A DNA stretch of 64,000 bases from Sulfuricurvum sp. (GTDB lineage: Bacteria > Campylobacterota > Campylobacteria > Campylobacterales > Sulfurimonadaceae), in the NCBI RefSeq assembly GCF_030691015.1, contig NZ_JAUYFF010000001.1, positions 620,001-684,000 of the forward strand, in the 5' to 3' direction. Of this stretch, positions 1-64,000 are shown piece by piece (positions within the stretch are counted from its first letter, which is position 1; every line of letters begins with the position of its first letter). The translations under genes were made by a program, and so were the position numbers. Below the pieces are notes generated by a model, which did not search any database, was not told the origin of the DNA, and saw only the letters and a program-made list of their open reading frames with translations.

Positions 1-180
1 TTTTCTATTATGGAAAAAGAGCTTCTGACATTGATCATAGATGCGAACGAACTTGCTGTGGAATACGTTCGCGTGTTAGGCACATTGCGTAAGTTAGAGC
101 GTATCGGTGACCGTACGGTCAATATTGCCTCGTTGATGCTCTATGCACAAAAAGGTGGCGAATTAAAATTACACAATTAG
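1..180 (+). CDS. phoU: PhoU, phosphate transport regulator (C-terminal fragment)
   Basis: The reading frame enters from the left edge and stops with TAG, giving the last 59 residues. The segment LERIGDRTVNIA matches the conserved metal-binding helix motif of PhoU repeats (E-R-I-G-D-x-x-x-N-I). PhoU is a cytoplasmic helical-bundle protein that links the Pst transporter to the PhoR kinase and represses the Pho regulon when phosphate is plentiful. The identification is supported by the neighbours: a PhoB/PhoR pair follows within 42 nt and pstCAB lies 3.5 kb downstream on the same strand. The N-terminus is outside the window. Confidence 0.88.
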   Translation, partial: FSIMEKELLTLIIDANELAVEYVRVLGTLRKLERIGDRTVNIASLMLYAQKGGELKLHN

Positions 181-221
181 TGCGAAGAACGTACTTAGAC
201 CTACGGAAAAAGGAATCAATC

Positions 222-896
222 GTGAACACGTTGATACTGATTGTTGAAGATGAACAAGATATTCTAGAGCTTATGGAATATCATCTGGGACGTGAAGGAT
301 TTGAGACTATCGGCTTTCTTAATACCAAGCACGTCGTTGATGCTCTCGAAGAAGAGAAAGTAGACCTCATTTTAATGGATCGAAATCTTCCCGGAGCGGA
401 AGGGAGCGAATTCGTCGAGTCCCTACGCAAACGCGGCATTCAAACACCTGTTATTTTTGTAAGTGCAAAACACAAAGATGAAGAGATCGAGCAGGGATTT
501 GAGCGCGGAGGCGATGATTATATTACCAAGCCCTTCAGTATGAAAGAGTTAATTTTACGGGTCAAGGCAGTATTGCGCCGCACGAAAAAACTCTCCTCCG
601 AAGGGAATATCACCCATCGCGACATTACCCTGAACCTCGCGGCACGTACTGTGTTTATTGAAGGGACTCCTGTCGATCTAACCAAACTTGAGTTTGATCT
701 TCTTCATGCCCTCATTGTCAACGAAAATGTCGTTTTAGAGCGCGATTATCTCCTTGAACACGTTTGGGGAAGTGATGAAGTTTATCAAGACCGAACCGTC
801 AACGTCGCAATCAATCGCCTCAAAGAGAAAATTGACCCCGATAAGTCCAAAGAGTATATTAAAACCGTACGGGGAGTCGGTTACACGCTGTGCTAA
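222..896 (+). CDS. phoB: PhoB-like response regulator (OmpR family)
   Basis: Protein of 224 aa with an N-terminal receiver domain (acidic pair VEDE near residues 8-11, phosphoacceptor Asp53 in LILMDRNLPG, Lys in YITKPF) and a C-terminal winged-helix DNA-binding domain (RTVNVAINRLKEKI, then VRGVGYTL). I chose the GTG at 222 because AAAGGA lies about 7 nt upstream; the in-frame GTG at 180 overlaps the phoU stop and lacks a ribosome-binding site. It sits between phoU and a histidine kinase gene, which supports a PhoB role in phosphate control. Its targets cannot be read from the sequence, and I saw no clear Pho box. Confidence 0.88.
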   Translation: MNTLILIVEDEQDILELMEYHLGREGFETIGFLNTKHVVDALEEEKVDLILMDRNLPGAEGSEFVESLRKRGIQTPVIFVSAKHKDEEIEQGFERGGDDYITKPFSMKELILRVKAVLRRTKKLSSEGNITHRDITLNLAARTVFIEGTPVDLTKLEFDLLHALIVNENVVLERDYLLEHVWGSDEVYQDRTVNVAINRLKEKIDPDKSKEYIKTVRGVGYTLC

Positions 897-2302
897 GAAT
901 CCATCAGTTTTTTTTCTTAAATGTTTTAGGATTGTTTATTGCAGCACTTTTTGTTGCCTCCCTCATCAGTTTTATTACCCTTAAAACCATGATTATTGAA
1001 GAAGGTGAGAATCGGCTTATACAAAGCATTGAACTTCTTGAACCGCAGATCGCTACCACAAGCGATCTTGATTCTCTTGCCCACTTAATCGCACATAAAT
1101 CTCACTTGAGAGTAACCGTTGTTAGTGATAGCGGCAACGTCATTGCCGAAAGCGAAACTGACAAAAATACCATGGAAAACCATTCGAATCGAATCGAAAT
1201 TATGCAGGCGATGAACGAGCCATACGGAGTAACAACCCGTTATTCTAAAACCCTCAAAACCGATTTTGTGTATGTTGCGAAAAAAGTCTCCACACAACAT
1301 GGGATACTCTATTTTCGTCTTTCTATGAGTCTAAAAGGGGTAATGGAACATTTTTACGCATTGTGGATCAAACTTATTATCGCATTTGGAGCCTTAGTCG
1401 CTATAGCTCTGGCTATTGCGTATAAAATCTCTAAAAAAGCGCGTCACGATATTATTCAAATAACCCGCTATTTAGATGAAGTCTCTGCTAAAAATTACCG
1501 TGCCGTTCTCAAACCTGAATACTTCCGTGAGTTTTTACAGATATCCATTATGCTCAAGAATCTCGTTAAAAAACTTCATAACCGTGACAAACAAAAACGC
1601 AAACACACCGCCAAGCTTCGTCTCATCAACAAACAGCAAAACGATATCCTCTCCGCCATCAGCCATGAGTTTAAAAATCCGATCGCCGCTATCATGGGTT
1701 ATGCCGAAACACTCCACGATGATCTGAATATCGATCCTAAAATCCGAGAAAAGTTCTTAGATAAAATTCTCTCCAACACCCATCGCGTTACTATGATGTT
1801 GGACCGTCTTGCTCTCTCGGTGAAACTGGAAAACAACGATCTCTCCATCAAACCTACATCGTTTGATATTTCGGACGTTTGCACGGACTCTATTTCTATC
1901 CTGCAAGCCAAATATCCTACTCGTACCATCCATTACAACGGCCTCTCAAAAACGATATATGCCGATAAAACGATGATCGAGCTTATCGTCACCAATCTCG
2001 TCGATAACGCCCTTAAATATTCTGAAGAAGATGTAACACTCACCCTTACCGACAATAGGATCAGTATTATGGACAAAGGGATCGGTATCGCCCCGAACGA
2101 ACTCGACAAAATCACCTCTAAATTTTATCGTGTCCAAAAAAACCGCTGGGACAACTCCATGGGTCTAGGGCTCTCCATCGTCAGCTACATCCTCAAACTA
2201 CACGATTCCGAACTTCGGATAGAAAGTATACTAGGGGTCGGTTCAACGTTCAGCTTCTCTCTTGAGAATCTAATTCAAAAAAAGTCTACTCCAAAAAAAT
2301 GA
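890..2302 (+). CDS. phoR: PhoR-like sensor histidine kinase
   Basis: Protein of 470 aa. Transmembrane segments lie near residues 9-31 and 158-180 and flank a periplasmic domain of about 125 residues. A linker follows, then the phosphoacceptor His259 in the H-box SHEFKNP, the N-box TNLVDNALKYS, and ATP-lid glycine motifs (DKGIGIAP, GLGLSIVSYILKL). The GTG start overlaps the response regulator stop by 7 nt, so the two are probably translationally coupled. The family autophosphorylates on His and transfers to the receiver Asp of the partner, here the adjacent PhoB-like protein. The phosphate-sensing role is inferred from phoU and pst context. Confidence 0.85.
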   Translation: MLRIHQFFFLNVLGLFIAALFVASLISFITLKTMIIEEGENRLIQSIELLEPQIATTSDLDSLAHLIAHKSHLRVTVVSDSGNVIAESETDKNTMENHSNRIEIMQAMNEPYGVTTRYSKTLKTDFVYVAKKVSTQHGILYFRLSMSLKGVMEHFYALWIKLIIAFGALVAIALAIAYKISKKARHDIIQITRYLDEVSAKNYRAVLKPEYFREFLQISIMLKNLVKKLHNRDKQKRKHTAKLRLINKQQNDILSAISHEFKNPIAAIMGYAETLHDDLNIDPKIREKFLDKILSNTHRVTMMLDRLALSVKLENNDLSIKPTSFDISDVCTDSISILQAKYPTRTIHYNGLSKTIYADKTMIELIVTNLVDNALKYSEEDVTLTLTDNRISIMDKGIGIAPNELDKITSKFYRVQKNRWDNSMGLGLSIVSYILKLHDSELRIESILGVGSTFSFSLENLIQKKSTPKK

Positions 2303-3672
2303 TACCTATCCCTTTATCCTTAATGCGGCTGGTAGAACATCTCTCCCGCAATGGAATAAAGGCTATTTTTGTGGGAGGATTTGTCCGTGATCATTTTACA
2401 GGACATCCTACTCACGATTTAGATATTGAACTCTACGGTGTAACCTCGCTCGAAGTTCTCGAATCCCTCCTTAAGCCTTTCGGGAAAATGGGTCTTTACG
2501 GAAAAAGTTTCGGCGTCCTCAAACTTTCCTACGCCGGATATGCTATTGATTTTTCTCCTCCCCGCACTGAATCCAAGTCAGGATTCGGACACAAAGGGTT
2601 TGAGACGGAGTGGTTTAGTGATCTCGATTTTGCTACTGCCGCCCGCCGTCGCGACTTTACGATTAACGCCATCGGTTACGATCCTCTCACCCAAACCTTA
2701 CTCGACCCGTTTGGCGGAGTTGACGATTTGAAAAACAAACAGCTTCGTTGTGTCGATCCCAAAACTTTTATCGATGATCCGCTGCGGGTATTGCGTGCAA
2801 TACAGTTTGCCGCCCGTTTTGAGCTAATATGTGATAAACAGCTATTGGAACTATGTCAGAAAATGATCGCAGAAGATGCGCTCAGGGAACTCCCCAAAGA
2901 ACGAATTTTTGAAGAGCTAAAAAAACTCCTTCTCCAAAGTCATCGCCCCTCAATCGGGATGAACTTGCTACGTAAAATGGGGGGGTTGTCATTTTTTACC
3001 CCTCTTGACAAGCTCGAAACTACCCCCCAAGAACAAGATTCCCATCCCGAAGGCTCTGTTTGGGTTCATACCATGATGGCGCTCGATACGATGGCATCGA
3101 TGCGAAGCGGTCGATGGAGAGATGACATCGTGTTGATGTTAGCTATGTTATTACACGATATCGGAAAACCTGACACCACCGTTACGTCTGAGGGAATACT
3201 CAATGCTCCGAAACATGCCGAAGTCGGTGTTGAAATCGCCCGCATCTGGCTGGATCAAATAACGGAAGACAAAACCCTCATCAGCCGCATACTTCCCCTT
3301 ATTCGATATCACGGATGGCCTCGAAAACTCTACCGTTCTTCCGCAAGCGAAAGTGAAATTTTGCACTTAAGCACGCACGTATGTATCAATGATCTTATAG
3401 CCGTTGCAAAAGCCGATTTTTTTGGACGCGCCTTTAATGGTCATACACCAAAATCTTTCGAAGCGGGAGAATGGCTGTACAAACGCGCCTCCGCATTGGG
3501 TGTATTGTTTGCACCTCCTCCCCCGATGATTATGGGACGTGATTTGATTGCTCTAGGATTGAGTCCCTCGGAACGCTTTAAATCTATATTGGAACGTGCC
3601 TATAATGCCCAGTTGGATCAACTCTTTTTTAGCCGTGAAGAAGCGCTAAAGTGGCTCGTAACTCATCTGTAA
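2299..3672 (+). CDS. cca: CCA tRNA nucleotidyltransferase family protein with HD domain
   Basis: Protein of 457 aa. The class II nucleotidyltransferase head has the flexible-loop motif GGFVRD, the metal-binding DLDIE pair and RRRDFTINAIGYD. An RNA-binding region follows (DPLRVLRAIQFAARF), then a C-terminal HD hydrolase domain (LLHDIGKP near residue 290). The family adds or repairs the 3' CCA end of tRNAs; a poly(A) polymerase role cannot be excluded from sequence alone. The ATG overlaps the phoR stop as ATGA, which places it inside the phosphate-sensing operon ahead of pstC. That link with phosphate signalling is unexpected and may be only transcriptional. Confidence 0.85.
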   Translation: MIPIPLSLMRLVEHLSRNGIKAIFVGGFVRDHFTGHPTHDLDIELYGVTSLEVLESLLKPFGKMGLYGKSFGVLKLSYAGYAIDFSPPRTESKSGFGHKGFETEWFSDLDFATAARRRDFTINAIGYDPLTQTLLDPFGGVDDLKNKQLRCVDPKTFIDDPLRVLRAIQFAARFELICDKQLLELCQKMIAEDALRELPKERIFEELKKLLLQSHRPSIGMNLLRKMGGLSFFTPLDKLETTPQEQDSHPEGSVWVHTMMALDTMASMRSGRWRDDIVLMLAMLLHDIGKPDTTVTSEGILNAPKHAEVGVEIARIWLDQITEDKTLISRILPLIRYHGWPRKLYRSSASESEILHLSTHVCINDLIAVAKADFFGRAFNGHTPKSFEAGEWLYKRASALGVLFAPPPPMIMGRDLIALGLSPSERFKSILERAYNAQLDQLFFSREEALKWLVTHL

Positions 3673-3717
3673 TCATCGTGTAATAAAATTGCCCTTATAT
3701 TTTAGGCAAGGCTTGGC

Positions 3718-4569
3718 ATGATTGATAAAATCTTCTTAAACATGACCCGCACCAGTGCTCTGTTGATTCTTTTCATCGTTGCATGGATATTTGTGGTTCT
3801 CTTTAATCAGTCGACAGAAGCGATGCAGACGTTTGGACTGGATTTCATTACCAAAGATGAGTGGGCACCGAATCTCGATAAATTCGGTGCCTATGCAGCG
3901 ATTTTCGGCTCGGTCGCATCTACCTTTTTGGCGATGCTCTTAGCGATTCCTATTGCCATCGGGGTTGCCATCTTCCTCAGCGAAATTGCCCATGACAAAA
4001 TCAAAGGGTTCTTCGGTGTCAGCGTTGAACTCCTCGCAGCTATCCCCTCGGTCATTTACGGTATGTGGGGGCTATTTTTCTTCGTCCCTATTTTGCGTGA
4101 TATCTTCGGCGGAATGGGGATCGGTCTCCTCGCGGCAGGGATCGTTTTAGCCATCATGATTCTCCCTTTTATGGCAGCCGTTACCCGCGATGCCATGAAT
4201 ACTACCCCCGATATTCTCAAAGAATCTGCTTACGCATTGGGGGGGACGCAATGGGACGTTATCAAAGATGTCATCATCCCTTACGCAAAAGCCGGGATTA
4301 TCGGCTCACTCATTTTGGCACTCGGACGTGCAATCGGTGAAACGATGGCCGTCACCTTCGTTATGGGGAATGTCCACCATACTCCAAACTCAATCATGGA
4401 CCCAACCACTTCGATTCCGGTTACCTTGGCCAACGAGTTTACCGAGGCCGACAGTTCCCTTTACTTCTCCAGTCTGTTCGGGTTGGCGCTAACATTGCTC
4501 ATCATGAGCTTTGTCGTTATCGCCGTTGCAAAGTTTTACTTTTTACGTAAAGTGAGGAAAGGACAATGA
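3718..4569 (+). CDS. pstC: Phosphate ABC transporter permease PstC
   Basis: Protein of 283 aa with about six hydrophobic segments and the inner-membrane component signature around residues 165-220 (EAYALGGTQWDVI-like coupling loop, here ESAYALGGTQWDVI, then ALGRAIGETMAVTFV). PstC and PstA form the membrane channel for high-affinity phosphate uptake. A ribosome-binding site (CAAGG) lies 8 nt before the ATG. It starts 45 nt after cca and overlaps pstA by 4 nt. PstC-type features include the strongly conserved GRAIGETMAV motif. The periplasmic binding protein PstS is not encoded in the window. Confidence 0.93.
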   Translation: MIDKIFLNMTRTSALLILFIVAWIFVVLFNQSTEAMQTFGLDFITKDEWAPNLDKFGAYAAIFGSVASTFLAMLLAIPIAIGVAIFLSEIAHDKIKGFFGVSVELLAAIPSVIYGMWGLFFFVPILRDIFGGMGIGLLAAGIVLAIMILPFMAAVTRDAMNTTPDILKESAYALGGTQWDVIKDVIIPYAKAGIIGSLILALGRAIGETMAVTFVMGNVHHTPNSIMDPTTSIPVTLANEFTEADSSLYFSSLFGLALTLLIMSFVVIAVAKFYFLRKVRKGQ

Positions 4570-5408
4570 CCGCAACTCAAAAACGGATCATCATCAATAA
4601 GTTAGCACTCGCGTTTTCAACATTAAGTGCCGTGATCGCCCTCGCTTTTTTGTTCTGGATTCTCGGTGTTTTAGTGATGAAAGGGGTCGACGCTCTAAGC
4701 TGGAATATCTTTATCTTCGAAGGTTCCCCTCCGGGATATGCCGAAAGCGGTCTTAAACATGCCCTTGTCGGTCAATTGATCCTTGTAGGACTGGCGACCT
4801 TAATCGGTGTTCCTCTGGGGATTATGGCAGGAACCTATTTGAGCGAATATGGGAAGAACTCTAAACTCGCCCATACCATCCGCGATATTTCAGATATTAT
4901 GATGTCGGCACCCTCTATCGTTATCGGGGCATTTGTCTATGCCGTTATCGTTATGCCGATGGGACATTTCAGTGCTTGGGCAGGGGCAATCGCGTTGGCA
5001 ATCATTATGATTCCGGTTATTTTACGTACCACGGACGATATGCTTCAGCTGGTTCCCGGAACCCTTCGTGAAGCGGCATTCGCTCTGGGTGCACCGAAGT
5101 ATAAAGTTATCATCGATATCGTTTATCGTGGAGCAAAAGCGGGAATCTTAACAGGGGTTCTTCTTGGAATCGCCCGTGTAGGCGGAGAGACGGCACCGCT
5201 ACTCTTTACCTCATTTAACGATAATTTTTTTACAACCGATCTAAATGAAGCAATGCCTTCGCTTACGGTGACGATGTTTAACTATGCCATCAGCCCCTAC
5301 GATGATTGGCAACAGCTTGGATGGGCGGCGGCCTTTATCCTCTCTATGTTTATTTTAGGTCTCAATATTGTGGGACGACTTATTTTATTAGCCGGAAAAA
5401 GGAAATAA
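4566..5408 (+). CDS. pstA: Phosphate ABC transporter permease PstA
   Basis: Protein of 280 aa with about six hydrophobic segments. The coupling motif is [14 protein letters not shown] and the permease helix that follows contains [13 protein letters not shown], which is characteristic of PstA. It pairs with PstC in the phosphate channel of the inner membrane. The ATG overlaps the pstC stop (ATGA), and pstB follows after 4 nt, so the three genes are one transcription and translation unit. Confidence 0.93.
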
Positions 5409-5412
5409 CATT

Positions 5413-6198
5413 ATGGCAAGTATTATCGATATCAAAGAAGAGTGTGCACTTCAAGTCCGAAACTTTGACTTTACCTACAAAGGTGCTCCCGCACCAAGCC
5501 TGAAAAAAGTAACCATGCCGATTGCAAAAAATTCCGTTACTGCACTTATCGGGCCATCAGGATGCGGTAAGACTACCCTTTTACGCTCTTTTAACCGAAT
5601 GCACGATCTTTACCCCGGGAATAAGTACGAAGGTGAAATTGAATTTGAAGGGCGTAATATCCTCGATCCTAAAGAAGATTTGATTCACCTACGGACAAAA
5701 ATCGGAATGATTTTTCAAAAACCGACGGCGTTTCCTATGTCTATTTTCGATAACGTCGCCTACGGTATGCGTCTTCAAGGGATCAAAAACAAAACGGAGC
5801 TAAACGATCGTGTTGAAAAAGCGCTTCAAGACGCCGCACTCTGGAAAGAGGTAAGCGATCGTCTTAAAAATGATGCAAACGGGCTCTCAGGGGGTCAGCA
5901 ACAACGTTTGTGTATCGCAAGAGCGATTGCGGTAGAACCGGAAGTATTGCTTTTTGATGAACCGACATCCGCACTTGACCCAATCTCGACGCAGGGGATT
6001 GAAAAATTGGTCATCGAGCTCAAAGAGCGCGTCAGTATCATTATCGTCACCCATAATATGCAGCAAGCAGCACGTGTCAGCGATTACACAGGATTTATGT
6101 ATTTGGGAGATTTAATTGAGCTAGGGCACACCGAAGAACTCTTCGTTACCCCGAAAGAAAAACTCACACAAGAGTATATCACCGGTAAATTCGGTTGA
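5413..6198 (+). CDS. pstB: Phosphate ABC transporter ATP-binding protein PstB
   Basis: Protein of 261 aa. Walker A is [11 protein letters not shown], the Q-loop lies in [13 protein letters not shown], the ABC signature is LSGGQQQR, Walker B is [13 protein letters not shown], and the switch His is in [24 protein letters not shown] is typical of PstB. It hydrolyses ATP to drive phosphate import through PstCA. The GGAAAAAGGAAATAACATT stretch upstream provides the ribosome-binding site. It is the last pst gene; the next gene starts 99 nt later behind a structured leader. Confidence 0.95.
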
Positions 6199-6218
6199 TA
6201 CTGCATTACGTTTAAACG

Positions 6219-6290
6219 CCCTCTTTCTTTCTATAGCATTTTGTGCTATTATTGAAAATAATGTAAACAATATTCTTATAAAGAAGAGGG
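6219..6290 (+). promoter_or_regulatory. Nested inverted repeats in the leader of the REC-GGDEF-EAL gene
   Basis: In the 99-nt gap after pstB, CCCTCTTTCTTT at 6219-6230 can pair, with one bulged base, with AAAGAAGAGGG at 6280-6290. The right arm contains the ribosome-binding site of the gene starting at 6298. Inside lies a second perfect hairpin with arms ATAGCA and TGCTAT at 6233-6249. The structure could hide the ribosome-binding site or form a weak end to the pst transcript; no U-tract follows the inner hairpin. Function is inferred from pairing alone. Confidence 0.45.
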
Positions 6291-6297
6291 TAAAAAA

Positions 6298-7998
6298 ATG
6301 GGTACTGATGAGCTTCTATTCGCTCCTGAAGAAGAAGACCAATTATCCGAGGCGCCCTGGAAAGTAATGATCGTCGATGACGACAAAGAAGTTCACTCCT
6401 TTACAAGGCTGGCGCTTCACGACTTTACCTTTGAACGCAAACCTATTCACTTTATCTCCGCCTACAGTGCTGCCGAAGCAACCGAAATTCTTAAAGAGCA
6501 TGATGATGTCGCTATCATTTTACTCGATGTTGTCATGGAGAGTGAAACAGCCGGACTGGATCTTGTTGAAACCATCCGCTATCACCTCGATAATACCACT
6601 GTACGGATCATAATCCGAACAGGACAGCCCGGAATTGCACCGGAGCGATACGTCATCGACCATTATGACATCAATGACTACAAAGAGAAAACCGAACTCA
6701 CTACCGATAGGCTCTATACCACCATCCGAAGCGCCCTCTCACAATACAAACAGATTGTTGAACTTCTCAATAAAAAAAACGAAATTTATGCTACCTTGAT
6801 CACCGACACATTGACCGGTCTGGGTAATCGTGTCAAGCTCAATTATGATCTTGATACCGAAATGCCGATGTCCCTTGTTTTATTGAATATTGATGCATTC
6901 AGCATGATTAATGACGTGTACGGATTTGAAGTCGGGGATCAGATGCTATTGCAGTTTGGCAAAATCTTACGGGAGTCCTCCTGCCCCGCATGTACTATTT
7001 ACCGTCTTGAAGCCGATATTTTTGCCATACTAACGTCTCAAAAAGAGTTACAGGACATCCAAAAAGAGGTTCTTCGAGTTCAAAATACGATCACCAAACA
7101 TTTATTCCTCATTAACGGTATCGAGCACCGAATCAATGTTACCATGGGGGTTGTCGAGCACGAAATCGGAAATATGATCCAAAAAGCCGAAATTGCACTT
7201 CGCGAAGCCCGAAAAATGAGCCGAAACCGCGTACAGGTCTATTCAGATAATCTAGCTGTCATCAAACAGATCAAAGAAAATACGAAATGGACGAAATGGC
7301 TTAAAGATGCCCTTGATAATAACAAGTTAATTGCCTATTACCAACCGATCGTTGATTGCGGAAGCGGTGAAATTGTGAAATATGAAGCCCTTGTGCGGCT
7401 TGAACACGACGGAATAATCTATTCCCCTTTTCATTTTCTAAGCACTGCCAGATATGCCGGGCTTCTGTACCAAATAACGCAGCGGGTATTTGAACAAGCC
7501 TGCGCACGCTTCAGTACCAATAGCCTCGATTTTTCGGTCAATATTACCGACCAAGATCTCATCGAACACGGTTTTATAGAATTTATAGAACAGACACGGA
7601 AACATTACGGGATTGAAAGCGGCAGGATCTATTTTGAAATTCTCGAAGACAGCAGTATTTTGACCAATCCGATTGCCGAAAAACATCTCAATGACCTCAT
7701 AGCATTGGGCTACCGCCTGTGTTTGGACGATTTTGGCGTTCAATGCTCGAATTTTGCCCAACTCGGAAATCTTGATCTCGATATCGTTAAAATTGACGGT
7801 ATCTATATTAAAGATATCGATGTGAATAAAAAATCTCGAATCGTAACCGAATCAATCCTCTTTTTTACCCATAAAATAGGGGTAAAAACCGTTGCGGAAT
7901 TTGTCCACAGCGCTCAGGTTTACGACATAGTCAAGACGATGGGTATCGATTATGCTCAAGGGTACTTTTTAGGTGAACCCAAGCCTGATCTGATTTAA
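6298..7998 (+). CDS. Response regulator with degenerate GGDEF and intact EAL domain
   Basis: Protein of 566 aa. An N-terminal receiver domain (residues about 20-150) has the acidic triad VDDD and phosphoacceptor Asp77 (ILLDVVM). A GGDEF-type domain (about 165-320) carries EADIF at 238-242 in place of GGDEF, so diguanylate cyclase activity is unlikely. The EAL domain (about 330-566) keeps the phosphodiesterase residues: Glu363 (EALVR), Asn415 (VNIT), Glu447 (FEILE), Asp477-Asp478 (LDDFG), Lys498 (VKIDG) and the late AEF and QGYFLGEP motifs. It should be a phosphorylation-controlled c-di-GMP phosphodiesterase. It lies 5 nt ahead of a YfiR-like gene and a histidine kinase gene, its likely partner. 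Confidence 0.88.
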   Translation: MGTDELLFAPEEEDQLSEAPWKVMIVDDDKEVHSFTRLALHDFTFERKPIHFISAYSAAEATEILKEHDDVAIILLDVVMESETAGLDLVETIRYHLDNTTVRIIIRTGQPGIAPERYVIDHYDINDYKEKTELTTDRLYTTIRSALSQYKQIVELLNKKNEIYATLITDTLTGLGNRVKLNYDLDTEMPMSLVLLNIDAFSMINDVYGFEVGDQMLLQFGKILRESSCPACTIYRLEADIFAILTSQKELQDIQKEVLRVQNTITKHLFLINGIEHRINVTMGVVEHEIGNMIQKAEIALREARKMSRNRVQVYSDNLAVIKQIKENTKWTKWLKDALDNNKLIAYYQPIVDCGSGEIVKYEALVRLEHDGIIYSPFHFLSTARYAGLLYQITQRVFEQACARFSTNSLDFSVNITDQDLIEHGFIEFIEQTRKHYGIESGRIYFEILEDSSILTNPIAEKHLNDLIALGYRLCLDDFGVQCSNFAQLGNLDLDIVKIDGIYIKDIDVNKKSRIVTESILFFTHKIGVKTVAEFVHSAQVYDIVKTMGIDYAQGYFLGEPKPDLI

Positions 7999-8003
7999 TC
8001 ACA

Positions 8004-8534
8004 ATGAGAAAGATTTGTGCAGCTGCTTTTTATTCTCTTTTTTATACCGCCTCTTTACTAGCCGTTTCAGAAGAGAGCATAAAAGCAGCCTATCTAGAAC
8101 GTTTTACGATGTTTATCCAATGGCCAAAACCGGTTGATAGTTATAACGTCTGTATCTACGATGACAGTACCTTTGCAAAAGCACTCCAAAAAAGCTATTC
8201 ATCCCGCCTCTTCAATAACCATCCGCTAAAAGTCATCACCCTCAATGCCGGAGATCCGTCGGAAGAGATGATGAAGTGCCATATCCTCTATTTTCGAGGT
8301 TCAAAACCCCACCAAAACGAAAACTTATTAAGTAATTTACGCAAAAATAATGTTTTATTGATCAGTGACGATGATGACGATGCTAGACGGGGAGCCATGA
8401 TCGGATTTTATCTGGATAACAACATGTTTCGGTTTGTTATTAATCAGCGTAATCTCGAAAATGCCAATTTAACCGTAAGCTACAAGCTACTTAATTTTGC
8501 TACGGTTATTGAACCGACGGGGGGATCAAAATGA
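8004..8534 (+). CDS. YfiR-like periplasmic protein (DUF4154)
   Basis: Protein of 176 aa with an N-terminal signal peptide (short basic start, hydrophobic core to about residue 20). The mature N-terminus ESIKAAYLERFTMFIQWP matches the start of the YfiR/DUF4154 family (KAAFLYNFAKFVEWP type), followed by VCIYDDSTFAKAL and a late block ending in the conserved asparagine- and alanine-containing strand. In Pseudomonas, YfiR is a periplasmic inhibitor of the inner-membrane cyclase YfiN (TpbB). Two cysteines (VCIYDD, MKCHILY) could form a redox pair. It is followed with a 4-nt overlap by a membrane kinase with a YfiN-like sensor half, suggesting that the kinase is its target here. Confidence 0.78.
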   Translation: MRKICAAAFYSLFYTASLLAVSEESIKAAYLERFTMFIQWPKPVDSYNVCIYDDSTFAKALQKSYSSRLFNNHPLKVITLNAGDPSEEMMKCHILYFRGSKPHQNENLLSNLRKNNVLLISDDDDDARRGAMIGFYLDNNMFRFVINQRNLENANLTVSYKLLNFATVIEPTGGSK

Positions 8535-10099
8535 GACTAAATAACCATTCCATCACCTCACAAATGGTTTTTTTACTGATTATTACCAGTCTTTTTATCA
8601 TTATTTTCGGAACGTTATTTCAGCTTTGGTACAGCATCAATCACGAAAAGCGTACCTATATCCATGAGAGCCAATTGGAGGCCACTTTAATCGCGGATTT
8701 GATTACCGCCCCTTTAGCATTTTTTGATCTTCAGGGAATCAATGCCAATATGCACCGCCTGCATAAAAACAATGATGTTCTTCTATCGGTTGTCTACAGC
8801 CCTGATCGCACATCTTTGATTTCGTTTAATCCCGAAAACCGACCGCTTCCGAGTGATATCTTCCCTTTGGGAACACGATTTGAAAACCCAAGTTCGTTTC
8901 CGTGGATGCTGGGAAACTTGAAGACCACCCTAGAAATCAAACAAAATGATCAACTTTTGGGTTACCTCTATATCGAGAGAGAAACGGATCGTATTACCTC
9001 GTTTATTGTGGAACTATTAACCGCAGTCACTGTTTTTTCAATCGGCTTAATCCTCTTTGTCTACATACTGTCACGTATACTAAGCAAAAAGATTCTTCAA
9101 CCGATACTCACGTTGACCGAAACGGCCAAAGAGGTAGCGGAAAACAACAACTATTCGCTTCGCGTTACCCATAACAATCAAGATGAAATCGCTTATTTGT
9201 ACAATGCGTTTAACCATCTGTTAAGCGAAACCGAGTCACTCACTTCCCATTTGGAATCACGCGTTGCATCGCGTACTCAAGAGCTTCAAGACTCTCTCGA
9301 AACACTAAAAAAAGCACAACTTCAACTGGTGGAATCTGAAAAAATGGCGGCACTTGGAAACCTTGTCAGCGGTGTAGCCCATGAAGTCAATACACCTCTT
9401 GGCAATGCGATTACGGGCGGCTCCATTATTGTCAGAGAAACGCAACAGCTCCTTCGACAAATGGAAGAGGGGACGCTCAAAAAATCATTTATGGAGCAAA
9501 AGCTTACGATATTGAATGAAACCTCCCACTTACTTCTTAAAAGCATTAATCATGCTGCGAATCTCATTCGCAGTTTTAAACGTATTTCCGTTGATCAAAG
9601 CGTGGAAGATAAGCAGGAGTTCAACCTCTATGAATATCTCGATGAGATCCTCCTCACATTCCATAACAAACTAAAAAAAATACCGGTAACTGTAAATTTA
9701 GAAGGGGATCACGCTCTTATAATTAAATCCTACCCGGGCGTATACGCTCAAATTATCAGCAACTTTATCCAGAACTCTTTGCTCCACGGCTTTAACGAAT
9801 CCGTACACAATGCGACTATCACTATCCATTTCGAAGTGAATGAACAGCATCTTGTTTTAACGTATGCCGATAACGGGATCGGTATGGATGAAAAAATTAA
9901 AAAAATTGCCTTTGAACCGTTTACTACCACCAAGCGCAATGCCGGAGGAACCGGATTAGGGCTCAATATCGTCTATAATCTTATCACCCAAAAACTCTTA
10001 GGTGAAATTACAATCGATACCGAACGTCAAACGGGGGTAAAATTTACGCTCACCCTTCCCATTGAACTCCTAGGTTCAAGCAAAAATTTTATTTCTTAA
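8531..10099 (+). CDS. Sensor histidine kinase with YfiN/CHASE8-like sensor and HAMP
   Basis: Protein of 522 aa. Transmembrane helix near 12-34, a periplasmic domain (about 40-155) resembling CHASE8 of YfiN (LIADLITAPLAFFD, then VLLSVVYSPDRT), a second helix near 160-183, HAMP (about 185-240), a coiled-coil stretch, and a kinase core with His284 in GVAHEVNTPLG, the N-box SNFIQNSLLHG, DNGIGMDE and GGTGLGLNIVYNLI. ATG overlaps the YfiR-like stop. In known YfiNR systems the sensor drives a GGDEF domain; here the output is a kinase. The only receiver protein next to it is the REC-GGDEF-EAL protein upstream, the probable phosphotransfer partner. Confidence 0.82.
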   Translation: MRLNNHSITSQMVFLLIITSLFIIIFGTLFQLWYSINHEKRTYIHESQLEATLIADLITAPLAFFDLQGINANMHRLHKNNDVLLSVVYSPDRTSLISFNPENRPLPSDIFPLGTRFENPSSFPWMLGNLKTTLEIKQNDQLLGYLYIERETDRITSFIVELLTAVTVFSIGLILFVYILSRILSKKILQPILTLTETAKEVAENNNYSLRVTHNNQDEIAYLYNAFNHLLSETESLTSHLESRVASRTQELQDSLETLKKAQLQLVESEKMAALGNLVSGVAHEVNTPLGNAITGGSIIVRETQQLLRQMEEGTLKKSFMEQKLTILNETSHLLLKSINHAANLIRSFKRISVDQSVEDKQEFNLYEYLDEILLTFHNKLKKIPVTVNLEGDHALIIKSYPGVYAQIISNFIQNSLLHGFNESVHNATITIHFEVNEQHLVLTYADNGIGMDEKIKKIAFEPFTTTKRNAGGTGLGLNIVYNLITQKLLGEITIDTERQTGVKFTLTLPIELLGSSKNFIS

Positions 10100-10153
10100 A
10101 TATCTTTAAGTAAAGAGTGTTATTATTATCGTATTCTATACGTGAGGTTGTCC

Positions 10154-12097
10154 ATGAAAAATGTTTTTTTAGTAGCAGCCATTTCATGTTCCCTTCTTCA
10201 GGCTGATGACTCCTCCGATTTATCTCCCCTTTCGCTCGAGGATCTCCTTAATATACAAGTAACCAGTACATCACGCCGTGATGAAAGCCAGCATTTGGCA
10301 CCCGGTGTTGTTACCGTCGTATCCTCACAAGAGATTCAGCAATACGGGGCACGCCATTTACGCGATGTCATCGACCGTCTTGTCGGGATGCAGGTACTCG
10401 GTTCTCACCAGCGCCCCCACAACAAAACCTCCATCAGGGCGATGAACGGAGCCCATCAAGAAGGGTGGGAAGTAGTTCTCCTAAACGGTCGTCCAATCCA
10501 TGAGGGGACGGACGGAGGATTTAACTTCGATATTTATCTCGGTTTTCCGCTGGATATGATCGACCATATCGAAGTGATACGAGGGCCAGGATCCGTTATT
10601 TACGGTACCAATGCGATGGCAGGGGTCATCAACATCGTCACCAAAGATGCCCAAAAATCGATCAATGAAACCCGTGTCGATATCAGTGCCGGAAGCTTTG
10701 ATCGCCGACAGATTGAAGTCTCAACACTGATCGGGGGGAATGACTACAGCTTGAATATCGGTCTTAACGCCATTCAAGCCGACGGTGACAGTGTAAACGG
10801 AGTTTTTGACAAAAGTAACACAAGAGGAACCTACGGTACGGCTGAAAACAGCGATAACCTCGTTGTCAACGGAAAATACAAAGGGTTCACCCTAAACGCT
10901 ATGGTCATGAATAACAACGAAGACAGCGGTGGCTCTACCTTTGACCTCCCCTCCTCACCGATGAATAAAAAAAGAGAGTTTCTGGATGTCGGGTATCTTT
11001 TCGATATTACAAGCGGATGGGACGTATCTCTCAACTATACGGTAAATTTGAGTGAATTTGATTGGCAGATCAGCGGTGCAGGTGCCAGAAACCATTACAA
11101 AGATCGCTACGATATGACAGAGGTGATCGTGCGCGGCAATGTTGCCACCGACCTTAATCTCCTCTTCGGCGCCAACTCTTCCAATTATGAAACAGAGTTT
11201 AGAAACACGGGGACATTCCCTTATTCCGAGATGAACAATAAAAGTGCCTATATGCAGCTCGACTATATGCTCTCTCCGAAACAAAAATTCATTCTCGGAG
11301 TTCAGCTCAACAAACCCGAAGATTCCCAAACAGACCTCTCCAAACGAGCTGGATTTATTCAAGGTTTTGGAGATAATTGGTGGTTGAAACTCCTCTACAG
11401 CGAAGCGTACCGCTCACCTAATCTTCAGGAAGCAAAAATCACAGCCACGACATTAATAGGGAATCCTCTACTAAATCCTGAAAAAGTAGCAACTTATGAC
11501 GCACAGCTTATTTACCAAACGTCAAATCAATACTATGCAATTGCCCTCTATGATACGATGCTTGAGAATTTGATTGTAAGAACGCCCTATGTACCCCAAC
11601 CTGCTAAAACAACCTTTACTAATCGGGGATACGTCCATTTTCAGGGGATAGAGGTTGAAGGACGGGTGGAACTAAATGAGGATTTCAGTGTTCTTGGGAA
11701 TTTCAGCTATCAGATTAACAAAACAAACAGCGGTACTGAAGACACCACCTTTGCCCCCAATACGATGGCTAAATTCGGCGGTTCCTATGGAGGAATCCAC
11801 GGGATGAACATCGCTGTTTTTGACAGCTATATCGGAAAATCTCACGATTTGAGTGTAGCAGGGGTAGCCCTTAACCCGAGCGCAGACCCTTACCATCTTT
11901 TAACCGCTAACATCTCCGTCGATACGGCAAAAATGTGGAATATTGGTCAAATCGGTCGCTCTTTATTATCCCTTTATCTGGATAATATTTTGAATGAAGA
12001 TATTTATTCACCAAATCTAAATTATACAAATGGAACCAACACGATTCCGGCACATTGGGGTCGTAGCGCCAACCTTACCTACACCTACAAATTTTAA
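10154..12097 (+). CDS. TonB-dependent outer-membrane receptor
   Basis: Protein of 647 aa starting at the ATG with GAGG 6 nt upstream; signal peptide ends near residue 17. The plug domain (about 45-160) has VTVVSSQEIQQYGARHL, RDVIDRLVGMQV, IEVIRGPGSVIYG and GVINIVTKDA; the rest is a 22-strand barrel with the C-terminal aromatic KF. The mature start LSPLSLEDLLNIQVTS places it in the receptor group often found beside YfiR and signalling genes. The substrate is not evident; siderophore, vitamin B12 or another ligand is possible. No separate terminator separates it from the kinase gene 54 nt upstream. Confidence 0.85.
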   Translation: MKNVFLVAAISCSLLQADDSSDLSPLSLEDLLNIQVTSTSRRDESQHLAPGVVTVVSSQEIQQYGARHLRDVIDRLVGMQVLGSHQRPHNKTSIRAMNGAHQEGWEVVLLNGRPIHEGTDGGFNFDIYLGFPLDMIDHIEVIRGPGSVIYGTNAMAGVINIVTKDAQKSINETRVDISAGSFDRRQIEVSTLIGGNDYSLNIGLNAIQADGDSVNGVFDKSNTRGTYGTAENSDNLVVNGKYKGFTLNAMVMNNNEDSGGSTFDLPSSPMNKKREFLDVGYLFDITSGWDVSLNYTVNLSEFDWQISGAGARNHYKDRYDMTEVIVRGNVATDLNLLFGANSSNYETEFRNTGTFPYSEMNNKSAYMQLDYMLSPKQKFILGVQLNKPEDSQTDLSKRAGFIQGFGDNWWLKLLYSEAYRSPNLQEAKITATTLIGNPLLNPEKVATYDAQLIYQTSNQYYAIALYDTMLENLIVRTPYVPQPAKTTFTNRGYVHFQGIEVEGRVELNEDFSVLGNFSYQINKTNSGTEDTTFAPNTMAKFGGSYGGIHGMNIAVFDSYIGKSHDLSVAGVALNPSADPYHLLTANISVDTAKMWNIGQIGRSLLSLYLDNILNEDIYSPNLNYTNGTNTIPAHWGRSANLTYTYKF

Positions 12098-12107
12098 CTT
12101 TAGGACA

Positions 12108-12134
12108 GGGAATTTTCCCCTCCAAAAATTTCCC
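12108..12134. terminator. Possible bidirectional terminator between receptor gene and queF
   Basis: GGGAATTTT and AAAATTTCCC form an imperfect hairpin (one bulge) around the loop CCCCTCCA in the short gap between two convergent genes. Neither side has a clean U-tract, so the call rests on position and pairing only. Confidence 0.35.
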
Positions 12135-12136
12135 GA

Positions 12137-12526
12137 TTATTTCTCTCTCACCATTTTTTCACTGTCAATCTCAACAACCGTATGGACATTTCCACGCGGA
12201 TAATAGTCTGCAACGACTTTTAAGCGCTTAGGAGCGATTTTTGTCTCGAAAGTGCTGTAGATCTCGTTTGCACTGTTTTCGTGCGAAATATGGCGGTTTC
12301 TGAACGAATTAATGTACAGTTTGATAGCTTTGAGTTCAGCTACCCATTTATCCGGCGTATATTCAACGTAGATGGTCGCAAAATCAGGATATCCGCTTCG
12401 AGGGCAAAGGCAGGTAAATTCCGGCAACGTTACTTTAATCACATAATCGCGTTCGTGCTGATTAGGCCAAATCTCAAAATCTTTTTCAATATCAAAATTC
12501 TCTACGATTTGTTCTCCGTATTTCAT
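12137..12526 (-). CDS. queF: NADPH-dependent preQ0 reductase QueF (single-domain type)
   Basis: Protein of 129 aa, the usual length of the short YkvM-type QueF. Cys41 in TCLCPRSGYPDFA is the thioimide-forming nucleophile and Asp48 the proton donor; the binding motif ELKAIKLYINSFRN follows. The enzyme reduces 7-cyano-7-deazaguanine (preQ0) to preQ1 in queuosine biosynthesis for tRNA wobble position 34. The ATG overlaps the stop of the upstream GGDEF-EAL gene as ATGA, so it is expressed as the last gene of a gyrB-led unit. Confidence 0.93.
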   Translation of the reverse strand: MKYGEQIVENFDIEKDFEIWPNQHERDYVIKVTLPEFTCLCPRSGYPDFATIYVEYTPDKWVAELKAIKLYINSFRNRHISHENSANEIYSTFETKIAPKRLKVVADYYPRGNVHTVVEIDSEKMVREK

Positions 12527-13920
12527 AACTCTCCTTTAATCTCTTCTACTGTTAAAATTTTACCCAGATAATTTCCCTGCCGATAATTAATTTTAAGGGA
12601 CTGGCAAAGCTGATCGGTATAGGAATCTTCAATCATCGAAATCCATGTTTTCGCTCCGCACAGATGTGCGCTTAGATTAAGCCCCTGAAGTATATTTTGA
12701 TACCCTGCTTTTTTGATGTTGCGACTGTAAAGAGGGTCAAAACGGACTATATCCACCTCTAGTTCTTTGAGATAAAGTAGCGTCGTATGATAGCCGCCCA
12801 AACGATCCAGTCCAATTTTGTATCCCGCTTTTCGATAGTGGGCAATTTGATGGGCAAAACGCTCCAGCTGATGACAATATTCTTTCTCTTCAAAAAGAAA
12901 AGTGATCTTATAGCGCGCAAGGGGATAACGTTCAAATAACGTAAGTGCATGTTCGAAAAAATGGGGATTTCGCAACGTAACCGAAGAGACCGTCAATATA
13001 AAGTTGTGATTTTGACTCTCACACAACTCCCCTAATTTTTCAAGTACATCACTCTCTAAAATACGCATTTTATTCAATCGGTTCAAAACAGGGATATAGC
13101 GACTCTGATGTATAAACCTATTTTGTGAATCAATCAGTTTGACGGTGGTATCAAAAAGCATGTATTCATCACAACAAATTGGCCAAAATCCGATTGAAAA
13201 CCGTTTTTCGTCTAACGCTTCAAGTATCTCTTGTTCGAGCTCATTTATCGAATAATATTCCTCTTTTTCCGCTCCGATTCGATCATTATGCAACTCATAC
13301 AAACGACTCGTCAGAAGCTCTATACTATCTGAGAGGCGCGAATCGATCATAACCGCTTCAAGTCGTATTTCAATCTCATTATCAACATAATTTTGATATT
13401 TACTCAAAAAAAGTTCAAGGAGAGGGCGATATTGCTCTTTTTCTCCCGCTAATAAAAGTAAAAAATCTCCCCCTTTATACCGTCCGATAGGGAGTTTAAC
13501 AACCCCTTTGTCACGAAAAAATTGATCCAGTTTTAGTACCGTACTCTTTAGTGCACGATCTCCGTTTTTAATTCCGTAACGTTCATTGATAGACCATAAA
13601 TTTTCAACACTGATCATCATAATCGTCTGAGTATTTTTTTTGAGTGCTTTTGACGCTAACTTAAAAAAATAGTCTGTCGTAAAAGTATGGGTTATTGAAT
13701 CGGTAATATTTTCACGGGTACTTTGGTAAATAAGGTAAAAAATAAAATAGACCATTATCCCCAAAAGCGCTATTGATAATATCAGTAAGGAGGCAAACGT
13801 CGTATATTTTTGTGTAAGGAGGGCAAAGAGGGTAACCGCGCTAAGAAAGAAGATGGGCAATCCCATCCGCAATGCTAAAGCAAAGCGGTGTTCTCTCTCT
13901 TTTTGTTCGGTATAAGTCAT
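12523..13920 (-). CDS. Membrane protein with degenerate GGDEF and EAL domains
   Basis: Protein of 465 aa with two N-terminal transmembrane helices (about 15-36 and 42-66). The GGDEF domain (about 75-215) has GGDFL at 150-154, lacking the catalytic Glu. The EAL domain (about 225-465) has TVKLI where EALVR is expected and DRLGG where DDFG is expected, although the FLFEE glutamate is kept. Both enzyme activities are therefore doubtful; it may act as a c-di-GMP sensor or a structural regulator at the membrane. It begins 6 nt after gyrB and overlaps queF, so it is locked into a replication/tRNA-modification operon. No receiver domain is present. Confidence 0.8.
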   Translation of the reverse strand: MTYTEQKEREHRFALALRMGLPIFFLSAVTLFALLTQKYTTFASLLILSIALLGIMVYFIFYLIYQSTRENITDSITHTFTTDYFFKLASKALKKNTQTIMMISVENLWSINERYGIKNGDRALKSTVLKLDQFFRDKGVVKLPIGRYKGGDFLLLLAGEKEQYRPLLELFLSKYQNYVDNEIEIRLEAVMIDSRLSDSIELLTSRLYELHNDRIGAEKEEYYSINELEQEILEALDEKRFSIGFWPICCDEYMLFDTTVKLIDSQNRFIHQSRYIPVLNRLNKMRILESDVLEKLGELCESQNHNFILTVSSVTLRNPHFFEHALTLFERYPLARYKITFLFEEKEYCHQLERFAHQIAHYRKAGYKIGLDRLGGYHTTLLYLKELEVDIVRFDPLYSRNIKKAGYQNILQGLNLSAHLCGAKTWISMIEDSYTDQLCQSLKINYRQGNYLGKILTVEEIKGEL

Positions 13921-13926
13921 AAAGGA

Positions 13927-16266
<2,340 letters not shown>

Positions 16267-16319
16267 TTAATGCTTTATTTTACCGTAGTGAAACTAAAAA
16301 AAAGGTTTTGTGGAAATAT

Positions 16320-16336
16320 AACCCTCAATGAGGGTT
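16320..16336 (-). terminator. Hairpin downstream of dnaN
   Basis: AACCCTC-AAT-GAGGGTT forms a perfect 7-bp stem with a 3-nt loop 22 nt past the dnaN stop. On the dnaN transcript the nearest U-run (eight U) comes about 18 nt later, so it is a weak or partial terminator, or a processing site between dnaN and gyrB. Confidence 0.4.
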
Positions 16337-16340
16337 AAAA

Positions 16341-16349
16341 TGTGGATAA
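16341..16349 (-). promoter_or_regulatory. DnaA-box-like site ahead of gyrB
   Basis: The reverse strand reads TTATCCACA, an exact match to the E. coli high-affinity DnaA box. It lies in the dnaN-gyrB gap, about 100 nt before the gyrB start. A role in gyrB control or DnaA titration is inferred; one 9-mer match can occur by chance. Confidence 0.35.
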
Positions 16350-16358
16350 AAGGGTAAG

Positions 16359-17426
16359 TTAAATTACAATCGGCATTACGATAGTTTTAAAATTTTGATC
16401 TTTTAAAACAAACGGCTGATTGGATTCATTCGCTTCGAGGGTGAATTCGGTTGAATTGACTTGAGATAAGAAATCTAAAATATAGCGGCTGTTAATGGCG
16501 AGAATAAACGGTGTTTCAAATCCGTTTTCTATTTCTACCGTTGTTTTTGCTTCGATATTGTCATCACTCAAACTTTCAAATAAAATAGAATCATTTTGGA
16601 AAGTGAGTTTAAGATCATTGGAAATAGTCGTAATCTGCTTAATGGCGGTCACTATGACGCTTTTTGGAAGAGTTAGAACACGTTGAGCCTCTTTAGGGAT
16701 AATTCGGCTGTAATCAGGGAATTTACCGTTAATGAGTTTCGTATAAAACAATGAGTCTTCGGATTTGATAATAAGATGGGTATTGTCATAATAAATTTCA
16801 ATGTTGTCATTAAAAAGTTTTTGTATTTCGATAATTGCTTTTTTAGGGACAATAATTGAAAGTTCCGCATCATTTTGACTATCTATGTGAACAAGAGCGA
16901 GACGTCTGGTATCGGTAGAAACAAAATTGATCTGATTGCTTTTAATATCGATCAATGCACCGTTAAGCTCAAATTTCGGGTTATTGGTATCCGTTGCAGG
17001 GGTGATTTTTTTCAATGATTCAATTAACAGGTGAGAATTAATTGCAATATTCGGTTTTCCGTCGGTTGTAGGGAATGCCGGAAATTCTGAACTTTTATAC
17101 GTAGGGAGTTTAAAATTCGATCTTTTTTGTCGAATGAGCAGTGTATCTTTATCTAGAGTAAGTTCAACTTCTTCATCTTTGAGGATACGGATAATATCAA
17201 GAAGCTTTTTACCGTTAGCGGTTAATGATCCAGGTTCTTCCACACTAAGTGAATTAGTTTGAATAGAGAGACCTATTTCATAATCAGTAGCTTTAGCGGT
17301 AAGAGTTCTGCCATCGGTAGAGAGCAGTATATGAGAGGTGATTTGTGATGTATCTTTTTTTTCTAAAAAAGGTTGGAGGTGTAGAAGGATATTTTCCAAA
17401 ACCGACTTATCAACGGTGATTTTCAT
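16359..17426 (-). CDS. dnaN: DNA polymerase III beta subunit (sliding clamp)
   Basis: Protein of 355 aa, slightly short of the usual 366-375. It starts MKITVDKSVLENIL and contains the three-fold clamp pattern, with FVSTDTRRLALVHI and FPDYSRIIP as the recognisable central motifs and a C-terminal IVMPIVI in place of the common MPMRL. AGGAG lies 6 nt before the ATG. The clamp holds DNA polymerase III on DNA. It follows dnaA on the same strand after about 195 nt that carry DnaA-box-like sites. Confidence 0.95.
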   Translation of the reverse strand: MKITVDKSVLENILLHLQPFLEKKDTSQITSHILLSTDGRTLTAKATDYEIGLSIQTNSLSVEEPGSLTANGKKLLDIIRILKDEEVELTLDKDTLLIRQKRSNFKLPTYKSSEFPAFPTTDGKPNIAINSHLLIESLKKITPATDTNNPKFELNGALIDIKSNQINFVSTDTRRLALVHIDSQNDAELSIIVPKKAIIEIQKLFNDNIEIYYDNTHLIIKSEDSLFYTKLINGKFPDYSRIIPKEAQRVLTLPKSVIVTAIKQITTISNDLKLTFQNDSILFESLSDDNIEAKTTVEIENGFETPFILAINSRYILDFLSQVNSTEFTLEANESNQPFVLKDQNFKTIVMPIVI

Positions 17427-17620
17427 AAACGACTCCTATTATTATTTATAAGCATTAATTGTAATAGTTAGTAATAAGGGGGTGTGAATGGGTGAAAACA
17501 CGCCATTAACTCCCATCTCTCCTGCTTTAGTGATGTGATGAACCGATTCTCTTTCATTCACATCTATTCACTTATGTACGAATTATAGCTTTTTTAAAAG
17601 GGCTTTACAAACCAAATAAT
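17427..17620. other. dnaA-dnaN intergenic region with DnaA-box-like sites (possible origin part)
   Basis: Three 9-mers with the TTCAC core used by campylobacterial DnaA are present: CCATTCACA on the minus strand at 17483-17491, TCATTCACA at 17554-17562 and CTATTCACT at 17564-17572. The latter two lie 1 nt apart in the same orientation. The flanks are AT-rich (ATTATTATTTATAAGCATT near dnaN). The region also holds the dnaN ribosome-binding site. Origin activity is inferred from site density and location. Confidence 0.5.
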
Positions 17621-18949
17621 TTATTCAGGTGTTGCAACTGAGACTTTATTGGAGAGTTCTTCTATTTTTACTCGGAAATCTTCATCGTTTTTCATCAATT
17701 CTTGAATTTTTTTCATAGTATGACTAACTGCGGTGTGATCTTTCATTCCGAAGTACTGAGCCAATTGAGGCATTGAATTCGGTGTCAGTGAACGTGAAAG
17801 ATAAATAGCAATGCGGCGTGCATAAACGATGTTGCTGTTACGGCTTTTTGAGCGGATTTCACTTGGTTTAATATTAAGCTCTTTGGCAACGGTTTCCATA
17901 ATAAGGTCGGTGGTAATATTGCTCCGTTTTTCTGCCATTTGTTCTTTGAGGACGTTTCGGGCGAATTCAATCGTAATATCAACTCCCATGAGTTGGGAAT
18001 AGGCATTGAGTTTTGAGAGGATTCCTTCTATTTCTCGTGTATTATTTTCGATAATTGTCGCAACGTAATTGATTACTTCACGGTCGAGTTTTACGCGGTT
18101 AATCTCACATTTTTTCTTGATGATTTCAATCTTCGTTTCAAGTTCAGGGGGTTGAATGTCGGCAACAAGCCCCGATTCAAAACGGCTTTTGAGACGTTCT
18201 TCAAGCCCTCCTATTTTTTTAGGGGGTTTATCGGAAGTGATAATGATTTGCTTATTTTCATTACGAAGCGCATCAAAGGTGTGAAAGAACTCTTCTTGAA
18301 TTTGATTTTTATTGCTGAGAAATTGAATATCGTCGATCAAGAGTAAATCACATTTGCGGTATTTGTCTTTGAATCGATCCATAGTGCGGTTGCTGAGATG
18401 ACGTGTAAAATCATTTAAAAATTGTTCTACAGAGGTATAAATAACCGTTTTTCCCTGCGCCAACATCACATTGCCGACCGATTGCATCAGGTGGGTTTTT
18501 CCTAAACCGACCCCCCCGTAAATAAAGAGGGGATTATAAACAACACCCGGCTTTTCACTCACATTTTTGGCGGCGATGAACGCAAAATTATTGGAATCTC
18601 CTACAACAAAGTTTTGAAAAGTATAAGAGGGATTTAGTAAAGACCCGCCGGAGCGCTCTAAATTAGCAGGTACAGATGCATTCTGGGTGGATGTTGGGAT
18701 AGTTGAAGATTGGATCAAAATTGATACGGCAGGTTTAATATTGGTTTTAATTTCGAACAGATGAGCTATTTTATCGGCAAATTTAGTTCGAACCCAATTG
18801 GCAATTAGAGCATTGGGAACTCGAAAAACGGCCAAATTGCTTTTTGATTCGGCTTCATCATAAGTGAGTTGTTTAATATAGCGTTGGTAGTCGATCTCAT
18901 TGATCTCCCCTTTGAGTGCATTTAAAACCTGTTTACCGATCGAATTCAT
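17621..18949 (-). CDS. dnaA: Chromosomal replication initiator DnaA
   Basis: Protein of 442 aa. Domain I spans about 1-85. AAA+ domain III has Walker A GGVGLGKTH near residue 145, Walker B LLLIDDIQFL, and arginine-finger region LKSRFESGL. Domain IV has YLSRSLTPNSMPQLA and the DnaA signature FGMKDHTAVSHTMKKI that contacts the box. It starts at the ATG preceded by AAGGGAAAAG. It binds DnaA boxes at the origin and opens the duplex. The divergent ruvC lies 107 nt away across a dense DnaA-box cluster that probably also gives autoregulation. Confidence 0.97.
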   Translation of the reverse strand: MNSIGKQVLNALKGEINEIDYQRYIKQLTYDEAESKSNLAVFRVPNALIANWVRTKFADKIAHLFEIKTNIKPAVSILIQSSTIPTSTQNASVPANLERSGGSLLNPSYTFQNFVVGDSNNFAFIAAKNVSEKPGVVYNPLFIYGGVGLGKTHLMQSVGNVMLAQGKTVIYTSVEQFLNDFTRHLSNRTMDRFKDKYRKCDLLLIDDIQFLSNKNQIQEEFFHTFDALRNENKQIIITSDKPPKKIGGLEERLKSRFESGLVADIQPPELETKIEIIKKKCEINRVKLDREVINYVATIIENNTREIEGILSKLNAYSQLMGVDITIEFARNVLKEQMAEKRSNITTDLIMETVAKELNIKPSEIRSKSRNSNIVYARRIAIYLSRSLTPNSMPQLAQYFGMKDHTAVSHTMKKIQELMKNDEDFRVKIEELSNKVSVATPE

Positions 18950-18978
18950 CTTTTCCCTTCATGTGAATAGTGATGTGA

Positions 18979-18984
18979 ATAATA
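18979..18984 (-). promoter_or_regulatory. Putative dnaA -10 element overlapping a DnaA box
   Basis: Reverse strand TATTAT, about 30 nt upstream of the dnaA ATG, shares bases with the TTATTCACA site at 18974-18982. No -35 match is evident, as is common for the campylobacterial housekeeping sigma factor. The overlap would allow DnaA to repress its own promoter. Confidence 0.4.
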
Positions 18985-18996
18985 CCGATATTTGCC

Positions 18997-19002
18997 TATA
19001 AT
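18997..19002 (+). promoter_or_regulatory. Putative ruvC -10 element
   Basis: TATAAT, within the palindromic CCTATAATTAGG, lies 55 nt ahead of the ruvC ATG and just upstream of three DnaA-box-like sites that would fall in its early transcribed region. Confidence 0.4.
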
Positions 19003-19056
19003 TAGGATCAAAGAAATGGTGAATAGAAGATATTCACCCATGTGAATAGGAAAAAA

Positions 19057-19578
19057 ATGAATATTTTAGGTATTGATCCGGGAACTCGAAATTGCGGATA
19101 TGCGATAGTAGCCATTGAGGGTCAAAAAATACGACTTATCGAAGCAGGGCTTATTAAAATAAAAGCCGAAGCGCTTCAATATCAGATTCCACAAGTTGCC
19201 GAAGCGATTGAACAACTTTTCGCTGCCCATAAAATCGATGAAGTAGCCATGGAAGATATCTTTTATGCCCACAATCCTAAAACGGTACTAAAGCTCGCTC
19301 AATTTCGCGGAGCAATAACGTTAAAGCTTTTACAGGAGTATGGAATGTTTGCCGAATATACGCCGCTTCAGGTTAAAAAAGCGTTGACGGGAAAAGCGAA
19401 AGCGGCAAAAGAGCAAGTAGCATTTATGGTAAAACAGATTCTAGGGATTACGAAAGAGATAAAGCCGCTGGATATCACCGATGCTATGGCAGTAGCAATA
19501 ACGCATGCACAAAGGGTAAAACTCGATTTGAATAAAAAAGCGCAAGAAGCACGAAAGAGCAGTATTAAAATAGGATGA
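19057..19578 (+). CDS. ruvC: Holliday junction resolvase RuvC
   Basis: Protein of 173 aa from the ATG at 19057 (AGGAAAAAA upstream); the GTG 15 nt earlier lies in a DnaA box and is unlikely. Catalytic acids are Asp7 in [11 protein letters not shown], Glu66 in VAMEDIFYA, and the late pair in [13 protein letters not shown]. The loop [14 protein letters not shown] and [14 protein letters not shown] are typical. RuvC cuts Holliday junctions resolved with RuvAB. It is divergent from dnaA and lies between two stretches of probable origin DNA. Confidence 0.95.
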
Positions 19579-20102
19579 GAAAAAAAGATAAGCGACCAAC
19601 ACACCAGGAGAGTCGCTAAGTCAGAAGTGTATCGAAAGAGTCTTAGACTCCCTTAATAATTTTCGATTGATGAGTGACTTAAGTGTTACTCTTTGTTAAC
19701 CCCCTAAAAGATTTCTGAATTCAATAAAAATAGTTCATTTTTTTCCTAAGTGTGTAATATTCACACTGTGAGAGGATTGTGAATAACTAAACCCCTTTAT
19801 TACGGGAAATGATGAAAAAATCTTCTCCACTTCAGAAATTCTTTATCTAAATATACCCTGAATCACTCTTCCTTTATGTAGTATAAAACCCCTATTTTTA
19901 GGGCTTTCAACGAATTTAACCTCTTTAATAATCAATTAAGCCATTGTTATAAAAAGTTATTCACATAAAATGAGAATTTTTTTCATTATTAGAAGGTAAT
20001 CTTTACGTAATCAAAACGTAATCACTCTGAAATTAACATGATTTACCGTTTCATAAAAAGAGGTACATAGAATTTCTATGTTCTTTTACAAAGGGAAATC
20101 CA
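19579..20102. other. Gene-free AT-rich region with DnaA boxes (second candidate oriC part)
   Basis: About 520 nt without a convincing gene. It has ATATTCACA at 19757-19765 facing TTATTCACA (minus) at 19778-19786, and TTATTCACA (plus) at 19957-19965 followed by very AT-rich DNA to about 20000. The first site is part of an inverted repeat AGTGTG...CACACT at 19749-19767. Hairpins AGCGAC/GTCGCT (19591-19617) and GAGTC-TTA-GACTC (19638-19650) follow ruvC and may end its transcript. With the dnaA-flanking sites this suggests a split origin around ruvC. Confidence 0.5.
20065..20081. promoter_or_regulatory. Palindrome ahead of the acyltransferase fusion gene
   Basis: ACATAGA-ATT-TCTATGT is a perfect inverted repeat with 7-bp arms, ending 21 nt before the ATG at 20103 and directly upstream of its ribosome-binding site (AAAGGG). 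It could be an operator for a dimeric repressor or a leader hairpin. No adjacent regulator gene is present. Confidence 0.4.
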
Positions 20103-21827
20103 ATGGTTAGTGCAGAATATATTTTACGCAAAGAACATCCGAAACTGTTTCGATATCCAACGGTGATTAAAAAAACGATTATTGGATTAACCCGTCTGCT
20201 TCTTCATGAAAAATCGATTAACCGCTTTATGGAGATTCATCAGGAAAAGAGTGGATTAGAATTTATCGATGCTGTTTTGGAACATTTAAACGTTTCGTAT
20301 AAAACCGTTCATAAACAGATCGAAAACATTCCTACGATGGGTAAAGTAATAATCGTTGCCAATCATCCTTTAGGGGCGTTAGATGCCCTTTGTTTGATTC
20401 AGATGATATGCTCAGTTCGTCAAGACAAAAAAGTGAAAATTGTTGCCAATCGTATGTTAGGCGAAATTACACAACTCAAAGAGTATATGATCGGTGTGGA
20501 CAATATAAATGATAGAGTTTCCAGATATTCCCTGCAACAGATTGATAAGGCGTTGCAAGCGGAGGAAGCCGTTATCTTTTTCCCCTCAGGTGAAGTTTCC
20601 CGTGCCGGAGTGTTCGGTATTAAAGAAGGTACTTGGAAAGGGGGATTTATTAAATTTGCCAAGCGGAACACCACACCGATTCTCCCTATCTATATAAAAG
20701 GGAAAAACAGTCCGTTGTTTTATCTCCTCTCGTGGATTTATAAACCGCTTGGCGGATTGTTATTGAGTCATGAAATATTTGCCGCACGTAATCGAGTATT
20801 TGATTTTACCATCGGGGAGATGGTGAGTGAAAAAGCACTTAGCGATTTTAATCTCACGGAAAAAAGACATGCTAAATTATTTCGTAAACATCTTCTCCGA
20901 ATTGCTCAAGGGAAAAAAGGGATCTATCCGACAGAGTGTTCGATTGCTCATCCGGTTTCTCGTCAGGAGCTTAGAGCTGAACTTCGTAAAGGGGAGTTAT
21001 TAGGGTTGACGAGCGATAACAAAGAAATTTATCTTATCGAACATGAAAACGCCCCGAACATACTCAATGAGATTGGGCGACTCAGAGAGTACTCTTTTCG
21101 AAAAGTAGGGGAAGGGAGCGGTCATGCGCGAGATATCGATGCGTATGACCGTTATTATCACCATTTGGTATTATGGCACGATGAAGCATTAGAGATTGCA
21201 GGAGCGTATCGTATTGGCGAATGCGAATGGATTCTTTCTTGGCTGGGAAAAGAGGGGTTGTATATGTCTGATTTGTGCAGTATGAATGAGCAGTTTGATA
21301 CGGTATTAGAGGATGCAATTGAGTTGGGACGCAGTTTTGTACAGCCGAAATATTGGGGGAGCAGAGCGTTGGATTATTTGTGGCAAGGGATCGGTGCGTA
21401 TCTCAGCCATAATCCGCATGTTAAATATATGATGGGTCCCGTGAGTATTTCGGGGAGTTTTCCTAAACATGCTCAAGAGGCATTGGTCTATTTTTATACC
21501 CTTTATTTCGGTGCAAATCATACGATGGTAAAAGCCAAATCCCCTTTTCGCTTATCCGATTATGTTCAGGAAGAGTTCAAAATACTCTTCAGCGGCGAGA
21601 ACTACAGTGAGGATTTTAGAGTGCTCAAAGACTATCTCAAAGCGTTAGATGTCTCTGTCCCTACCCTCTATAAACAATACAGCGAACTGTGTGAAGAGGG
21701 CGGAGTTCAGTTTATGGATTTTGGGATCGATACCGATTTTAACAACTGTATCGACGGCTATATTCTTGTCGATATCCGTAAAATAAAAGAGGCGAAGCGA
21801 CAGCGCTATATTAATAACGCAGCTTGA
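20103..21827 (+). CDS. Lysophospholipid acyltransferase / GNAT-type N-acyltransferase fusion
   Basis: Protein of 574 aa. The N-terminal half (about 1-280) is a PlsC-type acyltransferase with the His-Asp motif NHPLGALD, a FPSGEVSR substrate-binding block and LPIYIKG. The C-terminal half (about 300-550) resembles the hemolysin/OlsB family of GNAT-like acyl-ACP N-acyltransferases (REYSFRKVGEGSG, then DRYYHHLVLWHD and GAYRIG). OlsB and OlsA make ornithine lipids in two steps, so a bifunctional aminolipid synthase is a reasonable inference, not proven. The stop abuts the convergent rluA-like gene with no spacer. Confidence 0.78.
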   Translation: MVSAEYILRKEHPKLFRYPTVIKKTIIGLTRLLLHEKSINRFMEIHQEKSGLEFIDAVLEHLNVSYKTVHKQIENIPTMGKVIIVANHPLGALDALCLIQMICSVRQDKKVKIVANRMLGEITQLKEYMIGVDNINDRVSRYSLQQIDKALQAEEAVIFFPSGEVSRAGVFGIKEGTWKGGFIKFAKRNTTPILPIYIKGKNSPLFYLLSWIYKPLGGLLLSHEIFAARNRVFDFTIGEMVSEKALSDFNLTEKRHAKLFRKHLLRIAQGKKGIYPTECSIAHPVSRQELRAELRKGELLGLTSDNKEIYLIEHENAPNILNEIGRLREYSFRKVGEGSGHARDIDAYDRYYHHLVLWHDEALEIAGAYRIGECEWILSWLGKEGLYMSDLCSMNEQFDTVLEDAIELGRSFVQPKYWGSRALDYLWQGIGAYLSHNPHVKYMMGPVSISGSFPKHAQEALVYFYTLYFGANHTMVKAKSPFRLSDYVQEEFKILFSGENYSEDFRVLKDYLKALDVSVPTLYKQYSELCEEGGVQFMDFGIDTDFNNCIDGYILVDIRKIKEAKRQRYINNAA

Positions 21828-22748
21828 TTACCCTCTTGAAATACCCATTGCCTCAAAGCACTCTTGTATAAAATCTTTCTCAGATACAATGCAAATGTGC
21901 TCATTTTCATACGTAAATTCAAGTGAAAGGGCATGAAGTAACAACCGAGTTGATCCCCCTATTCTCAATCGATCCTCGGATGACAACTCTTTTTTTATAA
22001 ACCGTGTGACCTCTTCTTCATCAGGTCCGTAGACAGGGTCACCGACAATAGGATGTTTCACGTGGAACAAATGAACCCGTATTTGATGGGTACGTCCCGT
22101 AAGCGGTGAGGCTTCTACGAGTGTCATATCGTACTGTGGAAAATAACGAAGAGGTTTGATAATGGTATGGGCAGGTTTTCCTTTGGGATCAACTTTAACA
22201 ACCATACTGATTAGAAGATTAGGATGATCCTTTCGATATAGGGGCTCTTGAATATCGATTTGCCCCTTTACCTCCCCTCTTACCATCGCAAGGTATTTCT
22301 TGGTAATAGCACGTTCTGAGAATAACCTCTTTAAAACAGATTCGCTGTTTTTATGACGAGAGATTAAAACCAATCCGCTCGTCTCTTGATCGATACGATG
22401 GGTTGCGTTAGCATCCTCACCGAATTGATGTTTTATCTCATCATTCAACGTATAGGGAGATTGTCGACTATGGGGGTGAACACTCAAACCGCTCGGTTTG
22501 TCATACACCGCAAAGTCGTTAGCGACAAACATCGGTTTGAATCCTCGGGTAACGGGTTCAAAACAAATGAACTCACAAGAGCCCTCAACGAATCCAAATT
22601 GATCGTCCATAACGATACCGTTCTGCGTTAATCTCCCTCTGGCGATTAGACGTTGTCCTTCGCTTCGAGTGATTCCTAATTCATCCATTAAAAATGTGAG
22701 TGCCATTTGACGTACAGGAGAATGGAGTTTTTTGGTGATGAACGGCAT
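21828..22748 (-). CDS. RluA-family pseudouridine synthase (paralogue A)
   Basis: Protein of 306 aa. An S4-like N-terminus (LGITRSEGQRLIARGRLTQNG) precedes the RluA catalytic domain with DKPSGLSVHP, the catalytic Asp in HRIDQETSGLVL, KKYLAMVRG and GRTHQIRVHL. It isomerises specific uridines in rRNA or tRNA; the exact target is unknown. It lies 4 nt after a paralogue of nearly the same length and clearly related sequence. Its FHVKH codons form a perfect parS sequence on the coding strand. Confidence 0.88.
   Translation of the reverse strand: MPFITKKLHSPVRQMALTFLMDELGITRSEGQRLIARGRLTQNGIVMDDQFGFVEGSCEFICFEPVTRGFKPMFVANDFAVYDKPSGLSVHPHSRQSPYTLNDEIKHQFGEDANATHRIDQETSGLVLISRHKNSESVLKRLFSERAITKKYLAMVRGEVKGQIDIQEPLYRKDHPNLLISMVVKVDPKGKPAHTIIKPLRYFPQYDMTLVEASPLTGRTHQIRVHLFHVKHPIVGDPVYGPDEEEVTRFIKKELSSEDRLRIGGSTRLLLHALSLEFTYENEHICIVSEKDFIQECFEAMGISRG
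22054..22069. other. parS: parS centromere site, copy 1
   Basis: TGTTTCACGTGGAACA; its complement TGTTCCACGTGAAACA matches the ParB-binding consensus TGTTNCACGTGAAACA at every defined position. It is embedded in the coding sequence of the rluA-like gene, about 2-4.6 kb from the DnaA-box clusters, the usual origin-proximal location. Binding of ParB is inferred from the match; parB itself is not in the window. Confidence 0.85.
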
Positions 22749-22752
22749 AGGT

Positions 22753-23667
22753 CTATTTCGCTTTCATCGCATCAAAACATTGAGCTACAAAATCTTCTTT
22801 GGAGACAACATGGTAAGGAATCTCATTGTAGGTAAATTCTAGTGAATGGGCATGAAGTAAGAGACGTGATGCACCTGTATTGATAAAGCGTTCATCGTTA
22901 GACATCTCTCTATCTAAAAAGCGGACAGCGTCATTTTCGTCTTGCCCATAAATCGGATCACCGACAATCGGATGTTTCACGTGGAACAAATGAACCCGTA
23001 TCTGATGCTGACGTCCCGTAAACGGAGATGCTTCAACAAGAGTCGCATCGATATCCGGAAAATATTCCAGAGGCTTTATAAAGGTACGAGAGGACTTTCC
23101 CTCAGGATGAACGCGCACAATCATACGGATAATAGAACTAGCATCTTCACGACGTAGTAGAGGCTCCTCTATATCGAGAGGCTCTGCCAAATGTCCTCTA
23201 ACCATTGCTAAATACTTTTTTGTAATTTGGCGCTCTTCAAACATCATCTTTAAAGAACGTTCGGATACTTTATTTCGAGCGGCTAGAACCAAACCGCTTG
23301 TCTCTTGATCAATCCGATGGGTAATGTTAGCGTCATGTCCGAAACGGTGTTTGATCTCATCGTTGAGAGAGTACGGAGTGTGTCTGTTTTGAGGATGGAC
23401 GAGAAGACCGCTCGGTTTATCATAGACGGCAAATTCTTCTTCGACAAACGTAGGCTCTAGTCCTAACGTCAAAGGTTCAAAACAGATGAAATCAAAAGTC
23501 CCTTCGATAAACCCCGCATTGTTCGCCATCACTTCTCCCTCTTGTGAAAGACGCCCTTTTGCGATTAAACGTTGCGCTTCGCTTTGGGTTATCCCTAACT
23601 CCTGCATTAAAAAGCGAAACGCTTTTTGACGAGTCGGAGAGTGAAGTTGTTTGGTAATGAAGGGCAA
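22753..23667 (-). CDS. RluA-family pseudouridine synthase (paralogue B)
   Basis: Protein of 304 aa with the same layout as its downstream neighbour: S4-like N-terminus (LGITQSEAQRLIAKGRLSQEG), DKPSGLLVHP, catalytic HRIDQETSGLVL, KKYLAMVRG and GRQHQIRVHL. The pair aligns end to end, so they arose by tandem duplication, then diverged substantially. Targets are unknown; the two may modify different uridines. It also carries a parS site in the FHVKH codons. The promoter region is shared with the divergent purB. Confidence 0.88.
   Translation of the reverse strand: MPFITKQLHSPTRQKAFRFLMQELGITQSEAQRLIAKGRLSQEGEVMANNAGFIEGTFDFICFEPLTLGLEPTFVEEEFAVYDKPSGLLVHPQNRHTPYSLNDEIKHRFGHDANITHRIDQETSGLVLAARNKVSERSLKMMFEERQITKKYLAMVRGHLAEPLDIEEPLLRREDASSIIRMIVRVHPEGKSSRTFIKPLEYFPDIDATLVEASPFTGRQHQIRVHLFHVKHPIVGDPIYGQDENDAVRFLDREMSNDERFINTGASRLLLHAHSLEFTYNEIPYHVVSKEDFVAQCFDAMKAK
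22973..22988. other. parS: parS centromere site, copy 2
   Basis: Identical 16-mer to copy 1 (TGTTTCACGTGGAACA), 919 bp away, at the homologous place in the second rluA-like gene. Identity between the two genes extends to 32 bp around the site (22971-23002 against 22052-22083), while other conserved motifs differ at codon third positions. Confidence 0.85.
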
Positions 23668-23758
23668 TTTAATTCCTTTTTAGGGAGGGTTAGATAGACT
23701 AAAGATATAGTTTAAGCGCGATATATAAAGCGCATTTTAGCATAGTAAGGAAGCAGAT

Positions 23759-25087
23759 ATGGTAGATCGTTACGCCAGAGAAGAGATGAAATCCAAATGG
23801 AGTATCCAAGCAAAATATCAAGCATGGCTCGATGTTGAAAAGGCGGTTGTCGTTGCGTGGAATAAATTGGGTCTCATTCCCGATGAAGATGCAGAGAAAA
23901 TCGTTAAGAACGCAGGATTCTCTGTAGAGCGTATTGATGAGATCGAAGCGATCACTCGTCATGATTTGATCGCGTTCACGACATCGGTTTCTGAAACGCT
24001 CGGAGAAGAGAGTCGCTGGTTCCATTACGGTATGACATCCTCTGATACTGTTGATACGGCTGTCGCATTACAAATGCGTGATTCATTGGAATTGATTATC
24101 GAAGATGTCAAAATGGTTATGGCCTCGATTAAAACAAGAGCCGAAGAACACAAGATGACTTTAATGGTTGGTCGCTCACATGGTATTCACGGAGAGCCGA
24201 TTACGTTTGGCTTGGTGTTAGCGGTTTGGTACGATGAGATGGCACGTCATTTGACAAACTTGGAACAAACAATGGAAGTGATTTGTGTCGGTCAAGTTTC
24301 AGGTGCAATGGGTAATTTTGCTCACGCGCCGTTAGAACTCGAAGAGTATACGTGTGAAGCGTTAGGACTCAAATCAGCTCCTGCATCAAACCAAGTTATC
24401 CAACGTGATCGTTATGCACGTCTCGCTTCGGCGCTCGCTTTGATGGCAAGCTCTATCGAGAAATTTGCGGTACAAGTTCGTCATTGGCAACGCACCGAAG
24501 TGTATGAGTGTGAAGAGTTTTTTGCTAAAGGGCAAAAAGGCTCATCGGCTATGCCTCACAAACGTAATCCGATCTTGACCGAAAACATAACAGGGTTAGC
24601 CCGTATGGTTCGTGCCTATGTTATTCCTGCTATGGAAAACGTAGCGTTATGGCATGAACGTGATATCTCTCATAGCTCGACCGAGCGTTTCTGGTTGCCG
24701 GACAGTTTTGTAACGTCTGATTTCATGCTTCACCGTTTTAACAGCGTTATCGCTAACCTCGTCGTTTATCCTGAGAACATGATGCGCAATCTCAACCTAA
24801 CCGGCGGTTTGGTTTTCTCTCAACGTGTTTTACTCGAACTTCCTCTTAAAGGGGTAAGCCGTGAAGATGCATACCGAATTGTTCAGCGTAACGCGATGAA
24901 AGTATGGGAAGGGTTGCAGCAGGGTAAAAGTGCAACGAATGAAAAAGGGGAATCCCTCTATCTTCAATATTTGTTAGCGGATGAAGAGTTACGTAACTCT
25001 TTGAGTGAAGAGGCAATTCGTGAATGTTTCAACTTTGATTACTATACTAAAAATGTGGATAAAATTTTTGCACGGGTGTTTAAATAA
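23759..25087 (+). CDS. purB: Adenylosuccinate lyase
   Basis: Protein of 442 aa. Signature GSSAMPHKRNP near residue 260 carries the flexible catalytic loop; RHDLIAFTTSVSE and GRSHGIHGEPITFG contain the substrate-binding and catalytic His residues. The enzyme cleaves adenylosuccinate to AMP and SAICAR to AICAR in purine synthesis. AAGGA lies 7 nt before the ATG. It is divergent from the rluA-like pair and followed by nrdA after an 88-nt promoter gap. Confidence 0.96.
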   Translation: MVDRYAREEMKSKWSIQAKYQAWLDVEKAVVVAWNKLGLIPDEDAEKIVKNAGFSVERIDEIEAITRHDLIAFTTSVSETLGEESRWFHYGMTSSDTVDTAVALQMRDSLELIIEDVKMVMASIKTRAEEHKMTLMVGRSHGIHGEPITFGLVLAVWYDEMARHLTNLEQTMEVICVGQVSGAMGNFAHAPLELEEYTCEALGLKSAPASNQVIQRDRYARLASALALMASSIEKFAVQVRHWQRTEVYECEEFFAKGQKGSSAMPHKRNPILTENITGLARMVRAYVIPAMENVALWHERDISHSSTERFWLPDSFVTSDFMLHRFNSVIANLVVYPENMMRNLNLTGGLVFSQRVLLELPLKGVSREDAYRIVQRNAMKVWEGLQQGKSATNEKGESLYLQYLLADEELRNSLSEEAIRECFNFDYYTKNVDKIFARVFK

Positions 25088-25140
25088 TTATCATAAAAAT
25101 AGTTTTTTTTGACATAAGAAACAATACAATATTCAGTGAT

Positions 25141-25146
25141 TATAAT
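25141..25146 (+). promoter_or_regulatory. -10 element of nrdA
   Basis: Perfect TATAAT 29 nt upstream of the nrdA ATG, in an AT-rich run. A TTGACA-like element exists but is too far upstream for normal spacing, which fits the campylobacterial habit of promoters with an AT-rich upstream region and no -35 box. Confidence 0.55.
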
Positions 25147-25175
25147 ACAGCTTTTAGAGAGTGTGAGGGAGAAAA

Positions 25176-27542
25176 ATGTTAACTATTGTTAAACGTAACG
25201 GACGTCGTGAGCCGTTAGATATTACGAAGATTCAAAAATATACGTCTGCTGCCGTAAAGGGACTGATTAATGTTTCGCAAAGCGAGTTGGAAGTGGATGC
25301 CCAAATCCAGTTTCGTGATGGGATTAACAGCAATGAGATTCAGCATACCCTTATTAAAACAGCAGTCGATAAGATCGATATCGACTCTCCTAACTGGACC
25401 TTTGTAGCGTCTCGTCTCTTCTTGTACGATTTATACCATCGTGTAAACGGTTTTACAGGATACGGAAGCTTAGAGAGCTACTTTGAACGTGGTGAAGCCG
25501 AAGGGCGCATTCTTCTCGGTTTAAGAGATAAATATAATTTAGCAGATTTAGATGCTTACATCGTCCCTGAGCGTGATTTAGAGTTTAACTACCTTGGCGT
25601 TAAAACACTTTATGACCGCTATTTGATCAAAGATCGTCAAGGTGACCCGATTGAACTCCCTCAGCATATGTTTATGGCCGTCGCGATGTTCTTGGCACAA
25701 AACGAGTCTGATCGTCAGGGTTGGGCGAAAAAGTTCTACGATATGATGTCTAAGTTCGAAGTGATGATGGCGACCCCTACCCTCTCTAACGCCCGTACAA
25801 ACCGTCATCAGCTTAGCTCGTGCTATATCGGTTCTGCCCCTGATAATATCGAAGGGATTTTTGACGCCTATAAAGAGATGGCCCTCCTCTCTAAATTCGG
25901 CGGAGGAATCGGTTGGGATTGGACGCAGGTTCGTGCAATGGGTTCTTTTATTGACGGACATAAAAATGCCGCGGGGGGAACCGTACCGTTTTTGAAAATT
26001 ACCAACGACATCGCTATCGCTGTTGATCAACTCGGAACCCGTAAAGGGGCTATCGCCGTCTATCTCGAGCCGTGGCACATGGATATTAAAGATTTCCTTG
26101 ATGTGAAGAAAAACTCAGGGGAAGAGCGACGACGTGCTCACGATTTATTCCCGGCACTGTGGATCAATGACATGTTTATGAAGCGTGTCGTCGAAGACGG
26201 AATCTGGACAATGTTCGATCCGTTTGATGTGAAAGAACTCAGTGAGCTTTACGGTGCGGAGTTTGAAAAACGGTACCTTGAACTCGAACAAGATCCTGAT
26301 ATCGTAAAAGAGCACACCAAAGCAAAAGATTTATGGAAAAAAATCTTGACGTCGTACTTTGAAACGGGGAGCCCGTTCTTGTGCTTTAAAGACAGTGCCA
26401 ACCGTGCCAATCCGAATGACCATTTCGGTATTATCCGCAGCTCAAACCTGTGTACCGAGATTTTTCAAAATACCCAGCCGAACCATTATCTCATCAAAAT
26501 CAAATACGAAGACGGATCGTTTGTAACGTATGAAGAAGATGAGATCGTTAAAGTCGACAGCGGAATCGAAAAACCGGCGAACAAAGTTACCGCCCTCGAT
26601 TCCCTCGGCGGACGCCCGATCTATATCGTCGAAAAAGAGAAAGTAGACGGTGCGACGGCGGTATGTAACCTAGCCTCCGTCAACCTCTCTCGTGTTCACA
26701 CCAAAGAGGATATCGATCGTATCGTCCCTGTTGCGATACGCGCACTCGATAACGTTATCGATCTGAACTTCTATCCGTTGGAAAAAGTCAAACGAACCAA
26801 CCTTCGCAGCCGTGCAATCGGTTTGGGTGTGATGGGTGAAGCGCAAATGCTCGCCGAGAATAAAATCGTGTGGGGAAGCCAAGAGCATTTCGATAAAGTC
26901 GATGAAGTGATGGAAGCGGTAAGTTATAACGCGATTCTCGCATCAAGCAATCTCGCTGTCGAAAAAGGGTCTTACGCTGAGTATCAGGGTTCTAAATGGA
27001 GTCGTGGAATCCTCCCGATGGATCACGCAACCGCAGAGGTACAGAACCTCGTTGATCGCGGCGGATTGTTCGCACCTAATTATGAGTGGGATGAGCTTCG
27101 TGAAACGATTAAAAAGCAGGGGATGCGTAACGGCTATCTGATGGCAATCGCCCCGACGAGTTCGATTTCGATTCTCACAGGTACGACACAAACGATTGAG
27201 CCGATCTACAAACGCAAATGGTTTGAGGAAAATCTCTCAGGATTGATCCCAGTCGTTGCTCCGAAACTCAGCCCTGAAACGTGGGGGTACTATACTCCGG
27301 CTTATGATTTGGATCAAACGATCCTCGTCAAAGCGGCGGCAATACGACAAAAATGGATCGATCAGGGGCAAAGTCTCAATATCTTTATCACCCTCGATCG
27401 TGCCAGCGGGAAATATCTCAACGATATCTACATGCTCGCATGGAAACTGGGTCTCAAATCGACCTACTATCTCCGCTCTCAATCCCCGGAGCAAAAACAA
27501 GATACGGCGGATCGCTCGATGGAGTGTGAAGGGTGCCAGTAA
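25176..27542 (+). CDS. nrdA: Ribonucleoside-diphosphate reductase, alpha subunit (class I)
   Basis: Protein of 788 aa. The N-terminus is an ATP-cone (VKRNGRREPLDITKI). Catalytic parts include SSCYIGSAPDN, the NLCTEI loop, VCNLASVNL, and the late radical-transfer tyrosines in STYYLRSQSPE. The C-terminal CEGC pair is the redox relay for thioredoxin or glutaredoxin. Between NLCTEI and VCNLASVNL there is an extra segment of about 50 residues (438-490) rich in acidic residues and strands. It reduces ribonucleotides together with NrdB, which is encoded on the other strand 4 kb away. Confidence 0.95.
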   Translation: MLTIVKRNGRREPLDITKIQKYTSAAVKGLINVSQSELEVDAQIQFRDGINSNEIQHTLIKTAVDKIDIDSPNWTFVASRLFLYDLYHRVNGFTGYGSLESYFERGEAEGRILLGLRDKYNLADLDAYIVPERDLEFNYLGVKTLYDRYLIKDRQGDPIELPQHMFMAVAMFLAQNESDRQGWAKKFYDMMSKFEVMMATPTLSNARTNRHQLSSCYIGSAPDNIEGIFDAYKEMALLSKFGGGIGWDWTQVRAMGSFIDGHKNAAGGTVPFLKITNDIAIAVDQLGTRKGAIAVYLEPWHMDIKDFLDVKKNSGEERRRAHDLFPALWINDMFMKRVVEDGIWTMFDPFDVKELSELYGAEFEKRYLELEQDPDIVKEHTKAKDLWKKILTSYFETGSPFLCFKDSANRANPNDHFGIIRSSNLCTEIFQNTQPNHYLIKIKYEDGSFVTYEEDEIVKVDSGIEKPANKVTALDSLGGRPIYIVEKEKVDGATAVCNLASVNLSRVHTKEDIDRIVPVAIRALDNVIDLNFYPLEKVKRTNLRSRAIGLGVMGEAQMLAENKIVWGSQEHFDKVDEVMEAVSYNAILASSNLAVEKGSYAEYQGSKWSRGILPMDHATAEVQNLVDRGGLFAPNYEWDELRETIKKQGMRNGYLMAIAPTSSISILTGTTQTIEPIYKRKWFEENLSGLIPVVAPKLSPETWGYYTPAYDLDQTILVKAAAIRQKWIDQGQSLNIFITLDRASGKYLNDIYMLAWKLGLKSTYYLRSQSPEQKQDTADRSMECEGCQ

Positions 27543-27904
27543 AGCCCCTGAGCGTCTCTACGCTCAAAAACCTATTGGAGCGTATCGATGCAGCTCGTCA
27601 CGGTGAAATCCGCTCTCTAACTCCCCTCTCCCCTACTTCGATCGAAATACGTTTCAGTGTTCAGGATATCGCGCGCGGTTATGATTGGATCGATGTGCTG
27701 TTTCGACTCGAGGGGGTGAGTGATGCCAAACTCGTGAGTGATAATGTTCTACGTGGTTTGGATATGAGCGAGGGGATAACGGTGGAGATGGATACGAACG
27801 GCTGTGCGTTAGCGATCGGGAGCTACAGTGGTCGTGCTAATGAGGCACCGTTTTATATCCTCGGCACCTCGATCGGTTACGAAGAACTCCCCTTTAGCGC
27901 TTAA
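27533..27904 (+). CDS. Conserved small protein of unknown function
   Basis: Protein of 123 aa starting at a GTG that overlaps the last codons of nrdA (10 nt), with GGAG 8 nt upstream. No domain is recognised. It has no signal peptide or membrane segment; predicted strands around IEIRFSVQDIARG and ITVEMDTNGCALAIG suggest a compact alpha/beta fold. The translational coupling to nrdA hints at a shared expression need. Its 3' end overlaps the convergent phosphatase gene by 11 nt. Confidence 0.7.
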   Translation: MPVKPLSVSTLKNLLERIDAARHGEIRSLTPLSPTSIEIRFSVQDIARGYDWIDVLFRLEGVSDAKLVSDNVLRGLDMSEGITVEMDTNGCALAIGSYSGRANEAPFYILGTSIGYEELPFSA

Positions 27905-28328
27905 GCAACTCTTTGACACACGACTCTATCATCGTATAGACGTGCTCAAATCCCTCAAAACCATCGAAAAAGTAGGGATCAGGTACATCTGCACCCTCAT
28001 GTCCGTAATCGCCTAATTTTACCAAATTCTGACACCCTAACGCTTTGAGATCGCGATAATTACTTTCATCCAATGCGACGATAATATCAAAGGTGCTGAA
28101 ATCGGCTTTTTTAACCTGACGGGCGCGAAGGTGGGAGATATCGACAGCGTGATTTTTAGCTACCGTTACGGAGTGTTTACACGGTGTTTCGCCCACATGC
28201 CAGCTTCCCGTCCCCGCCGAATCGACGGCGATCGTGTGACCCCCCTCCTCTATCAGTCTACGTGCTACCCCCTCGGCGATCGGTGAGCGGCAGATATTGC
28301 CCAAGCAAACAAAGAGGATGGATCTCAT
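27894..28328 (-). CDS. Low-molecular-weight protein-tyrosine phosphatase
   Basis: Protein of 144 aa. The P-loop CLGNICRS contains nucleophile Cys8 and Arg14, directly after the short first strand, and the general acid Asp lies in DVPDPYF. This is the standard LMW-PTP fold, which dephosphorylates phosphotyrosine in proteins; some relatives act on arginine phosphate. No tyrosine kinase is evident beside it, although a Ser/Thr-type kinase is encoded at 61.7 kb. Confidence 0.92.
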   Translation of the reverse strand: MRSILFVCLGNICRSPIAEGVARRLIEEGGHTIAVDSAGTGSWHVGETPCKHSVTVAKNHAVDISHLRARQVKKADFSTFDIIVALDESNYRDLKALGCQNLVKLGDYGHEGADVPDPYFFDGFEGFEHVYTMIESCVKELLKR

Positions 28329-28334
28329 AAAAGG

Positions 28335-28985
28335 TTAGCTTCGTCGTTTTAGAAGAGGTTTGTTTGTACGGCTGTTTTCGCTTGCGAGTGTTTTCCAAAG
28401 TTTCGGGAGATTGGACGAGAGCTCTTGGCCACGGTAGAGTTCTGCTTCACTGAGTTCGTAGTACATCGCATCGCGACTGACACGCGCCCAATCGCTCCCT
28501 TGTGCCGCTACGTAATTCCATAGGGCATAGGCGAGGGTATTGTTCGTTTTGACCCCTACTCCGTTTTTGTAGAGCCATCCGAGGATGAGCTGAGCGTCCG
28601 AATTTCCATTTTTAGCCGCTATTTTAAATAAACGGGACGCCTCTTTATGATTTTGGGGGGTGCCGATCCCCTCTATCATCAAAACACCCAGTGCGACTTG
28701 AGAATCGGGATGATTTTTTTGCGCACCGATTTTAAACATGCGGAGTGCTTCTTTGTAATTGGCGGGGGTTCCAAAGCCTCGGAGATTCATGATCCCCAAA
28801 TAATAGAGAGATTGAACGCTCCCTTGCTGTGAGGCAGGGATAAGGGCTTTGCGTGCTTCAATGTAGTTTTCGTGGTAAAAAGCGGCTTCACCTTCTTTGG
28901 CTAATTGTTCGATGGATGAAGCGTGTAGGGATGAGAGACTTACGAGGATTGATAAAAATGCTAAACCCATTTTACAATTTGACAT
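28335..28985 (-). CDS. Sel1-repeat periplasmic protein
   Basis: Protein of 216 aa from the ATG with GGAG 6 nt upstream. A signal peptide covers about residues 1-23 (hydrophobic core ending HASS). Three to four Sel1-like repeats follow, seen as LYYLGIMNLRGFGTP, VALGVLMIEGIGTP and LILGWLYKNGVGV. Sel1 repeats are helical pairs that mediate protein contacts. Helicobacter Hcp proteins are secreted relatives, but no cysteine pairs are seen here. Function beyond protein binding is unknown. Confidence 0.8.
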   Translation of the reverse strand: MSNCKMGLAFLSILVSLSSLHASSIEQLAKEGEAAFYHENYIEARKALIPASQQGSVQSLYYLGIMNLRGFGTPANYKEALRMFKIGAQKNHPDSQVALGVLMIEGIGTPQNHKEASRLFKIAAKNGNSDAQLILGWLYKNGVGVKTNNTLAYALWNYVAAQGSDWARVSRDAMYYELSEAELYRGQELSSNLPKLWKTLASENSRTNKPLLKRRS

Positions 28986-29057
28986 AGTAAGCTCCCTCAT
29001 CAAGGATAGTGTTATTTTACCATAATAGCTTAAGTTAAAAATAGAGAAATGAAATTA

Positions 29058-29996
29058 CTATTTATTCTTTTCTAATAGACAGAGGAAAAATCCGTCAATG
29101 GTATCGGTCGGCAAAATACGTACACCGTTTTGGATACGTTCATCAAAAACCTCTTTTCCCCAGCGCTCCAGAGGCTTTTGGACATTATCAAATGGCAATG
29201 TGAGGGGAATGGTCTTTAAATGCTCTCCATGGCGTTCTAAGAGATGCTGGAGAGGTATTTCATTCTCTTCGGGAGAAAACGAACAGGTACAATAGAGGAG
29301 TTTTCCCCCCGGTTTGAGGGCATCGAATGCGGAGAGGAGCAAACGGCGTTGGAGACGGGAGGTCTCTTTGACTTTGTGAATGGACCAAAACGACATTGAT
29401 TTGGGTTCATGCGTTTTAAATCGTGCTTCAGAAGAGCACGGGGCATCGAGCAAGATACGATCGAACATCTCAGGGCATTTTTTTCCGATACTGCGACCGT
29501 CCGCCATATAGGTGTGGGCGTTGGTCACCCCTTGAGCGTCGAGATTGGCTTTGAGACGGAAGAAACGCTCTCGTGAGGGTTCCACGGCAGAGAGCCATCC
29601 GCTGTTTTGCATCATCCCTGCAAGCATCAGCGTTTTCCCTCCGGGGGCGGCAGCAAGGTCGAGCACCGTCTCATCAGGCTGCGGTGCAAGGAGCATAGGT
29701 GCGACCATAGATGCGAGGTTTTGGATGTAGAGACGTCCGCCGTAAAACGGGTCACTCTGGGTAAGGGGGAGTTTATCTTCGGGGGAAATACAATAGACCC
29801 CCTCCATCCATTCTACTCTCTCAAACGTTATGTCGGCAGATTTGAGTTCGGCTTCGAGCTCTGCGGGGGTTGATTTGAGGGTGTTGACACGAAACGTGAC
29901 CTGTTTAGGGGCGTCAAAAGTTTTGAGGATCGATTCGAGCTGTTCACGTGGAACAATTTTCTCTAAGCGCTCAACAAACAGCTCCGGAAGGCTCAT
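29058..29996 (-). CDS. RsmB/NOP-family RNA (cytosine-5) methyltransferase
   Basis: Protein of 312 aa. An N-terminal domain with [15 protein letters not shown] is followed by the Rossmann SAM-binding motif [12 protein letters not shown] and both catalytic cysteines, in [11 protein letters not shown] and [14 protein letters not shown]. The family methylates cytosine C5 in rRNA or tRNA; the target is not determined. It overlaps pcm by 4 nt, at the end of a nrdB-led operon. Confidence 0.9.
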
Positions 29997-30637
29997 CGAA
30001 CAACTCCATCAAGGACGGGGACGAAGTCGCACACTTCAAGGGCGTCTTCGTGGATCACCCCTCCCTGCTTCGTATAGCGGGTAATGATCTGCTCTCGACC
30101 TTTTTCTACGGGAGCCAGCAAGATTCCCCCCTCGCGAAGCTGATCGAAGAGTTTTTTTGGAATGGCGCGTGCCGATGCGGAGAATAAAATCCGATCAAAC
30201 GGAGCATACTGTTCCCAGCCGTTTTGACCATCGTCCGTGCGGGTATGAATATTTCCCAGATGGAGGTGGCGAAAGCGCTCTTTTGCCTCCAAAAGAAGCG
30301 ATTCGATACGCTCTATCGTAAAGACCCGACGGAAAACTTTGGACAATACTGCCGCTTGATAACCGCTGCCGCATCCGATCTCGAGGACGCTGTCACACCC
30401 CTCAGGGCTTAGATACTGGGTCATTTTAGCAACCGTAAGCGGTGAGGAGATGTACTGCTGCGCCCCGATAGGGAGGGCGTCGAGGCGGTACGCGTTGTGG
30501 CGCATGGCAAGGGGGACAAACGCTTCGCGATTGGTATGGATAATCGCGTTTTTAACGAGTGGACGGAGGGGAAATTTCTTGGCAATTTCATCCGCCATAC
30601 GGGTGGTTTTAATAATGGTGATTTTATCGATGCTCAT
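29993..30637 (-). CDS. pcm: Protein-L-isoaspartate O-methyltransferase
   Basis: Protein of 214 aa. The N-terminal [18 protein letters not shown] motif and SAM-binding [16 protein letters not shown] are diagnostic. The enzyme methylates L-isoaspartyl residues that arise by ageing so that they can be repaired. It overlaps both neighbours by 4 nt. Confidence 0.92.
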
Positions 30638-31368
30638 TCTATTCCTACGTTGAGGTATCGGCGCATGGAGAGGATCGTGCGCTCTTCATAGTGTGAGGAT
30701 ATACTCTCTTCGCCGTTGTTGCGGATCTCTCCGCCAAAAGGGGTGATAATACCGCTCATAGCCGAAGTATCGGCGTTGGCAGCATCGGAAGCTACGACAT
30801 AGCATTGGTTCATTAGCGCAAGCGCAGTGGTGAGGGTGACGAAGTGGTCGCTTCGGAGTTTGCCCCATTGTGCCGGAACGGCAATGATGTCACACCCCTC
30901 CAACTGTTGCCAAAGCGCTTTAAATCGCAGTTCAAAGCAGATTAAAATCCCGATTTTGACCCCCTTGAAGAGAAAAGGGGCGATCTGTTTCTCTTCACCC
31001 GCACTAAAATACTCATGTTCGTTTCCGAGGGTAAAAAGTTTCGCTTTGGGTTGGCGGTAGAGGATTGTATTCTCGTGCAGTGCGTAGGCGATGTTGTAAA
31101 AGTCATTATTTTCTTTGGTGATGGCCGTGAAGATCAAGAGACGATTAGCGACACGGCGGGCGAGTGTTTCAAGCGCCGTAGCGGTAAATGCCGCCGCTTC
31201 TTCAAAGCGCTCATACGCAAAACCGCTCAAACACACTTCGGGGGCGACGATGATAGCATCTTCGGGAGATTGATCGATGAGTGCAATGAGACGAGCAAGA
31301 TTTGTCGTAAAATCAGAATCGGTCTCAAAACACAAAGAGACGAGGGAGCGGGTTTTAGAAGTCGTCAA
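30634..31368 (-). CDS. Nitrilase-superfamily carbon-nitrogen hydrolase
   Basis: Protein of about 244 aa. The catalytic triad is visible: Glu in VAPEVCLSG, Lys in QPKAKLF and Cys in ILICFELRF. The reading frame extends further into nrdB, but the likely start is the TTG at 31368-31366, with AAGGAAG about 9 nt upstream and a 14-nt overlap with nrdB. Members hydrolyse amides or nitriles, such as omega-amides or N-carbamoyl compounds; the substrate cannot be told. Confidence 0.8.
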
Positions 31369-32374
31369 AACTGAGGCTTCCTTTGGAATAGTTGGTGACG
31401 GTACCCTCAAAAAAGTTGGTTTTTTGGTCATTGAATTTAGAGAAATCATCGACCCATTTGATCGGGTTAGCGACATTGTAGAGTGGTTTCATTCCCACAG
31501 CTGTGAGACGGTTGTCGGCGAGATGTTGGATGTATTGTTCCACAATGTCATTCGTAAGTCCCAAAATTTGCCCTTGGGTGATGTATTGACCCCATGCCAC
31601 TTCGAGTTCTACCGCTTTGCGGAACATATCGTACACCTCTTCGAGGAGTTCTTCGGTAAAGAGGTCTGCTCTTTCGCGGCGAAGAGTATTGATGATATTT
31701 TGGAATAACACGAGGTGAGTCACTTCGTCACGCTGAATAAAGCGGATCATCTGAGCGCTCCCTAACATTTTTCCTGAACGGGCGAGGGTGTAGATGTAGG
31801 TAAATCCGCTGTAAAAGTAGATCCCCTCTAAAATTTGGTTGGCAAAACACGCTTTGACAAAGGCACTCTCGCTAGGGTCGTTGGCGAGATCGTTATAACG
31901 AGCGGCAATTGAGTCATTTTTGGTTTTAAGCATCATGTCGCGACGCCAAAGATCGTAAATCTCTTCGGAGTTTTGGCTGATCGAGTCAACCATAACGGCA
32001 TAGCTTTGAGAATGGAGCGCCTCTTCGAAACTTTGACGTACTAAAATGAGGTTGACCTCGGGAGCGGTAACGTAGGGATTGACGTTGTCCATCAGGTTAT
32101 TGGTTTGGAGAGAGTCCATAAAAATAAGCTGGGAAAGGGCTTTGTCATACGCCGTCTTTTCCATCTCGGTGAGGTATTTGTAGTCGACCGCATCGCGGGT
32201 CATATCTACCTCTTTAGGGAACCATGTGTTGTTGAGCATCATCTCCCAGAGGTTATAGGCCCATTGGTACTTGATGTTATTCAACTCGAAAATACCGGTA
32301 GGATTTCCGCCGAAAATCTGGCGGTCGTTTACATGTTCAGTGGAAGTAGGATTGTAAATTTGTTTGCGCTTCAT
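31355..32374 (-). CDS. nrdB: Ribonucleoside-diphosphate reductase, beta subunit (class I)
   Basis: Protein of 339 aa from the ATG preceded by AGGGA. Iron ligands and the radical tyrosine follow the class Ia spacing: EEALHSQSY (Glu, His, Tyr) and RDEVTHL later; the C-terminal SFDDF tail docks with NrdA. It generates the tyrosyl radical needed by NrdA. It is unusual that nrdA (+) and nrdB (-) are on opposite strands and separated by five genes. It leads the operon nrdB-nitrilase-pcm-RNA methyltransferase. Confidence 0.94.
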
Positions 32375-32393
32375 TTCGGCTATCCCTAGTGTG

Positions 32394-32408
32394 CAGATAA
32401 AGTATCTG
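32394..32408. promoter_or_regulatory. Palindrome in the nrdB-DUF748 intergenic region
   Basis: CAGATA-AAG-TATCTG is a perfect 6-bp inverted repeat 20 nt upstream of the nrdB ATG, in its leader or promoter. It differs from the NrdR-box pattern I know. Operator function is only a possibility. Confidence 0.35.
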
Positions 32409-32471
32409 ATTATGTCGAAATATAGATTTAAGTATGATAAAATGAAAAGAGTTTTTGATGGGGGGGTAATC

Positions 32472-35400
32472 ATGAATAGAGGGCTCGTTATCAAATCATT
32501 AGCGGCAGCCGTAACGACGTACGCCATAGTGGGCTTTTTCGGAGTCCCTTATTTTCTAAAGAATATGGTTCCGGCACAGGTGAGCGAGGCTACGAAAGGG
32601 GGGCAGTTTTCGGTAGAAAAGGCCGCATTTAACCCTTTTACTTTTCATCTAACTCTAAAAAAAGTCTCTTTCAAGACACCTCAAAACAGCGAGTTGCTTT
32701 TTCTCCAAAATTTTTCAATCAATATTGATCCGATTGCGTATGTGTGGAAAGGGGGGTTGGTAATTCGTGATATAACGCTGAGTGAGCCAAAACTTACTTT
32801 GAAACGGGATGAGAAGGGGGATTTTAACTTTAAATGGCTCACTGAACTCGGAGGGGATACACAAGAAGAGAAAGACTCAGAGCCTTTAAAACTCATTATC
32901 AGCCATTTTGCACTAAAAAACGGAACGATGCACTACAGCGACTATGCCGATGGCAAATCTTATACGCTGGATTTGGGTCCTGTCGGATTTAATTTAGACA
33001 ACATAGACTTGCGTGATCTCTCGAGCAGCGAGGGAAAAATGCGTCTTTATGCAACGATCAACAATGGCGGTTTTATTGATCTTAGCGGAAAAATAGATGC
33101 CCTTTCCCCTCTTGTTGTCGGCGGGAAGGTCGCCTTTGATTCGGGAAAACTCTATACCCCTTGGAGTTATTTTAAAGATAAGATGCCGATTGAAGTGGCG
33201 GACGGTACTGCGGGATTCGGGTTTGAGTATCGATTCGATAGCAATGATCTTAATGCCACCGAGCTTAGTCATCTCTATTTCAACATCAATAAACTCCGCA
33301 TCATCCCTAAGAGAGAAGAACGTGATCTCTTTACACTCGCATCGCTTCAGCTTAAGGGGGGGAGTGTTCAACCGATGCGGAAAGTATTTACTGCCGAATC
33401 GTTTTCCGTGAGTGGCGTCAACCTTTCAGCGCAACGTTCTCGTGAGGGAAAAATCGATTGGCTGACCTATATCGAAGCGTTCCAAAAAGCGTTTCCGAAA
33501 GAGGAGACCAATGAGACGAAAACGCCGTGGAGTTTTGCGTTGGGACGTGTTAGTATCGAGAATGTGGGGTTACAGTGGCGTGATGACGCTCCTGCTGAAC
33601 CTTACCGCGCGACTCTGAACAATCTTCGTCTTCAGAGCGGTTCTATTGTGAGTGATGAAAAAGCCCTTATCAATCTCTCTGTGGGGAGTGATGCTCTACG
33701 TATAACAAGAGTGCGCGATGAGGGGGTGACGTTGGGATTGGAAGGGATTGCGCTTGAGGGGATGAGGGTTGATCGCATCGGGAAATTCGCAGAGGTTCAA
33801 AAGCTCTCACTCATCCAGCCTCAAGCGGCGCTGAGACGATTGAGTAACGGATCGATTGATCTCTCCCGCTATGCGTATCACTCAAATTCTGCATCTTCAT
33901 CCTCCTCTGAAACTCCATGGGGGTATCGTATCGAAGAGATCGATCTGAGCAACGGATCGGTCGGGTTTGTCGATGAGGTGCCAAAGAAAAAAGTGAGTAT
34001 AACTCTCGATCAACTCAACGTAAATCTAAAAGGGTTTGAGAGTAATCCATCCGTTAAAAATTATCTTAGTCTCTCCTCGCGGATCAATCAAAGGAGTACG
34101 GTTGATCTTAAAAGCGATCTGATCCGTTCTCCTCTAAGTAGCAGAGGAGAGGTAAATATCAAAGGGTTGGATATTACCTTGTTGGACCCTTACCTCGAGC
34201 CAAGCACCTATGCGTCGCTCCGTCGGGGAAATGTTTCGCTTGCAGCAGAGTATGATTATAAGGGTGCCAAAACAGCACTCAAAGGAAAAGTAGCCCTCAG
34301 TGACTGGGTCGTAAATGATACGCGGGATGATTCGGTATTACTTGGATGGCAAAATATCGGAGCAACGCCGTTTGTGTATGCTTACCCTGATAACCGGCTC
34401 AAAATCAATCAACTCTCTATTGAGGGGTTTTATACCAATACGCTCATCAATGAAAAAAAGGTGCTTAATTACTCTACCCTCAGTAAAAAAGGGGCGAAAG
34501 AGTCGAATACGACAAAACCAAGCGGGAACCCTTTCGGGCTGGATATCGTTAAATTGCTGCTGCGCGATAGCAGTGCTACGTTCAGCGATTTGTCATTACC
34601 GTTACCGTTTAAGAGCTACATCCATAACTTAGAGGGGTCGGTATTAGGAATTTCCACAACGAAAGATGTCACGACATTTGTAAAACTTCGGGGTGGGGTC
34701 GATCAGTACGGATTGGCAAAAATCGATGGATCGCTTAATACGAAAGATCCTAAAAAATTCACCGACATGAAAGTGGCATTCGATAACCTTGAATTGAAAC
34801 AGTACACCCCCTATTCTCTCCAATTTTTAGGGTATAAGATTGACGGAGGCAAGCTGTTTTTGAATTTGGGATATAAGATTGACGGCGGTAAACTTAACAG
34901 TACCAATCAAGTGGTTATTAAACAAATCGAGTTGGGTGCTGAAAAAGAGGGGGGATCGCCATGGCCGATGCGGTTCGTCGTAGCGCTTCTCGAAGACTCT
35001 GATGGGGTGATCAACATCGATCTTCCGATAGAGGGGGATGTGAATAAGCCTGATTTTAAATACGGGAAAGTAGTGTGGCAGGTGATAGGTAATCTTTTCA
35101 CCAAAGCGGTGACTTCCCCTTTTAGATTGCTCGGTTCGATGATGGGGATTGAGAGCGATAAACTCTCATCCGTCGATTTTGAGGGGGGTTCCTCCGTTCT
35201 TTTGCCGCCGCAGATTGAAAAACTCGATCAAATCACGATGATGCTCTCCAAGCGTCCTAAGCTTGCATTGAGTGTTTACGGTGGATGGGATGACGTGAGT
35301 GATACTCGAGCCCTTAAAGGTCGTAAACTGGTTCAAGCTGCCCTAAAACAGAACAAAGATCTGAAAATTGATTCCCCTCAGGCGATGAGTGTGGAGATGC

Positions 35401-35714
35401 TGGAAGATATGGCGGAAGATGCGTTAGAGAGAAAAGAACTCAAAGCATTAAAAGATAAATTAGAGGAACAATATCCGCAAGAGGCGGCTTTTGTACGTCA
35501 TTACTCGGCGGCTCTCATTGAGCGGTTGATCCCTCTTCAACCTCTTAGCCCACAAGAGCTTCAGGCTCTGGGACAGCAACGCAGCGAAGTGATTCGAAAC
35601 TATCTTATAAAGACTCCTGGCTTTGAGAAGAGGGTAATGATAAAAGGGGTTGAAGCGATCAAAGAGTCCAAAGAGAGCGATGTTCCGGTACGAATGGAGA
35701 TTGTCCTTCCCTGA
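32472..35714 (+). CDS. Large DUF748 (AsmA-like) envelope protein
   Basis: Protein of 1080 aa from the ATG preceded by a G-rich ribosome-binding site. One N-terminal transmembrane helix (about 6-28) anchors a long beta-rich periplasmic domain. Recognisable DUF748 features are [23 protein letters not shown], and the late [18 protein letters not shown] block followed by a C-terminal domain with [12 protein letters not shown]. AsmA-type proteins form bridge-like structures linked to lipid transport to the outer membrane. The role of DUF748 proteins specifically is not established. It is monocistronic between nrdB and yeiH. Confidence 0.8.
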
Positions 35715-35740
35715 TATTTTGAGATTTTTGTGATTCGTCC

Positions 35741-35746
35741 TATAAT
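35741..35746 (+). promoter_or_regulatory. -10 element of the yeiH-like gene
   Basis: TATAAT in CCTATAATGTCATAATT, 28 nt ahead of the ATG, with no -35 match. A GTAGGAGA ribosome-binding site follows. Confidence 0.5.
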
Positions 35747-35774
35747 GTCATAATTATTTTATGTAGGAGAATCT

Positions 35775-36854
35775 ATGCCGTTTTCACCCGAAAAGCGCAA
35801 AGATACCCTTAGCGGTATCTTTTTTGTCGCTATTTTCGCTGCTGCAGCAACGATGATAGCCGATTTGTCGGTTGTCAAAAATCTAGGAATCTCTCCCTTG
35901 GTCGTGGGGATTGTTTTGGGGATATTTTTTGCCAATACCCTCCATAACCGTATCCCATCCGTATGGGAGGGGGGAATTACATTTTCGGGTAAGAAAATCC
36001 TCCGTTTCGCGATCGTATTTTACGGGTTTAGGATCACCTTTCAACAAATAGCCGAAGTAGGGATGGAGGGATTTATGGTCTCGTTAATCATGCTCTCTAC
36101 GACCTTTATTCTGGGAACCTATATCGGACAGAAAATCTTTAAAATGGATCGCGATACCTCAATGCTAACCGCATCAGGGGCATCGGTATGCGGTGCAGCC
36201 GCTGTTTTGGCAACCGAGCCGGTTCTGAAATCTGAGGAGCATAAAGCGGCGATTGCCGTGTCGATGGTTGTATTGTTCGGTACGATTGCTATGTTTTTGT
36301 ATCCTGCCCTTTACAGTGCGGGAGTGTTTGCGGGAATGGATGATAAGACATTCGGTATTTTCGTCGGCGGAACCATTCACGAAGTGGCTCAAGTAGTTGC
36401 CGTAGGCGGAGCGTACGGTAAAGAGGCGGCGGATGCGGCGGTGATCGTCAAAATGACGCGGGTTATTATGATTGCACCGATGCTCATTTTATTGGGAATC
36501 TACCTCTCGTATGCCGCTAAAAAAAGCGGTAGCGTAGGGGGTGGGGTAAAACTTGTTATTCCTTGGTTTGCTGTCTATTTTATCGGTATGGCAGGGGTTA
36601 ACTCATTGCTGACGCAGTACAGTCTTGCCCATGCGGGTGAATCGATTTCCGTACTTATTGCCGCTGCTGTTGAGAATATTAATCTCATTGATACTTTCTT
36701 GCTTACCATGGCTATGACGGCTCTGGGTATGGGAACACGCTTTGCCAAGTTTAAAGGGTTGGGAATGGCACCGCTCTATACGGCAGGTGTAATGTTCGGA
36801 TGGCTCCTAATCGGTGGGTATTTTATTACGATGTGGGTTGTTGCGACGTTTTAG
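35775..36854 (+). CDS. YeiH-family putative sulfate exporter (UPF0324)
   Basis: Protein of 359 aa with about ten hydrophobic segments. Family blocks are GIVLGIFFANTL, RFAIVFYGFRITFQQI, SGASVCGAAAVLATEP and GGTIHEVAQVVAVGG. The family is annotated as a putative sulfate exporter, on limited evidence. Export of sulfate would suit a sulfur oxidiser. A single-gene unit with its own promoter, ending 3 nt before the convergent comM stop. Confidence 0.85.
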   Translation: MPFSPEKRKDTLSGIFFVAIFAAAATMIADLSVVKNLGISPLVVGIVLGIFFANTLHNRIPSVWEGGITFSGKKILRFAIVFYGFRITFQQIAEVGMEGFMVSLIMLSTTFILGTYIGQKIFKMDRDTSMLTASGASVCGAAAVLATEPVLKSEEHKAAIAVSMVVLFGTIAMFLYPALYSAGVFAGMDDKTFGIFVGGTIHEVAQVVAVGGAYGKEAADAAVIVKMTRVIMIAPMLILLGIYLSYAAKKSGSVGGGVKLVIPWFAVYFIGMAGVNSLLTQYSLAHAGESISVLIAAAVENINLIDTFLLTMAMTALGMGTRFAKFKGLGMAPLYTAGVMFGWLLIGGYFITMWVVATF

Positions 36855-36857
36855 AAG

Positions 36858-38366
36858 TCATCTTTTCCGATAGCTCAAAGCCTCAAGGAGATGAGCTTTC
36901 CCTATCTCTTTTTTCCCTTCTACATCGGCAATCGTTCGAGCTACTTTGAGGACGCGGCTTACCGCTCGAAACGATAACCCGAATCTCCCTATAGCTTGAT
37001 CAATTACCGGCTGTGTTTCATCGTTCAAGGGACAGTATCGGGCAATCTCCGCATCACTCAACGCTCCGTTGAGCCGTTCTTGTCCGCGCTCTTTTTGACG
37101 TAAGAAAGCCTCTCGTACTTTTTTATGAAGCTGATGGGAACTGATGCTCGGTTTATCTTCTGCACTTACCGCATGCATTTGAACGTAGAGATCGATACGG
37201 TCTAAAAAGGGATCGGAGAGACGAGATTTATAGCGATTTATTTCTAAATCACTGCATCGGCACGCCGTTGTCGTGCTGAAAAGATTTCCGCATGGGCATG
37301 GGTTCATCGCCGCAACAAACAAGAAATTGGCATCATAGGTTACTTTGGTATTAACGCGTGAGATACGGATATGGCGATCCTCAAGCGGCTCTCGGAGTGC
37401 TTCGAGTACCGTTTTAGAAAAATGGGGCAGTTCATCAAAAAATAAGATCCCCCCATGCGCCAATCCTACTTCACCGATTTGGGCTTTATGACTTCCCCCT
37501 CCGAAGATACTTGCCCCCGTACTGGAGTGATGAGGGGAACGAAACGGGCGTAACGGAGAAAAGGTCGGCTCTTTCCCCTCGAGTATCTCCAGCTTGGCAC
37601 ATTCCAGCATCTCTTGATTGTGCAGTGGCGGCATAATATGGACCAGTCGCTTAGCAATCATCGATTTACCCGAACCGGGGGAGCCTTCCAAGAGTAAGTT
37701 ATGCATTCCAGCCGCCGCAATCAAAGCGGAACGTTTAGCGTGCTCTTGTCCTTTGATATCGACAAAATCAAGGGGGTAGTGTTCATGGAAGTAGTAGTTT
37801 GTCCCCTCATGAATCAAATGGTTAAAATCAAAGGTGCTGATGTGAGACTCCGTCTCCGGGAGGACTTCGGCACGTAAGAGATTGAGAGCCTCCGTTAGAG
37901 TCTCTACACCGTAAAAGGTTATATTGGGAATTTTAGAGAGTTTTGAAAGGCTTACACGTGGAACAATGGCTCGCTCAATCATCCCTTGATTCGCCAAGGA
38001 GAGGATGATAGGGTAGAGGAGGGTATTTTCGGTGACACTTCCATCGAGCCCAAGCTCTCCGAATACGTACCATGAAGTGAGATCACCTTCAAAATTTCCC
38101 AATGCAATAAGTGCGGCGATGGGGAGATCAAAATGGGAGCCCTCTTTGCGTAAATCGCTGGGGGCAAGATTGATAGTAAGCCGTTTCGGGGGAAAGGTAA
38201 ATCCGTTACTCAAGAGGGCAGATTTTACCCGCTCTTTTGACTCAGTTATGGCGGTATTGGCCATTCCGACGATAGTAAAAGCAGGTAGGCCTTTGGTCGC
38301 GGTGAATTGGACTTCGACCGCTGCAGCGTCAATCCCCTCAAAAGTAGCACAAAGTAACTGTTTCAT
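36858..38366 (-). CDS. comM: ComM/YifB AAA+ ATPase (Mg-chelatase-like)
   Basis: Protein of 502 aa. An N-terminal Lon-protease-like domain (FTIVGMANTAI, NLAPSDLRKEGSHFDLPIA) precedes an AAA+ domain with Walker A GSPGSGKSMIAKRL, and FVAAMNPCPCGN, which matches the Cys-rich loop of the family. ComM is a DNA helicase for branch migration during natural transformation. It follows def on the same strand, with a palindromic promoter in between. Confidence 0.93.
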   Translation of the reverse strand: MKQLLCATFEGIDAAAVEVQFTATKGLPAFTIVGMANTAITESKERVKSALLSNGFTFPPKRLTINLAPSDLRKEGSHFDLPIAALIALGNFEGDLTSWYVFGELGLDGSVTENTLLYPIILSLANQGMIERAIVPRVSLSKLSKIPNITFYGVETLTEALNLLRAEVLPETESHISTFDFNHLIHEGTNYYFHEHYPLDFVDIKGQEHAKRSALIAAAGMHNLLLEGSPGSGKSMIAKRLVHIMPPLHNQEMLECAKLEILEGKEPTFSPLRPFRSPHHSSTGASIFGGGSHKAQIGEVGLAHGGILFFDELPHFSKTVLEALREPLEDRHIRISRVNTKVTYDANFLFVAAMNPCPCGNLFSTTTACRCSDLEINRYKSRLSDPFLDRIDLYVQMHAVSAEDKPSISSHQLHKKVREAFLRQKERGQERLNGALSDAEIARYCPLNDETQPVIDQAIGRFGLSFRAVSRVLKVARTIADVEGKKEIGKAHLLEALSYRKR

Positions 38367-38423
38367 GGTGTAATCCAGAATATTATTTAACAGTTATGGT
38401 ATCTTAAATGTTGCATAATGGAA

Positions 38424-38448
38424 ATAATATTGCAAAATGCAATATTAT
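38424..38448. promoter_or_regulatory. Perfect palindrome overlapping the comM -10 element
   Basis: ATAATATTGCA-AAA-TGCAATATTAT has 11-bp perfect arms. On the minus strand TATAAT (38444-38449) overlaps the right arm about 80 nt ahead of the comM ATG, so the site could be an operator over the promoter. It is also 9 nt past the def stop, so an AT-rich terminator for def is an alternative; no strong U-run follows. Confidence 0.55.
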
Positions 38449-38457
38449 AAGTGAGGG

Positions 38458-38973
38458 TTATTTTTTCTCTTTGAGTGTTTTTTTGTACTCTTTTTCAAAT
38501 TTTTTACGACGATTGTAGGTGAGTTTCTCTATAAAGAGTTTCCCTTCCAAATGATCGATTTCGTGCTGGATAGCGATAGCAAGTAGCTCACTGGCCTGAA
38601 GCATACACACGTCTCCATGACGGTTTTGGTACTGTAGGGTGAGTGTTTCATAGCGTTCGACATCCTCATAAAAGCCGGGGACGCTAAGGCACCCTTCCTG
38701 ATAGAGGACATTACCTTGAGGTGCATGAATCACTGGATTCATGATCTCTAAGGTGCTCTCTTTACTTTGATTTCCTTCCTCATCGGGAATACAAAGAATA
38801 AGGGCACGGATAGGATTCGCAACTTGAATAGCGGCTAAACCGATTCCATTGGAACTTATCATCGTTTCATACATATCGTCTAAAAAGCGATGGAGTAATT
38901 CATCAAAATTGACCACCTCTTTAGAACGCATTTTAAGTTGTTTATTGGGGTAGGTGATAATGGGTAGAAGCAT
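38458..38973 (-). CDS. def: Peptide deformylase
   Basis: Protein of 171 aa from the ATG with AAGG 6 nt upstream. All three motifs are present: [17 protein letters not shown] with the metal Cys, and [12 protein letters not shown] with the metal histidines. It removes the formyl group from nascent proteins, next to the ribosome-associated trigger factor and ClpP genes. It starts 8 nt after the GGDEF-like gene. Confidence 0.94.
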
Positions 38974-38980
38974 AAGAACC

Positions 38981-40036
38981 TTATTCGTTTTCGCTGCAGA
39001 CCATATACCGAATCTTAGGATTATTGTCGGCTGCATCCATAGCGTTGAGTGTGCAAAGAAGGGTTTGCTCAACCCCTTGAGACGGATTTAATTCGGTAAC
39101 ACCGATAGCAATGCGTAATTGAATCTCTTTTTCGGAAATGAAAAAATTGCTCGAAGAGACCAGATCGTAGAGTCGTTCAGACGCTCTTTTAGCACTTTCA
39201 ATATCGGTATGTTTCAATACCATGGCAAAAACACCTTCCCCGTAATGGGCAACGATGTCACTGCGTCTGGACGTTTTGAGAAGAAGCCTAGCTACTGTAC
39301 GCACCATGAGCTGTTGCGCTTTTTCACTTTGGATACTTTCGCCGGTAGATTTGGAGAGACGAACGGTGATAAGGGAACTTTTGTGTTTGAACTCATCGAT
39401 AAGATGATGTTCTTGTTCCAGTTTACTGATAAGGAAACGTTTGTTATAGACACCGTATTGATTGTCAAAAATAGTTTCATTTTCTACTTGCTTGACGATT
39501 GTAGCGGTCTCGTCATAAATCACTTTCATATGAGAGACTTGTTTTTTCAAGATGGAACTGAGTTTTCCGACATCATTTCCGAGGGAGGCAAGTAATTCAT
39601 TTGCACCGTTTAAAGAAGGGATCTCTTTCATCTCTTCTTTGCGCTTTTCTAAAATTTTCTCCATCAAGGAGATATTTTTATAGAGAGTCGCACTTAGCTG
39701 CAAAATACTTTTTACCGAAGAGAACCCTTGTTTGAGTGTTTTTTCAAGCTCGATACTTGATTCGTCATGATTATCCTCTTCGAGTTCTAAAATGGAACCT
39801 ATTTGACGTCGGAGACTTTCACTTTTGTCTTCTAAAATGCGATCAAAGTAAAGAGAAAAATTGTTAGGGGTAGGGGGAAGATTATCTGAAATAAGGGCAT
39901 TAAGAACCTCTTTGGCGAATATCTCAAGATCACTAGTGGGATCACTGAGTGAACCCGCTGTAATGAATGCACTATCGTCACTACCTTTTTGAGTAGCTTG
40001 CCGTTGGGCACGTTTTAGATCACTGAGAGCCGCCAT
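38981..40036 (-). CDS. GGDEF-like domain protein (degenerate)
   Basis: Protein of 351 aa. No transmembrane helix. Residues 1-180 are helical with a coiled-coil character ([21 protein letters not shown] region) and of unknown function. The C-terminal 180 residues are GGDEF-like ([16 protein letters not shown], then [11 protein letters not shown]) with GEGVF in place of GGDEF, and the first metal-site Asp is missing too. Cyclase activity is unlikely. It lies between clpP and def in an otherwise protein-quality-control operon. Confidence 0.78.
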
Positions 40037-40046
40037 GGTTTACCCC

Positions 40047-40643
40047 TTACTTCTCTTCTTTTTCTTTTTGAACCAATACTTCGTCAATGATACCATAAAT
40101 TACCGCTTCAGCGGCTGACATAAAGTTATCACGATCCGTATCTTTTTCGAGTTTTTTGACACTTTGGCCGCAGTTTTTTGCCAAAATCTCATTGAGCTCG
40201 GCTTTCATGCGCAAAATCTCTTTGGCCTGAATCTCGATATCGGTTGCTTGGCCTTGCGCTCCACCGAGAGGCTGATGGATCATGATACGTGCATGCGGAA
40301 GGGCGTAACGTTTCCCTTTTGCCCCTGAACTGAGCAAGAATGCACCCATAGATGCCGCTTGACCGATACAGATCGTGCAGACATCGGGGCGGATATAGTT
40401 CATCGTATCGTAAATCGCCATCCCCGAAGTGATAACACCGCCGGGAGAGTTAATGTAGAAATAGATGTCTTTCGCAGGATCTTCCGCTTCCAAAAAGAGG
40501 AGCTGTGCTACGATGGAAGAGGCAACGGGATCGTTTACCTCGCCGCTAAGCATAATGATACGATCTTTGAGTAGTCGTGAATAGATATCATACGATCTCT
40601 CTCCGCGCCCCGTTTTTTCAATAACGTAAGGGATATAGCTCAT
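40047..40643 (-). CDS. clpP: ATP-dependent Clp protease proteolytic subunit
   Basis: Protein of 198 aa with catalytic Ser98 in [11 protein letters not shown], His123 in [14 protein letters not shown] and the Asp in the D-rich helix near residue 173. The N-terminus is close to the mature form. ClpP forms a tetradecamer that degrades proteins fed by ClpA or ClpX. It begins 5 nt after trigger factor and its gene is 10 nt from the GGDEF-like gene. Confidence 0.96.
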
Positions 40644-40648
40644 CGTGA

Positions 40649-41944
40649 TTACTTGATTTTATCGTTAAGTAATTTACTTAACACGCGATCTTCGATCATC
40701 GCCATTTGGATCGCAGGAAGGTATCCTGATTCTTGGTAGTGTTTGTAAACTGCCGCAGGATCTTGACCCATTTGCATCGCTTCGTAGTAGATGGTTTGCA
40801 TCAACTCCTGTTCGTTAACGATGATGTTTTCCGCTTTTGCCAACGCATCGACAATAAAGGTCGCTTTTACGGCGCGGCATGCATCGTCGCGGAAAGTTTC
40901 GCGCATTGCTTTTACTTTTTCAGCATCGCCTCTAAGCTCTTCGAGTTCTGCTTCGCTCATGTCGCGTGCTTTTTTGTTGAGTGCCATATCCATCTCTTGT
41001 TCCACGATGAACTCAGGGAGATCGATGGTGAATGCACTTACAAACGTTTCCATAAGATTCGGTTTAAGTTCATCGTTGTAAGCAACGCTCATTGCTTCGC
41101 TCTCAAGTTGCTCTTTTACTTTTTCTTTGAGCATTTCTACACTGGCGTCTTCATATCCCGGAAGCATCTTTTTAGCAAGTTCATCATCGATAGTTACCGC
41201 TTCTTTTGCTTGGATCGCTTGAATTTTTACTTTGAATTCGGCAGGTTTTCCGGCAAGTTTTGCTCCGCCGTAGTTTTCAGGGAACGTAACATTGATCGTT
41301 TTTTCATCCCCTTTTTTCATTCCGATCACTTGATCTTCAAATCCAGGGATAAATTGACCGCTTCCGAGACGAAGAGAGAACCCTTCAGCTTTTCCACCTT
41401 CAAACGCTTCACCGTCTACGAATCCTTCAAAATCGAGAAGTGCTGAATCACCGCTTACTAATGCTCGGTCTTCTTCAACGTTAACTAAAGGTGCTTGAGC
41501 TGAAGCAAGCTCTTCGATACGTGCAGTGACTGCCGCATCGTCGATGGCAGGTTTTACAACATCAGGAACCATTGCCGCGTAATCACCGAGTTCGATTGCA
41601 GGACGGGTAGCAATGATCACTTCAACGTCAATACCGTTGTCGTTTTTCTCAAATTTAGCAATTTGAGGTTCACCGATCAGTGTATCGGCAGCGATTTCCA
41701 TCTCTTTAAGAGCTGCGCTCAAAAGATCACGTAACGCTTGCGCTTCCGCATCTTGAACCAAACGATCACCGTATTGTTTTTTTACGGCACTGAGAGGTAC
41801 TTTACCTTTACGGAAACCGGCAATTTTTGCCTCTTTAGAGAGCTGATTGGCAATCTTTTCGACGTTGGCATCGATAGTACCGCGTGTGATAGCCGCATTG
41901 ATTTTCGCGTTGGCTGAGTCAATTTTGTTCGTAGTAATTTTCAT
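40649..41944 (-). CDS. tig: Trigger factor
   Basis: Protein of 431 aa. An N-terminal ribosome-binding domain ([16 protein letters not shown]), the FKBP-like PPIase domain ([17 protein letters not shown], then FPENYGG) and a C-terminal chaperone domain (DQLMD...-like helices ending KLLNDKIK) are in order. It binds nascent chains at the ribosome. AAAGGGATTTA precedes the ATG. It heads the operon tig-clpP-GGDEF-def. Confidence 0.95.
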
Positions 41945-42083
41945 TAAATCCCTTTGTTAACGTCTCTTATTAGACTAAATGGTGGCAATAATATCCAAAA
42001 AGGGTTAATGCTATGCTGAATTAAAATAAAAGCAAAGACGTGATAAAGTCATGGCAACAATATTATTCCTGATGAGAGAATCG

Positions 42084-42671
42084 ATGTCTAAAGCAACAGA
42101 ACAGCAAAATTTTGAAGAAGCGGTCAAAACAATGATCCGCTATGTCGGAGAAGACGTCAACAGAGAAGGGCTTGAAAAGACCCCAAGCCGTGTTTTAAAA
42201 GCGTATGAATTTATGTTCGGCGGGTATCAGGAAGACCCGCAGGAGATACTAAATTCGGCAATGTTTGCGAGCAGCAACGATGAGATGGTGTTGATCAAAG
42301 ATATCGAATTTTATTCTACCTGTGAGCATCATTTACTCCCGATTATCGGTCGGGCGCATGTCGCCTATATTCCGGATGGCAAAGTGGTCGGCCTCTCTAA
42401 AATACCCCGCGTCGTCGATGTATTTGCCCGTCGGATGCAAATCCAAGAGCAGCTTACCGAACAGATTGCCGATGCATTGATGGAAGCGGTTTCCCCCAAA
42501 GGGGTGGCCGTGGTGATTCAGGCACGCCATATGTGTATGGAGATGCGAGGCGTTCAAAAAATCAGTTCAACGACAACATCGAGTGCCCTTCGCGGATTGT
42601 TTAAACGTGACGAGAAGACCCGTATGGAATTTTTCAGCCTTATCAACTCCTCTAGCGGTAACCGTTACTAG
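42084..42671 (+). CDS. folE: GTP cyclohydrolase I
   Basis: Protein of 195 aa from the ATG at 42084; longer starts exist (42051, 42072) without better ribosome-binding sites. Motifs: [19 protein letters not shown], the zinc-binding [18 protein letters not shown] and [17 protein letters not shown], and [10 protein letters not shown]. It converts GTP to dihydroneopterin triphosphate for folate synthesis, and in some bacteria for queuosine. It is divergent from tig, and 3 nt upstream of fliI. Confidence 0.94.
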
Positions 42672-42674
42672 CCG

Positions 42675-43979
42675 ATGCCGCTCAAAGCATTGCGAAGCCG
42701 TTTAGGGGTTGAGAAGCTCACCACCGTATTCGGCACGGTGAGTAAAATCAGTCCTACCGTCATTGTCGCCGAGGGGCTGCATGTCAGTATCGGTGATACG
42801 GTATTAATGGTTTCGGAGATGAGCGGTGTAGAGGCATTGGGAATGGTCAGCGAAGTAGAACGGAACCGTTTTTTTATCACCCCTTTTCGTTTTGTGGAAG
42901 GGTTTCGTGCCGGAGATAAAGTCTATCCGAATCAAAGCGGAATGATGATTGAAGTGGGTGAAGCACTCCTCGGACGGGTCGTTGATCCGTTTATGAATCC
43001 TATCGACGGTAAAGGGCCGATCACAGGCGCTCATCTCGAATCGATCATTAAAGCCCCTATTGCGGCGATGAAGCGGGGGATGATAGATGAACCCTTTAGC
43101 GTCGGGGTGAAAACGATTGACGGATTACTTACGTGCGGTAAAGGGCAAAAACTTGGAATTTTCGCAGGAAGCGGTGTCGGCAAGTCGACTCTGATGGGGA
43201 TGATCGTCCGAGGTGCGGATGCCCCTATCAAAGTGGTCGCCCTTATCGGTGAGCGGGGACGTGAGGTTCCTGAATTTATCGAAAAATCACTCGGAGGCAA
43301 TCTCGAAAATACTGTATTGGTCGTGGCAACCAGTGATGATTCTCCTCTAATGCGTAAATACGGTGCGTTTAGTGCGATGAGCGTGGCGGAGTATTTTAAA
43401 GCGCAAGGGCATGATGTTTTGTTTATGATGGACTCCGTGACCCGTTTTGCGATGGCTCAGAGGGAGATCGGGTTGGCTCTGGGTGAACCTCCTACCTCAA
43501 AAGGGTATCCCCCCTCCTCGTTGACCCTGTTGCCGCAGCTGATGGAGCGTGCGGGGAAAGAGGAGGGGAACGGTTCGATTACCGCCTTTTTTACCGTTCT
43601 TGTGGAGGGGGATGATATGTCCGATCCGATTGCCGATCAGTCCCGTTCGATTTTGGACGGACATATCGTTCTATCACGGGAGCTGACCGATTTTGGGATT
43701 TATCCCCCTATCCATATTCTTAACTCCGCTTCACGTGTCATGAACGATATCATCACCCCTGAGCATCTTGCCGCTGTGCGCCGATTTCGTCGCCTTTATA
43801 CACTGCTGAAAGAGAATGAGATGCTGATCCGAATCGGTGCGTATGTTCGGGGGACCGACAAAGAACTCGATGAGGCTATCAGTAAAAAAGAGAAGATGGA
43901 AGCCTTTCTCTCGCAAGAGGCGATGAGTATTTCAGGGTATCAAGAGTCGATCGAGCAGATGATCGAGTTGATGGGGTAA
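42675..43979 (+). CDS. fliI: Flagellar export ATPase FliI
   Basis: Protein of 434 aa. Walker A is GSGVGKSTL, Walker B VLFMMDSVTRFA, and the family signature is PPSSLTLLPQLMERAG. The N-terminal hexamer domain starts GVEKLTTVFGTVSKI. FliI powers export of flagellar rod, hook and filament proteins. No other flagellar gene is near, which is common in this class. It is coupled to folE by a 3-nt gap. Confidence 0.94.
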   Translation: MPLKALRSRLGVEKLTTVFGTVSKISPTVIVAEGLHVSIGDTVLMVSEMSGVEALGMVSEVERNRFFITPFRFVEGFRAGDKVYPNQSGMMIEVGEALLGRVVDPFMNPIDGKGPITGAHLESIIKAPIAAMKRGMIDEPFSVGVKTIDGLLTCGKGQKLGIFAGSGVGKSTLMGMIVRGADAPIKVVALIGERGREVPEFIEKSLGGNLENTVLVVATSDDSPLMRKYGAFSAMSVAEYFKAQGHDVLFMMDSVTRFAMAQREIGLALGEPPTSKGYPPSSLTLLPQLMERAGKEEGNGSITAFFTVLVEGDDMSDPIADQSRSILDGHIVLSRELTDFGIYPPIHILNSASRVMNDIITPEHLAAVRRFRRLYTLLKENEMLIRIGAYVRGTDKELDEAISKKEKMEAFLSQEAMSISGYQESIEQMIELMG

Positions 43980-44045
43980 TTGATCTAATCCTTAAACACT
44001 CCTAAATATAAAAAACCCTTAAGGTTACTATAACGTCGTTTGCAC

Positions 44046-44051
44046 TATTAT
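44046..44051 (+). promoter_or_regulatory. Putative -10 element of nifS-nifU
   Basis: TATTAT in CACTATTATCCC, 62 nt before the nifS ATG; a palindrome follows 16 nt later. No -35 match is evident. Confidence 0.35.
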
Positions 44052-44066
44052 CCCAAAAGTTAAAGA

Positions 44067-44081
44067 AGACTAAATTAGTCT
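44067..44081. promoter_or_regulatory. Palindrome in the nifS leader
   Basis: AGACTAA-A-TTAGTCT is a perfect inverted repeat with 7-bp arms, followed by TTTATTAG, between a plausible -10 element and the nifS ribosome-binding site (TAGGAG). It could be an operator for an iron- or redox-responsive regulator, or a transcript hairpin. It does not match the IscR or Fur patterns I know. Confidence 0.4.
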
Positions 44082-44112
44082 TTTATTAGAATCCCTATTA
44101 TAGGAGCATTAA

Positions 44113-45327
<1,215 letters not shown>

Positions 45328-45338
45328 AGGATTCTATT

Positions 45339-46313
45339 ATGGCAAAAAATGATTTATTGGGCGGATCTCTTTGGGATCAGTATTCCAACAAAGTAACGAC
45401 ATTGATGAACAACCCTAACAATCAGGGGGAGATCACTCAAGAGGAGTGTGACGCGGCAGGACATAAATTGATCGTTGCCGATTTCGGAGCCGAGAGTTGC
45501 GGTGATGCAGTCCGTTTGTATTGGGAAGTGGATCCCGCAACCGACACGATTGTGAATTCAAAATTCAAAAGCTTCGGATGCGGTACGGCGATTGCAAGTT
45601 CGGATATGATGGCGGAGCTTTGTATCGGTAAAAAGGTACAAGAAGCCGTTAAAATCACCAATATCGATGTGGAAATGTCACTCCGTGATAATCCGGAAAC
45701 GCCGGCCGTTCCGCCGCAAAAAATGCACTGTTCCGTTATGGCGTATGACGTTATCAAAAAAGCGGCAGGGTTATACCTCGGTGTTGACGAATCGAGCTTT
45801 GAAGATGAGATTATCGTTTGTGAATGTGCCCGCGTCAGCCTCGGGACACTTCGTGAAGTGATCAAGCTCAATGACCTTAAAACCATCGAGCAGATCACCG
45901 ATTATACAAAAGCGGGCGGTTTTTGTAAATCGTGTATCAAACCGGGCGGACATGAAGCGCGTGAGTATTATCTTGTGGATATCCTTGCCGATGTACGCGC
46001 TGAAATGGATCAGGAAAAAATGCGTAATGCTGCCGATGCCGGAGCGCATGGTGATTTCGAAGCGATGACGTTGGTTCAAAAGATCAAAGCGATTGACAGT
46101 GTTGTGGATGAGTCGATTCGTCAGTTTTTGATTATGGACGGCGGAAATATGGAAGTTATCGATATCAAGGACTCTCCTGATTATATCGATGTCTATATTC
46201 GCTATTTAGGTGCATGTAACGGCTGTGCAAGTTCAAGTACGGGGACATTGTACGCTATTGAAGCGACACTCAAAGAAAAACTTTCACAAAAAATCCGCGT
46301 ATTACCGATTTAA
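45339..46313 (+). CDS. nifU: Fe-S cluster scaffold NifU
   Basis: Protein of 324 aa from the ATG with AAAGG upstream. Three parts are visible: an IscU-like domain with conserved cysteines (ESCGDAVRL, FGCGTAIASSDM, KMHCSVMA), a central [2Fe-2S] domain (VCECARVS, GFCKSCIKPGG), and a C-terminal NifU domain (YLGACNGCASSS). It assembles clusters from NifS-derived sulfur. Its start region in frame could extend earlier, but the TAG/GTC-rich extension lacks a ribosome-binding site. Confidence 0.96.
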   Translation: MAKNDLLGGSLWDQYSNKVTTLMNNPNNQGEITQEECDAAGHKLIVADFGAESCGDAVRLYWEVDPATDTIVNSKFKSFGCGTAIASSDMMAELCIGKKVQEAVKITNIDVEMSLRDNPETPAVPPQKMHCSVMAYDVIKKAAGLYLGVDESSFEDEIIVCECARVSLGTLREVIKLNDLKTIEQITDYTKAGGFCKSCIKPGGHEAREYYLVDILADVRAEMDQEKMRNAADAGAHGDFEAMTLVQKIKAIDSVVDESIRQFLIMDGGNMEVIDIKDSPDYIDVYIRYLGACNGCASSSTGTLYAIEATLKEKLSQKIRVLPI

Positions 46314-46328
46314 TACACTCTCTTTACA

Positions 46329-46346
46329 TTCCCGCTACTGCGGGAA
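46329..46346. terminator. Bidirectional hairpin between nifU and the PhoH gene
   Basis: TTCCCGC-TACT-GCGGGAA is a perfect 7-bp GC-rich stem between two convergent genes. It is followed by CCTCTTTG on the plus side and preceded by CTCTTTACA, i.e. short pyrimidine runs on both sides. Confidence 0.5.
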
Positions 46347-46354
46347 CCTCTTTG

Positions 46355-47818
46355 TTAAAAATTCTTATCAAACCAATCGGCTACTTGAGACCGAATCGTA
46401 TGTCTCAACTGAATCCCTGCAATAAAGTTATTATGCTGTGCTTTGTTCAGCAAGCTGACAAGGGCATTGCGTCGTTTGGAGAGGAACGGATGATCGATCT
46501 GTCCGGGGTCACCCATAACAACGAGGCGTGTCTCATCTCCCATACGGGTTCCGATGAGTTTTAGGGTCGCATTGGTCATATTTTGGGCTTCATCGATGAT
46601 GACGAATTTACGTGATATTGTCGTCCCTCGCAAGTGAGCGATGTCCATCACTTCGATGTTGTATTTTTTCATAAACACTTCGGTTGCATTTTCCCGTTTG
46701 ACGGAGTTTGTCGTGCCCGTATATTCGACACGTGCATCGATCGAGCGTTTGCTTTGGTGCTCGATGGTGAAATTGACCGCCGCATAGAGAGGATACATGA
46801 AGTATCCGAGCTTTTGTTCTTCATCCCCTTTTCGAAATCCGAGTTCTGCTTGCTGATCGTTTGACGTGACGGTGTTACGGGCATAAACAATCCCCTCGAC
46901 AATCCCCTCTTCGACCAGTTCCAGCCCTGCTTGAAGGGCGACAAGCGTTTTTCCTGAACCCGTAGAACCTGAAACGACGGTAACGTAGTTTTGCGGATGG
47001 GTCATCATCGCATAGTAGAATTTTTGCTCCAAATTGAGCGGGCGGACAAGCTCTTCGTTAAAATGTTCTCCGAAGCGGCGGTCAAAATCGCACCATTCGA
47101 TTTGGTTGTTGAAATTAAAAGCGTGACGTTGAATCCCCGTTTCGTACATCTCTGACGTCGTACTGCGTGCTTTTTGTACAAACGTGAGTTGGTCAAAATT
47201 ATGGTGTACTGCATCTGCGGGGAGGGCGGGAGTCTCTTCATACTCGTAGGTGTAGGTAAAGTCGATTTGTTCCGGTGCCTCTACGCTGCTGTTTCGGATA
47301 CTTTGGGTACGGATTCCGCGAATCTCGGCGGCAATACGAAATGACATGTCATTGCTGAGGAGGGTGAGATCATAATCGTCGGCAATCTCACCGATCTTGG
47401 CATCATTGATACCTTTGGGTTCGGAGAAGTTGTGAGCGACACGGTAGTGTTCACGGTGGACGATAAAGAGATCGATGAGATTCGCCTCTCCACCGTGCAG
47501 TGAGCGATCATAATTGAGAGCTAAGCGATAATAGCGGTCATTTTTACACTCTTCTATATCAACGTGCTTGCGGACGCATTCGGGAAGCTCTATAAAGCTG
47601 ATGGGTTCTCCCCATGCCGCATCGGCAAGACGGAAAAACTCACGTGCCTGAAACCCCGCTTCGGAGCGCATATCATCTTTTTTGCTGTTGAGTTCAGCCA
47701 AAACAATGTTAGTAATAACGATACCGTTGTGATTTTCATCACTGATTCGTAAAATGTTGGTGGGATCATCTAAGATAACGGAGGTGTCTAGGAGGTAGCA
47801 GTTTTGAGTTGGACTCAT
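46355..47818 (-). CDS. PIN domain / PhoH-family ATPase (PhoH2 type)
   Basis: Protein of 487 aa from the ATG at 47818 (a GTG immediately precedes it). The N-terminal PIN nuclease domain (about 1-150) has LLDTSVILDDP and later conserved acids; the C-terminal PhoH ATPase has Walker A GSTGSGKTLVAL and Walker B FVIIDEAQNM. PIN-PhoH proteins (PhoH2) couple an RNase to an RNA helicase in the families studied. The start is preceded by AAGGGTT. No antitoxin-like partner is adjacent. Confidence 0.86.
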   Translation of the reverse strand: MSPTQNCYLLDTSVILDDPTNILRISDENHNGIVITNIVLAELNSKKDDMRSEAGFQAREFFRLADAAWGEPISFIELPECVRKHVDIEECKNDRYYRLALNYDRSLHGGEANLIDLFIVHREHYRVAHNFSEPKGINDAKIGEIADDYDLTLLSNDMSFRIAAEIRGIRTQSIRNSSVEAPEQIDFTYTYEYEETPALPADAVHHNFDQLTFVQKARSTTSEMYETGIQRHAFNFNNQIEWCDFDRRFGEHFNEELVRPLNLEQKFYYAMMTHPQNYVTVVSGSTGSGKTLVALQAGLELVEEGIVEGIVYARNTVTSNDQQAELGFRKGDEEQKLGYFMYPLYAAVNFTIEHQSKRSIDARVEYTGTTNSVKRENATEVFMKKYNIEVMDIAHLRGTTISRKFVIIDEAQNMTNATLKLIGTRMGDETRLVVMGDPGQIDHPFLSKRRNALVSLLNKAQHNNFIAGIQLRHTIRSQVADWFDKNF

Positions 47819-47866
47819 CACAAAGAACCCTTTTTATAGGAATTCTCTATGGTAGCAAAATTAATC

Positions 47867-48940
47867 TTAAGCGTAGTAATTCTTGATGCCGTTCATTGTA
47901 GACCCCATGTTGAGTAGTATCATATCGGCAACAACGAGTGCCGCCATTGACTCGGCAACAACCGAACCGCGCACGGCGACGCAGGGATCATGTCTCCCTT
48001 TAAGGGAAACACTAACGCTTTCATTGGAGGTATTGGTGCTCTCTTGATCGATAAAGATGGAGGGGGTTGGTTTGAAGTGGACACGCAAGATTACATCGTC
48101 GCCGTTACTCATACCGCCCAAAATCCCCCCTGCATGGTTGGATTTAAATCCCTCAGGGGTGATAGGGTCATTATTCTGACTGGCGAGAAGTGAGCCGCTA
48201 TGAACCCCCTCCCCGATCTCCACCGCTTTAACGGCATTGATCCCCATCATCGCTTCTGCCAATACGGCATCGAGTTTGTAATAAAGCCCTTGCCCCAATC
48301 CGATAGGGAGGTTTGAAATTTTGATCGTTGCCACACCGCCGACAGAGTCATGAGCGTTTTTTGCGTCTAAAATCGCCGCTTTTTGAGCCTCTTCAACGTT
48401 TTTATCGAGAGCATAGATGGGGCTACTTTTCGGATAATTAAAATCGAGAGATTGAGCTTCGATACCGTGAATAGCACTGATACCGCTCGCAAACTCTATC
48501 CCGAGAGATTTGAGCATTAATTTAGCCACTGCACCCCCTGCAACGCGTGCCGCTGTTTCACGTGCACTTGAGCGTCCGCCGCCGCGATAGTCACGGAGGC
48601 CGTATTTGTGAAAATAGGTAAAGTCGGCGTGACCCGGTCGGAAAATATCTTTGACATTACTGTAATCACCGCTTTTTTGATCGGTGTTGTAAATGACTAG
48701 CGTAATCGGAGTTCCGGTGCTAAGCCCTTCGAAAATACCGCTGAGGATTTCGACTTTGTCCTCCTCTTTGCGGGCGGTGGCAAATTCGTTTTGTCCCGGT
48801 TTGCGGCGGTCTAACTCGCTTTGGATAAAGGCTTCATCGATTGCTAATCCCGCAGGAACACCATCAAGTACACACCCTATCGCTTTTCCGTGGGACTCAC
48901 CGAAGGTGGTCATTGTAAATCGCTCACCAAAGCGGTTCAT
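47867..48940 (-). CDS. aroC: Chorismate synthase
   Basis: Protein of 357 aa. Signature motifs: [39 protein letters not shown], and the FMN-binding [10 protein letters not shown]. It catalyses the last step of the shikimate pathway, from EPSP to chorismate, needing reduced FMN. It overlaps rnc by 4 nt. Confidence 0.96.
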
Positions 48941-49617
48941 TTGAGCTCCTTACTCAGCATTTCAAGGGCGATTTGTGCCGCTTCTTGTTGCGCCTGTTTT
49001 TTACTTTTTCCCTGAGCGGAGGCGTATCGTTTGCCGTCGATGATGACGGCCACTTCAAACTCTTTTTTATGATCGGGGCCGTGAGCGGCGATGAGCTGGT
49101 ACTCGGGTGTTGTGCCGAAATGAGCTTGGGTTAGCTCTTGAAGAGAGGTTTTATAATCTTTGAAGAGGGAGTCGAGTGAAATATCGGGATGGACATGCTC
49201 AAGAAGCTCAATTGTGATCTCTTGAACTTTTTGGAGACCCGTTTCGAGGTAGATAGCCCCCATAAGTGCCTCAAAAGCATTGGAGAGGAGAGAACTTTTG
49301 GTTCGTCCGCTGTTGTTCTCTTCGGCATTGGAGAGAAAAATATGCTCCCCCAATTTAAGATAGATAGCCAGAGAGGTAAATCCCCCTTCGTTAACGAGAG
49401 AGGCGCGCATCTTGGAGAGTTTTCCCTCATCGAACGCGCGAAATTTTTTGTAGAGGTATTCACCGACGATCAAATCGAGTACCGCATCCCCCAAAAACTC
49501 AAGTCGCTCATTATTGTAGGGCTGTTTGTAGCTTTTATGCGTCAGCGCTTCAATAAGGAGCTCTTTGTTTTTAAAGGTGTACCCTAAACGTTCTTGCAGG
49601 GTGGTTAAGTTATCCAT
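48937..49617 (-). CDS. rnc: Ribonuclease III
   Basis: Protein of 226 aa. Endonuclease motif [17 protein letters not shown] near residue 38, and a C-terminal dsRNA-binding domain ([19 protein letters not shown], then [16 protein letters not shown]). It cuts double-stranded RNA in rRNA maturation. It overlaps aroC, and its start adjoins the rnhA stop, sharing one nucleotide. Confidence 0.95.
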
Positions 49618-50051
49618 TACTCTGTTATTCCTTTTTTAAATTTTTCTGCCTCTTCTCGGGCAATTTGGTCGCACTGTTCGTTTTCGATATGGCCGTTATG
49701 CCCCCGTACCCATACACCTTCAATCCGGTGTTGCGCGGAGACGCGGATGTACTCTTGCCAAAGATCGGGATTTTTGACTTTGGCAAAGTTACGTTTAATC
49801 CACCCTTGGAGCCATTCATTGATCCCTTTGATGACATAACTCGAATCCGAAATGACAGTCACTTCGCACGGTTCTTTGATCGCACGAAGTCCTTCGATGA
49901 CTCCGAGGAGTTCCATCCGATTATTCGTCGTGTGTGCTTCACCGCCACGGACAATCCGCTCTTTATCCCCGTAACGCAAAATGGCTCCAAATCCGCCCGG
50001 TCCCGGATTTCCCAGTGCCGAGCCGTCACTGAAGAGAGTTATTTTCTTCAA
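49617..50051 (-). CDS. rnhA: Ribonuclease HI
   Basis: Protein of 144 aa. Catalytic acids: Asp in [15 protein letters not shown], Glu in [11 protein letters not shown], Asp in [11 protein letters not shown], and Asp in [12 protein letters not shown]. It degrades RNA in RNA-DNA hybrids. It overlaps the upstream TPR gene by 26 nt in another frame. Confidence 0.94.
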
Positions 50052-51069
50052 ACCGTTCCTTTGAAAGATTCATAATACTGTGAACCGAATCAATCGCATG
50101 GCATTGAGGGCAGCGATGAAACGGCAAAAATGAGATCGAATTACACTCACCACACGTGTATTCAAATTGTAATGTGGCTTTATTCGCGCCGCAGCGTCGC
50201 AGGGCGATAAGGGTATCGAGTTCGAAGACCGAACTCCCCTCTGCCAGCTCAAGCGACCCTTTTGCACTAAAGAGCTCACGCAAATAGGTGTTGCTTGCAA
50301 TTATATCCAAATCGAGATTTTCATCTCTGAGTCGCCATAAAATATCACTAAGGCGGACGCTGAGTGATTGGTCATAATTCGCCCATGCCAGTAGGGGTCG
50401 ATAGGTAAAAAGCCACTCATAAATCATATATCCAAGGTGGCGATGGGTTTGGTAGATTTTTATTAATCTATCGGCTTTTTCATCCATGTCGATTTTATGA
50501 TCTCCTATGAGGATACGACATTCGAGATAAAGTTTTTCATTAATGGTATCGGGAGAGAGCTCTTGGAGCGATTCCATCACTTCAAGGGCTTTGTCGTATT
50601 GTTGGAGATGCTCATAAATGAGTACCAAAAAGTGCAATGCCTGCGGGGTTCGTGGGGCATTATGAAGAATCTGCAAGAACGTTTGGCGTGAACGCTCTAA
50701 AAATCCCGCTTTAAAGAAACTTTTCCCGAGCAGTAACAGGGCATCTTTTTGGAAAATGGGATCACGATTCTTGGCGAGGAGGGCGTGATAGATCTCCACG
50801 CTTTTCTCATAATTTCCCTGATGCTCGAAACTTTGTGCCAACAACAGCCACGATTCGGAGGTGAGGGAGTTGGTCTCTACCTGCTCGGTAAGTTTTTCCC
50901 CTTCGCCAATCGATTCGAATTTACCTAAAAACGATTCGAGGTCATGGTGCTCACGCGCGCTTTTATACCGCCCCCACCAATAGCTTAGAAAGGAGAGGAT
51001 GAAAAGGAGGATAAAAAAGACGACGATACCGAAAAGGGGATCGCGAAATTCAATAAAAAATGTGTCCAT
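50026..51069 (-). CDS. LapB/YciM-like TPR protein with C-terminal zinc ribbon
   Basis: Protein of 347 aa. An N-terminal transmembrane helix (about 10-30) is followed by several TPR motifs (about 65-270, such as WLLLAQSFEHQGNYEKSVEIYHALL) and a rubredoxin-like end with CGEC and CPQC cysteine pairs. This order is that of LapB (YciM), which controls lipopolysaccharide synthesis by LpxC turnover through FtsH in E. coli. The assignment by architecture is fair; LapB orthology is not proven. It overlaps rnhA by 26 nt, so translational coupling is likely. Confidence 0.72.
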   Translation of the reverse strand: MDTFFIEFRDPLFGIVVFFILLFILSFLSYWWGRYKSAREHHDLESFLGKFESIGEGEKLTEQVETNSLTSESWLLLAQSFEHQGNYEKSVEIYHALLAKNRDPIFQKDALLLLGKSFFKAGFLERSRQTFLQILHNAPRTPQALHFLVLIYEHLQQYDKALEVMESLQELSPDTINEKLYLECRILIGDHKIDMDEKADRLIKIYQTHRHLGYMIYEWLFTYRPLLAWANYDQSLSVRLSDILWRLRDENLDLDIIASNTYLRELFSAKGSLELAEGSSVFELDTLIALRRCGANKATLQFEYTCGECNSISFLPFHRCPQCHAIDSVHSIMNLSKERFEENNSLQ

Positions 51070-51075
51070 CCCGTA

Positions 51076-51534
51076 TTATAGCTTTTGATAGGTTATTTCG
51101 CGAATCGTTCTGCTTTTTGAATCGATTCGATAGAGGAGAGAGGGTTCCTCGGGGTAGTGACAGAGATCATCACTACACTTTAGGGTTTTTGTTTGCAGCA
51201 ATAGATCTCCGAGCCCTTGGTTATTCTTGTTTTTAATGAGGGGTGAGAGGATATGAATGGAGGCAATCTTTTTTCCGGAAGAATCGGAGGCGATGTGTGC
51301 CATTGCAGTATTGCCCCGTTTTATCTGAAATAGTATTTCGCTCTCTTGCGGAGAGATTTGGCTTAATTTCTCAAATTCAAAGCCGCTTAGTGACGTGCTA
51401 ATTTGCTCAAACGGGGTATCGGGATGGATGGCACCCAGCCCCTCTTCGCTGATGAGCAGCGGGTAGGGGAGGGTGTCACTTGGGGTACTGCACCCGATAA
51501 GAACGAGAGCGGTGATGAGGATACGGAGAATCAA
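51076..51534 (-). CDS. Putative lipoprotein of unknown function
   Basis: Protein of 152 aa from a TTG at 51534 that overlaps the recJ stop (TTGA), with GGAG 8 nt upstream. The lipobox LIGC near residue 15 gives a lipidated Cys, preceded by a short hydrophobic core (ITALVLIG). The rest has no recognised domain; two further cysteines lie close in KCSDDLCH. A longer reading frame exists but reads into recJ. Outer- or inner-membrane location is inferred from the lipobox. Confidence 0.65.
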   Translation of the reverse strand: MILRILITALVLIGCSTPSDTLPYPLLISEEGLGAIHPDTPFEQISTSLSGFEFEKLSQISPQESEILFQIKRGNTAMAHIASDSSGKKIASIHILSPLIKNKNNQGLGDLLLQTKTLKCSDDLCHYPEEPSLLYRIDSKSRTIREITYQKL

Positions 51535-53126
51535 AATATCCGCTCCACCATAAGCTGAAGGGAGACCCGTCCGTTCCACTCGTTTTTATTCACCGTATAA
51601 CTGCACGACATTTTTTTACTCTCAGGGCATTCGAGTGTCCGCCGAAACGCAATCAGTTCAAGTGTCTTGGGGCTGAGCCGTGAGGGACGCAGTTCAACAC
51701 GGCTGTGGGACTGATCGCTTCCGAAGAGTTTTACCGTAACGACATCGGCCTCACGGATCAAAAATCGCGGGCGGGGGTTCCCCTCACCGTAAGGCTCGAA
51801 TCGCTCCAGAAGTTCAAGGAGTTGAAAATTGATCATCTCGTGCTCCAACTCCCCGACAATATCGTTATGGGGGATAAAGTCTTCAGGATTAACATGTTTG
51901 GCCGCGTCATTGATTCCGCGTCGAAACGACTCTACGGCGTCACCCTCCATGGATAGTCCTGCCGCCATTTTGTGTCCGCCGAATTTGGCGAGGAGGTGCT
52001 CTTGGGATTTGATAAGGGTGTAGAGATCGACGTTGCCGATACTGCGACCGGACCCTTTTGCAATGCCGTTATGGAGGCTCAGAACAATGGCAGGCTTTTG
52101 AAAATGGTTGACGAGGCGCGAGGCGACGATTCCGACGACCCCTTCGTTCCAATGCTCTCCGGAAACGACAAGGATGGCATCATCGGGGCTAACGTGCATC
52201 ATTGCCTGTGATGTCGTTTGCGCTTCGGTCTCTTTTCGCAGTGTATTGAGAGAGGTGAGCAGCTCAAATTGATGGTATGCCCTCTCGGTGGTATCGGCCA
52301 GCAGAAAATCGAGGGCGATGGAGGCATCTTCGAGTCTTCCTGCCGAATTAATACGCGGAGCGATTTGAAAAGCGATATCTTCCGCCGAGATGGCGGAACG
52401 GTTTAGAAAATCGCGGATCATCACAAAAGGGGAGAGGGTTGATGTTTGCATCATCTCCAAACCCGTTTTGACGATGGCACGATTGATCCCCACAAGGGGC
52501 ATGACATCGGCGATAATCGCGAGGGAGAGAAAAGGGAAAAACTGTCGCATATCGCTCGTGAGTCCCAGCTCTTGTTTGAGAAGCCCCATCAGGAGCCATC
52601 CTACCTGTGCACCGCATATCTCTTTGAACGGATAGGGGCAATCATACTGTTTCGGGTTGATGATGGCATAGGCATCGGGAAGCGTGTCTCCGGGGGTGTG
52701 GTGATCGGTGATGATCAGATCGATCCCTCTTGCTTTACACACCTCTGCCGCTTCGAGGGCATTGATTCCGTTATCGACGGTAAAAATGACATCGGCATCG
52801 AGTCGCTCCAGTACATTTTTAGAGACACCGTATCCGTCGGTAAATCGGTTGGGTATCGTGGTAATGAGGGGGTAGGGGATGAGGTCGAAAAAACGTTTGA
52901 CGATCGCGGTCGAGGTGACGCCGTCGACATCGTAATCACCCACCAGTGCGATACGCTCACCGTTGCGGATAGCACGTGCGAGCCGTTCGACACCTTTTTG
53001 GGCATCTTTGAGAAGGCTAGGGTGGGGGATATCGGAGAGTTTTTCACTCTGCGCCTCAAATCGGCGCGCTAAAAAACTCCCCAGAGCGCTATGATCGAGT
53101 AGGGGAACCTCAGGCAGGGTTTGCAT
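51531..53126 (-). CDS. recJ: Single-stranded-DNA exonuclease RecJ
   Basis: Protein of about 531 aa. DHH motifs: [10 protein letters not shown] and DHHTPGD with a further Asp; DHHA1 motif GGHKMAAG (in [11 protein letters not shown]) is present in the C-terminal part. RecJ degrades ssDNA 5'-3' in repair and recombination. The reading frame extends 84 nt further upstream; I chose the ATG at 53126, which overlaps pyrG by 17 nt, because AAGG is about 11 nt upstream and the N-terminus is then of normal length. Confidence 0.88.
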
Positions 53127-54738
53127 GTGCGAAAGTTGCCTTGACAAATCCGAGGATCGAAGCATTCGGACTTTGGAGACGTGAGGTGAATTCAGGGTGG
53201 AACTGTACACCTAAAAACCACGGATGCTCAGGAATCTCTACCGCTTCGATAAGACCGTGTGACTCACCGGTTACGACCATTCCCGCGGCTTCAAGCGCCT
53301 CACGATAGGTTGGATTGGCTTCGTATCGATGACGATGACGCTCATAGATAAGGGCTTCGTTGTTATAGGCGGCGCGGAGGTTTGAACCCTCTTTGGTTTC
53401 ACACGGATATTCACCCAAACGGAGCGTCCCCCCCATCGGAGAGCGGTGGGTTCGGAGCTGTGTTTCGCCCGATTGGTCGATGAAATTATCGATCAAGTAG
53501 ATCATCGGATGGGTTGTTGCTGGGTTAAACTCAATCGAGTTGGCATCCTCATATCCTAACACGTTACGGGCATATTCGACGACCGAGAGTTGCATCCCTA
53601 GACAGATTCCCAAATAGGGGATTTTATTTTCACGGGCATAACGAATTGCTTCGATTTTTCCCTCGACGCCTCGGTTGCCGAATCCTCCCGCCACGAGAAC
53701 CGAATCACAATCACGTAAAAGAGCTTCGGCCCCCTGTGTTTCGATTTTTTCACTGTCAACCCAGTGGATTGCTACGCGGGTATCGAGATGCGCTCCCGAG
53801 TGGATGAGTGCTTCGATCAGTGATTTGTATGACTCTTTGAGCTCCAAATATTTACCGACGAAAGCGATCGTGACATGGTATTTTGGAGAGACGATTTTTT
53901 TGACCAATGAATCCCATTGTTCCATATCGGGTTTGAGTTCGCCCAATCCCAACTCTTTGCTGATCGGAGCAAGGATATTTTGTTGTAAAAAGCTGAGCGG
54001 CACGGCGTAAATGGTTTGCTCATCCATCGCTTCGATGATACTGTCACCACTGACATCACACGCTAACGCGAGTTTCTTTTTAAAGGTTTTCGGGAGCTTT
54101 TCTTCACTACGGGCGATAATCATCTGCGGAGTGATTCCGATACGGCGAAGCTCCTGAACCGAGTGCTGGGTCGGTTTGCTTTTGTGCTCACCGGCTGCTT
54201 TGATGAACGGGATGAGGGTGACGTGGATGAAAAATGTCCCCTCAACCTCATCATCGTGTTTCATCGTACGAATTGCCTCCATAAACGGAAGCCCTTCGAT
54301 ATCTCCGACGGTACCGCCAAGCTCGACGACAAGAATCTCATGCCCCTCACCCGCTTTTTTGATCCGATCGACAATCTCTCCGACGATATGAGGGACGACT
54401 TGAATCGTTTGACCTAAATATCCGCCGCTGCGTTCACGTTCAATGACCGAACTGTAAACCTGACCGGTTGTAAAGTTACTGGTACGTAAAAAGGAGGCAT
54501 CGAGAAAACGCTCGTAGTTTCCGATGTCGAGATCGGTCTCCGCTCCGTCTTTGGTAACGAAAACTTCACCGTGTTCCAGTGGACTCATAGTTCCCGGATC
54601 GACATTGATATAGGGATCGATTTTGAGCATACCGACTTGTTTGCCGGAGTGTTTGAGGAGTGCGCCGATGCTGGCTGCCGTAATCCCTTTTCCGAGTGAA
54701 CTCAGAACTCCGCCGGTTACAAAAATATATTTGGTCAT
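53110..54738 (-). CDS. pyrG: CTP synthase
   Basis: Protein of 542 aa. N-terminal amidoligase domain with [17 protein letters not shown] and the [13 protein letters not shown] site; C-terminal class I glutamine amidotransferase with the nucleophile in LGICLGMQ and HPEF near the end. It makes CTP from UTP with glutamine. A 5' leader of about 85 nt separates it from its promoter and the divergent antiporter gene. Confidence 0.97.
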
Positions 54739-54833
54739 TGAATCATTCCTTAGCTCTTAGCGTTTTACGATTGGGTTAAATGGGTCGTGATGATCCAAAA
54801 CGTCGACAAATTGCCGCTCTTCTTAAGGAACGT

Positions 54834-54839
54834 ATTATA
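54834..54839 (-). promoter_or_regulatory. -10 element of pyrG
   Basis: Reverse strand TATAAT in GTATATAATACG, 96 nt ahead of the ATG. The long leader could hold regulation, but I saw only weak pairing (TGGGTC with GATCCA) in it. Confidence 0.45.
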
Positions 54840-54880
54840 TACTTTTAAGACTTATAAAAACGTTTGAAAGATGGAATTTA

Positions 54881-56491
54881 ATGGAATCGGCTTTATATTA
54901 CGTCACGATAGCGTTGGGAATGTCGATCATTGTCAATCTTATTTTAAAACGGTTTGGGATTTCTCAAATTATCGGATACATTCTAACGGGTGTGACGGTA
55001 GCGTATGCTTTCGATTTACGCCATATGAGTGATTCGCATACCTTAGAGATGATCGCCGAATTCGGTGTTGTTTTCCTGATGTTTACAATCGGGCTTGAAG
55101 TTTCGCTCCAACGCCTCTCCACGATGAAAACCGATGTCTTTTTTAACGGATCGCTGCAGGTTCTTCTCTCCTCCGTGATCTTTTTTGCGATTGCCTACTG
55201 GGGTTTTGGTATTTCATTGGAGAGCGCTTTGATTACCTCTATGGCTCTTTCACTCTCATCAACGGCGGTCGTCCTCAGTTATCTAAAATCGACCAAAGAG
55301 ATTGCCCGACCTTACGGTCAAAAAGCGACAGGAATTTTGATTTTTCAAGATATTGCCGTCATCCCGATCCTAATTTTGATTGGTTTTTTGAGCTCAGATG
55401 GTAAAGACATCGCTGATGTTTTACTCCAAACGGCAATCAGTGCGGTCGTCATCGTCGGATCGCTTTTTATCGTCGGTAAGCGGGTCATGTCATGGCTGCT
55501 CCATTTCTCCTCCTCCAGTGAAGTGGATGAGTTGTTTATGGGCTCTGTTTTGGTCATCGTCGTTGCGTCCTCACTGCTCGCTTCCTATGCAGGGTTTACC
55601 TATTCGCTGGGGGCATTTGTCGCGGGGATGATCATTGCCGAAACCCGTTACCATCATAAAGTTGAAGCAGACATTGCCCCCTTTAAAGATTTGCTCCTCG
55701 GGACATTTTTTGTCACGGTGGGGATGAAGATCGATTTGGCACTCTTTACGAGCCATTTTTTTGAAATATTGGCTATTCTCGGTGCCGTTTTAGCGGTGAA
55801 AGCTGTCGTAATTTTCAGTGTGATTCGAATCCATTCACAATCAAAAATAGCGTTTAAAACGGCTATTGCCCTCGCGCAAGTGGGAGAATTTTCGTTTGCT
55901 ATTTTCGCGTTGGCGGGAAATTACAGATTGATTCCGGAGGAGCTCTCTCAGCTTTTGGTTTTAGTGGCGGTTCTTTCGATTATCCTGACCCCGTTTATCC
56001 TGACCTATCTAGCGACTATCAGCGGCTATTTTTTCAAAGATGTCAGCGTAACCGAAACCTTTGCGATGCTTCCGGGGCGGCATAATCATATTATTGTGTG
56101 CGGATACGGCATCGTCGGAAAGTTTGTGGCAAAAGAGCTGCGTGCTTCGGGAGTCGACTATGTCGTAGCCGATAACAGCTATAAGCACGTCCAAGAGGCG
56201 CTTCGAGACCATCAAGAGGTCTATTTCGGGGATATGTCAAAGAGTGCTATTTTGGATAAACTCTGCACCAAAGATTCCGTCAGTGTTATTATTACCCTCG
56301 ATAATCTTGAGAAAAAGCGGCTAATCTGCGAAAGTATTATCCGCTATGCTCCGGAGGTAAAATTGGTTGTCAAAGTGGTGAGTTTGGAAGAGAAACGTGA
56401 GTTACGCGGTCTTCCCATCACGATTACGATTGATGGGAAAAAAGAGGTGGCTTCCCGCCTTGTGAGCGAAGCGCTGAGCTGCGAATTATGA
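54881..56491 (+). CDS. KefB/CPA2-type cation:proton antiporter with TrkA-N domain
   Basis: Protein of 536 aa. About twelve hydrophobic segments (1-385) form the Na/H exchanger fold, with FMFTIGLEVSLQRL and SLSSTAVVLSYL typical of CPA2, followed by a cytosolic TrkA-N nucleotide-binding domain (IIVCGYGIVGKFVAKEL). It likely exports potassium or sodium in exchange for protons. No separate KefF/KefG partner is seen. The stop overlaps the convergent small gene by 6 nt. Confidence 0.87.
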   Translation: MESALYYVTIALGMSIIVNLILKRFGISQIIGYILTGVTVAYAFDLRHMSDSHTLEMIAEFGVVFLMFTIGLEVSLQRLSTMKTDVFFNGSLQVLLSSVIFFAIAYWGFGISLESALITSMALSLSSTAVVLSYLKSTKEIARPYGQKATGILIFQDIAVIPILILIGFLSSDGKDIADVLLQTAISAVVIVGSLFIVGKRVMSWLLHFSSSSEVDELFMGSVLVIVVASSLLASYAGFTYSLGAFVAGMIIAETRYHHKVEADIAPFKDLLLGTFFVTVGMKIDLALFTSHFFEILAILGAVLAVKAVVIFSVIRIHSQSKIAFKTAIALAQVGEFSFAIFALAGNYRLIPEELSQLLVLVAVLSIILTPFILTYLATISGYFFKDVSVTETFAMLPGRHNHIIVCGYGIVGKFVAKELRASGVDYVVADNSYKHVQEALRDHQEVYFGDMSKSAILDKLCTKDSVSVIITLDNLEKKRLICESIIRYAPEVKLVVKVVSLEEKRELRGLPITITIDGKKEVASRLVSEALSCEL

Positions 56492-56794
56492 TTTTTTAGG
56501 CTGTTCGGTTACAAGCCACTGAAGATAGCCGATTGACCACTCCAGATCTTCTATGGCGGTATCAACGGCTTCGAGCGGCTGATCAAGATTGGCTTTCAGC
56601 TCTTTAAGACGCTGTTTAAGATACTGTGCCATATGGTAGTAGGTATTGAGTGACGTATCGTCTTGGGCTTTGATAATCAAATCTTCGAGTGTTGCGACGA
56701 GCTCTTTTTCGTTGGGGAAAATATTTCCCGCTTTGCGAAGGGTACGCTGGACCCTTTGGAGGTGTGCCATATCGAGTTTGAAATTCTCAGACAT
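56486..56794 (-). CDS. Small helical protein of unknown function
   Basis: Protein of 102 aa, mostly helical (SENFKLDMAHLQRVQRTL...), no membrane segment, no recognised domain. It shares its first base with the pyrE stop and is thus the last gene of secG-frr-pyrE. Its conserved place after pyrE suggests a real gene; function unknown. Confidence 0.75.
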   Translation of the reverse strand: MSENFKLDMAHLQRVQRTLRKAGNIFPNEKELVATLEDLIIKAQDDTSLNTYYHMAQYLKQRLKELKANLDQPLEAVDTAIEDLEWSIGYLQWLVTEQPKKS

Positions 56795-57402
56795 CAGTTT
56801 CCTCGTGAACCCGGTTTAATTGCTTCGCTTCCGTTTACGCACAACGGACACTTATCGGGTGCATACATTTCGAAATCGAAATCAGCAAGAGCAAAAAGAG
56901 GTTTGTCGCTAGGAAGTGCACAATTAGCTTTACGCTCCAACGCACTGCCGTCGCGTTTACAAAAACCGCGATTGGCAAGAGCGGCAAATCCGACGACTAC
57001 GCCGCCGAGGGCTTCGATCGCCTTTGCCGCTTCCATCGCTGAACCGCCGGTGGTGATGATATCTTCACAGATGAGGACACGTTCGCCCGGAGTGATCTCA
57101 AAGCCGCGACGAATCTGCATTTCTCCGTTGACACGCTCTGCAAAAATCGAGCGTTTGTCGAGTGCTGTCGCGAGGGCAAATCCTGCGATCAAGCCGCCGA
57201 GGGCAGGAGCACATACGGTATCGATTTCGATTCCGTTTGCTTTGATCGTATCACTCAACGCATCGGCGAGGAGCTTCGCGGTTTTAGGCTCTTCAAGTAC
57301 TTTCGCCGATTGGAGATAGTATTGTGAATGGTTGCCTGAACTGAGTTTAAAATGCCCTTCTAACATGGCATTTGCGTTCATATAAATAGCTTTAACGTCC
57401 AT
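56794..57402 (-). CDS. pyrE: Orotate phosphoribosyltransferase
   Basis: Protein of 202 aa. PRPP-binding signature [17 protein letters not shown] near residue 115, and the N-terminal substrate region [16 protein letters not shown]. It makes OMP from orotate. A C-terminal CPLC pair and FCKRDG are extra cysteines that could bind zinc; this form is known from my memory of related species but I cannot check. 2 nt after frr. Confidence 0.94.
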
Positions 57403-57404
57403 GG

Positions 57405-57962
57405 TTATACCGTCAAGATATCTTGCTCTTTACTTTTGAGCAACTCTTCGATTTTGGCAATAAATTTATCGGTGATTTTTTGAACTTGATCTTGACCTGA
57501 TTTAGATTCATCAGCAGTAACGAGTTTATCTTTTTCGAGTACTTTGATTTTGTCGTTTGCTTTTTTACGGTCATTGCGTACCGCTACTTTTGCATCTTCC
57601 GCCATCCCTTTGGCTTTTTTTGCCGTCTCTTGACGCTGATCTACCGTCATTGCAGGGAAGAAAAGTTTGATTTCGGTTCCGTTGTTGTTCGGATTAACAC
57701 CGATATCGGCTTTCATAATCGCTTTTTCGATAACGCTAAGCATTGATTTATCCCATGGAGAGATAGTGATCGTTGTAGCGTCGGTGGCTAAAACACTCGC
57801 TGCTTGATCGATCGGAGTGAGTGAGCCGTAGTTATCGACACGAACATTATCCAATATTTTAGTGGTGACACGACCTGTGCGGAGTGTGCGAAAGTTGCTG
57901 AGCAAGTGCTCACAGCTCCCTTGCATCTTCTCTTCACAAAATTGATACACTTCGTTTAACAT
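57405..57962 (-). CDS. frr: Ribosome recycling factor
   Basis: Protein of 185 aa, the normal length. Typical features: [28 protein letters not shown]-like block here as [17 protein letters not shown], and a C-terminal [20 protein letters not shown]. It splits ribosomes after termination together with EF-G. It lies 16 nt downstream of secG. Confidence 0.95.
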
Positions 57963-57978
57963 GAAATTCCCCTTCGTC

Positions 57979-58296
57979 TTATTTGGTAGTGTTGGTGTCG
58001 TTTACGATATTGATCGTCGGCGCCGTAACTTCTGTAGTATCGATCATAGAATCAACAACGGAAGCATTTTTTTGTTGAGCGTAAAAATAGCCCAATGCGA
58101 TGGTGTTGACTACGAAAACAAATCCGAGAAAAAAGGTTACTTTAGCCAAAAAGCTTCCCGGTCCTTTAGCTCCGAAAACCGATTCATTAGAACCGCTGTA
58201 TGCTCCCAAACCGATGCTTGAGCTTTTTTGGAGCAGTACCGCGATGGTGATCATAACGACCAAAACGATCTGCACGATGAGCAGTATACCTGTCAT
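57979..58296 (-). CDS. secG: Preprotein translocase subunit SecG
   Basis: Protein of 105 aa with two transmembrane helices (about 4-22 and 52-72) and the conserved loop LLQKSSSIGLGAYSGSNESVFGAKGP. It assists SecYE in protein export. It has its own promoter and leads secG-frr-pyrE. Confidence 0.92.
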   Translation of the reverse strand: MTGILLIVQIVLVVMITIAVLLQKSSSIGLGAYSGSNESVFGAKGPGSFLAKVTFFLGFVFVVNTIALGYFYAQQKNASVVDSMIDTTEVTAPTINIVNDTNTTK

Positions 58297-58326
58297 GTTA
58301 ATCCTTGATTTTTAAAAAAGTTCGCG

Positions 58327-58332
58327 ATTATA
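58327..58332 (-). promoter_or_regulatory. -10 element of secG
   Basis: Reverse strand TATAAT in GCTATAATCGCG, 31 nt before the ATG; no -35 match. Confidence 0.5.
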
Positions 58333-58413
58333 GCATAGTGTTCATAAGTCTCGAATGAAGCTTCCTTTTAAAAGAGTAGGACTAAAATACCCTTTTTAAA
58401 CAAGGGAGAGAAT

Positions 58414-58503
58414 GTGTGTTCAAAATGTACCCAAAAGAAAAAAGTCGCTTTTATCTTTGCCATCGTTGTTTCATCGGTCGCCTATTATTATCTTTTTTCG
58501 TGA
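58414..58503 (+). CDS. Small membrane protein with a Cys-x-x-Cys start
   Basis: Candidate 29-aa protein, GTG start with GGGAG 5 nt upstream. The first residues MCSKCTQKKK carry a Cys pair and a basic stretch, followed by one hydrophobic helix (VAFIFAIVVSSVAYYYLF). An out-of-frame ATG just before it would give a 39-aa peptide without such features, so the GTG frame is preferred. It lies 60 nt ahead of the zinc transporter genes. Confidence 0.45.
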   Translation: MCSKCTQKKKVAFIFAIVVSSVAYYYLFS

Positions 58504-58563
58504 TAGAGTTTTGATTCGGAATACAAACTAATTAAGAATTTACAGTACTTTAAAAAGGGGTGA

Positions 58564-59499
58564 ATGATGGATACAAAACGATTAATAGTTTTTGGCGGTG
58601 TAATCGTCGCAATCGTTATAGGGATGAGTTTTTTTTCGCCGAAACCTCAAAAAAAAGAGGGTACGACAGAGGCTAAAGCGGTGGTTTCCGTGAGTACGTT
58701 TTCCCTTTATGAAGTTGCCACTGCCGTAGCGGGGGATGCGATGGATGTTCGCTCTATCGTTCCGCTGGGGAGTGATGCCCACATGTTTTCCCCTAATCCT
58801 ACGCAGGTCGCTGAAATTTCAAGCGGCGCATTTTTTATTTTTAACGGTGCAGGTTTTGAGACTTGGGCGGAAAGTTTGAAAAACACCCTTCCTAAAACGA
58901 CACAAATTGTTGATATGAGTCAGTATGTTGCAATGCAAAAAAGCGATGAGAATGAAGAGCATCAACATGGTGCCTATGATCCTCATTACTGGCTAGATAT
59001 TGATAATATGATCAAAATGACCCAAACATTGGACGGCGAGTTCTCGAAACGTCTCCCGAGCAAAGCGGAGATATTTCACGGCAATGCCGCTACCTACATC
59101 GGAGAACTTCAAAAGCTCAAAGCAGAGTATGCTAAGGGGTTGTCGGAGTGTAAAAATCGGACACTTGTCTCCAACCATGACGCGTTCGGATATTTGGCAC
59201 ATTCGAATAAACTTGAAAATGTTTCGGTGATCGGTCTCTCAAGCGATGAGCAGCCAAGTGCCAAAAACATTGCCGATATTATTTCGGTTGTAAAAGAACA
59301 CGGCGTGAAAACGATTTTTTTTGAAGAGATGATCAACGATAACGTTTCCCAAACCATTGCTCGTGAGACGGGTGCCAAGGCGGTACCGCTTCAACCGCTG
59401 GAAAATATTAGCCAAGATGAGTTAAAATCACATCAAACCTATCTTACTATAATGCGTGAGAATCTGAAAAAACTGCGTGAAGCGATGGAGTGCCGTTGA
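58564..59499 (+). CDS. znuA: Zinc/manganese ABC transporter substrate-binding protein (ZnuA-like)
   Basis: Protein of 311 aa with an N-terminal hydrophobic anchor or signal (about 6-24). Metal-ligand regions of the family are seen: GSDAHMFSPNP, a short His/Glu-rich loop (EEHQHGAYDPHYWLD), and VSNHDAFGYLA. These are typical of cluster A-I binding proteins for zinc or manganese. GGGGTGA precedes the ATG. Followed by an ATPase and permease gene; the His-rich loop favours zinc. Confidence 0.85.
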   Translation: MMDTKRLIVFGGVIVAIVIGMSFFSPKPQKKEGTTEAKAVVSVSTFSLYEVATAVAGDAMDVRSIVPLGSDAHMFSPNPTQVAEISSGAFFIFNGAGFETWAESLKNTLPKTTQIVDMSQYVAMQKSDENEEHQHGAYDPHYWLDIDNMIKMTQTLDGEFSKRLPSKAEIFHGNAATYIGELQKLKAEYAKGLSECKNRTLVSNHDAFGYLAHSNKLENVSVIGLSSDEQPSAKNIADIISVVKEHGVKTIFFEEMINDNVSQTIARETGAKAVPLQPLENISQDELKSHQTYLTIMRENLKKLREAMECR

Positions 59500-60251
59500 A
59501 ATTTTTCCCGAGTCTTTTCGAAGTTAACGGTCTCAATTTTGAGCGGCAAGGTACTCTTGTCCTCAAAGGGGCTGCATTTCGTATATTAGCGGGGGAATAT
59601 TGTGCCATCATCGGTCCAAACGGCGGGGGGAAAACGACCCTTATCCGTCTCTTGTTGGGACTCGAAAAACCGACTTCAGGTGATATCAAACTCTTCGGCA
59701 TCCCTCAAAACCGCTTTCGAGATTGGAACCGTATCGGGTATGTTCCTCAACGCTCCGCCCTTGTGGACAGTACGTTTCCGGCTACGGTACGTGAAGTGGT
59801 CGGGATGGGACGATATGCCGTGCGGGGGATCCTTGGATTCGAATCAGCCGAAGATAAAACGGCAATTTCGGAGGCGATGGAGCTGATGGGAGTTAGTGAT
59901 TTATCGGATCGTCTTATCGGAAACCTCTCCGGCGGTCAGCGTCAACGGGTGATGATCGCTCGCGCATTGGCGTCCAACCCCGATGTATTGATCGTCGATG
60001 AACCTAACACGGGGGTTGATGTCGAATCACAACACCGTTTTTATGAACTCCTCCGAACCCTCAACCGGACCAAAAAAATGTCTATCCTCTTTATCACCCA
60101 CGATATCGGGGTCATTGCCGAGGACATTACCCGTGTTTTATTCGTGAACCAAACAGTCCTTGTCTCCCAAAATCCTGCCGAGATGATCCGATGTGACGAG
60201 ATGAGCCGACTCTACGGCACACCCGCGCACGTCGTGAGCCATAACCATTGA
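59496..60251 (+). CDS. znuC: Metal ABC transporter ATP-binding protein (ZnuC-like)
   Basis: Protein of about 251 aa from a TTG overlapping the znuA stop (TTGA), with GGAG 5 nt upstream; a GTG at 59490 is the alternative. Walker A GPNGGGKTTLI, signature LSGGQRQRV, Walker B VLIVDEPNTGVD, switch His in FITHDIG. It energises metal import. Confidence 0.9.
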   Translation: MKFFPSLFEVNGLNFERQGTLVLKGAAFRILAGEYCAIIGPNGGGKTTLIRLLLGLEKPTSGDIKLFGIPQNRFRDWNRIGYVPQRSALVDSTFPATVREVVGMGRYAVRGILGFESAEDKTAISEAMELMGVSDLSDRLIGNLSGGQRQRVMIARALASNPDVLIVDEPNTGVDVESQHRFYELLRTLNRTKKMSILFITHDIGVIAEDITRVLFVNQTVLVSQNPAEMIRCDEMSRLYGTPAHVVSHNH

Positions 60252-60263
60252 GAAGGATAGTTG

Positions 60264-61064
60264 ATGCTACTGGAAATGCTTGATTATCCCTTTATGCAGC
60301 GCGCTTTTATCGCGGGGTTAATGATTGCGATTTTAGCCTCTTTAAGCGGATCGTTTATCGTCCTTCGCCGTTATTCACTTCTGAGTGAAACTTTGGCGCA
60401 TGTCTCCCTTGTCGGGGTATCGGTGGGACTATTATTCGGTATGAGTCCTCTGTGGATGGCGGTCTTAGCCTCTTTAGTCGCATCGTGGATGATCGAGTAT
60501 TTGCGCAGTGTTCACGGGATGTATTCCGATTCGGTACTCGCCATTTTTCTCTCAGGCTCCCTCGCGCTGGCGATTGTCATCGTCTCTATGGCCGGATCGT
60601 TTAACGCCTCTCTCTTTAGCTATCTTTTTGGCTCGATCCTATCGGTAAGCACGCAGGATTTATGGGTCATGGGAATTTTCGGCTCGTTAGCGATGGCGTT
60701 ATTGCTCGCGTTTTTCAAAGAGCTCTATTTTATCGCGTTTGATGAGGATGTTGCCCGAGCGGGGGGTATTCGTGTAACGATGCTCAACTTTATGCTGGTA
60801 AGCATTATCGCCGTTATCATTGCCCTCTCCATTCGGGTGGTCGGAACCCTCTTGATCGGTGCCCTTATGGTCATCCCTCCCGTTGCCGCGATCCGATTCG
60901 GGATGGGTTTTTATCCGACAACCCTCCTCTCTATCGCTATTGCCCTTATCTCGGTGGTGATCGGATTGAGTGCTTCGTATCTTTTTTCACTCCCTAGCGG
61001 TGCGGCGATCGTCTTGTGCCTGTTGGTTATCTTTATCATCGCATTGGTCATTAACCGCCGATGA
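60264..61064 (+). CDS. znuB: Metal ABC transporter permease (ZnuB-like)
   Basis: Protein of 266 aa with about eight hydrophobic segments; AAGGA lies 6 nt before the ATG. Family blocks are MQRAFIAGLMIAILASLSGSFIVLRR, SETLAHVSLVGVSVG and VVGTLLIGALMVIPPVAA. It forms the membrane channel for zinc or manganese uptake. It overlaps the bioC-like gene by 4 nt. Confidence 0.9.
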   Translation: MLLEMLDYPFMQRAFIAGLMIAILASLSGSFIVLRRYSLLSETLAHVSLVGVSVGLLFGMSPLWMAVLASLVASWMIEYLRSVHGMYSDSVLAIFLSGSLALAIVIVSMAGSFNASLFSYLFGSILSVSTQDLWVMGIFGSLAMALLLAFFKELYFIAFDEDVARAGGIRVTMLNFMLVSIIAVIIALSIRVVGTLLIGALMVIPPVAAIRFGMGFYPTTLLSIAIALISVVIGLSASYLFSLPSGAAIVLCLLVIFIIALVINRR

Positions 61065-61756
61065 GCAATGCGTGTCATGAGTTTTCCCGCTATGCGGCAC
61101 AGTACGGCAGTCGCAATGTTATTCAGCGGCTCGTTGCCCAAAAACTGATTGCCTCTACCCCTAATCAGCCGAAACATATTGTGGATTTGGGATGCGGAAA
61201 CGGAACCCTTTTCTCGTTGATCGATTGGGAGGTTGAACGTTTCGTCGGTGTCGATTTTTCAGAGCAAATGTTGGAACACCACCCCAAATCTTCCAATGTC
61301 GAATTAGTATGGGGAAATTTCAACGATCCGTTATTATTTGAGAGCTTGAAAAAGGAGCGATTTGATCGCATCTACTCTGCTTCGGCGTTGCAGTGGGCGG
61401 AGGATTTGGAGAGTGTTATAGAGTCTCTCGCCTCGCTCAACACCCCGATGTCATTGGCGATCTTCACCGCGGGGACGTTTAAAACTTTGCATGAGTGCGC
61501 GGGAGTTACACCGTTGTTACGTAGCAGTGATGAGGTGATGGCTATCGCCGAGAAACATTTGGATGCACGGTTTGAAGTGCTTCATACCACATTAGAGTTT
61601 GATTCGGTACGGGAGATGTTTCGCTATATCAAACGAAGCGGGGTGAGCGGTGGACGAAGAGTTCTCGATTTTTCTCAGACGAAGCGGTTGATGGAAATGT
61701 ATCCGTTGAACTATCTCGAATTTGAGGTTGTGTTTATTACAACCCCATCTCACTAA
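61061..61756 (+). CDS. bioC: BioC-like malonyl-ACP methyltransferase
   Basis: Protein of 231 aa. SAM-binding motif VDLGCGNGTLFSLI follows a BioC-type N-terminus (FSRYAAQYGSRNVIQRLVAQ), with SALQWAEDLE and TLHECAG later. BioC methylates malonyl-ACP to start pimelate synthesis for biotin. Other class I methyltransferases are possible. The ATG overlaps the znuB stop. The 3' end overlaps the convergent kinase gene by 20 nt. Confidence 0.78.
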   Translation: MSNACHEFSRYAAQYGSRNVIQRLVAQKLIASTPNQPKHIVDLGCGNGTLFSLIDWEVERFVGVDFSEQMLEHHPKSSNVELVWGNFNDPLLFESLKKERFDRIYSASALQWAEDLESVIESLASLNTPMSLAIFTAGTFKTLHECAGVTPLLRSSDEVMAIAEKHLDARFEVLHTTLEFDSVREMFRYIKRSGVSGGRRVLDFSQTKRLMEMYPLNYLEFEVVFITTPSH

Positions 61757-62990
61757 ACAGCGGTCTCTCTTCCACCGCTTCATTCATACATTTCTCTTTT
61801 AGCTCTTCTAACATAGTATAGACAGTCCCCTCTTTGGTAGGGCAGAGCGAGAGCATATCTTCCAGCAGACATCCGAACGCCCGCACTTCGATCCTCTCGA
61901 ACTCTTTTCGGTGGGGTTCATAAAAACTTGCCGCGCCGAAATCTCCCAGATAACAGTGGTCATCGTCGTTGATGAGGATATTGTGGGCGTAGAGGTCGCC
62001 GTGCATTAGCCCTCGCGCGTGCAGATGCGCAGCGGCAGAGGCGATCCCTTTTGCCACTTCTAGGATGCTCTCAGGCGTGAAGGTTACTTTTGCTTCGAAC
62101 GTATCACGCGTACAGGTCTCAAAATCGGGAGGAAGCCCAAGATTGCGGTAAATATCGGGGATGTATTCGAGTACCAACCCCAGACGCTCGTCACCCGCTA
62201 ATTTTGAGAGGACTTTGATGAGGTTAGGATGTTCCCCCGTACTCATGGTGGCGTTCATCTCATCGTGTGCGTATCCGTCACTCGTGATGGCACCTTTAAA
62301 AAGTTTCAGTGCCACCTCCTCTTCGTGAGATTTCGAATAGGCTTTGTAAATATCCCCCGAAGCTCCTGAACCCAATTTCTCTTTGACCTCTAACGATTCG
62401 TAGGGTATCTCTTGAAGCTCAAACTGAGCCTTTGGACTGCATGGATTCCCCGAAAAAGCGAGCCAAGAGAGTTTCGGAAGACTCCACAGCCATGAGGGGA
62501 TTGCTTGGAGATTGTTTGCCGAGAGGCGGAGGAGTTCGAGATTTCGGCACATTGCCATCTCGTCGGGAAGCGTTTCGAGACGGTTTCCGGCCAAAGCGCA
62601 TTTTTGCAGTTTGTGGAGTTTGCCGATAGAGCTTGGGAGAGATTTGAGTCTGTTATCGGTCAGGATGAGCCAGCTGATAGTATCAGGGAGAACCTCTTCG
62701 TCAAACGTTTCGATCTGATTGTTTTTAAACCCTACCATATAAAGGTGTTCGCACCCTTTGAACGAGGGGACGGTGGTAAAGCGATTGTTGGAGAAGAAAG
62801 CGATCTTCAGATTCGTCAGTCTGCTTATATCTTCGGGAAGTGAGGAGAAGAGATTGTTGCTTAAATCAAGAATCTCAAGAGTATCGGCCAAATCGAATAT
62901 CTCCTCAGGAAAAACACTCAGATTTTCAGAGAGGTTTAATCGTTTGATACCTTTGAGCTTGCCGGAGCGGAGTTGTGCCAACGTTTGCAT
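61737..62990 (-). CDS. Leucine-rich-repeat protein with a C-terminal protein kinase domain
   Basis: Protein of 417 aa. Residues about 15-185 hold roughly seven leucine-rich repeats (LEILDLSNNLFSSLPEDI, then LELLRLSANNLQAIP). The kinase domain (about 203-417) has the Gly loop GSGASG, Lys229 in VALKLF, catalytic Asp332 in MHGDLYAHNIL and DFG at 350-352. All catalytic residues are present, so a Ser/Thr or Tyr kinase is plausible. There is no membrane helix or signal peptide. Substrate unknown. The gene is single, divergent from the small gene at 63.1 kb. Confidence 0.85.
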   Translation of the reverse strand: MQTLAQLRSGKLKGIKRLNLSENLSVFPEEIFDLADTLEILDLSNNLFSSLPEDISRLTNLKIAFFSNNRFTTVPSFKGCEHLYMVGFKNNQIETFDEEVLPDTISWLILTDNRLKSLPSSIGKLHKLQKCALAGNRLETLPDEMAMCRNLELLRLSANNLQAIPSWLWSLPKLSWLAFSGNPCSPKAQFELQEIPYESLEVKEKLGSGASGDIYKAYSKSHEEEVALKLFKGAITSDGYAHDEMNATMSTGEHPNLIKVLSKLAGDERLGLVLEYIPDIYRNLGLPPDFETCTRDTFEAKVTFTPESILEVAKGIASAAAHLHARGLMHGDLYAHNILINDDDHCYLGDFGAASFYEPHRKEFERIEVRAFGCLLEDMLSLCPTKEGTVYTMLEELKEKCMNEAVEERPLFSEMGL

Positions 62991-63016
62991 AAAGCCCTTT
63001 TTGCGGATTAGATTAG

Positions 63017-63035
63017 TATCGGAATTTTACCGATA
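63017..63035. promoter_or_regulatory. Inverted repeat in the kinase/small-gene promoter region
   Basis: TATCGG-AATTTTA-CCGATA has perfect 6-bp arms. It lies 27 nt upstream of the kinase start and 29 nt ahead of the TATAAT at 63064, so it could be an operator for either gene. Confidence 0.35.
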
Positions 63036-63063
63036 TTTGATCACAAAGCGTTATACTATCCAT

Positions 63064-63069
63064 TATAAT
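63064..63069 (+). promoter_or_regulatory. -10 element of the small gene at 63.1 kb
   Basis: TATAAT, 21 nt before the ATG at 63090, with GAGGAG as the ribosome-binding site between them. No -35 match. Confidence 0.5.
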
Positions 63070-63089
63070 AGAATTTTGACGAGGAGAGA

Positions 63090-63467
63090 ATGATGTTGGG
63101 GATTGAAAAATACGATAATCTAAAAGATGTTATACCGAATCTTATGCCGGTACTTCGTGATGCGATTCAGTCTGAGTTTTTGGAAATCAAAAAAATCAAT
63201 AAAGAGTGTGAAAAATATATAGCATCCTGCAACCATTTTCCCGAGCTGACAAAAGCCGAATATGTTATTTTCTCTCAGCATATTAAAAAAAATGAGCATA
63301 AATATGAGATGTTTGTTTTTATCGACGCGGAGGGAAATATGGTTCGTCATGTTACCGGAGCAGAGATGGAGCTTTACGGGCTTCTTGATTCATGTGCCAA
63401 TCTTCATGTTTCCGAAGAGTATGTTGAACAGCAAACCCATTGTCACGACGGTGAGTGCCGTCACTGA
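63090..63467 (+). CDS. Small acidic protein of unknown function with a His/Cys-rich C-terminus
   Basis: Protein of 125 aa (a second ATG directly follows). No domain recognised. The first half is helical (LMPVLRDAIQSEFLEIKKINKE), the second contains strand-like YEMFVFIDAEGNMVRHVTG. The end reads QQTHCHDGECRH, with three His and two Cys, a possible metal-binding tail. It ends 1 nt before the convergent flavoprotein gene. Confidence 0.7.
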   Translation: MMLGIEKYDNLKDVIPNLMPVLRDAIQSEFLEIKKINKECEKYIASCNHFPELTKAEYVIFSQHIKKNEHKYEMFVFIDAEGNMVRHVTGAEMELYGLLDSCANLHVSEEYVEQQTHCHDGECRH

Positions 63468-63468
63468 T

Positions 63469-64000
63469 TCAGCAACCTCTCTTTTCTCCGCATACTGTTT
63501 TTAAAACACCCTGTGCCGCAAATACTCCACTGGCAAAAGAGGCGGTTAATAAATATCCTCCCGTTGGTGCATCCCAATCGAGCATTTCACCCGCACAAAA
63601 TACATTTGGCAGAGCATGCAGCATCAGATTTTCATTAACTGCTTCGCGCATTACTCCACCGGCAGTGCTAATAGCTTCTTCTATGGGTTGCATTCCATAT
63701 AGTGTAAGGGGATGCTTCTTTACACATGCCGCAACGGTGTGTGAGTCATGCCATTTCTCTTTGGGCAATACTTCCCGAATGAGTGCTGCTTTAACGCCCT
63801 CCAAACCCGCTTTGCGCCATGTGTTGTCACGTGATTGTTTGCCGGATGAGGTAAGCCGTGATAGTAAGGCAGCTTCACTGATATGGGGCAAAAGATCTAA
63901 AAAAAGTACTGCCGATCCCTTTGCTATTATTTCTTCTCGAAGTGGACGGGAGAGTGCATAGACCAATCCCCCCTCGATTCCATAGGTTGTTAAAACGGCT
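63469..64000 (-). CDS. HI0933/BaiN-family flavoprotein (C-terminal fragment)
   Basis: The frame runs off the right edge; about 177 C-terminal residues are seen. The end has NVFCAGEMLDWDAPTGGYLLTASFASGVFAAQ, the FAD-binding signature of this family (AGE...D...GGYN.. type). The middle block GLVYALSRPLREEI fits the TIGR03862-like branch. The family binds FAD and probably NAD(P); its substrate is unknown. The N-terminal dinucleotide-binding motif is outside the window. Confidence 0.8.
   Translation of the reverse strand, partial: AVLTTYGIEGGLVYALSRPLREEIIAKGSAVLFLDLLPHISEAALLSRLTSSGKQSRDNTWRKAGLEGVKAALIREVLPKEKWHDSHTVAACVKKHPLTLYGMQPIEEAISTAGGVMREAVNENLMLHALPNVFCAGEMLDWDAPTGGYLLTASFASGVFAAQGVLKTVCGEKRGC

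Follow-up and report, generated by a model that had tools for sequence, protein, structure and literature searches.

One question raised by the region between def and comM in a Sulfuricurvum genome is why a long perfect palindrome should stand directly in front of comM, which encodes a YifB family Mg chelatase-like AAA ATPase (TIGR00368). ComM is a helicase for recombination of taken-up DNA and helps natural transformation. The window, that is, the whole stretch of 64,000 nucleotides that was analysed, holds this palindrome in a 91-bp gap between comM (36858-38366, minus strand, with its ATG at 38366) and its upstream neighbour def, the gene for peptide deformylase (38458-38976, minus strand, with its stop codon at 38458-38460). 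Sequence comparisons make it very probable that the palindrome is bound by a self-cleaving repressor of LexA-like type, which would also occupy sites at recA and at its own gene. The idea of a repressor-binding operator, put forward in the original prediction, holds in this form: the palindrome appears to belong to the comM promoter as an operator-type element, and the best candidate for its binder is the repressor described below.

The palindrome occupies positions 38424-38448, starts 9 nt past the def stop codon, and consists of two perfect 11-bp arms around a 3-bp centre, ATAATATTGCA-AAA-TGCAATATTAT (25 bp in all); the arms and the AAA spacer had been described correctly, with the end set one base too far at 38449. 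Within it lies a 19-bp core, ATATTGCA-N3-TGCAATAT (38427-38445), the putative site of an S24/CI-type repressor, and the tail past this core reads TATTTCCA. Among perfect inverted repeats whose arms reach 11 bp or more around a spacer of 3-8 nt, it is the only one in the 64-kb window. At least one comparable repeat was present in 3 of 20 order-1 Markov sequences of window length, so the size of the palindrome is by itself only mildly unusual, and the argument rests instead on conservation and recurrence.

The 19-bp core is one form of a degenerate operator pattern, ATATKDCA-N3-TGHMATAT. A search of the genome for the 25-mer, which had been proposed as a way of finding further competence genes, did return one other place with up to three mismatches, but that place precedes recA. 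When the core is written in IUPAC code (ATATKDCANNNTGHMATAT), there are four exact places in the genome, one before comM, two before recA, and one before the gene for the repressor, and none for the same pattern read backwards. The exact-site regulon of this genome is thus made up of three promoters only, and a dispersed repeat is ruled out, as there are four exact copies and every one of them stands before a gene. Allowing up to two mismatches gave 33 places versus 14 for a control, which indicates that many of the weak sites in this genome are due to chance. Exact places were found in 38 of 41 genomes of the genus (1-7 each) and in 18 of 20 from the family's other genera (1 to 21 each), and the reversed pattern is absent from all 41 and all 20 of these, respectively; the individual exact places that were examined in the genus are among the matches listed. 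Several exact sites of the relatives are intragenic or precede genes whose role is unrelated or unassigned, and for these no SOS function is claimed. Operators occur together with no repressor match in two genomes that are 91% and 81% complete (G005 and G008), and three genomes (G003, G061, and G072) have the repressor and no exact operator.

At comM the genomes of the genus keep ATATTGCAnnnTGCAATAT or a variant of it behind def, while the 3-bp centre varies freely and the flanks diverge; the operator core is likewise kept before comM in three genomes of other genera. The comparison covers 34 rows from the genus and family (def was found in 34 of 36 loci, two of which, L013 and L057, are from the same genome). 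In these rows the offset of the operator from def, counted from the first base of the stop codon, ranges from 2 to 79 nt, yet 27 of the 34 have a TANNAT hexamer 25 or 26 bp past the operator. The arms contain at least one non-pair in 9 of the 34 rows, even with G-T allowed, and the conserved feature is therefore not a hairpin. In the window the hexamer at this fixed distance is TACCAT (38396-38401, minus strand), 25 bp past the operator core, and the conserved comM -10 element is TACCAT- or TACAAT-like. This displaces the minus-strand TATAAT that had been read as the -10 about 80 nt before comM; it is present at 38444-38449, overlapping the palindrome, 78 nt from the ATG, but it is not the element that is held at a fixed spacing. 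With a 17-bp spacer the -35 would be expected at 38419-38424 (minus strand), where a weak TTTCCA abuts the operator core. Among the other genera of the family, a clear comM site was seen in 3 of 16 evaluated genomes (G057, G073, and G074), each with ATATGAC-type half-sites 58-59 bp before the start and directly behind def; two more genomes score 14, and the remainder do not exceed 13. As far as these sites can tell, comM is targeted in the genus but in only a minority of the genera outside it.

The site before the repressor gene is more widespread. The repressor gene itself, a 219-aa ORF at G000:C15:88508-89164, has an exact operator 62 bp before it, and in 60 of 79 repressor loci a site scoring 15-16 out of 16 lies no more than 150 bp ahead of the start, the distance being exactly 62 bp in 18 of these 60; the 79 are the loci with enough upstream sequence among 80 named ones. 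The same score was reached in 0 of 79 upstream sequences when these were reversed and in 2 of 1580 shuffled ones. A site of at least 14 was also found at 21 of 24 further repressor loci (two from the genus, the rest from other genera or families) and at 2 of another 5. No ATAT-type operator was found upstream of the repressor loci of four families (f2, f4, f16, and f18). By eye, loci of f16 and f18 (L371, L373, L248, and L250) show TTAACA-N3-TGTTAA-like stretches upstream with the same CA-N3-TG core, and these are perhaps a drifted form of the operator.

Before recA the genome has two 19-bp sites, 43 and 71 bp from the start codon, and two sites were present at all 24 evaluated recA loci, the second being weak (12 of 15) in four; of 30 loci, six were left out because their start pattern was unmatched. 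In the set of 30 loci used for operator distances, 29 were evaluated (L142 has the wrong ORF), and the distances are off in L127, L136, L137, and L145. A recA site of at least 14 within 130 bp occurs in 11 of 20 genomes with the repressor versus 1 of 15 without it (Fisher 0.004), and outside the family in 6 of 13 versus 1 of 15 (0.029), values that overstate independence because the genomes are related. The cut-off in this comparison was set by the authors, with one weak match (G088) counted as having the repressor and two others (G034 and G037) as lacking it. One genome (G085) has a recA site and no repressor match. The geometry seen at comM recurs in all three of these unrelated promoters: a TANNAT -10 follows 25-26 bp after the operator in 22 of 26 sequences upstream of comM, in 41 of 42 upstream of recA (for the upstream one of the two sites), and in 54 of 85 upstream of the repressor gene; these are counts of distinct upstream strings with a site of at least 15, some of which are possibly from the same species. 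If the spacer is taken as 17 bp, the -35 would directly adjoin the operator in each case.

The protein encoded behind the repressor-gene operator has a C-terminal S24 peptidase domain (PF00717, Peptidase_S24; E 1.1e-17, 64.2 bits, cut-off 23.3) and an N-terminal HTH that matches PF07022 (Phage_CI_repr) at E 8e-4 and 20.1 bits, just under the cut-off of 22; residues 1-70 are helical in the structural model, with a pLDDT of 89-96. The AlphaFold model (mean pLDDT 85.4, pTM 0.57) combines this helical N-terminal domain with a strand-rich C-terminal domain, and a Foldseek search of the PDB ranks a lambda-186 hybrid repressor, Thermotoga maritima LexA, the 186 repressor, and LexA on a RecA filament highest. 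The model thus resembles CI and LexA, although the full-length fit is loose (TM about 0.45 by query) and it is the well-fitting C-terminal domain that carries most of it. All 31 orthologues compared, with identities down to 40%, keep Ala97-Gly98, Ser139, and Lys176 unchanged, and by analogy these would be the cleavage and active-site residues, as an Ala-Gly bond and a Ser-Lys dyad are the features named for self-cleavage of S24 repressors (PMC8565304). Orthologues or relatives of the repressor at E of 1e-10 or better are found in 77 of 100 related genomes and in 37 of 41 in the genus, and the four genus genomes with no match are 57-91% complete.

The protein does not match the LexA DNA-binding domain (PF01726) at E 0.1, and it scores only 22.2 bits against TIGR00498 (cut-off 110.95). 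PF01726 was likewise not found in the rest of this genome or in 59 of 60 relatives, the single match being in G036; it matched 10 of 14 control genomes, four of them archaea, and the model is not fully specific since some of the matching controls are archaeal. With its S24 peptidase domain, presumed cleavage residues, HTH, and operators before its own gene and recA, the protein has what would be expected of an S24-family SOS repressor, and by the domain searches it departs from canonical LexA in its DNA-binding domain, there being no winged-HTH of the PF01726 type.

Several other explanations of the palindrome have to be weighed. We give next to no chance to the view that it is a functionless product of AT-rich DNA, for which the random sequences of window length speak; different species, along with three genomes from other genera, share its position and sequence, and the reversed control is empty in 61 genomes. 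It had also been considered that the palindrome might be an AT-rich intrinsic terminator of def that happens by chance to lie before the comM promoter. The short distance to the def stop codon would suit such a role, as would the 11-bp RNA hairpin into which the palindrome would fold (z = -2.77 for the 97-nt region) and the T-rich tails seen in some relatives. Yet no intrinsic terminator was called at the palindrome by a test for a G+C-rich stem followed by a T run, mispaired arms are found in the rows counted above, the spacing to def is not conserved whereas that to the -10 is, and recA and the repressor gene, whose neighbours are different, have the same motif in front of them. These observations rule the def terminator out as an explanation of the conserved element, and we regard it as very improbable.

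Two further explanations accept the operator family and differ in the role or the identity of the binder. The S24 protein might act as an activator, or, like lambda CI, as both activator and repressor. Proteins of the CI type can activate from beside the -35, and such a role would fit the single spacing of 25-26 bp that three promoters show between operator and -10, suggesting that RNA polymerase is contacted in a defined way. On the other hand, the second recA operator overlaps the predicted -10, the usual layout for repression, and an activator of the self-cleaving type would shut recA off upon damage; activation is in our view unlikely. It might also be that some other regulator binds the operators and simply counts the S24 gene among its targets, as the presence of operators with no repressor match in G005, G008, and G085 would allow. 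We consider this distinctly unlikely, for the repressor gene is the most widely conserved target seen, which autoregulation would lead one to expect, a damage sensor of the S24 type would suit the repair targets, and recA sites accompany the presence of the repressor.

It is thus highly likely that an S24-type repressor acts on comM, recA, and its own gene as a RecA-triggered SOS-type circuit without LexA. In the simplest model, RecA filaments would induce the repressor to cleave itself and so relieve the repression. An S24-family LexA-like protein, composed of a CI-type HTH and a self-cleaving S24 domain, would hold down the comM promoter via the palindrome and would at the same time occupy the two recA operators and the one before its own gene. 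Upon DNA damage RecA would be loaded on single-stranded DNA, and the resulting filament would stimulate the repressor to cut itself at Ala97-Gly98 by means of the Ser139/Lys176 dyad. The cleaved repressor would then leave its operators, and RecA, ComM, and the repressor would rise together until the damage is repaired, with ComM among the outputs of an SOS-type circuit that operates without LexA. Control of competence, as first proposed, captures a part of this in that comM does carry the operator. It was nevertheless too narrow, and a competence-only operator is rejected because recA and the repressor gene share the same element, as do repair genes in the relatives.

The regulon seen in sister genera is larger. 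Five genomes of the family (G065, G067, G071, G073, and G075) have exact sites before recA, and exact operators also stand upstream of ruvB (L415), radC (L416), a pol IV-type Y-family polymerase gene (L426), recG (L433, L437, and L450), radA/sms (L436 and L438), and gyrB (L434), as well as of recD2 (L429), where the gene runs off the end of the locus and falls below the family cut-off, and of an NAD kinase-like gene, nadK (L435), whose family match is just under the cut-off. Seven of the 8 exact sites in G065 precede repair-type targets or the repressor; in G067 this is true of 6 of 21 for clear repair genes or the repressor, and the rest are intragenic or precede genes with an unrelated or unassigned role. 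The predicted target list is that of an SOS response; ruvB, recG, the polymerase, and others were seen as targets only in other genera and not in the genome studied here. In two Sulfuricurvum genomes recQ has a site with two mismatches (L087 and L103). When 15 of the weak sites in our genome were checked for spacing, three had a TANNAT 25 or 26 bp further on: one before rmuC (L212), one before an ORF6N-domain gene (L235), and one inside a gene (L236). The rmuC site (G000:C4:138586-138604) scores 14 and is followed by TATAAT at 25 bp; rmuC is a probable weak member of this genome's regulon because it has an exact site in G005 (L203), with TATAAT 26 bp on. For dprA (Pfam DNA_processg_A) a site scoring 14 lies at G000:C4:105716-105734 (L211), 12 bp before the longest ORF; there is no TANNAT at 25-26 bp, and the gene is only a lead as a possible regulon member.

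The likeness to the canonical LexA/SOS system, such as that of E. coli, lies in the S24 self-cleaving type of repressor, the palindromic operators, and the sites before the repressor's own gene, recA, and repair genes, and by analogy the system would work like LexA/SOS even though its repressor lacks the LexA type of DNA-binding domain. It differs from the canonical system in the operator (CTGT-N8-ACAG for E. coli LexA), in having comM as a target, and in the small number of exact sites in Sulfuricurvum. The nearest described analogues appear to be the CI-type S24 regulators of Bacteroidetes, HdiR, and FddR. The Bacteroidetes proteins are described as non-canonical SOS regulators of a LexA-less group, with an S24 C-terminal and a CI-type N-terminal domain and a regulon of repair genes that in several species includes recG, recQ, and radC, and the type is called exclusive to that phylum (PMC8565304). 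By this description they share with the present system the two domains, the lack of LexA, and a repair regulon; one of the two motifs given for that clade, CTAA-N5-TTAG (PMC8565304), differs from the operator found here. The same source lists HdiR of Streptococcaceae and UmuDAb of Moraxellaceae as S24 proteins standing in for LexA, with minimal regulons of mainly error-prone polymerases, and reports for Streptococcus thermophilus that cinA-recA is under the control of HdiR, which also interferes with natural transformation (PMC8565304). Unlike these regulons as there described, the present one would include recA and comM and, in sister genera, many recombination genes. FddR is reported as a phage-type S24 repressor in the basic DNA-damage response of Francisella, another LexA-less genus, and is reportedly absent outside of it (PMC13148647).

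Within the same phylum, Helicobacter pylori and Campylobacter jejuni are described as being without lexA, and in H. pylori DNA damage and RecA are reported to raise natural competence functions in the absence of LexA, with recA slightly repressed (PMC2912397). This is a physiological parallel for a link between damage and competence, although that description, as far as it goes, names no repressor or operator, whereas recA here carries operators (PMC2912397). No report of a LexA-like SOS regulator of Campylobacterota was found among the titles and abstracts listed by searches of open-licence PMC papers.

If the circuit is as proposed, the Campylobacterales have, or had, an inducible SOS-type response, with a LexA substitute conserved in environmental relatives; an operator and a first list of targets would be at hand for such a response in relatives of Helicobacter and Campylobacter, and comM would link DNA damage to natural transformation. 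The finding bears on how the Campylobacterales sense and answer DNA damage and makes that question testable. We lean towards a wider scenario in which a CI-type-S24 SOS response was ancestral to the order, with the operator position fixed just upstream of the -35, perhaps touching RNA polymerase; some genera would have a large repair regulon, other families would have lost or re-wired the system (towards TTAACA-N3-TGTTAA-like sites), and the inclusion of comM would make recombination of taken-up DNA a direct output of damage.

A small gene of about 86 codons is present in 8 of the 41 genomes of the genus and absent from the genome studied here. In seven of these (G001, G009, G011, G012, G017, G018, and G052) it lies between def and comM, and the operator (score 14-16) precedes it; in the eighth (G016) no such operator was found near it. 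The protein (L451-L455, L457, and L458) has no Pfam match and, by eye, one hydrophobic stretch, and is a candidate damage-induced membrane effector. In two other genomes comM itself seems to be interrupted. G048 has def and the operator followed by another ORF on one contig, and elsewhere an apparent comM fragment, recognized by eye, beside an integrase-type gene (its Phage_integrase match falls short of the cut-off), 31 bp upstream of which stands an exact operator, as if an integrated element had entered the gene (L215, G048:C10:1-2800; L216, G048:C12:19500-22500). In G066 the comM matches fall into two pieces about 17 kb apart (G066:C1:207038-207892 and 225087-225746; L408 and L410), which look as if an island had been inserted into the gene.

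Operator-like sites were also noted beside genes of other kinds. In the genome studied here, sites scoring 14 stand upstream of a Bro-N gene (G000:C15:41140-41158; L234) and of the ORF6N gene mentioned above (G000:C17:339476-339494). Exact operators in relatives precede genes of the adenine methylase or restriction-modification type (L425, L439, L441, L443, and L214, the last with an HSDR_N match just below its cut-off), and toxin-antitoxin-like modules, recognized by eye, have operator-like sites such as ATATTGCATTTTGAAATGT upstream (L079, L083, L086, L088, L095, L101, and L110). On one contig (G011:C11) an ORF with DncV/cGAS-like nucleotidyltransferase domains of the CBASS type has an exact operator (L109:1499-1517) 109 bp ahead of it, and an anti-phage system may thus be tied to the damage response.
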